Below are positions 1-33,018 of a stretch of 33,018 nucleotides of DNA, one piece after another. The notes under the pieces are model-generated. The model saw only the letters and a program-made list of their open reading frames with translations, did no database searches and was not told the DNA's origin. Source of the stretch: Rhodobiaceae bacterium. GTDB lineage: Bacteria; Pseudomonadota; Alphaproteobacteria; Parvibaculales; Parvibaculaceae. Each line of letters opens with the position of its first letter. The stretch's first letter is position 1. The position numbers and the translations under genes are program-made. The stretch lies in NCBI GenBank assembly GCA_027352645.1, contig DAIEIL010000001.1:1-33018 (forward strand), given 5' to 3'.

Positions 1-1
1 C

Positions 2-613
2 TATCTGCTACTGCTCGACACGATGGTCAGCCTCGAGCGCCTCGGTATCGGCGTCGGCATCGCGATGCTTGCGGGCTTCATCATCGGCGTTCTGCAGGGT
101 CTCATTCCCTATGTCCGCGCGACGCTCTCGAATTTCACCAATGTCGTCTCGATGATCCCGGCGCTCGCGATCCTGCCGATCCTCTTCATCACCTTCGGAC
201 TCGGCGAGACGGCGAAGGTCGTGCTGATCTTCGTCGGCATCGTGCCCTTCATCATTCGCGATCTCGCGCAGCGGGTCGAAGAGATCCCGCATGAGCAGAT
301 CATCAAGGCGCAGACGCTCGGCGCCTCGACATGGCAGATCATCATCCGCATCGTCGTGCCGCAGATGCTGCCCCGCCTGATCGACTCCGTTCGCCTCTCG
401 CTTGGGCCCGCCTGGCTCTATCTCATCGCGGCGGAGGCGATCGCCGCCGAATCCGGCCTTGGCTACCGCATCTTCCTGATGCGCCGCTATCTGTCGATGG
501 ACGTGATCCTGCCTTACGTCGCCTGGATCACCTTCCTCGCCTTCTTTCTCGACTTCCTGCTGCGCGGCCTCAGGCGAGTGTCGTTCGGCTGGATGTATCG
601 CGGCCATATGTGA
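2..613 (+). CDS. ABC transporter permease, SsuC/TauC (nitrate/sulfonate/taurine-like) type, 5'-truncated by window edge
   Basis: Frame is open from base 2 to a stop at 613; hydrophobic translation with the EAA-type loop 'EQIIKAQTLGASTWQIIIRIVVPQMLPRLIDSVRLSLGPAWLYLIAAE'; followed directly by an ABC ATPase. Confidence 0.9.
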   Translation, partial: YLLLLDTMVSLERLGIGVGIAMLAGFIIGVLQGLIPYVRATLSNFTNVVSMIPALAILPILFITFGLGETAKVVLIFVGIVPFIIRDLAQRVEEIPHEQIIKAQTLGASTWQIIIRIVVPQMLPRLIDSVRLSLGPAWLYLIAAEAIAAESGLGYRIFLMRRYLSMDVILPYVAWITFLAFFLDFLLRGLRRVSFGWMYRGHM

Positions 614-623
614 GGGATGAGCG

Positions 624-1421
624 ATGACCCGCGTTACCGTTGAGAACGTCTGGAAGACCTACGGCAAGCAAACCGTGCTCGAACGCATCAATTTCGAAAC
701 GGCGCCCCAATCCTTCATCTCGCTCGTCGGCCCTTCAGGCTGCGGCAAGTCCACATTCCTGCGCATGCTGCTCGGCGATGAAAAGCCCAGTCAGGGCCGC
801 ATTCTCGTCGACGGTGTGCCGCTGCAGGCCGAGCCTTCGCCGGATCGCGGCGTCGTCTTCCAGAAATATTCGGTCTTCCCGCATCTGACGGCGCTTCAGA
901 ACGTCATGCTCGGTCTTGAGCTTGGGCAGAGCCCCGTTCTCGGAGGTCTCTTCGGCAAGAAGCGTCGTGAAGCGCGCGACATGTCCCGCGAAATGCTGAA
1001 GTCCGTCGGTCTCGAAGCGGCGGAAAACAAATATCCCGCCGAGCTGTCGGGCGGCATGCAGCAGCGTCTTGCCATCGCGCAGGCGCTGGTCAAGCGCCCG
1101 AAGCTTCTTCTGCTCGATGAGCCTTTCGGTGCGCTCGATCCCGGCATTCGCGCGGAGGTGCATGAGATTCTGCTCACGCTGTGGCGCGAGACGGGAATGA
1201 CCATTTTCATGGTGACGCATGATCTGTCCGAAGCTTTCAAGCTTGGAACGCGCGTCATCGCCTTCGACCGCCGCAAGACGCGGCCGGAAGAACTTGAAGC
1301 CTATGGCGCGACGATCACTTTCGATCTGCCCGTCATGCGCAAGATCGCGCCGCCTCCCGGCGCGGTGACGTCTCCGGCGGAGACGGAAGAAGCAATGCCG
1401 AAGGTCGCCGTCGCCGGATGA
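624..1421 (+). CDS. ABC transporter ATP-binding protein (nitrate/sulfonate/taurine-like family)
   Basis: Walker A GPSGCGKST, signature LSGGMQQRLAIAQAL, Walker B LLLLDEPFGALD, switch His VTHD. Confidence 0.95.
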   Translation: MTRVTVENVWKTYGKQTVLERINFETAPQSFISLVGPSGCGKSTFLRMLLGDEKPSQGRILVDGVPLQAEPSPDRGVVFQKYSVFPHLTALQNVMLGLELGQSPVLGGLFGKKRREARDMSREMLKSVGLEAAENKYPAELSGGMQQRLAIAQALVKRPKLLLLDEPFGALDPGIRAEVHEILLTLWRETGMTIFMVTHDLSEAFKLGTRVIAFDRRKTRPEELEAYGATITFDLPVMRKIAPPPGAVTSPAETEEAMPKVAVAG

Positions 1422-1433
1422 CTTTCGTCTCTG

Positions 1434-1476
1434 CCGGGACGACCCGGTGGATTGAGTTGTTGCCTGGACGGCCAGG
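1434..1476 (+). promoter_or_regulatory. Candidate guanidine-II (mini-ykkC) riboswitch: tandem hairpins CCGGG-ACGA-CCCGG (1434-1447) and CCTGG-ACGG-CCAGG (1463-1476)
   Basis: Two perfect 5-bp stems each closed by an ACGR tetraloop, 15-nt linker, located 5' of UAAP1/UAAP2/urea(guanidine) carboxylase genes. This matches the published mini-ykkC consensus of two ACGR-loop hairpins. Confidence 0.85.
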
Positions 1477-1481
1477 TTTTC

Positions 1482-1500
1482 GGCGCCTCCCCAAGGCGCC
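1482..1500 (+). promoter_or_regulatory. Stem-loop GGCGCCT-ccccа-AGGCGCC between the riboswitch candidate and the UAAP1 ribosome binding site; possible expression platform
   Basis: Inverted repeat ggcgcct/aggcgcc read directly; contains CTCC (1487-1490) complementary to the GGAG at 1511-1514. Confidence 0.45.
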
Positions 1501-1520
1501 ACCGGAAGCAGGAGAACGAG

Positions 1521-2345
1521 ATGGCCGATACATCTCAGACCTCGGGTGGAAACCACAAACGCTATGCCGCACAGCGTGCCCGCTATGAGGAGCTTTACAC
1601 GCGGGGCAAGGCGCGGCGACGCGACTTCAGCGAGGCCAAGGGCAACGCGAAGGAGATTCCCGCCGATCTGGTGCTGAAGCGCGAGATGCTTCCGGGTGGC
1701 TGGGGCTGGTCGGGTATCGTGAAGCGCGGGCAAACGCTTCGTATCCTCGCGCCAGCTGCGACGCAGGGCGTTTCCGTCCTTCTCTATCGCGCCGCCGATC
1801 CGACGGAGCGCTTCAATGCGGGCGATACGGTGAAGATCCAGTGGAGCGCGAGCCTCTATCGCGGAAAGCTGCTTTATTCCGACATGGGGCGTGTGCTTGC
1901 CTCGATAACCGACGATACGTTTGGCCATCATGACGCGATTGCGGGTGGCTCGACCGCGGCGACGAATGCTGCAAAGTATGATGATCCCACGCTCCGCAAC
2001 ACACGCGACAACTTCATTTTGCTTGCCGCGAAGCATGGGCTCTCCAGGGCCGACATTCCGCCTTGTCTGACGCTCTTCGCGCCGGTTGGGGTCGACGCTG
2101 CCGGCAAGCTTGTCTGGCAGGACGCCAGGACCGCCGCCGGCGATTACGTCGACCTTCGCGCCGAGATGGATGTTCTCGCCTTCCTTTCGAACTGCCCGCA
2201 TCCTCTCAGCACGGGCGCTTATGCGCCGGAGCCTGTCGATCTCACCCTCTGGAAATCGCCGCCGCCATCCGCCGACGATTTCTGCCGCTCGTCCTCGGAA
2301 GAGGCGACCCGCGGCTTCGACAACACCGATGCAATTTTCGAGTGA
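1521..2345 (+). CDS. cgdA: Urea amidolyase-associated protein 1 (DUF1989 family), putative carboxyguanidine deiminase subunit
   Basis: ATG at 1521 preceded by AGGAG; sequence paralogous to the next gene (e.g. LYRAADPTERFNAGDTVKIQ / LRNTRDNFILLAAKHGLSRADIPPCLTLFAPV); context with urea carboxylase and allophanate hydrolase. Confidence 0.85.
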   Translation: MADTSQTSGGNHKRYAAQRARYEELYTRGKARRRDFSEAKGNAKEIPADLVLKREMLPGGWGWSGIVKRGQTLRILAPAATQGVSVLLYRAADPTERFNAGDTVKIQWSASLYRGKLLYSDMGRVLASITDDTFGHHDAIAGGSTAATNAAKYDDPTLRNTRDNFILLAAKHGLSRADIPPCLTLFAPVGVDAAGKLVWQDARTAAGDYVDLRAEMDVLAFLSNCPHPLSTGAYAPEPVDLTLWKSPPPSADDFCRSSSEEATRGFDNTDAIFE

Positions 2346-2356
2346 GGGCCGAGCAG

Positions 2357-2983
2357 ATGACCACCAACCGCGAACCGAATACCGTCATTCACGATGAAAT
2401 CGTGCCGGCGAACAAGCCTTGGTCACACGTGATCCTGAAGGGGCAGGTGCTTCGCATTATCGACCTGGAAGGCTGTCAGGCCGTCGATACGCTTTTCTAC
2501 AATGCAGCCGATCCGGTCGAGCGTTACAGCGCGCAGGATACGATCCGCGCGCAGGGCGCGCCTTACATCACCGCAGGCACGAAGCTTCTGTCCAACGAAG
2601 GCAATGCGATGCTCACCGTGATCGGCGACACATGCGGCGCGCATGACACCTCGGCCGGCGCCTGCAGCGCCGAGGCGAACACCGTGCGCTTTGGACATCA
2701 CACGAAATACATGCATAGCTGCCGCGACAATTTCGTTCTCGAATTGTCGAAGCATGGCCTCACCAAGCGCGACCTGGTGAGCAACATCAACTTCTTCATG
2801 AATGTGCCGATCGAGCCGGACGGGACGCTCGCCATCGTCGATGGCGTGTCGAAGCCGGGGGATTATGTGGAGCTTCGGGCGGAGATGGACGTGCTGTGCG
2901 TCATCTCGAACTGCCCGCAGGTCAACAATCCCTGCAACGACTTCAACCCCACGCCCATTCGCACGCTCATCTGGAACGGCTGA
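2357..2983 (+). CDS. cgdB: Urea amidolyase-associated protein 2 (DUF1989 family), putative carboxyguanidine deiminase subunit
   Basis: ATG at 2357; FYNAADPVERYSAQDTIRAQ, HSCRDNFVLELSKHGLTKRDLVSNINFFMNVP, ISNCPQVNNPCNDFNPTPIR; next to UAAP1. Confidence 0.85.
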   Translation: MTTNREPNTVIHDEIVPANKPWSHVILKGQVLRIIDLEGCQAVDTLFYNAADPVERYSAQDTIRAQGAPYITAGTKLLSNEGNAMLTVIGDTCGAHDTSAGACSAEANTVRFGHHTKYMHSCRDNFVLELSKHGLTKRDLVSNINFFMNVPIEPDGTLAIVDGVSKPGDYVELRAEMDVLCVISNCPQVNNPCNDFNPTPIRTLIWNG

Positions 2984-3000
2984 AGTTCCGGGAGGAAGAC

Positions 3001-6000
3001 ATGTTCAAGAAGGTACTGGTTGCGAACCGCGGCGAAATCGCCTGCCGCGTCATTCGCACACTCCGCCACATGGGCGTCAGCTCCGTGGCGGTATATTCCG
3101 AGGCCGATCGCTTCGCGCCGCATGTGGATCTGGCGGACGAGGCTGTCTGCGTCGGCCCCGCCGTGGTGGCGCAGAGCTATCTCGATGTCGATGCCATCAT
3201 CGCGGCAGCAGTTGCGACCGGTGCGGAGGCGGTCCATCCGGGTTATGGGTTCCTGAGTGAGAACCCCGGCTTTGCGCAGGCATTGGCCGACAGGGGCATC
3301 GCCTTCATTGGCCCGCGTCCCGAGCACATGCTCGCTTTCGCGCTGAAGCATACTGCGCGAGAACTCGCTGAGAAGAGCGGCGTTCCGCTGCTTCCCGGTT
3401 CGCCTCTCGTCACCGATCTCGACGATGCGCTCGCCCGCGCGGGTGCCATCGGCTATCCCGTCATGCTCAAGAGCACGGCGGGCGGCGGCGGTATCGGCTT
3501 GCAGCTATGCAAGACTGCGGCAGAACTTCCGCGTCTCTTCGAGACCGTGCAGCGGCTCAGCCTTGCGAATTTCAAGGATGGCGGCGTGTTCCTCGAGAAG
3601 TTCGTCGCCGAGGCGCGGCATATCGAGGTGCAGATTTTCGGCGACGGCAAGGGCAAGGTCATCGCGCTCGGCGAACGCGACTGTTCCGCGCAGCGCCGCA
3701 ACCAGAAGGTGATCGAGGAGACGCCCGCGCCCAATCTGGCGGATGATGTGCGCAGCGCGCTCCACGAGGCGGCAGTGCGTCTCGGCGAAACCGTCTCTTA
3801 TGAATCGGCCGGCACCGTCGAGTTCATCTATGACGCGGTGGAAGAAAAGTTCTACTTCCTCGAAGTAAACACGCGGCTCCAGGTCGAGCATCCCGTCACG
3901 GAGGAAGTGACCGGCCTCGATCTCGTCGAAATGATGGTACGGCAGGCGGCGGGCGACCTTGGTGATCTCGTCCAATATGAGCGTGCGCCGCAGGGTCATG
4001 CCATTGAGGTACGGCTCTATGCCGAAGATCCGGCGCGAAATTTCCAACCTTCCTCGGGGCTTCTCACGCAGGTGAGCTTTCCCGCCGGTGTGCGTGTCGA
4101 TGGCTGGATCGCGACCGGAACCGAGGTCACGCCCTTTTACGATCCGATGCTTGCCAAGATCATCGTCAAGGGAGCGACCCGCGCGGAGGCTGTGGCCAAG
4201 CTTGCGTCCGCGCTCAATCAGAGCGCCGTCTACGGCATTGAAACGAATCTCGACTATCTGCGCCAGCTCGCGGGCGCATGGACCTTTCTCGACGGTGCGA
4301 TGCGCACCTCGTCGCTCGCCCATTTCGATTTCCGGCCTGCGACCATCGACGTCGTCGCGCCCGGCGCGCAATCGACTATTCAGGATTACCCCGGTCGCGT
4401 TGGCTACTGGAATGTCGGGGTGCCGCCATCGGGTCCGATGGACTCGCTGTCCTTTCAGCTTGCCAATCGCCTCGTCGGCAACGAGCCGGGCACGCCCGCG
4501 CTCGAAATGACGCTCGCGGGCCCGACGCTGCATTTCCGCACCGACGCGACCATCGTTCTGGCCGGCGCGCATATGCAGGCCAAAATCAGCGGCGAGCCCG
4601 TGCCGCATTGGCAGGCCTTCGAGGTGAAGCGCGGCCAGACGCTTGAAATCGGGGCGATCGAGGGGCCGGGGCAGCGGGCCTATCTCGCCATTCGCAACGG
4701 TTTCGATGCGCCGGAATATCTGGGCTCGCGCTCGACCTTCACGCTCGGCCGCTTCGGCGGCCACGCAACTGGCGCGCTCAAGACGGGCGACGTGCTGCGC
4801 GTGAACCGTTCGGGTGCGAAGGCGCCTGCGCAACGGGAGGCGCTGCCGCAACTTGACCGGCCGCCGCTCGTCAACGAATGGGAACTTGCTGCTCTCTACG
4901 GCCCGCATGGTGCGCCGGACTATTTCGCCGACGAGGACATCGAGACGCTTTTCAGTGCGACCTATGAGGTTCACTACAATTCGGCACGCACGGGCATCCG
5001 TCTCATCGGGCCGAAGCCCAGGTGGGCGCGCAAGGATGGTGGCGAAGCGGGGCTTCATCCGTCCAACATCCATGACAATGCCTATGCCGTCGGCACGATC
5101 GACTTCACCGGCGATATGCCGATCATCCTAGGTCTCGATGGGCCGAGCCTTGGCGGGTTCGTCTGTCCGGCAACGATTGCCAAGGCCGACCTCTGGAAGA
5201 TCGGGCAGCTGAAGCCGGGCGACAAGGTTCGCTTCCGCCGTGTGAGCGACGAGGAGGCCGAAGCGCTACGCAAGAGCGAGGATGGCTGGCTTTCGACACT
5301 GAAACGTCCGCATCACGGATCGCGCATTCAGGCGCCCGCGAGCCTCGGCAACGCCGTGCTCGGCCGTATCGACGACCTCGATGTCGCCGTCACCTATCGA
5401 CGTGCGGGCGACGATTATCTGCTCATCGAATATGGGCCGATGGTGCTCGACTTCGCGCTGCGCTTCCGGGCGCATGCGATGATGACGGCGCTGGCGTCGA
5501 AGCGCATCCCCGGCATCGTCGAGATGACGCCCGGCATTCGCTCGCTGCAAATCCATTTCGACCCCGACCGTCTGTCGCTGAAGCGGCTGCTTGCGACTGT
5601 GGAAGAAGTCGAGCGACATCTGCCGGCGACGAAGGATATCGAGGTGCCGAGCCGTGTCGTGCGCCTGCCACTTTCGTGGGACGATGCGGCGGCGCAGGAA
5701 GCCGTGCGCAAGTACCAGACGCTGGTGAACCCGGAGGCGCCGTGGTGTCCCTCCAATATCGAGTTCATCCGCCGTATCAATGGACTCGACAGCATCGATG
5801 AGGTGCGCCGCATTCTCTTTGAGGCGGATTACATGGTGCTCGGCCTCGGCGACGTCTATCTCGGCGCGCCGGTGGAAACCCCGCTCGATCCGCGCCATCG
5901 CCTCGTCACCACCAAGTACAATCCGGCGCGCACATGGACGCCGGAAAATGCGGTGGGCATCGGCGGCGCCTATATGTGCGTCTATGGCATGGAAGGGCCG

Positions 6001-6612
6001 GGCGGCTACCAGCTTGTCGGCCGTACCTTGCAGATGTGGAATACGTGGCGCGAGACGAAGAATTTCGAGGCAGGCTCGCCCTGGCTCCTGCGCTTCTTCG
6101 ACCGCATCCGCTTCTTTCCCGTCTCGGCGGAAGAACTGCTCGATATTCGTGCCGCCTTTCCGCATGGCCGCTATGAAGTGGAGGTGGAGGAATCGAGCTT
6201 CCGCCTCAGCGACTATCTCGCCTTCCTCGATCGGAATGCGGACGAGATCGCGGATTTCCGCACGATGCAGCGCCGCGCCTTCGAGGAGGAGCGGCAGCGC
6301 TGGGAAGATCGCGGGCTTTCGATGCAGGCGGCGGAGCCCGATGCGCCGCCTACGCAATCTATCGGCGAGTTGCCTCCGGGCGCGCGTCTCGTCGAGGCGA
6401 GCGTGCCGGGCAACGTCTGGGCGATCAGTGTCGAGCCGGGCGAAGAGGTCGCGCAGGACCAGTCTCTGGTCACGCTTGAATCCATGAAGATGGAAATTGA
6501 AATGCGGTCGCCGATGCGCGGCCGGGTGCATGAGGTGCATTGCGCACCGGGAACAATGGTACAGGCGGGGCAGGCGCTGATGACGCTGTTGCCGCTGGAG
6601 GCGATAGCATGA
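3001..6612 (+). CDS. Urea carboxylase-type enzyme (biotin carboxylase + KipA/KipI-like carboxyltransferase + biotinyl domain); likely guanidine carboxylase
   Basis: BC domain (ANRGEIACRVIRT, KSTAGGGGIGL, RLQVEHPVTEEVTG), KipA-like (IQDYPGRVGYWNVGVPPSGPMD), KipI-like (EYGPMVLDFALRFRAHAMM...GIVEMTPGIRSLQIHFDP), biotinylation motif ESMKMEIEM near the C-terminus. Confidence 0.93.
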   Translation: MFKKVLVANRGEIACRVIRTLRHMGVSSVAVYSEADRFAPHVDLADEAVCVGPAVVAQSYLDVDAIIAAAVATGAEAVHPGYGFLSENPGFAQALADRGIAFIGPRPEHMLAFALKHTARELAEKSGVPLLPGSPLVTDLDDALARAGAIGYPVMLKSTAGGGGIGLQLCKTAAELPRLFETVQRLSLANFKDGGVFLEKFVAEARHIEVQIFGDGKGKVIALGERDCSAQRRNQKVIEETPAPNLADDVRSALHEAAVRLGETVSYESAGTVEFIYDAVEEKFYFLEVNTRLQVEHPVTEEVTGLDLVEMMVRQAAGDLGDLVQYERAPQGHAIEVRLYAEDPARNFQPSSGLLTQVSFPAGVRVDGWIATGTEVTPFYDPMLAKIIVKGATRAEAVAKLASALNQSAVYGIETNLDYLRQLAGAWTFLDGAMRTSSLAHFDFRPATIDVVAPGAQSTIQDYPGRVGYWNVGVPPSGPMDSLSFQLANRLVGNEPGTPALEMTLAGPTLHFRTDATIVLAGAHMQAKISGEPVPHWQAFEVKRGQTLEIGAIEGPGQRAYLAIRNGFDAPEYLGSRSTFTLGRFGGHATGALKTGDVLRVNRSGAKAPAQREALPQLDRPPLVNEWELAALYGPHGAPDYFADEDIETLFSATYEVHYNSARTGIRLIGPKPRWARKDGGEAGLHPSNIHDNAYAVGTIDFTGDMPIILGLDGPSLGGFVCPATIAKADLWKIGQLKPGDKVRFRRVSDEEAEALRKSEDGWLSTLKRPHHGSRIQAPASLGNAVLGRIDDLDVAVTYRRAGDDYLLIEYGPMVLDFALRFRAHAMMTALASKRIPGIVEMTPGIRSLQIHFDPDRLSLKRLLATVEEVERHLPATKDIEVPSRVVRLPLSWDDAAAQEAVRKYQTLVNPEAPWCPSNIEFIRRINGLDSIDEVRRILFEADYMVLGLGDVYLGAPVETPLDPRHRLVTTKYNPARTWTPENAVGIGGAYMCVYGMEGPGGYQLVGRTLQMWNTWRETKNFEAGSPWLLRFFDRIRFFPVSAEELLDIRAAFPHGRYEVEVEESSFRLSDYLAFLDRNADEIADFRTMQRRAFEEERQRWEDRGLSMQAAEPDAPPTQSIGELPPGARLVEASVPGNVWAISVEPGEEVAQDQSLVTLESMKMEIEMRSPMRGRVHEVHCAPGTMVQAGQALMTLLPLEAIA

Positions 6613-8402
6613 AGGGTCTTTGTTTTTCTCTCCCCTCGCTCAGGGCTTCCTATGCGCGTGGCCTGCGCGCCGAGGATGTGGCGGCGGAAGCGCTGAAACG
6701 TGCCGACGCCTATGCCGATCCGGCGGTCTGGATCGCGCGGGCGCCCGCCGATGAGGTCATGGCCCGCGCCCGCGCGCTCGACGCGCTGCCGGTCGCTGCG
6801 CGGGCGAAGCTGCCGCTTTTCGGTGTGCCCTTCGCGGTAAAGGACAATATCGACTGCGCCGGGCTCCCGACGACGGCTGCTTGCCCCGCCTATGCCTTTC
6901 AGCCGAAGGAAAGCGCCTATGCCGTGCAGCGTCTTCTCGATGCGGGTGCGATCCTCATCGGCAAGACCAATCTCGATCAGTTCGCCACCGGCCTCGTCGG
7001 TACGCGCTCGCCGCATGGCGCGCCGCGGTCGGTCTTCAATTCCGAATATATCTCCGGCGGATCGAGCTCCGGTTCGGCCGTGGCTGTCGCGGCGGGGCTC
7101 GTCTCCTTTTCCCTCGGCACGGACACGGCGGGTTCGGGCCGCGTGCCTGCCGCCTTCAACAACATTGCGGGGCTCAAGCCCTCGCGCGGCCTTCTCTCGA
7201 CGCGCGGTGTGCTTCCCGCCTGCCGCTCGCTCGACTGCATCTCGATCTTCGCGTTGACGCCCGAAGACACGGCGGAGGTTTTCAGGCAGGCCGCTATCTA
7301 TGACGATGAAGATCCATACTCGCGGACGCGGCTTGCGGACGAGCCTTTCGTACCTGGCGGCAGTTTCACCTTCGCGGTGCCGCGCGCAGAAGATCTCGCC
7401 TTCTTTGGCGACGGCGAGGCGGAGCGCCTGTTCAACGAGGCCGTGCAGCGTCTGGAAAGCATTGGCGGCCGCGCGCGGCGGATCGACTTCGCACCGTTCC
7501 GCGAGGCGGCCTTGCTGCTGTATGAGGGTCCCTGGGTCGCCGAGCGCACGGTGGCGGTGGGTTCCTTCATCGAGGCGCATGAGGCCGAATGCGATCCGAC
7601 CGTCGCGAAGATCGTGCTCGGTGGGCGCACGCGCAGCGCCGTCGAGACTTTCGAGGCGATGCACAAGCTGCAGGCCCTGCAACGCAGGGTGCTGACGCTC
7701 TTTGCCGGTCTCGACATCGTCGTCGTGCCGACGGCGCCGACGACATACAAGGTGAGCGAACTTGAAGCTGAGCCGATCAAGCTCAATTCGCGCCTCGGCA
7801 CCTATACGAACTTCATGAACCTGCTCGATATGGCAGGGCTTGCGGTGCCTGCGGGCATCGGTGCGACGGGGCTTCCCTTCGGCATCACGCTTGCCGCGCC
7901 CGCCTTCTCGGAGGCGCGCCTTGTCGAGATCGGCGCTCGCTTCACTGCGGCGCTGGCCTTGTCTCCGGGAGCCCCGTTCCTCGGCGGCGCGGAAGCGGAT
8001 GAAGCCTTTCTGGAACTTGCCGTCGTCGGCGCGCATATGAGTGGCTTGCAGCTCAATCATGAACTGACATCGCGCGGGGGCATGTTCGTCGAGCGGACCA
8101 GGACAGCCGCCTCCTATCAGCTCTATGCTTTGGCGGGCGGTCCGCCCTTCCGTCCCGGCCTCGTCAAGTCGGCGACGGGAACGGCGATCGAGCTCGAAGT
8201 CTGGCGGCTTCCGCGCGCGCAAGTCGGGAGCTTCCTTGCCGGAGTGCCACAACCGCTTGTCATCGGCACTGTCGATCTTGCCAATGGCCGCAAGGTGAAG
8301 GGGTTCCTTTGCGAGACGAGCGGTCTTGCGGGCGCGGAGGACATCACGTCCTTCGGCGGCTGGAGGCGCTTTCTCGAACGTGACAAGGCGGCGGCCGGCT
8401 GA
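6609..8402 (+). CDS. atzF: Allophanate hydrolase (amidase-signature domain plus C-terminal domain)
   Basis: ATGA overlap with the carboxylase; amidase signature GGSSSGSAVAVAAGLVSFSLGTDTAGSGRVPAAFNNIAGLKPSRG, catalytic Lys in FAVKDNID; C-terminal extension LQLNHELTSRGG...YALAGGPPFRPGLV. Confidence 0.92.
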   Translation: MKGLCFSLPSLRASYARGLRAEDVAAEALKRADAYADPAVWIARAPADEVMARARALDALPVAARAKLPLFGVPFAVKDNIDCAGLPTTAACPAYAFQPKESAYAVQRLLDAGAILIGKTNLDQFATGLVGTRSPHGAPRSVFNSEYISGGSSSGSAVAVAAGLVSFSLGTDTAGSGRVPAAFNNIAGLKPSRGLLSTRGVLPACRSLDCISIFALTPEDTAEVFRQAAIYDDEDPYSRTRLADEPFVPGGSFTFAVPRAEDLAFFGDGEAERLFNEAVQRLESIGGRARRIDFAPFREAALLLYEGPWVAERTVAVGSFIEAHEAECDPTVAKIVLGGRTRSAVETFEAMHKLQALQRRVLTLFAGLDIVVVPTAPTTYKVSELEAEPIKLNSRLGTYTNFMNLLDMAGLAVPAGIGATGLPFGITLAAPAFSEARLVEIGARFTAALALSPGAPFLGGAEADEAFLELAVVGAHMSGLQLNHELTSRGGMFVERTRTAASYQLYALAGGPPFRPGLVKSATGTAIELEVWRLPRAQVGSFLAGVPQPLVIGTVDLANGRKVKGFLCETSGLAGAEDITSFGGWRRFLERDKAAAG

Positions 8403-8423
8403 GGCCGGCCCCGTTCGCGCGGT

Positions 8424-9275
8424 TCAGAGCGGCTGGCTGGTGAAAGGCGCCTTCAACTGACCCAGGAAAGTCAGCGGCATGTCGTGCTGGATGCCGATGT
8501 CGCGCGGCGGCCTGCGGTCCGGCGCGTTGAAGTAACTGCGGAAAAGGAGATCGAAGAGAACGAGGTTCTCGCCGTAGTTTCTGTTCCCCTCCGCGAGCAC
8601 CTTGGAGTGGTGCCAACGGTGCAGCGTTGGCGTGTTGAAGATGTAGTTCAGCGGCCCGCAGCGCATCTCGATGTTGCAATGCGTCAGCATGCCGACGATC
8701 GCCGTGATGGCGCTCACCATCAGCAGCACGTCGCGCGGCGCGCCGAGGAGCAGGAGCACCGGCATGCCGACCATGAGGCCCGTCATCGTGTCGACGAGGT
8801 GGAAGCGGCCGGTGTTGAAGAACCATAGCCGCGTCACGCTGTGATGCACGGCATGGAAGCGCCAGAGCCAGGGCCATTCATGCGCGAGGCGGTGCTTCCA
8901 GTAGAGGCCGAACTCGACGATGATCAGGCCGAGCGCCGTCTGCACGGTTAGCGGCCAGTTCGCCGGCCAAAGGCCCGCTCCGGTCGGCGCGAGAGCGTCC
9001 GCGATCCCCATGAAGGCGACGAAGGTGATGATGACCTGGGCAATGCCCTTGTTCAGGATCGTGTGCGCGAGGTCCGGCCCCATCTGCCCGTCATTGCGGA
9101 GCCAGGCCTCTTCATGCGGCATCAGGCGCTCGAGAAGCGCGATGCTGAGCGCAAGCGTCAGGTAGGTGAGGTTGAAAGCGGCGACGTCGTGGCCCGTGCT
9201 CATTCCGGCATAGACGAGACCGACCGAGCCGCAGAAGAGCAATGGCCACCAGATACAGGAAAGCAATCGACGCAC
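8424..9275 (-). CDS. Sterol desaturase / fatty acid hydroxylase family membrane protein
   Basis: Three histidine motifs HRLAH, HAVHHS, HRWHHS in a hydrophobic protein. Confidence 0.9.
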   Translation of the reverse strand: MRRLLSCIWWPLLFCGSVGLVYAGMSTGHDVAAFNLTYLTLALSIALLERLMPHEEAWLRNDGQMGPDLAHTILNKGIAQVIITFVAFMGIADALAPTGAGLWPANWPLTVQTALGLIIVEFGLYWKHRLAHEWPWLWRFHAVHHSVTRLWFFNTGRFHLVDTMTGLMVGMPVLLLLGAPRDVLLMVSAITAIVGMLTHCNIEMRCGPLNYIFNTPTLHRWHHSKVLAEGNRNYGENLVLFDLLFRSYFNAPDRRPPRDIGIQHDMPLTFLGQLKAPFTSQPL

Positions 9276-9571
9276 GTCAATCCTCCTTCGTCCCCCGACG
9301 AAAAGTCGCGTGGCTTCATGTTAGCGGAGTCTTTGCGCCCATGTACAAGCTCAATTGGATTTCCGGTCCGGTGCGCAAGACAGCGGAAAGCTCCGATTTG
9401 GCGTGAGGTTACGTCGATTCATGCGGGTTTTTGCTGCTCACTCCGATTTGGATGGTGATCGGCTTGTGACCTCGGCGGCGGACATGCAGCCTGTTCCATC
9501 ACGAAATGCACTTTCGGGCGGGTCCTGATCCGAGACCTGAGACCGCCCGGCCCTGTCAGGAGGAACACATC

Positions 9572-10156
9572 ATGAATACGGATTCTGTCGAGCCCTTTTC
9601 GAGCGTCCCCTCCACGACACAGTCGAAAGAAAGCGGACGCAAGTCCATCGCCTCGACTGTCCGCGTGTTGCGCGCGGGAAGCGAGGACATCGTTGTCGGC
9701 GAAAACTCTTCGCTCGAAGGCTCGTTCGAAACTCAAGGCTCCATGTTCGTCGACGGCACGATGAGCCGGGCCGACCTCAGAACCTGTCTCCTCTCCATCG
9801 GCGTCGCGGGCTCCGTCGAAGGCAGCGCCCATGCCGACAGGGCGGAAATCGCAGGCCGCTTTGAGGGCCAACTCGTCGTTACCGGCGAGGTCATTCTGCG
9901 CTCGTCGAGCCATGTCACCGGCGAGATCCAGTGCGGCAAGCTCATCAGCCATCGCGGCGCGACCATCAAGGCCGAGGTAACGGTGGTCGAGGATGAAGAC
10001 GAGGCGGGGGAGGCCGGCAACGAGTTTCGCGCGCTTGCGCGCCTGCCGCTCCGCGCGAATGTCACCCGCTCCTTCCTGCGCCGCTCCGCCACATTCGGCT
10101 ATGGCGTCTTTTTCACGCTGGGCGCCATCGGCCTCGTTTCGCTCTTCGCGCATTGA
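9572..10156 (+). CDS. Bactofilin (polymer-forming cytoskeletal) family protein with C-terminal hydrophobic segment
   Basis: ATG at 9572 with AGGAGG upstream; bactofilin-like beta-helix repeats (GSFETQGSMFVDGTMS...GSVEGSAHADRAEIAGRFEGQLVVTGEVILRSSSHVTGEIQCGKLISHRGATIKAEV). Confidence 0.85.
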   Translation: MNTDSVEPFSSVPSTTQSKESGRKSIASTVRVLRAGSEDIVVGENSSLEGSFETQGSMFVDGTMSRADLRTCLLSIGVAGSVEGSAHADRAEIAGRFEGQLVVTGEVILRSSSHVTGEIQCGKLISHRGATIKAEVTVVEDEDEAGEAGNEFRALARLPLRANVTRSFLRRSATFGYGVFFTLGAIGLVSLFAH

Positions 10157-10182
10157 GCCGAGCCGAACTGCACCAATGTGGG

Positions 10183-10211
10183 CGCCCGCAAGCGATTGCG
10201 GGCGTCTTTTT
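10183..10211 (+). terminator. Rho-independent terminator after bactofilin gene
   Basis: CGCCCGCAA-GCGA-TTGCGGGCG followed by TCTTTTT. Confidence 0.85.
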
Positions 10212-10372
10212 CCTTGAATTTTTCGCATGTGCGGCGCGCCCTGCCGGGCGACGCTACGTCAGTGCGCTGTGCCTCTCTCTCGCCAGCGTGGGCGTCGCCG
10301 CGCTAGGCTCTAGCCCATCAAAATCAGAACGGCCCCCGCCTTTGCGCGGGATGGGCGCAGATGGGGAGAGAC

Positions 10373-11500
10373 ATGGAATTCGATTTTTCCGACGACCAGA
10401 AGCAATTGAAGGATCAGGCGCGGCGCTTTCTTGAAGCGAAGAGTTCGCCCAAGGCCGTGCGCGCAATCCTCGAAGGGCCGGAGCCCTATGACAAGGCGCT
10501 CTGGCAGGGCCTTGCCGAGATGGGCTTCATGGGAACGGCGATCCCCGAGGAATATGGCGGGCTCGGCGCGACCTATCTCGAGCTCTGCGTGATCGCGGAA
10601 GAGCTTGGCCGGGCTGTGGCGCCGGTGCCCTTCGCATCGTCGATCTTCCTCGCCGCCGAATTTCTGCTGGCCGCCGGAAGCGAGGAGCAGAAGCAGGCTT
10701 ACCTGCCGAAGCTCGCAAGCGGTGAAATCATCGGCTGCTTCGCGTTGGCTGAGGGCGTCGGCGCGGCAACGCCGAAGCGCATTCAGGCCGACGTCGCTGG
10801 CGGCAAGCTTTCGGGCACGAAGCTTCCCGTTCTCGACGGCGATGTCGCCGATTTCGCCATTGTCGCGGCGAAGACGGGCGCGGGTAATGACGCGCGTTCC
10901 ATCTCGCTCTTCATCGTCGATCTCAAATCGGCGAATGTGAAGCGCGAGACGGTCGAGACGATCGACCCGACCCGCAGTCAGGCGAAGATCACCTTCTCCG
11001 GCGCGGCCGCGGAATTGCTGGGCGCGGAAGGTGACGGCTGGAACATCATCGAGCGCGTGCTCGACCACGCTGCCGTGCTGACCGCATTCGAGCAGCTGGG
11101 CGGCGCGGATCGCGCGCTCGAAATGGCGCGCGATTATGCGCTGGACCGTATGGCCTTCGGTCGCCCCATCGGCTCCTTCCAGGCGGTGAAGCATATGCTT
11201 GCCGACATGTATGTCTCGGCAACGCTTGCGCGTTCCAATTGCTACTACGGCGCCTGGGCGCTTTCGACCGGTTCGTCGGAGCTGCCGGAAGCGGCGGCGA
11301 CGGCGCGCGTCAGCGCCACGCAGGCTTATCAGCACTGCGCCAAGAACAACATCCAGGTCCATGGCGGCATGGGCTTCACCTGGCAGTTCGATTGCCACCT
11401 TTATTACCGGCGCTCGAACCTTCTCGCGCTCACGCTCGGCTCTCTTTCCACATGGGAAGACAAGCTTATCGCGCGTCTGCGCGCCAAGAACGCCGCCTGA
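10373..11500 (+). CDS. Acyl-CoA dehydrogenase family protein (small/beta-like partner)
   Basis: MEFDFSDDQKQLKDQARRFLE..., EEYGGLGATYLE, IQVHGGMGFTWQFDCHLYYRRSNLL. Confidence 0.88.
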   Translation: MEFDFSDDQKQLKDQARRFLEAKSSPKAVRAILEGPEPYDKALWQGLAEMGFMGTAIPEEYGGLGATYLELCVIAEELGRAVAPVPFASSIFLAAEFLLAAGSEEQKQAYLPKLASGEIIGCFALAEGVGAATPKRIQADVAGGKLSGTKLPVLDGDVADFAIVAAKTGAGNDARSISLFIVDLKSANVKRETVETIDPTRSQAKITFSGAAAELLGAEGDGWNIIERVLDHAAVLTAFEQLGGADRALEMARDYALDRMAFGRPIGSFQAVKHMLADMYVSATLARSNCYYGAWALSTGSSELPEAAATARVSATQAYQHCAKNNIQVHGGMGFTWQFDCHLYYRRSNLLALTLGSLSTWEDKLIARLRAKNAA

Positions 11501-11530
11501 TCGCGCCATCGGATTTGAAGGAATAGAGAC

Positions 11531-12775
11531 ATGAATTTCGACGATACACCGCAGGAAGCGGCCTTCCGTCAGGAAGTGCGCAGCTGGATCGCCGCCAACG
11601 CTCCGAAGCAGTATGAAACGGGCCTCAAGACATCGGGCTTCGGCCACACAGCGCTCGAAGGCGTGGACATCATCAAGGTGTCCAAGGAATGGCAGAAGAA
11701 GAAGTTCGACGCGGGCTGGGCCTGCCTGCACTGGCCGAAGGAATATGGCGGTCGTGGCGCAACACCCATCGAGCGCGTCATCTGGCAGCAGGAAGAAGGC
11801 GTCTATGCCGCGCTCTCCTCGCTCTTCATCATCGGCCATGGCATGTGCGGCCCGACGATGATGGCCTATGCGAGCGAAGAGCATAAGCGCAAGTATCTGC
11901 CGCTTCTCGCGGCTGGCGAGCATATCTGGTGCCAGCTCTTCTCCGAGACTGCGGGCGGTTCCGACCTCGCGGGTCTGCGTACCAAGGCTGAACGCGACGG
12001 CGACGATTGGGTCGTCAACGGACAGAAGATCTGGACCTCCGGCGCGCAGCATTCCGACTACGGAATTCTGATCACCCGCACAGATCCGACCGTACCCAAG
12101 CACAAGGGCCTCACCATGTTCTTCCTGGACATGAAGTCGCCCGGCATCGAAATCCGTCCGATCAAGCAGGTGAACGGACAGTCGGGATTCAACGAGGTCT
12201 ATTTCACCGATGTCCGCATTCCGGACAGCCAGCGCCTCGGCAAGGTGGGCGATGGATGGAACGTTTCGCTGACGACGCTGATGAACGAGCGCCTGTCGAT
12301 TGGCGCGGGCATGCCCACGGGCTTCCCCGAGCTTCTCGACTTCTGCTGCTCGCTCGAAACGGACAACGGTCCGGCCATCGACAATCCGGCCGTGCGCTCG
12401 AAGCTTGCGAGTTATGCAGTCCGGACCAGCGGTCTCAAATATACGGCGTTCCGCTCGATCTCGGCGCTTTCAAAGGGCGAGACGCCCGGGCCGGAAAACT
12501 CCATCGGCAAGCTCGTCGCCGGACCGACCATGCAGGAGATCGCGATGTTCGCGCTCGACCTGCAGGCCGAGGCGGGCGCGCTTCTTTCGCCCGAACAGGC
12601 TGCGGCGAGCGCACGCTTCCAGGCGATGCTGCTCCGCTCACCCGCGACTCGTGTCGAAGGCGGCACGGACGAGATTCTGCGCAACATCATCGCAGAGCGT
12701 GTGCTTGGTTTGCCCGCCGATATTCGTGTGGACAAGGCGGTCCCCTTCAACCAGATCCCGACAAGCGGGCGCTGA
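11531..12775 (+). CDS. Acyl-CoA dehydrogenase family protein (large/alpha-like partner)
   Basis: WPKEYGGRGATPIERVIWQQE, LFSETAGGSDLAGLRTKAERDGDDWVVNGQKIWTS, ATRVEGGTDEILRNIIAERVLGLP. Confidence 0.92.
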   Translation: MNFDDTPQEAAFRQEVRSWIAANAPKQYETGLKTSGFGHTALEGVDIIKVSKEWQKKKFDAGWACLHWPKEYGGRGATPIERVIWQQEEGVYAALSSLFIIGHGMCGPTMMAYASEEHKRKYLPLLAAGEHIWCQLFSETAGGSDLAGLRTKAERDGDDWVVNGQKIWTSGAQHSDYGILITRTDPTVPKHKGLTMFFLDMKSPGIEIRPIKQVNGQSGFNEVYFTDVRIPDSQRLGKVGDGWNVSLTTLMNERLSIGAGMPTGFPELLDFCCSLETDNGPAIDNPAVRSKLASYAVRTSGLKYTAFRSISALSKGETPGPENSIGKLVAGPTMQEIAMFALDLQAEAGALLSPEQAAASARFQAMLLRSPATRVEGGTDEILRNIIAERVLGLPADIRVDKAVPFNQIPTSGR

Positions 12776-12800
12776 AGCGTTAAAATGTAAAGTGTTGAAG

Positions 12801-12833
12801 CGGCCCCGGAACAAGCGTTCCGGGGCCGTTTTT
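12801..12833 (+). terminator. Strong Rho-independent terminator after acyl-CoA dehydrogenase pair
   Basis: Perfect 12-bp stem CGGCCCCGGAAC-AAGC-GTTCCGGGGCCG followed by TTTTT. Confidence 0.93.
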
Positions 12834-12937
12834 ATGCGGCATAAAGCCATTCTTCCCATCGTGAGCGGCCGGCGGAAATGCGCTAGCATGGCCGTCGCCC
12901 GGCGTGCCCGCCGGTGCGGACGAAAGGATGTACTTCG

Positions 12938-14224
12938 ATGAGCAAGAACCAAGAGCTTGCCGCGCGCCGGGAGCGCGCGGTTCCGCGCGGCGTTTCCGTC
13001 GCCTATCCCATTCACGCGGCGCGCGCGGAAAACGCCGAATTATGGGATGAGGAGGGGCGGCGTTTTGTCGATTTCGCAGGCGGCATCGCGGTGCTGAACA
13101 CCGGTCATCGTCACCCCAAGGTGATTGCGGCGGTTGAAAAGCAACTCGCGCATTACACGCACACGGCCTTCCAGATCGTTCCCTACGAGCCCTATATCGA
13201 ACTCGCCGAAAGGCTCAATACGCTCGCGCCCTTCAATGGGCCGGCCAAGACCATCTTTTTCACGACCGGCGCCGAGGCGACCGAAAATGCCGTGAAGATC
13301 GCGCGCGCCGCGACGGGACGTTCGGCGGTCATCGCCTTCGCGGGCGGCTTCCACGGCCGCACCATGATGACCATGGCGCTTACGGGCAAGACGCTGCCTT
13401 ACAAGAAGAAATTCGGCCCCATGCCGGCGGAGGTCTACCACGTTCCCTTCCCCGTGGCGGACCACGGCACGACGGTCGCCGACACGCTCAAGGCACTCGA
13501 AACGCTTTTCCGCGCCGATGTGGAGCCCACGCGCGTCGCCGCCATCATGATCGAGGCGGTGCAGGGCGAAGGCGGTTTCTACGAAGCGCCGCAGGAGCTT
13601 CTCGTCGCGCTTCGCAAGATTTGCGATGAGCACGGTATTCTCCTCGTCGTTGACGAGGTACAGACCGGCTTTGCGCGCACCGGCAAGCTTTTCGCCATCG
13701 AGCATTCGGGTGTCGAGCCGGACATGATTACCATTGCGAAATCGCTCGGCGGTGGCTTTCCGATTTCGGGTGTCATCGGTCGCGCGGCGATTATGGATGC
13801 GCCGGAGCCGGGTGGCCTCGGCGGCACCTATGCGGGCAGCCCCATCGCCTGCGCGGCAGCGCTCGCTGTGCTTGATGTGATTGCGGAAGAAAAGCTTCTC
13901 GACCGCGCCAATGCGATGGGTGTGCGCATCAAGGCGAAGCTCAACTCCATTGCGTCGCGCAACGATGTCGTGCCCATCACCGGCATTCGCGGCTTTGGCG
14001 CGATGATCGGCTTCGACATCGTGAAGGTGCGGGGTGCTTATGAGCCCGACGCCGAGGCGACGAAGCGCGTTACTGCCGCTGCACTGGAAGAGGGGCTCAT
14101 TCTTCTCTCCTGCGGCGTCTTCTCCAATGCGATCCGCATTCTGGTGCCGTTGACGGCCCCGGACGCGATCGTGGACGAGGGCATGGAGAAGCTCGAGAGG
14201 GCGCTTGCCGCCGCGCGGGTCTAG
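12938..14224 (+). CDS. gabT: Class III PLP-dependent aminotransferase, 4-aminobutyrate aminotransferase-like
   Basis: GGIAVLNTGHRHPKV, FFTTGAEATENAVKIARAATGR, FHGRTMMTMALTGK, VVDEVQTGFARTGKLFAIEHSGVEPDMITIAKSLGGGFPISGV. Confidence 0.88.
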   Translation: MSKNQELAARRERAVPRGVSVAYPIHAARAENAELWDEEGRRFVDFAGGIAVLNTGHRHPKVIAAVEKQLAHYTHTAFQIVPYEPYIELAERLNTLAPFNGPAKTIFFTTGAEATENAVKIARAATGRSAVIAFAGGFHGRTMMTMALTGKTLPYKKKFGPMPAEVYHVPFPVADHGTTVADTLKALETLFRADVEPTRVAAIMIEAVQGEGGFYEAPQELLVALRKICDEHGILLVVDEVQTGFARTGKLFAIEHSGVEPDMITIAKSLGGGFPISGVIGRAAIMDAPEPGGLGGTYAGSPIACAAALAVLDVIAEEKLLDRANAMGVRIKAKLNSIASRNDVVPITGIRGFGAMIGFDIVKVRGAYEPDAEATKRVTAAALEEGLILLSCGVFSNAIRILVPLTAPDAIVDEGMEKLERALAAARV

Positions 14225-14259
14225 CGGTTCAGATCACTTCTTTTTGCCGACTTTCCGGC

Positions 14260-14301
14260 CCGTCCGTGCGGCGCATCCTTTGGGATTCGCCGCACGGACG
14301 G
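14260..14301. repeat. Long imperfect palindrome (stem-loop) between gabT and porin
   Basis: CCGTCCGTGCGGCG (14260-14273) perfectly complementary to CGCCGCACGGACGG (14288-14301); inner ATCC-TTTG-GGAT extends the stem past one mismatch. No T-run 3' on either strand. Confidence 0.8.
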
Positions 14302-14323
14302 CGTTCAGCCTATGATTATGCTC

Positions 14324-14340
14324 TTGCGAATTAATAGCAA
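14324..14340. promoter_or_regulatory. Candidate Fur-family operator (TTGCGAATTAATAGCAA) upstream of porin
   Basis: Imperfect inverted repeat TTGC-N9-GCAA, resembling TGCGAAT-N-ATTCGCA with two deviations in the right arm; AT-rich patch in the porin 5' region. Confidence 0.35.
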
Positions 14341-14403
14341 CTAACCTAACTTGCTGCTCCCGCCCGTGGGGCCTGCCCCAATTCCGAACCGGAGACGAGA
14401 GAG

Positions 14404-15726
14404 ATGAAGATGCTTTGCCGCGCACTTGCCACGGCGTCGCTGCTTGGGGCTTCCGTGGGGGCTCAGCCCGCCATAGCTGAGGAAAAGAACCTCTGGGAGC
14501 GCGATACGCTGACAGGCGACTGGGGCGGGACGCGCAGCGAACTGGCCGATCAGGGCATCGAAATCGGGCTTGCCTATGTGGGCGAAGCGATGGGCGACGT
14601 CTCGGGCGGCATGAAGCGGGGCTGGAGCTATGAGGGCCGCGCCGAACTTTCGCTCGACCTCGACCTCGAAAAGCTTCTGGGCTGGCAGGGTGGAACGGCC
14701 CATGCTAGCGCCTTTCAGATACATCACACCAACGGCCTGCCGACCGTGGACTACACGGGCAGCATCGGCGCACCGAGCAATATCGAGGCGCGCCAGACGA
14801 CGCGCCTCTTCACGCTTTGGGTGCAGCAGAATTTCCTCGACGACGCGGTCTCGGTTCGCGCCGGTCAGCTCGCCGCCGACGACGAGTTCATGACCAGCGA
14901 CACGGCGGGCAATCTCATCAACGGCACCTTCGGCTGGGCCGGGATAGCGGCAGCCAACCAGACGAACGGCGGCCCTGCCTATCCGCTGGCGACGCCGGGC
15001 ATTCGCGTTGCCGTCGCGCCGACGAAGCATCTCACTATGCTCGGCGCCGTATTTAGCGGCGACCCGGCGGGCAAGGATTGTTTCGACGATGCACAGCTCT
15101 GCAACAAGCACGGCACGACCTTCAGTACGAGTGGCGGCGCGCTCTGGATGGGTGAAGTTCAGTACACGATCAATCAGGGCGAAGGCGAAGGACTTCCAGG
15201 CGTGTACAAGGTCGGCGGGTGGTACCAGACAGGCAAGTTCGCCGACCAGCATTACGGTTTCGACCGTTCGGGAGATCACGGCGTCTACGCAATCGCGGAC
15301 CAGACGGTCTGGCAGAACGGCGGCAGCGATGCGCTGAGCGTTTTCGCTCGTGTGGGCGGTGCGCCTTCCGATCGCAATCTCGTTTCCTTCTACGCGGACG
15401 GTGGGCTCGCCTATAGGGGCCTCTTTCCGGGCCGCGATCAGGACATACTCGCCCTCGGCGTTGCCTATGCGAAGATCAGCGAGGATGCCCGCGATGCTGA
15501 TCGAGACGTCCAGATGCTGATGCCCGATCCGGCCTATCCGCTGCGCGACCAGGAAACCATATTCGAGTTGAGCTACACCGCGGCCGTGACGCCCTGGTGG
15601 AGCGTGCAGCCCGACATTCAGTACATCGTGCATCCCGGCGGCAATATTCCAAATCCCGAAGACGCGACGGGTGCAAAGATCGACAATGCATTGGTGGTTG
15701 GCATTCGCACGAGCCTCGCCTTCTGA
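14404..15726 (+). CDS. Carbohydrate-selective porin, OprB family
   Basis: Signal peptide MKMLCRALATASLLGASVGAQPAIAEE; LWERDTLTGDWGGTRSELADQGIEIGLAYVGE; C-terminal aromatic residue (SLAF). Confidence 0.88.
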   Translation: MKMLCRALATASLLGASVGAQPAIAEEKNLWERDTLTGDWGGTRSELADQGIEIGLAYVGEAMGDVSGGMKRGWSYEGRAELSLDLDLEKLLGWQGGTAHASAFQIHHTNGLPTVDYTGSIGAPSNIEARQTTRLFTLWVQQNFLDDAVSVRAGQLAADDEFMTSDTAGNLINGTFGWAGIAAANQTNGGPAYPLATPGIRVAVAPTKHLTMLGAVFSGDPAGKDCFDDAQLCNKHGTTFSTSGGALWMGEVQYTINQGEGEGLPGVYKVGGWYQTGKFADQHYGFDRSGDHGVYAIADQTVWQNGGSDALSVFARVGGAPSDRNLVSFYADGGLAYRGLFPGRDQDILALGVAYAKISEDARDADRDVQMLMPDPAYPLRDQETIFELSYTAAVTPWWSVQPDIQYIVHPGGNIPNPEDATGAKIDNALVVGIRTSLAF

Positions 15727-15756
15727 TTTTCCGACGCTTCATCGCAGGTATTAGCA

Positions 15757-15783
15757 AAACCCGCGCCTTCCCGGCGCGGGTTT
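15757..15783. terminator. Rho-independent, possibly bidirectional terminator between porin and KGG protein
   Basis: AAACCCGCGCC-TTCCC-GGCGCGGGTTT; T-rich/A-rich flanks on both sides, between convergent genes. Confidence 0.8.
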
Positions 15784-15817
15784 CTTGCCGCGCGCTTCCA
15801 CCCTGTGCAGTTCCTTA

Positions 15818-16153
15818 TTATGCGTCCTTGTCGTGCCCCTCTGCCGCTTGCTCGGCGGATTGGGCTTCCTGCGCCTTCTTTCGTCCGGCGCCGGCGGCGC
15901 GCGCCGGGTCGTGCTTGAAGTTGCCGCCGCTCACCTGTCCGCCTTCGCGGCCCGCCCGCGAGGCGCGCTCGGGATCGTTCTTGAAATTGCCGCCGCTGAC
16001 CTGTCCACCCTTCTGGCCGGCGAGGGCCGCGCGCGCCGGGTTGTTCTTGAAGTTACCGCCACTCTTCTGACCGCCTTTGCGGCCAGCCGCCGCAGCGCGT
16101 TCCCTGTTGGCCGCGAAATTTCCGGAACCGCCGCGATGCTGGGTGTTTGTCAT
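15818..16153 (-). CDS. KGG-motif general stress protein (GsiB/Con-10-like repeat protein)
   Basis: ATG (complement of 16151-16153) with purine-rich GAGGGAGAG RBS; MTNTQHRGGSGNFAANRERAAAAGRKGGQKSGGNFKNNPARAALAGQKGGQVSGGNFKNDPERASRAGREGGQVSGGNFKHDPARAAGAGRKK. Confidence 0.85.
   Translation of the reverse strand: MTNTQHRGGSGNFAANRERAAAAGRKGGQKSGGNFKNNPARAALAGQKGGQVSGGNFKNDPERASRAGREGGQVSGGNFKHDPARAAGAGRKKAQEAQSAEQAAEGHDKDA
15898..16112 (-). repeat. 66-bp (22-aa) in-frame tandem repeat encoding SGGNFK-N/H-D/N-PxRAxxAGxxGGQ units
   Basis: Repeat anchors 'cttgaa' at 15914, 15980 and 16046 (exact 66-bp period); a degenerate fourth unit extends toward the N-terminus. Confidence 0.85.
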
Positions 16154-16185
16154 CTTGCTCTCCCTCTCGGTTCTCCCTCGAAATG

Positions 16186-16210
16186 AACCCCGTGTCGGGC
16201 GAATGGTTCC
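16186..16210 (-). promoter_or_regulatory. Candidate EcfG-type (general stress response) promoter, KGG gene-proximal
   Basis: Minus strand reads GGAAC-cattcgcccgacacgg-GGTT (N16), with the -10 about 33 nt upstream of the ATG. Confidence 0.6.
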
Positions 16211-16300
16211 GTTCGGCTGCGCAGGCTGCGGGCCTTTGTCCCGCGGCGGCACGACCGCGGCATTGCGACGCGCTTTCGCGTTACGATGCGGATTTTTTAA

Positions 16301-16325
16301 AACCTATGTTGTGACAACGAGTTCC
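16301..16325 (-). promoter_or_regulatory. Second candidate EcfG-type promoter, KGG gene-distal
   Basis: Minus strand reads GGAAC-tcgttgtcacaacata-GGTT (N16), same core and spacing as the proximal site. Confidence 0.5.
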
Positions 16326-16450
16326 GAGCCGTTCAAACCGGCCCTATCGGGCCTGCAACCGGGTGCTCGTTTCCGTCTTTATTAAACATTGGACCGAATA
16401 CTTCCGATCAACGAAATGGCCTCCGCAAGGCTGCAGGCAACGGAAGATTC

Positions 16451-19420
16451 ATGGACGACCTCCTCAACGAATTTCTCGCTGAAACGGTGGAAGCGCTCGA
16501 ACTGCTCGACAGCGAGCTTGTCGAACTGGAACAGCGCCCCGCCGATCCGGCCTTGCTTGGCAGCATTTTCCGGATCATGCACACGATCAAAGGCACGTGC
16601 GGCTTTCTCGGCCTGCCGCGCCTCGAAGCGGTCGCGCACGCCGCCGAAGACGTGCTGGGCAAGGTTCGCGACGGCGAACTCACGGTTTCAGCAGACACCG
16701 TCTCGCTGGTGCTCGCCGCTCTCGACAGGATCAAGGAACTGATCTCGGATCTTGCCGTCGCGGGCCATGAGCCCGAAGGCAGCGATGACGATGTCATCAT
16801 GTCGTTGCGCGATATGGCCGCCGGCAAGTGGGCGGCGGCAATGTCGGTCGCCGAAGTTATCGAAGAGCCCGCCGAGCTTCCCTCGGTAGACGGGCTCTAT
16901 CAGCGCGTTGGCGGGGCATCCGTCTTCGATACCGCCTGCGAGCAGGCTTGCGCCGAAATGCTCTCCGCGGTCTCGAGCCACCCGGACGCGGAAACCGAAC
17001 TTCTTCATCTTCAGTTCGCGCTGGCCGGAGCCTTCGCCGAAGTGCTCACGGGTTCGGCCGATGCCGCCGCAGACATCGACGGCGTCATCGAGGGCCTTGC
17101 CGCAAATGGCTGGTCGCAGCAGGAGCTTCGCATGCTCCGCGACGAATTCGGCAAGGCGCTCGGGACGCTCGAAGTCGCCGATGCCGATGTTGCCGCCGTT
17201 CTTTCGCGCTTCAACGTCGCGGCGGCGCAGCCCGCCGCTGTAGCGGCACTGGCCGCCGCGCCTGTCATGGCGGCGCCGATTGCGGCGAGGCCGGCGCCCG
17301 CTAAGAAAGAAAAAGCGGAAGAATCCGCCGTGGAAAGCACGCAAGGCGCATCCGCTGCGGCGCAGTCGCAGACCTTGCGCGTCAACATCACGGTGCTTGA
17401 AAACCTGATGAACATGGTCAGCGAGCTGGTGCTGACCCGCAACCAGCTTCTGCAGATCCTGCGCGGTGTCGGCGACAGCCCGTTCGCCGCGCCCCTTCAG
17501 CGGCTCAATCAGGTAACGAGCGAACTGCAGGAAAGCGTCATGCAGACGCGCATGCAGCCCATCGGCAACGCCTGGTCGAAACTGCCGCGTCTCGTGCGCG
17601 ATCTGGCGCAGGAACTCGGCAAGAAAATAGATCTCGTCATGTTGGGCGCCGACACGGAACTCGACCGCCAGATTCTGGAATCGATCCGCGATCCGCTTAC
17701 GCATATGGTGCGCAACTCCGGCGACCACGGCATCGAGACGCCGGAAGAGCGTCGCGAAGCGGGCAAGACGGACCACGGCACGATCCGCCTGAGCGCGCGT
17801 CATGAAGGCGGCCACATCATTGTCGAGGTCGGCGATGATGGGCGCGGCCTTTCGACGAGCCGCATCCGCGCCAAGGCGATCCAGAACGGCCTTGCGACGG
17901 AAGCTCAGCTCGACGGCATGAGCGAGCAGCAGATTCAGCAGTTCATCTTCCGGCCAGGCTTTTCGACCGCGAGCCAGGTGACCAGCGTTTCCGGGCGCGG
18001 TGTCGGCATGGATGTGGTGCGCACCAATATCGAAAAAATCGGTGGCGCCATCGAGTTCTCCTCGACCGAGGGTCAGGGCTCGCGCTTCGTCATCAAGATT
18101 CCGCTCACGCTCGCAATCGTCTCCGCGCTCATCGTCGAGTGCCGTGGCGAGCGCTTCGCCATGCCGCAGAGCAGCGTCGTCGAACTGGTGCGCATCAGTT
18201 CGAAGTCGCCGCAGGGCGTCGAACTCATCAACGGCCATCCGGTCTATCGCCTGCGCGACAGGCTTCTGCCGCTCGTCGCATTGAGCGAACTTTTGAAGAT
18301 CGAGGAGCAGAGCGACGAACCGGCGCAGGAAATCTACGTCGTCGTGACGCAGGTTGGCAGCTTTGCCTTCGGCATCATCGTCGACCGCGTGTTCGACACC
18401 GAAGAAATCGTTGTGAAGCCGACCTCGCGAACGCTCCGCCAGATTTCGCTGTTCTCGGGCACGACGATCCTCGGTGATGGACGCGTTATCATGATCCTCG
18501 ATCCGAATGGCATCGCCGCCGCAACGAGCGGGTCGGCGCAGTCCGAGGCACGGGCGCGGGATGAAGCGCTGGCTGCCAACCGCCAGCATCGCGAGACGGT
18601 CTCGATGCTCGTCTTCCGTGCCGGCGACGACAACGCCAAGGCGGTGCCGCTCTCACTCATCGCGCGACTGGAGGAGTCCGATCTCGCCAATGCCGAACGA
18701 GCGGGCGAACGCACCGTGATCCAGTATCGCGGCGGTCTCATGCCGCTCGTCGGCATCGACGGGACACCTGCGCCGCGCGAGGGCAAGCACCCGATTCTCG
18801 TCTTCACGGAAGGCGAGCGGATGTGCGGGCTCGTCGTCGACGAGGTCGTCGACATCGTCGAGGGTTCGCTCGATCTGCAACTGGTGGGTGGCGCACAGTC
18901 GGGCATTCTCGGCAGTTCGATCATCGCGGGCCGCTCGACCGATGTCATCGATACGGTTCACTATCTGCGCCAGAGCGATGCCGCCTGGTTCGATCTCGAA
19001 ACGCGCGAGGCCTATGGCGCGGAAAGAGAGCGGCGTGTGTTGCTCGTCGAGGATTCGAGCTTCTTCCGCAATCTGCTCATGCCCATGCTCAAGATGGCGG
19101 GCTATCGCGTCACCATCGCTGAGCATGCAGAGGCGGCTCTCGAAATCTGCCGCGACGGCGACGAGTTCGACATTATCGTCTCCGACATCGAAATGCCGGG
19201 CCTTTCCGGTTTCGATCTCGCGCGGACGCTGCGCGCGGAGGAGCGCTGGAAGGATGTGCCCATGGTCGCGCTCTCCTCGCATGCCTCGCCACAGGATTTT
19301 GAACGAGGGCGTCGCTCTGGCTTCAACGACTATGTGACCAAGCTCGATCCGAGGGCGCTTCTGACTTCTCTGTCGCGCGTACTTTCCACGGATGAATATC
19401 ACGAGGAGACGGCGGCATGA
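16451..19420 (+). CDS. cheA: Hybrid chemotaxis histidine kinase CheA (HPt, dimerisation/HATPase, two CheW-like segments, C-terminal receiver)
   Basis: HPt HTIKGTCGFLGLPRLE; LVLTRNQLL; HMVRNSGDHGIETPEERR (N-box); EVGDDGRGL; GRGVGMDVVRTNIEKIGG; C-terminal RRVLLVEDSSFFRNLL...IIVSDIEMPGLSGFDLARTLR. Confidence 0.95.
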   Translation: MDDLLNEFLAETVEALELLDSELVELEQRPADPALLGSIFRIMHTIKGTCGFLGLPRLEAVAHAAEDVLGKVRDGELTVSADTVSLVLAALDRIKELISDLAVAGHEPEGSDDDVIMSLRDMAAGKWAAAMSVAEVIEEPAELPSVDGLYQRVGGASVFDTACEQACAEMLSAVSSHPDAETELLHLQFALAGAFAEVLTGSADAAADIDGVIEGLAANGWSQQELRMLRDEFGKALGTLEVADADVAAVLSRFNVAAAQPAAVAALAAAPVMAAPIAARPAPAKKEKAEESAVESTQGASAAAQSQTLRVNITVLENLMNMVSELVLTRNQLLQILRGVGDSPFAAPLQRLNQVTSELQESVMQTRMQPIGNAWSKLPRLVRDLAQELGKKIDLVMLGADTELDRQILESIRDPLTHMVRNSGDHGIETPEERREAGKTDHGTIRLSARHEGGHIIVEVGDDGRGLSTSRIRAKAIQNGLATEAQLDGMSEQQIQQFIFRPGFSTASQVTSVSGRGVGMDVVRTNIEKIGGAIEFSSTEGQGSRFVIKIPLTLAIVSALIVECRGERFAMPQSSVVELVRISSKSPQGVELINGHPVYRLRDRLLPLVALSELLKIEEQSDEPAQEIYVVVTQVGSFAFGIIVDRVFDTEEIVVKPTSRTLRQISLFSGTTILGDGRVIMILDPNGIAAATSGSAQSEARARDEALAANRQHRETVSMLVFRAGDDNAKAVPLSLIARLEESDLANAERAGERTVIQYRGGLMPLVGIDGTPAPREGKHPILVFTEGERMCGLVVDEVVDIVEGSLDLQLVGGAQSGILGSSIIAGRSTDVIDTVHYLRQSDAAWFDLETREAYGAERERRVLLVEDSSFFRNLLMPMLKMAGYRVTIAEHAEAALEICRDGDEFDIIVSDIEMPGLSGFDLARTLRAEERWKDVPMVALSSHASPQDFERGRRSGFNDYVTKLDPRALLTSLSRVLSTDEYHEETAA

Positions 19421-19890
19421 GCACGCGACAGGAAGACGCAACGCTGGACCGGAACCGAACGGAAGATTTCGTGACCATGTCGATCGGTGGTCAGACCTTC
19501 GGCGTTCCGGTTCTCGATGTGCGCGACGTGCTTGGACCGCAGCGCATCACGCGTGTGCCGCTGGCGCCGCCGGAAATTGCGGGCTCGCTCAATCTTCGCG
19601 GGCGCATCGTCACCGCCGTCAACATGCGTCAGCGCCTCGGCCTTGCCCCGGCGGAACATCCCGAACAGGCGATGGCTGTCGTCGTCGAGCACGAGGACGA
19701 GCATTTCAGCCTTCTGGTGGATGAGGTGGGCGAAGTGCTTCGCCTCTCCGAACGCCAGAAAGACCACAACCCTGCAACGCTCGATCTGCAGTGGCGCCAG
19801 ATCGCCGACGGGCTTTACCGCCTCGACGGCAACCTTCTCATCGTCCTCAACATCGGCGCAGTGCTGGGCGCCATAAGGGCCGCCGCATGA
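19417..19890 (+). CDS. cheW: Chemotaxis coupling protein CheW
   Basis: FVTMSIGGQTFGVPVLDVRDVLGPQRITRVPLAPPEIAGSLNLRGRIVTAVNMRQRLGL; ATGA overlap with cheA. Confidence 0.93.
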   Translation: MSTRQEDATLDRNRTEDFVTMSIGGQTFGVPVLDVRDVLGPQRITRVPLAPPEIAGSLNLRGRIVTAVNMRQRLGLAPAEHPEQAMAVVVEHEDEHFSLLVDEVGEVLRLSERQKDHNPATLDLQWRQIADGLYRLDGNLLIVLNIGAVLGAIRAAA

Positions 19891-19925
19891 GCGCGCTTGC
19901 CGAACAACACCAAGGAGACAGACCC

Positions 19926-20309
19926 ATGGTTGACATGAAGATGCCCATTCTGATCGTGGACGACTACCGCACGATGCTTCGCATCGTCCGCAATCTTCTC
20001 GTCAAGCTCGGCTTCTCGGACATCGACGAGGCGTCGGATGGAAGCCAAGCGCTCTCCATGATGAAGGGCCGCGAATATGGCCTCGTCATTTCCGACTGGA
20101 ACATGCAGCCCATGACCGGCTTCGACCTCCTGAAGAGCGTTCGCGCCGACACTCAACTCAAGGCGACGCCATTCATCATGGTGACGGCGGAGTCGAAGGT
20201 CGAAAACGTCGTCGCAGCGCGTCAGGCGGGCGTCAACAACTACATCATCAAGCCGTTCAGCGCCGCTGTGCTCAAGGCCAAGCTCAAGACCGTTCTGGGT
20301 GAGTTTTGA
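19926..20309 (+). CDS. cheY: Chemotaxis response regulator CheY
   Basis: Single receiver domain: PILIVDDYRTMLRIVRNLL, VISDWNMQPMTGFDLLK, MVTAES, IIKPFSAAVLKAKL; ATG at 19926 with AGGAGA upstream. Confidence 0.93.
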   Translation: MVDMKMPILIVDDYRTMLRIVRNLLVKLGFSDIDEASDGSQALSMMKGREYGLVISDWNMQPMTGFDLLKSVRADTQLKATPFIMVTAESKVENVVAARQAGVNNYIIKPFSAAVLKAKLKTVLGEF

Positions 20310-20827
20310 TGGGCCCGGATGACGCGTCCGCGCGGGTCAGGAAGTTGACGCAGGAATGCGTCGACATCGTGCGGACGATCCTTGTCGCTCGCCGCGAAAT
20401 GGGCAAGCTGCATGATCCGTCTCTCAGGGAAATACATCTGCCCCGCGCAAGCGAGGAAATCGGCGCCATCCTTGCGCTGACCGAGTCCGCGACGAACGAC
20501 ATCATGCTTGCCGCGGAAGACATGATGTCCGTCGACTTCAAAAATCCGGAACTCGCTGCCGAAATCGTCAACGATCAATGCATGAAGATCTTCGAGGCCT
20601 GCTCCTTTCAGGACATTACAGGCCAGCGCATCTCCAGTGTGCTGAAGACGCTTCAGCTCGTAGAGAAGAAGATCGAGGATCTCGAAGGCGCATGGTCAGG
20701 CGCGTCATCCTCGATCCAGCCTGCGGCGGAAGCCGCGCCGGTCGATCCCGACGCGGCGCTGCTCAACGGCCCCGCGCTCGAAGGCGAGGGCATTCAGCAG
20801 GACGATATCGACAGGCTGTTTGCCTGA
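20309..20827 (+). CDS. cheZ: CheZ-type CheY-P phosphatase
   Basis: Helical protein with the motif ACSFQDITGQRISSVLKTLQLVE and C-terminal acidic peptide IQQDDIDRLFA; sits between cheY and cheB. Confidence 0.87.
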   Translation: MGPDDASARVRKLTQECVDIVRTILVARREMGKLHDPSLREIHLPRASEEIGAILALTESATNDIMLAAEDMMSVDFKNPELAAEIVNDQCMKIFEACSFQDITGQRISSVLKTLQLVEKKIEDLEGAWSGASSSIQPAAEAAPVDPDAALLNGPALEGEGIQQDDIDRLFA

Positions 20828-20878
20828 GAATGAATAGGTCGCGTCCCGTTGCAGGCGCGGCGCGAAGTGGGGCAGGAC

Positions 20879-22030
20879 ATGGCGGATAAACTTCTGAGCG
20901 CGCGATCCGCTCCTGCCGCAGGGCGAGCTACAGCCGATGTGGCGGGCGATCCCTGGCGCGTCATGATCGTCGACGACTCGTCCGTCGTTCGCGCGGTGAT
21001 CGCGCGGTCGCTCGAACAGGACCCGACCATCAAGGTCGTGTCCTCGGTGGCGAATGGCGCGCTGGCGTTGAAGGTTCTGCCGACGCTTCAGGTTGACGTC
21101 ATTCTCCTCGATATCGAAATGCCGGAAATGGATGGCATCGAAGCGCTGCCCCGGCTTCTGGCGCTGCGTCCGGGCGTCAAGGTCATCATGGTATCCTCGC
21201 TGACGCGGCGCAGCGCCGAGGTCAGCCTGCGCGCCGTGGCGCTTGGCGCTGCCGATTATGTGCCCAAGCCCGTGAGCGGTCTCAGCACTGCCAATGATTT
21301 CCGCGCCGAGCTTCTGGCGAAGGTGAAGGCGCATGCCGCGCGGGCGCGCCGGGGCGTTGGAGCCGCGCGTCCGGCAGCGGCGAGTGCGCCGCGCGTCGCG
21401 GGCGTGGCGCCCGCGGGCCCGATCGCGCTTCGCAAGGCGATCGTCGAAAAGCCTACCGTCATTGCCATCGGAAGCTCCACCGGCGGGCCGCAGGCACTTT
21501 CCGAAGTGCTGAAGTCGATCGGCCCCGGCGTAACGCAACCCATCGTCATCACGCAGCACATGCCGCCGACATTCACGGCCATTCTCGCCGAGCACATGAC
21601 GCGCTATGCGGGTCGCCTCGCAGCCGAAGCGCAGGACGGCGAAGCGCTGAAGCAGGGCCGTATCTATGTCGCGCCGGGTGGCTATCACATGATCGCAGAA
21701 TCCAGCGCCGCAGGGGTGGTGCTGCGCCTCAGCGATGCGCCGCCGGAAAATTCCTGCCGTCCCGCCGTCGATCCGATGATGCGGAGTCTTTCCGCGATCT
21801 ATGGACGCAAGCTGCTCGCCGTCATTCTGACGGGCATGGGCTATGACGGACTGAAGGGCTGCCAGGTCGTCGCCGCATCCGGCGGCGGGGTCATCGCACA
21901 GGATCAGGCGTCGAGCGTCGTCTGGGGAATGCCGGGCGCGGTCGCGCAGGCGGGTATCTGCAATGCGGTTCTGCCACTCGGCGAAATCGGGAAGACGATC
22001 GGGCGTATCGCCCGCGGGGAGGGCTTGTGA
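20879..22030 (+). CDS. cheB: Chemotaxis protein-glutamate methylesterase CheB
   Basis: Receiver domain (VMIVDDSSVVRAVI, ILLDIEMPEMDGIEALP) plus methylesterase motifs IGSSTGGPQAL, ITQHMPPTFT, ILTGMGYDGLKG. Confidence 0.96.
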   Translation: MADKLLSARSAPAAGRATADVAGDPWRVMIVDDSSVVRAVIARSLEQDPTIKVVSSVANGALALKVLPTLQVDVILLDIEMPEMDGIEALPRLLALRPGVKVIMVSSLTRRSAEVSLRAVALGAADYVPKPVSGLSTANDFRAELLAKVKAHAARARRGVGAARPAAASAPRVAGVAPAGPIALRKAIVEKPTVIAIGSSTGGPQALSEVLKSIGPGVTQPIVITQHMPPTFTAILAEHMTRYAGRLAAEAQDGEALKQGRIYVAPGGYHMIAESSAAGVVLRLSDAPPENSCRPAVDPMMRSLSAIYGRKLLAVILTGMGYDGLKGCQVVAASGGGVIAQDQASSVVWGMPGAVAQAGICNAVLPLGEIGKTIGRIARGEGL

Positions 22031-22938
22031 ACAGCGCTGATTTCGAGTTCCTGCGCGACTTTCTCTATCAGCGTTCCGGTCTCGCGCTGACACCGGACAA
22101 GTCCTATCTGCTGGAGAGCAGGCTCGCGCCCATCGCGCGCAAGGAGCGTCTGGCTTCGCTTTCGGCGCTGGTCGCGCAGTTGCGGCAGCGCGCCGACGAG
22201 GCGCTGACGATCCAGATCGTCGAGGCGATGACGACCAACGAAACGCTGTTCTTCCGCGACCGCTGGCCCTTCGAGCGCTTCAGCGCGATGATCCTGCCGA
22301 CGTTGATGGAGCAGAACAAGGCGACGCGCCGCATCCGCATCTGGTGCGCGGCCTGTTCGAGCGGGCAGGAGCCTTACTCTCTGGCCATGCTTCTGTCGGA
22401 AGCTTCCGCAAAGCTTGCAGGCTGGACCGTCGAGATCACTGCGACCGATATTTCCGAGGAGATGCTCGCGCGTTGCCGCCGGGGCTGGTACTCGACCTTC
22501 GAGGTTCAGCGCGGTCTGCCGGCCGACCTGCAAAAGAAGTATTTCACGAAGGAAGGGGACGGCTGGGTCATCAGCGAGAAGCTCAGGGCCATGGTGAAGT
22601 TCCGTAACTTCAACCTGCTTGCAGATCCGGCCAGCATCGGCCTTCACGGCCTGGACCTCATCTTCTGCCGCAATGTGCTGATCTATTTCGACGAAGCGAC
22701 GCGCAAGAAGGTTTTTGCCGGCATGGCCAAGGCGACGAAAGCCGACGGCTATCTCTGCCTCGGCGGTGCGGAAACCGTGATCGGCATTTCAGATGCCTTC
22801 CGCATTCTGCCGGGCGAGCGCGGGCTCTTCGCCGTCAATGCGCAGGCAGGCGGCGTCCAGCCAGTCTTGTCAGCGCCCGCGGCTGTATACCGGCCGGCTC
22901 CTGCGCCCGTCCTTGTCGCCGCCGCCCTGCGGCGTTGA
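22027..22938 (+). CDS. cheR: Chemotaxis protein methyltransferase CheR
   Basis: RIWCAACSSGQEPYSLAMLL, TATDISEEMLARCRRGWYS, LDLIFCRNVLIYFDEATRKKVF; start overlaps the cheB stop. Confidence 0.95.
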   Translation: MNSADFEFLRDFLYQRSGLALTPDKSYLLESRLAPIARKERLASLSALVAQLRQRADEALTIQIVEAMTTNETLFFRDRWPFERFSAMILPTLMEQNKATRRIRIWCAACSSGQEPYSLAMLLSEASAKLAGWTVEITATDISEEMLARCRRGWYSTFEVQRGLPADLQKKYFTKEGDGWVISEKLRAMVKFRNFNLLADPASIGLHGLDLIFCRNVLIYFDEATRKKVFAGMAKATKADGYLCLGGAETVIGISDAFRILPGERGLFAVNAQAGGVQPVLSAPAAVYRPAPAPVLVAAALRR

Positions 22939-23077
22939 TGCCTCCATCTTGGGCAGCGCCCGCACCCGCTCATAATTGAGGCGTTTCGAGGCCTCGCCAC
23001 GCTTGTTCAAGACGCCATTGGGTGGCAGTGTTCCAGCGTTTGCGCCGGGGGGCGCGGACGGCGAACAGCGGGGGTCG

Positions 23078-23992
23078 ATGGCCTATTTTCTACAACAGCT
23101 GATCAACGGGATTACGCTCGGCGCAACCTATGGGCTGATCGCCATCGGTTACACGATGGTCTACGGCATCGTCGGAATGATCAATTTCGCCCATGGCGAC
23201 ATCTACATGATCGGCGCCTTCGTCTCGCTCGTCGGCTTTCTCCTGCTCGGTGCGCTCGGTATCACCTGGGTGCCGCTCGCCTGTCTCCTCGTCCTTCTCT
23301 TCGCTGTAGGTTTCACGGCCGTCTATGGCTGGACGGTCGAGCGCGTCGCCTATCGTCCGCTTCGCGGCTCGCAGCGCCTCGCGCCGCTTATTTCCGCCAT
23401 CGGCGTTTCGATCGTGCTCCAGAATTTCGTGCAGCTCGGGCAGGGCGCCCGCGTGAAGCCGCTGCCGCCCATGATCGACGGGTCCTTCGAGCTTTCCTCG
23501 AGCGGGAATTTCCATGTCACGATCAGCTATCTGCAGATCGGCATCATTCTCCTCACCGTCGCGTTGATGGCGGGCTTTACCTATATGATCCGGTTCACCG
23601 GCCTCGGGCGGGCGCAGCGCGCGGCAGAGCAGGACAAGACCATGGCCGCGCTCATCGGGGTCGATGTCGACCGGACGATTTCGATCACCTTCATCATCGG
23701 CGCCGCGCTCGCCGCCGTGGCGGGGCTCATGGTCACGCTCTATTACGGCGTCATCGATTTCTATATCGGCTTCGTCGTCGGCATAAAGGCGTTCACGGCG
23801 GCCGTGCTCGGCGGCATCGGCTCTCTCCCCGGCGCCATGCTCGGCGGCATGCTCATCGGTCTCATCGAGGCCTTCTGGTCGGGCTATTTCAGCATCGAGT
23901 ACAAGAACGTCGCTGCCTTCGCCATTCTGGTTCTGGTGTTGATCTTCCGGCCCACCGGCTTGCTCGGTCGCCCCGAGATCGAGAAGGTCTGA
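23078..23992 (+). CDS. livH: Branched-chain amino acid-type ABC transporter permease LivH
   Basis: QQLINGITLGATYGLIAIGYTMVYGIVGMINFAHGDIYMIGAF; typical LivH C-terminus; ATG at 23078. Confidence 0.93.
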   Translation: MAYFLQQLINGITLGATYGLIAIGYTMVYGIVGMINFAHGDIYMIGAFVSLVGFLLLGALGITWVPLACLLVLLFAVGFTAVYGWTVERVAYRPLRGSQRLAPLISAIGVSIVLQNFVQLGQGARVKPLPPMIDGSFELSSSGNFHVTISYLQIGIILLTVALMAGFTYMIRFTGLGRAQRAAEQDKTMAALIGVDVDRTISITFIIGAALAAVAGLMVTLYYGVIDFYIGFVVGIKAFTAAVLGGIGSLPGAMLGGMLIGLIEAFWSGYFSIEYKNVAAFAILVLVLIFRPTGLLGRPEIEKV

Positions 23993-23996
23993 CGCA

Positions 23997-25295
23997 ATGG
24001 AAGGCGCCGTTTCGAAGACATCCATCGTCGCGCTGCTGCGCGATGCGGGCGCAGCGGCCATTGTCGCAGCGCTCCTCGCCTTTCCGCTCCTCGGCTTCCG
24101 ACTGGTCGATTCCGCGCAAGGGCTTTCGCTCGATACGCGGCTCATCTGGGTCGTCTATGCGGCGGCCGTCGTCTTCGCCGGGCGCTTTCTCTTCTCTCTC
24201 GCAAGGGTTCTTTACGAGGCGCGCCCTCGCGCCGTTGCGAGGCCGAAGGTCGCCGTGCCGGGACGCGCGCGATATCTCGTTGGCATTGCGCTCATCGCCG
24301 TCGCGCTGCTGCTGCCATGGCTGCCTTTCGCCGACCGCAACATCATCGACAAGGCGACGCTCATCCTCATCTATGTGATGCTTGGCTGGGGTCTCAACAT
24401 CGTGGTCGGGCTCGCGGGCCTGCTCGATCTCGGCTATGTCGCCTTTTACGCCGTTGGCGCCTACTCCTACGCGCTGCTGTCGCAGCATTTCGGGTTGTCC
24501 TTCTGGATCTGTCTGCCGCTTGCGGGCCTTTTGGCAGCTTCTTTCGGCGTTGCGCTCGGTTTTCCTGTGCTCCGGCTTCGCGGCGACTATCTCGCCATCG
24601 TGACGCTCGGCTTCGGCGAGATCGTGCGCGAGGTGCTCATCAACTGGGGCGCGGTGACGGGCGGGCCGAACGGCATTTCCGGCATTCAGCGCCCGTCCTT
24701 CTTCGGCTTGCCGATGGTTCCGGCATCCCCCGATGGCGCAACGACATTCGCGCAGTTTTTCCATCTGGCTTTTTCGCCCAACCACCGCATCATCTTTCTC
24801 TACTACCTCATTCTGGCGCTAGCGCTCGCGACCAATCTCTTCACGCTGCGCATCAGGCGCCTTCCCATCGGCCGCGCCTGGGAGGCGTTGCGCGAGGACG
24901 AGATCGCCTGCCGCAGCCTCGGCCTCAATCCGACCATGGTGAAGCTCTCGGCCTTTGCGATCGGCGCGACCTTTGCCGGCTTCGCGGGTTCCTTCTTCGC
25001 CACGCGGCAGGGCTTCATCAGCCCGGAAAGCTTTACCTTCATCGAGTCCGCCATCATCCTCGCCATCGTTGTGCTCGGCGGGATGGGCAGCCAGATAGGC
25101 ATTGTGCTCGCGGCCTTCCTGCTTGTCGGCCTGCCGGAATGGTTCCGCGATCTCGAACAGTTCCGTATGCTCGCCTTCGGCGCGGCCATGGTGCTCATCA
25201 TGTTGTGGCGGCCACAGGGGCTGCTTTCGCATCGTGAGCCGACGCTGCGCCTGGGGGGCGTGAAGCCGCTTCCCGTGAAGGAGGCCGGCGCATGA
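23997..25295 (+). CDS. livM: Branched-chain amino acid-type ABC transporter permease LivM
   Basis: GLNIVVGLAGLLDLGYVAFYAVGAYSYALL, LRLRGDYLAIVTLGFGEIVR, GRAWEALREDEIACRSLGLNP. Confidence 0.93.
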   Translation: MEGAVSKTSIVALLRDAGAAAIVAALLAFPLLGFRLVDSAQGLSLDTRLIWVVYAAAVVFAGRFLFSLARVLYEARPRAVARPKVAVPGRARYLVGIALIAVALLLPWLPFADRNIIDKATLILIYVMLGWGLNIVVGLAGLLDLGYVAFYAVGAYSYALLSQHFGLSFWICLPLAGLLAASFGVALGFPVLRLRGDYLAIVTLGFGEIVREVLINWGAVTGGPNGISGIQRPSFFGLPMVPASPDGATTFAQFFHLAFSPNHRIIFLYYLILALALATNLFTLRIRRLPIGRAWEALREDEIACRSLGLNPTMVKLSAFAIGATFAGFAGSFFATRQGFISPESFTFIESAIILAIVVLGGMGSQIGIVLAAFLLVGLPEWFRDLEQFRMLAFGAAMVLIMLWRPQGLLSHREPTLRLGGVKPLPVKEAGA

Positions 25296-26134
25296 TGGTC
25301 GCACCCGTTCTTTCAGTCGAACATCTGACGATCCGCTTCGGCGGCCTCCTCGCCATCGATGATCTTTCCTTCGAGGCAGCGCCCGGCGACATCACGGCGC
25401 TGATCGGGCCGAACGGCGCAGGCAAGACGACGGTCTTCAACTGCATCACCGGCTTCTACAAGCCCGATGTCGGGCGCATGACCTTCCGCCGCGAAAGCGG
25501 AGAATCTTTCCTGCTCGAACGCATGGATGGGTTCCGCATCGCGCGGGCCGGCGTCGTGCGCACGTTTCAGAATATCCGTCTTTTTCCGGGCATGAGCGTC
25601 ATCGAAAATCTGATGGTTGCGCAGCATGTACCGCTGATGCGTGCCTCGCTCTATTCCGTCGCGGGGTTTCTGCGTCTCCGGCGCTATCTCGATGTGGAGA
25701 AGCAGGCTATCGAGCGCGCGCGCTATTGGCTCGACAAGACCGGCCTTCTCGATCAGGCCGACGTCCCGGCGGGAAGCCTGCCCTATGGCGCGCAGCGGCG
25801 CCTCGAAATCGCTCGAGCTATGTGCGCCGGTCCGTCGCTTCTTTGTCTCGACGAACCGGCAGCGGGCCTCAATCCACGCGAAAGCCTTGCGCTCAACGAG
25901 CTTCTGCTTTCGATCCGCGATGAGCACGGCATCAGCATCCTTCTCATCGAGCATGACATGAGCGTCGTCATGCAGATTTCCGACCGCATCGTCGTGCTCG
26001 AACAGGGGCGCAAGATTTCGCAGGGCACGCCCGACGAGGTTCGCAGCGATCCCGAAGTCATCCGCGCCTATCTCGGCGTGGAGGATGAGGAAACGGCAGT
26101 AGCCGTCCTTCAGGGGCAGGGGGCACGCGGCTGA
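25292..26134 (+). CDS. livG: Branched-chain amino acid-type ABC transporter ATPase LivG
   Basis: Walker A GPNGAGKTT, LPYGAQRRLEIARAM signature, LLCLDEPAAGLNP, LIEHDMSVVM. Confidence 0.94.
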   Translation: MMVAPVLSVEHLTIRFGGLLAIDDLSFEAAPGDITALIGPNGAGKTTVFNCITGFYKPDVGRMTFRRESGESFLLERMDGFRIARAGVVRTFQNIRLFPGMSVIENLMVAQHVPLMRASLYSVAGFLRLRRYLDVEKQAIERARYWLDKTGLLDQADVPAGSLPYGAQRRLEIARAMCAGPSLLCLDEPAAGLNPRESLALNELLLSIRDEHGISILLIEHDMSVVMQISDRIVVLEQGRKISQGTPDEVRSDPEVIRAYLGVEDEETAVAVLQGQGARG

Positions 26135-26865
26135 TGCTTGAGATCAAGAACCTGCATTCCGGCTATGGGCGCATCGAGGCGCTGCACGGCGTCGATGTCT
26201 CGGTACCGCAAGGCGAGATCGTCTCGCTCATCGGCGCGAATGGCGCGGGCAAGACGACGCTGCTAATGACGATCTGCGGGCGCCCGCAGGCAAGCTCCGG
26301 TCAGATCCTTTTTGAAGGCCGTGACATTGCGGGCCTCAAGACGCATGAGATCGCCGCGCTCGGTATCGCGCATTCGCCCGAGGGGCGGCGCATTTTCCCG
26401 CGCATGAGCGTGCTGGAAAATCTCCAGATGGGCGCGATGATCACCGATCCGAAATATTTCAGCAGCGATCTGGAGCATGTCCTGACGCTCTTTCCGCGCC
26501 TCAAGGAGCGCTTTTCGCAGCGCGGTGGCACGCTGTCGGGCGGTGAGCAGCAGATGCTCGCCATCGCGCGGGCCTTGATGAGCAGGCCGAAGCTTCTGCT
26601 TCTCGATGAGCCGTCGCTGGGCCTTGCGCCGCTTGTGACAAAACAACTGTTCGAGAACATTCGCACGATCAACCGCGAACAGGGCATGACGATTCTGCTC
26701 GTCGAGCAGAATGCCTTTCAGGCGCTGAAGCTCGCGCACCGCGCGCATATCATGGTCAATGGCCGGATCGAGATGAGCGGCTCCGGGGCGGAACTTCTCG
26801 ACAATCCTGCAGTGCGGGCCGCTTATCTCGAAGGCGCAAGGCCCAGGACGGAGGTCGCGTCGTGA
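26134..26865 (+). CDS. livF: Branched-chain amino acid-type ABC transporter ATPase LivF
   Basis: GANGAGKTTLLMTICG, LSGGEQQMLAIARALM, LLLLDEPSLGLAP, LVEQNAFQALKLAHRAHIMVNGRI. Confidence 0.95.
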   Translation: MLEIKNLHSGYGRIEALHGVDVSVPQGEIVSLIGANGAGKTTLLMTICGRPQASSGQILFEGRDIAGLKTHEIAALGIAHSPEGRRIFPRMSVLENLQMGAMITDPKYFSSDLEHVLTLFPRLKERFSQRGGTLSGGEQQMLAIARALMSRPKLLLLDEPSLGLAPLVTKQLFENIRTINREQGMTILLVEQNAFQALKLAHRAHIMVNGRIEMSGSGAELLDNPAVRAAYLEGARPRTEVAS

Positions 26866-27227
26866 CGCTCGAAAACTTCGCCCTCATTTTCGGAACGACG
26901 CCGCTGGTGTCGGTGGGCATCACGTTTGTGCTGATCGGCGGTTGCGCGATGATGATGGGCCGCGCGCTCGCGCTCAACTGGCGGCCGGACTGGCAGATGC
27001 TTCCCTACACGCTGCTTCTCGCCGTCGCCGACCGCTTTCTCGTCTTCGCCCTTTTTCAGGGCGAACTGCTGTCGCTGACGGGCTATGCGGCCGATCTCGC
27101 CGTTCTGCTCTGCATCGCCGGATTCGCTTTTCAGCTCACGAGAGCGCGCCAGATGGTCCGGCAATATCCATGGGCCTATGAACGGGCGGGGCTTCTCGGC
27201 TGGCGGAAGCGCTCACCGGCGCAATAG
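26862..27227 (+). CDS. Small membrane protein of the liv cluster (resembles DUF6867-type proteins)
   Basis: GTG start overlapping the livF stop (GTGA); 121 aa with several hydrophobic segments (LVSVGITFVLIGGCAMMMGRALALNWRPDWQ...). Confidence 0.75.
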   Translation: MTLENFALIFGTTPLVSVGITFVLIGGCAMMMGRALALNWRPDWQMLPYTLLLAVADRFLVFALFQGELLSLTGYAADLAVLLCIAGFAFQLTRARQMVRQYPWAYERAGLLGWRKRSPAQ

Positions 27228-27283
27228 CCACTGTTATTTCGGGCGCAGGCCGCTATCCTTGCGCAAGCAACGGGGGTTTTGAC

Positions 27284-28387
27284 ATGACACGATACATTGT
27301 GGCGCTTGCGGCAATTCTGTCGCTGGGGCTTTTTGCCTGTTCCAAGGAAGACTCCGGGATCAAGATCGGCGTTGCCGGTCCGGTTAGCGGCAGCGAGGCC
27401 GTTTTCGGCGAACAGTTCGTCCATGGCGCGCAGCGCGCGGTCGCCGACATCAACGCCAGGGGCGGCGTGCTCGGCAAGAAGCTCGATCTGGTGATCGGCG
27501 ACGATGCCTGTGATCCGAAGCAGGCGGTGAGCGTTGCCAACGACATGGCGTCCAAGGGCGTGGTGTTCGTCGCCGGGCACTATTGCTCTGGTACGTCGAT
27601 CCCGGCGTCGGACGTCTATAATGAGTCCGGCATCGTCGAGATTTCGCCCGCCTCCACCAGCCCGGTCTATACGGACCGCGGGCTTCCCAATGTGTTCCGC
27701 GTCTGCGGGCGCGACGATGCGCAGGGCCCGACGGCGGCGGCCTATGTGGCGGCGCATTTCGCGGGCAAGCGGATCGCGGTGGTCGATGATAAATCGACCT
27801 ATGGCAAGGGCCTTGCCGACGAATTCAAGAAGGCACTGAACGCGAAGGGCGTCACCGAGGTCCTGCACGAATCGATTTCTGCGGGCGAGAAGGATTACAG
27901 CCCGCTCGTCTCGAAGCTGAAGCAGGCGCAGGCCGATATTCTCTATTTCGGTGGTTACAAGACCGAGGGCGGCCTCATCACCCGGCAGATGCGCGAGCAG
28001 GGATTGAAGACCACTCTCGTCGGCGGCGACGCGCTGGTGACGGATGAGTTCTGGTCGATCACGGGTGCGGCCGGTGAGGGTACGTTGATGACCTTCGGTC
28101 CCGATCCGCGCCTCGACCCGAAGAACGCGGAGCTGGTTGCGGCCTTCCGCGCCGACAAATACGAGCCGGAAGCCTACACGCTCTACACTTATGCTGCCGT
28201 TCAGGCCTGGGCGCAGGCGGTGGAGAAGGCGGGTTCGACCGATGTGGCCAAGGTCGAAGCGGCGCTCAAGTCGAACAAGTTCGACACAGTGCTTGGAAAG
28301 ATCGGCTTCAACGCCAAGGGCGACATGGATGCGCCGGGCTATGTCTTCTATGTCTGGAAGAACGGCAAATATGCCTATGCCGGGTAA
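27284..28387 (+). CDS. livK: Branched-chain amino acid-type ABC transporter substrate-binding protein (predicted lipoprotein)
   Basis: MTRYIVALAAILSLGLFAC lipobox; IKIGVAGPVSGSEAVFGEQFVHGAQRAVADINARGGVLGKKLDLVIGDDACDPKQAVSVAND; FVAGHYCSGTSIPASDVYNESGIVEISPAST. Confidence 0.93.
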   Translation: MTRYIVALAAILSLGLFACSKEDSGIKIGVAGPVSGSEAVFGEQFVHGAQRAVADINARGGVLGKKLDLVIGDDACDPKQAVSVANDMASKGVVFVAGHYCSGTSIPASDVYNESGIVEISPASTSPVYTDRGLPNVFRVCGRDDAQGPTAAAYVAAHFAGKRIAVVDDKSTYGKGLADEFKKALNAKGVTEVLHESISAGEKDYSPLVSKLKQAQADILYFGGYKTEGGLITRQMREQGLKTTLVGGDALVTDEFWSITGAAGEGTLMTFGPDPRLDPKNAELVAAFRADKYEPEAYTLYTYAAVQAWAQAVEKAGSTDVAKVEAALKSNKFDTVLGKIGFNAKGDMDAPGYVFYVWKNGKYAYAG

Positions 28388-28401
28388 TCGGCCGTGATAT
28401 G

Positions 28402-28434
28402 GCGGCGGGCGGCTCGATGCCGTCCGCCGCTTTT
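28402..28434 (+). terminator. Rho-independent terminator after livK
   Basis: GCGGCGGGCGGC-TCGAT-GCCGTCCGCCGC (12-bp stem with one G-U) followed by TTTT. Confidence 0.85.
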
Positions 28435-28442
28435 CTTTGCCT

Positions 28443-29123
28443 TCAGCGCAGGGCGGCGAGCAGGCTCAGCGCGATGAACGACTGCCCCGCGTAATAAGTG
28501 ACCCAGACGATCACACCGCGGAAGGGCACAGGATAGCGGAACTTGCTCACCGCGATCACCGCATCGGAAAAGACGAAGAGCAACGCGCCGATGCCGAGCC
28601 ATGGCAGCGGCACGGAAAAGGCCGAAATCGCCATGGCCGAAATCACTGCCATATAGACGAGCACCGGCAGGCGCAGCTTGCCGAGCACGGGCCAGAGCCA
28701 GGCCAGCGTTCCGGCGGAAAGCAGAACGAGCAGCGCGACGCCTGCGAGATAGAATCCCTGCGGCGTGGCAGCAAGCGGCACCAGCACGATCAGATAGAAG
28801 ACATGAGCGAGGAGGAAGGAGCCGAGCCCGCGCGGAAAATTCTTCTCGTCGTCTTCAAGCGCGAGGAAATAGTCGCCGAAGCTCGACAGGAGGAAAGCAG
28901 CCGCCAGCGCGACAAGGCCGAGGCCCGCCGCGCTTTCGCCGAGATCGAGCAGCGGCAATGGCACGAAAGCGCCGATGGCGGCGGTCTTGAGCGTCGTGCG
29001 CAGCGTCGAGGCAGGCTTGTCCACCAGCGCGAGATAGGCGAGCGATGTCAGCAACGAGACGCCCGCAAGCGCCCATCTAAGCGTGTCCAGGCCGTCTCCG
29101 AATGTCAGAGCCGCATCGAGCAT
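28443..29123 (-). CDS. YhhN/TMEM86-family (lysoplasmalogenase-like) membrane protein
   Basis: Polytopic protein with LVDKPASTLRTTLKTAAIG, LLSSFGDYFLAL, FVFSDAVIAVSKF motifs. Confidence 0.83.
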   Translation of the reverse strand: MLDAALTFGDGLDTLRWALAGVSLLTSLAYLALVDKPASTLRTTLKTAAIGAFVPLPLLDLGESAAGLGLVALAAAFLLSSFGDYFLALEDDEKNFPRGLGSFLLAHVFYLIVLVPLAATPQGFYLAGVALLVLLSAGTLAWLWPVLGKLRLPVLVYMAVISAMAISAFSVPLPWLGIGALLFVFSDAVIAVSKFRYPVPFRGVIVWVTYYAGQSFIALSLLAALR

Positions 29124-29158
29124 TGGTTCCCCCCTGTTTGTCCACCGATGATAATGGG

Positions 29159-30382
29159 TCAGGCGCGCCGCTCAAGCCAGCGCGCCGCGCCGAGGCCAGC
29201 CGCGCGGCCTGTGGCAAAGCAGGCGGTGAGGAGATAGCCGCCGGTGGGTGCTTCCCAGTCGAGCATTTCGCCCGCGCAGAAGATGCCGGGGAGTTTCTTC
29301 AGCATGAAGTCGCCATCCAGTTCGGCGAAGGGAATGCCGCCCGCGCTCGAAATCGCTTCGGCGATGGGCCGCGTCGCTTCGAGTTTCAGCGGCAGCGCCT
29401 TGATGCCTCGCGCGAGCGTTGCGGGATCGGAGAATGCCTCAGCGGGGAGACATTCGCGCAGCAACGCCGCTTTCACGCCTTCGATGCCTGCGGCCTTGCG
29501 CAGAAAATTCGCCATGCTCTGTCCCTTGCGCGGTCGCGAGAGATCGGCAGTCAGGCGTTCGAGGCTGCGGTCGGGCGCGAGATCGAGCGTCAGCGTTGCC
29601 GCGTCCTTTTCGGCCAGCGCATCGCGCAAGGACGCAGACAGCGCATAGACGCCGCTTCCCTCGATGCCGTTTTCCGAGATCACGAATTCGCCGCGATGAC
29701 TCTCGCTGCCGAAACTGAGGACAACGGATTTCACCGGCGCGCCCGCGAAGCGCGTCCGCATATGTTCGCTCCATGCGACGTCGAAGCCGCAATTGGCTGG
29801 ACGGAAGGGCGCGATGCCGATGCCGCGCGCCTCCAGCCATGTGGTCCAGCGCGCGTCGGAGCCAAGTTCGGGCCAACTCGCGCCGCCAAGCGCGAGCACG
29901 GTCGCATCCGCTTCGATCTCGACCCGGCCCGATGGCGTTTCAAAGAGGAGGGCGCCGCTTGTCGTCCAGCCCAGCCAGCAATGACGCACATGGGTGACGA
30001 GGCCCTGCCCACGCAAGCGCTTCAGCCAGGCGCGGAGCAGCGGGGCGGCCTTGAAATCATTCGGGAAGACGCGGCCCGACGAGCCGATGAAGGTCTCTAC
30101 GCCGAGCGCCGCCGCCCAGTCGCGCAAAGCTTGCGGGTCAGCGGCGCGGATCGCGGGCGCGAGGAGCGGCGAGGCTTCGCCGAAACGGGTGAGGAACGGG
30201 TCGAGCGTTTCCGAATGGGTGAGGTTGAGGCCGCTCTTGCCCGCCATCAGGAATTTGCGCCCGAGCGAGGGCATGGCATCGAAAAGATGGACTTCGACCG
30301 CCGATGACAGCAGCGCCTCGGCGGCCATCAGCCCTGCCGGGCCGCCGCCGATGATCGCGACCTTTGGAATGCTTTGCGTCAA
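29159..30382 (-). CDS. FAD/NAD(P)-dependent oxidoreductase (HI0933/YhiN-like flavoprotein, TIGR03862-type)
   Basis: KVAIIGGGPAGLMAAEALL dinucleotide-binding motif, KFLMAGKSGLNLTHSE, ALGGASWPELGSDA, C-terminal GIFCAGEMLDWEAPTGGYLLTACFATGRAAG. Probable TTG start at 30382 with AGGACGA upstream; the ORF-track start at 30571 would overlap the divergent gene. Confidence 0.85.
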   Translation of the reverse strand: MTQSIPKVAIIGGGPAGLMAAEALLSSAVEVHLFDAMPSLGRKFLMAGKSGLNLTHSETLDPFLTRFGEASPLLAPAIRAADPQALRDWAAALGVETFIGSSGRVFPNDFKAAPLLRAWLKRLRGQGLVTHVRHCWLGWTTSGALLFETPSGRVEIEADATVLALGGASWPELGSDARWTTWLEARGIGIAPFRPANCGFDVAWSEHMRTRFAGAPVKSVVLSFGSESHRGEFVISENGIEGSGVYALSASLRDALAEKDAATLTLDLAPDRSLERLTADLSRPRKGQSMANFLRKAAGIEGVKAALLRECLPAEAFSDPATLARGIKALPLKLEATRPIAEAISSAGGIPFAELDGDFMLKKLPGIFCAGEMLDWEAPTGGYLLTACFATGRAAGLGAARWLERRA

Positions 30383-30482
30383 TCTTCGTCCTATCCGCCC
30401 ATCGGGGGCTGGTGTGCGGGCTTTGCTGGGGTAACCTGTGCCCAACAGAAACTCGCCATACAAGAAATCCCCAGGGAGCCCT

Positions 30483-33018
30483 ATGACTATCACCCATCTC
30501 CTGATCGCCAATAGGGGCGAAATCGCCATCCGTATCGCGCGCGCCGCCGCCGAGCTAGGCCTCAGGACCACGGCGGTCCATTCCGCCGACGATGCGCTGT
30601 CGCTGCATGTGAAGGCGGCGGACGAGGCCGTTGCGCTGAAAGGCGAGGGGGCCGCCGCCTATCTCGACATTGCGGGCATCGTCGCGGCCGCCAGGGCCGC
30701 GAAATGCGACGCCATCCATCCGGGCTATGGGTTCCTCTCCGAGAATGCGGACTTCGCACGGGCCTGCGCCGAGGCGGGCATTACCTTCGTGGGCCCGAAC
30801 CCCGAAGCGCTCGAACTTTTCGGCGACAAGATCAAGGCCAAGGCGCTGGCGCTTGCCTCCGGCGTGCCGCTTCTCGCGGGCACCCAGGGCGCGACGAGCC
30901 TTGAAGATGCGCGCGCCTTTTTCAAGACGCATGGACCCATGATGATAAAGGCCATCGCGGGCGGTGGAGGGCGCGGAATGCGTCCGGTGCGCAGCGAAGC
31001 CGAGATCGAAGAAGCCTACAAGCGTTGCCAGTCGGAGGCGAAGGCCGCTTTCGGCAATGGCGACGTCTATGTCGAAAAGCTCATCGAAAAAGCCCGTCAT
31101 GTCGAAGTGCAGATCGTGGCCGACCGGTTGGGCGGGGTCGCACATCTTTTTGAACGCGAATGCTCGATCCAGCGCCGCAACCAGAAGATTGTCGAGATCG
31201 CGCCGAGCCCATCCCTGAGCGAGGAATTGCGCGCGGAACTTTGCGCGGCGGCGGTGAGGCTCGCCCGTGCGGCCGCGTATGACAATCTCGGCACCTTCGA
31301 GTTTCTCGTCGATGCCGCCGACATGCAGACTTTTGCCTTCATCGAAGCCAATCCGCGCCTGCAGGTCGAACATACCGTCACCGAGGAAGTGACCGGCGTC
31401 GATCTGGTGCAGACACAGTTGAAGATCGCGAGCGGGCAGACGCTGGCGGCGCTTGGCCTCACGCAAGGCGAGGTTCCCTATCCGCGCGGCCATGCGATCC
31501 AGCTTCGCATCAACATGGAGACGATGGACGAGACCGGAAACACGAAGCCCGCTGGCGGCGTAATTTCTGTGTTCGAGCCGCCGTCCGGCCCCGGAATTCG
31601 CGTCGATACGTTCGGTTATGCGGGCTATCGCACCAGCCCCAATTTCGACTCGCTGCTTGCGAAGCTCATCGTTCATGCCCCTTCGGTCGATTATCGCGAT
31701 GCCGTGCGTCGCGCCGCCCGTGCCCTCAGCGAGTTTCGCCTTGAAGGGGTTGCCACCAACATTTCCTTCCTGCGTTCGCTCGTAGCGCATCCGGCTTTCG
31801 CCGCCAATGACGTCACCACGCGCTTCGTCGAGGAACATGTGGCGGAGCTGGTGAAGCCTGTTGCCGCCCATGCGCGATATTTCGCAGGCGTCGTTGCGCA
31901 AGAGGCGGCGGCGACCAGGTCGATCAAGGGCCCGGACGGCAGCGAGCCCGTCGGCGCACCGATGCAGGGCAAGGTGGTCAGCGTCGACGTGAAGGAGGGC
32001 GACAAGGTTCACGCCGGCCAGCAGATCGCCGTGCTGGAAGCGATGAAGATGGAGCATCTCGTCCATGCGGCGGGAAGCGGCGTCGTGCGTCTGGTCGCGG
32101 CGGCGGCGGGCGAAGTTCTCTTCGACGGCCAGCCCATCGTCTTCATCGAGCCGGGCGATGTCGGTGCGGCGGCGGCGAGCGAGGAAAAGGAAATCGACCT
32201 CGACTACATTCGCTCCGATCTCGCTTCGGTTCGCGAGCGGCATTTCATCGGCCTCGACGAAGGCCGCCCCGATGCGGTCGCGCGGCGGCGCAAGACCAAC
32301 CAGCGCACCGCGCGCGAGAATATTGACGATCTCTGCGATGAGGGAAGCTTCATCGAATATGGCTCGCTCGCGCTCGCGGCGCAGCGCCGCCGCCGTCCGA
32401 TGGACGAACTCATCAAGATGAGCCCGGCGGACGGAATGATTGCGGGGATCGGCTCGGTCAACGGCGCGATGTTCGATGAGGACAAGGCGCGGACCATGGT
32501 CCTCTCCTATGACTACACGGTTTTCGCGGGCACGCAGGGCGCGATGAACCACAAGAAGAAGGACCGTATGTTCAAGCTCGCCGAACAGTGGCGGCTTCCC
32601 ATCGTTTTCTTCACCGAAGGCGGCGGCGGCCGGCCCGGCGACACGGATTCGATGGGCGTGGCGGGCCTCGACACGCCGAGCTTCCTTGCCTATGCGCAGC
32701 TTTCGGGTCTCGTTCCGCGCGTTGGCATCAATTCGGGTCGCTGCTTTGCGGGCAATGCGGCGCTGCTCGGCACGTCGGACGTCATCATCGCGACGAAGAA
32801 CTCCGCCATCGGCATGGGTGGACCGGCCATGATCGAGGGTGGTGGACTCGGCGTGTTCAGGCCGGAGGACATCGGCCCTGTTGAGGTCCAGGCGCCCAAC
32901 GGTGTGATCGACGTTCTCGTCGAGGACGAAACGGAAGGTGTCATCGCCGCTAGACGATATCTCGGCTATTTTCAGGGCCCGGTCCGCGACTGGTCGTGTG
33001 CCGATCAGCGCCTTCTGC
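30483..33018 (+). CDS. Single-chain acyl-CoA carboxylase (biotin carboxylase + biotinyl domain + carboxyltransferase), 3'-truncated by window edge
   Basis: ATG at 30483 with AGGGAG; BC (LLIANRGEIAIRIARAA, KAIAGGGGRGMRPV, RLQVEHTVTEEVTG), biotin motif EAMKMEH, then CT (DDLCDEGSFIEYGSLAL...TMVLSYDYTVFAGTQGAMNHKKKDRMF...FFTEGGGGRPGDTD...INSGRCFAGNAAL). Frame stays open to the end of the window, so it is missing from the ORF track. Confidence 0.92.
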   Translation, partial: MTITHLLIANRGEIAIRIARAAAELGLRTTAVHSADDALSLHVKAADEAVALKGEGAAAYLDIAGIVAAARAAKCDAIHPGYGFLSENADFARACAEAGITFVGPNPEALELFGDKIKAKALALASGVPLLAGTQGATSLEDARAFFKTHGPMMIKAIAGGGGRGMRPVRSEAEIEEAYKRCQSEAKAAFGNGDVYVEKLIEKARHVEVQIVADRLGGVAHLFERECSIQRRNQKIVEIAPSPSLSEELRAELCAAAVRLARAAAYDNLGTFEFLVDAADMQTFAFIEANPRLQVEHTVTEEVTGVDLVQTQLKIASGQTLAALGLTQGEVPYPRGHAIQLRINMETMDETGNTKPAGGVISVFEPPSGPGIRVDTFGYAGYRTSPNFDSLLAKLIVHAPSVDYRDAVRRAARALSEFRLEGVATNISFLRSLVAHPAFAANDVTTRFVEEHVAELVKPVAAHARYFAGVVAQEAAATRSIKGPDGSEPVGAPMQGKVVSVDVKEGDKVHAGQQIAVLEAMKMEHLVHAAGSGVVRLVAAAAGEVLFDGQPIVFIEPGDVGAAAASEEKEIDLDYIRSDLASVRERHFIGLDEGRPDAVARRRKTNQRTARENIDDLCDEGSFIEYGSLALAAQRRRRPMDELIKMSPADGMIAGIGSVNGAMFDEDKARTMVLSYDYTVFAGTQGAMNHKKKDRMFKLAEQWRLPIVFFTEGGGGRPGDTDSMGVAGLDTPSFLAYAQLSGLVPRVGINSGRCFAGNAALLGTSDVIIATKNSAIGMGGPAMIEGGGLGVFRPEDIGPVEVQAPNGVIDVLVEDETEGVIAARRYLGYFQGPVRDWSCADQRLL

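Follow-up and report, generated by a model that had tools for sequence, protein, structure and literature searches.

What controls the genes in the middle of an operon, at a point where two small hairpins separate an ABC transporter gene from the genes that follow? We addressed this question in a Rhodobiaceae bacterium, in a stretch of 33,018 nucleotides referred to here as the window, in which the genes and hairpins of the operon lie on the forward (+) strand. The first-pass annotation had read the hairpins as a guanidine-II (mini-ykkC) riboswitch inside the operon, and we analysed the gene content, the hairpins, the Rfam scores and the leaders of related genomes.

Gene content of the operon

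The operon starts with an ABC transporter permease gene whose 5' part is cut by the contig start (2-613; PF00528, 78.9 bits), followed by the gene of an ABC transporter ATP-binding protein (624-1421; PF00005, 116 bits). After the hairpins come the genes for UAAP1 (1521-2345; TIGR03425, 271 bits, cut-off 206) and UAAP2 (2357-2983; TIGR03424, 343 bits, cut-off 285), predicted to be the two subunits of a CgdA/CgdB carboxyguanidine deiminase, for a carboxylase annotated as urea carboxylase (3001-6612; TIGR02712, 1866 bits) and for allophanate hydrolase (6609-8402; TIGR02713, 774 bits, cut-off 511). The last four proteins all score above the curated cut-offs. The correspondence of UAAP1/UAAP2 to the carboxyguanidine deiminase CgdA/CgdB was reportedly established by Schneider et al. 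2020, which PMC11410670 cites.

Guanidine carboxylases are told from urea carboxylases by Asp at the positions of K. lactis residues 1330 and 1584 (PMC11410670). In the window carboxylase, Asp701 occupies the site of K. lactis Asn1330 and Asp951 that of K. lactis Asp1584, which makes it a guanidine carboxylase by this signature. The binding protein of the P. sedimenti operon scores 467 bits against TIGR03427, a putative urea ABC transporter binding protein. Deiminase, carboxylase signature, allophanate hydrolase and transporter together indicate that guanidine import and degradation are the most likely role of the operon. This gene content also confirmed the earlier placement of the element between the transporter genes and the UAAP1/carboxylase genes.

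Elsewhere in the window, a chemotaxis cluster at 16451-22938 (CheA-like with Hpt, CheW and receiver domains; CheB; CheR) is followed by ABC transporter genes of the branched-chain amino acid type. At the far contig end, 30498-31799 holds another biotin-carboxylase-like region, which shares 44% identity with the N-terminus of the carboxylase.

Twin ACGR hairpins upstream of UAAP1

The element lies between the ABC transporter ATPase gene and the UAAP1 gene. The two hairpins previously described, CCGGG-ACGA-CCCGG at 1434-1447 and CCTGG-ACGG-CCAGG at 1463-1476, are located exactly there, with the tetraloops ACGA at 1439-1442 and ACGG at 1468-1471 in both the sequence and the RF01068 alignment, and 44 nt separate position 1476 from the UAAP1 ATG at 1521. 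The sequence, the RF01068 alignment and covariation define a first hairpin, P1, at 1431-1450 (CUGCCGGG-ACGA-CCCGGUGG; 8 pairs, two of them G-U) and a second, P2, at 1462-1477 (GCCUGG-ACGG-CCAGGU; 6 pairs, the outermost G-U). The spacing of 15 nt given before is right for 5-bp stems, but since both stems extend further, the true linker (1451-1461, AUUGAGUUGUU) is 11 nt long; it contains no CUCC or UCCU that could serve as an anti-Shine-Dalgarno sequence. Guanidine-II linkers range from 7 to 40 nt (PMC7544219), and both values fall in this range.

Twin ACGR hairpins with stems of at least 5 pairs occur exactly once in the window, and in none of 400 dinucleotide-preserving shuffles of it. The overall stability of the leader is unremarkable (z -0.99), and the predicted minimum-energy fold of one folded segment opens P2.

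Scoring against the Rfam model

The first-pass annotation had proposed a covariance-model search as a check, and its outcome was divided. RF01068 (Guanidine-II) ranks first among 4,227 Rfam families at the element and aligns with it end to end, scoring 29.5 bits (E 1.6e-4 on 181 nt), but this is short of the curated gathering score of 32 bits and, as a result, a default Rfam scan of the window gives no match above that score. After this blank scan, lower-threshold scans and scans of orthologues were used. The element is the only Rfam match in the whole 33-kb window up to E 0.5 (E 0.03), and in an RF01068 search of the genome of the window organism it is the top match (E 4.1e-4), the next one having an E-value of 0.08. 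Orthologous leaders from P. sedimenti (33.0 bits) and Methylocella (two leaders, 41.9 and 44.6 bits) all pass the cut-off.

At the gathering score, RF01068 misses seven of the ten twin-hairpin leaders scanned (L010, L012, L013, L016, L018, L021 and L025). The model thus under-calls this clade and, since most of the clade is missed, the class is probably more numerous than published counts suggest.

Conservation and covariation in related leaders

A search with the UAAP1 protein produced a set of 17 loci, mostly from Parvibaculum, with Methylocella and other alphaproteobacteria. Twin ACGR hairpins lie directly upstream of UAAP1 in 16 of them, locus L023 being the sole exception, and a strict search of both strands found none elsewhere in 192,821 bases. 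The ACGR loops are kept in the alignment of orthologous leaders. P. sedimenti (L009) is a close relative, its UAAP1 and permease being 91% and 97% identical to those of the window. Linkers of about 30 nt are found in many Parvibaculum leaders, and some linkers have a predicted hairpin of their own.

To describe the variation in the stems, we aligned 20 distinct P1 plus P2 sequences without gaps, pooling leaders of the guanidine genes with those of an exporter-like gene. Standard pairs fill 98.3% of the pair cells, and two-sided (compensatory) changes occur in 8 of the 12 pairs, that is, in every pair that varies. The covariation score is 0.452, compared with 0.137 +/- 0.022 for shuffled alignments and at most 0.077 when the alignment is slid. 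No variation is seen in the four loop-proximal pairs or in the ACG of either loop, and the loop-closing G-C pairs are invariant in all 31 leaders examined. The leaders were collected by their ACGR loops and paired stems, so that loop conservation and part of the pairing follow by construction; the changes of pair type do not. In crystal structures of the class, the loops pair with each other through their C and G bases, and guanidinium is stacked against a conserved loop-adjacent guanine (PMC5486947). The ACGR loops and closing G-C pairs agree with these requirements, so that conservation falls on the positions that matter for function.

In the same family, other guanidine-II elements stand ahead of a gene with a product starting MAWIYLLIAS, which, as read from the DNA, resembles the small multidrug resistance (SMR/Gdx-like) guanidine exporters. 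The covariance model, the orthologous leaders, the covariation and the gene content all support the guanidine-II (mini-ykkC) identity of the element. The features shared with the RF01068 class are two GC-rich ACGR hairpins with G-C closing pairs, a variable linker and a site just upstream of the Shine-Dalgarno sequence and of guanidine-metabolism genes; those that differ are the score of the window copy slightly under the gathering score, the linkers of about 30 nt in many Parvibaculum leaders and a third hairpin before the Shine-Dalgarno sequence.

A guanidine-I element upstream in relatives

Analysis of the related genomes also revealed a guanidine-I riboswitch (RF00442), a class with a different fold, in 10 of 10 loci scanned and in 26 of 41 family genomes. 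In P. sedimenti it lies between the binding-protein and permease genes (L009:4012-4128), about 1.78 kb before the guanidine-II element. It is not visible in the window contig, presumably because the contig starts too late; if the P. sedimenti layout is transferred, we would expect it about 350-470 nt beyond the contig start. The genome of the window organism, which is 58% complete, yielded no guanidine-I element, and its presence in this organism is thus suggested only by the relatives. The first-pass annotation had also proposed that the element controls the downstream genes separately from the transporter genes. A control point at this position is supported, but the transporter genes are probably not outside guanidine control, since the relatives carry guanidine-I upstream of them, which points to an operon with two guanidine checkpoints.

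A class I element at the operon start combined with an internal class II element has been published for Vreelandella (PMC12508155) and for the enterobacteria Raoultella and Klebsiella (PMC12186494), and in V. boliviensis both RNAs were probed and both bind guanidine (PMC12508155). The operons studied here share with these an importer under class I (in the relatives), a class II element inside the operon, ahead of degradation genes, and the guanidine carboxylase pathway. In the published operons, class II immediately precedes the carboxylase gene (in V. boliviensis it sits between cgdB and gca). In the window it comes sooner, after the ABC ATPase gene and ahead of UAAP1, a small difference that places the deiminase genes, too, downstream of class II. 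The position of class I between the binding-protein and permease genes of P. sedimenti is also unlike that of the published class I at the operon start.

After the guanidine-I aptamer of P. sedimenti (L009:4012-4220), GCCAATCCTCC is complementary to a downstream GGAGGACTGGC across the Shine-Dalgarno sequence, and no terminator was found after the aptamer on that strand. This guanidine-I element may act on translation rather than through a terminator. In P. indicum, a single leader ahead of UAAP1 carries guanidine-I (L010:5672-5794) and guanidine-II (5868-5935) in tandem with 73 nt between them, and the adjoining upstream gene is NikR-like rather than a transporter gene. The literature searched contained no description of such a tandem.

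A rival reading is that the aptamer is real and that its natural inducers include methylguanidine or other small guanidino compounds besides guanidine, giving class II a wider pool than class I. We regard this as a serious possibility, although we lean against it. In the V. boliviensis operon, class II does not discriminate between guanidine and methylguanidine and class I does, and a 2-oxoglutarate/Fe(II) oxygenase, of the type that acts as methylguanidine demethylase in that species (PMC12508155), is encoded just upstream of the operon in P. sedimenti and in genomes G037 and G032; but this gene is outside the window contig and was seen in few relatives only.

The oxygenase gene of P. sedimenti (L009:1493-2647; the other two are in loci L060 of G032 and L061 of G037) adjoins an uncharacterised gene (L009:669-1565), and the best PDB match of the oxygenase is 9ovh, an entry named ethylene/succinate-forming enzyme (E 1e-60). 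The two genes possibly encode a methylguanidine-demethylating pair, MgdH/MgdL, or another guanidine-releasing enzyme.

Expression platform

Returning to guanidine as the inducer, we consider it highly probable that the element at 1431-1477 is a guanidine-II (mini-ykkC) riboswitch, which would turn on translation of the degradation half of the guanidine operon, comprising the predicted CgdA/B deiminase, the guanidine carboxylase and allophanate hydrolase. By analogy with solved members of the class, guanidinium would cause the ACGR loops to kiss through their C and G bases; this would lock P1 and P2 and leave the Shine-Dalgarno sequence of UAAP1 (AGGAG, 1510-1514, 6 nt before the ATG at 1521) accessible. 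The guanidine-I element found upstream in relatives would add a first checkpoint.

A translational ON switch is the best-supported model: the sequence has nothing like a terminator, the Shine-Dalgarno sequence starts 33 nt past P2, and guanidine-II riboswitches have been described as translational switches (PMC12186494). Scans for terminators and promoters around the element were empty, and since no terminator was found, we do not propose a transcription-terminator platform. In the predicted folding of the window leader, the Shine-Dalgarno sequence is paired with a mean probability of 0.54 and its partners are scattered, none dominant, so that no particular anti-Shine-Dalgarno sequence is supported; none is conserved among the leaders compared.

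The third hairpin, GGCGCCU-CCCCA-AGGCGCC (1482-1500), has 7 pairs and no U-run after it. It is found in most Parvibaculum leaders, and a compensatory change from G-C to A-U distinguishes the window (GGCGCCU/AGGCGCC) from P. sedimenti (GGCACCUC/GAGGUGCC). It is absent outside Parvibaculum-type leaders, Methylocella included, and from L021, L022, L024 and L025, which makes it an addition specific to the lineage and not a feature of the class; in L021, L022 and L024 only 21-23 nt separate P2 from the ATG. The first-pass annotation had this hairpin supply a CUCC that pairs with the GGAG of the Shine-Dalgarno sequence and is released by guanidine. A CUCC is indeed present at 1487-1490, and likewise in the P. 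sedimenti leader, but comparison of 21 leaders led us to reject this platform as very unlikely: CUCC is not conserved, since 16 of them, with L030 from the same clade among these, have none between P2 and the ATG; in the others it is partly inside a stem of 7-9 bp, and four leaders have no such hairpin at all.

We also considered, without claiming it, a candidate switch strand formed by a 7-nt complementarity between the 3' arm of P1 (1444-1450, CCGGUGG) and 1499-1505 (CCACCGG); by eye it is kept with one G-U in L030 and at 6 of 7 positions in L009. In L013, L014, L015, L018, L027 and L028 a small predicted hairpin of GCGC type, not shared with the window, holds the Shine-Dalgarno sequence in its loop.

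That the hairpins arose by chance, or are a protein-binding or mRNA-processing pair between two cistrons with no link to guanidine, is barely credible: short hairpins rich in GC are frequent in genomes of high GC content and the RF01068 score is under the Rfam threshold, but the shuffles never produced the twin, its site upstream of UAAP1 is the same across Parvibaculum and Methylocella, its loop-closing pairs do not vary (in leaders picked, admittedly, by a similar criterion), and the operon has guanidine genes.

Implications for guanidine control in Parvibaculum

On good support, the guanidine-II element of the window adds one more example to a known riboswitch class; the type of operon is known as well, and the arrangement has been described before, in other bacteria. 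A bolder reading, in which Parvibaculum has a two-layer guanidine control split at another gene boundary than the published ones, class II senses a wider guanidino set (e.g. methylguanidine, handled by the upstream 2-oxoglutarate oxygenase) and P. indicum has a single-leader two-class sensor before UAAP1, is one that we put forward tentatively and think unlikely to hold. A literature search on Parvibaculum and guanidine riboswitches returned nothing, including binding or expression data on any Parvibaculum copy. The leaders described here add a clean and taxonomically coherent set to the guanidine-II class. They imply that Parvibaculum may be able to import guanidine and assimilate it as nitrogen, and the operon is a natural case for asking why two guanidine sensors, differing in class and specificity, share one transcript.
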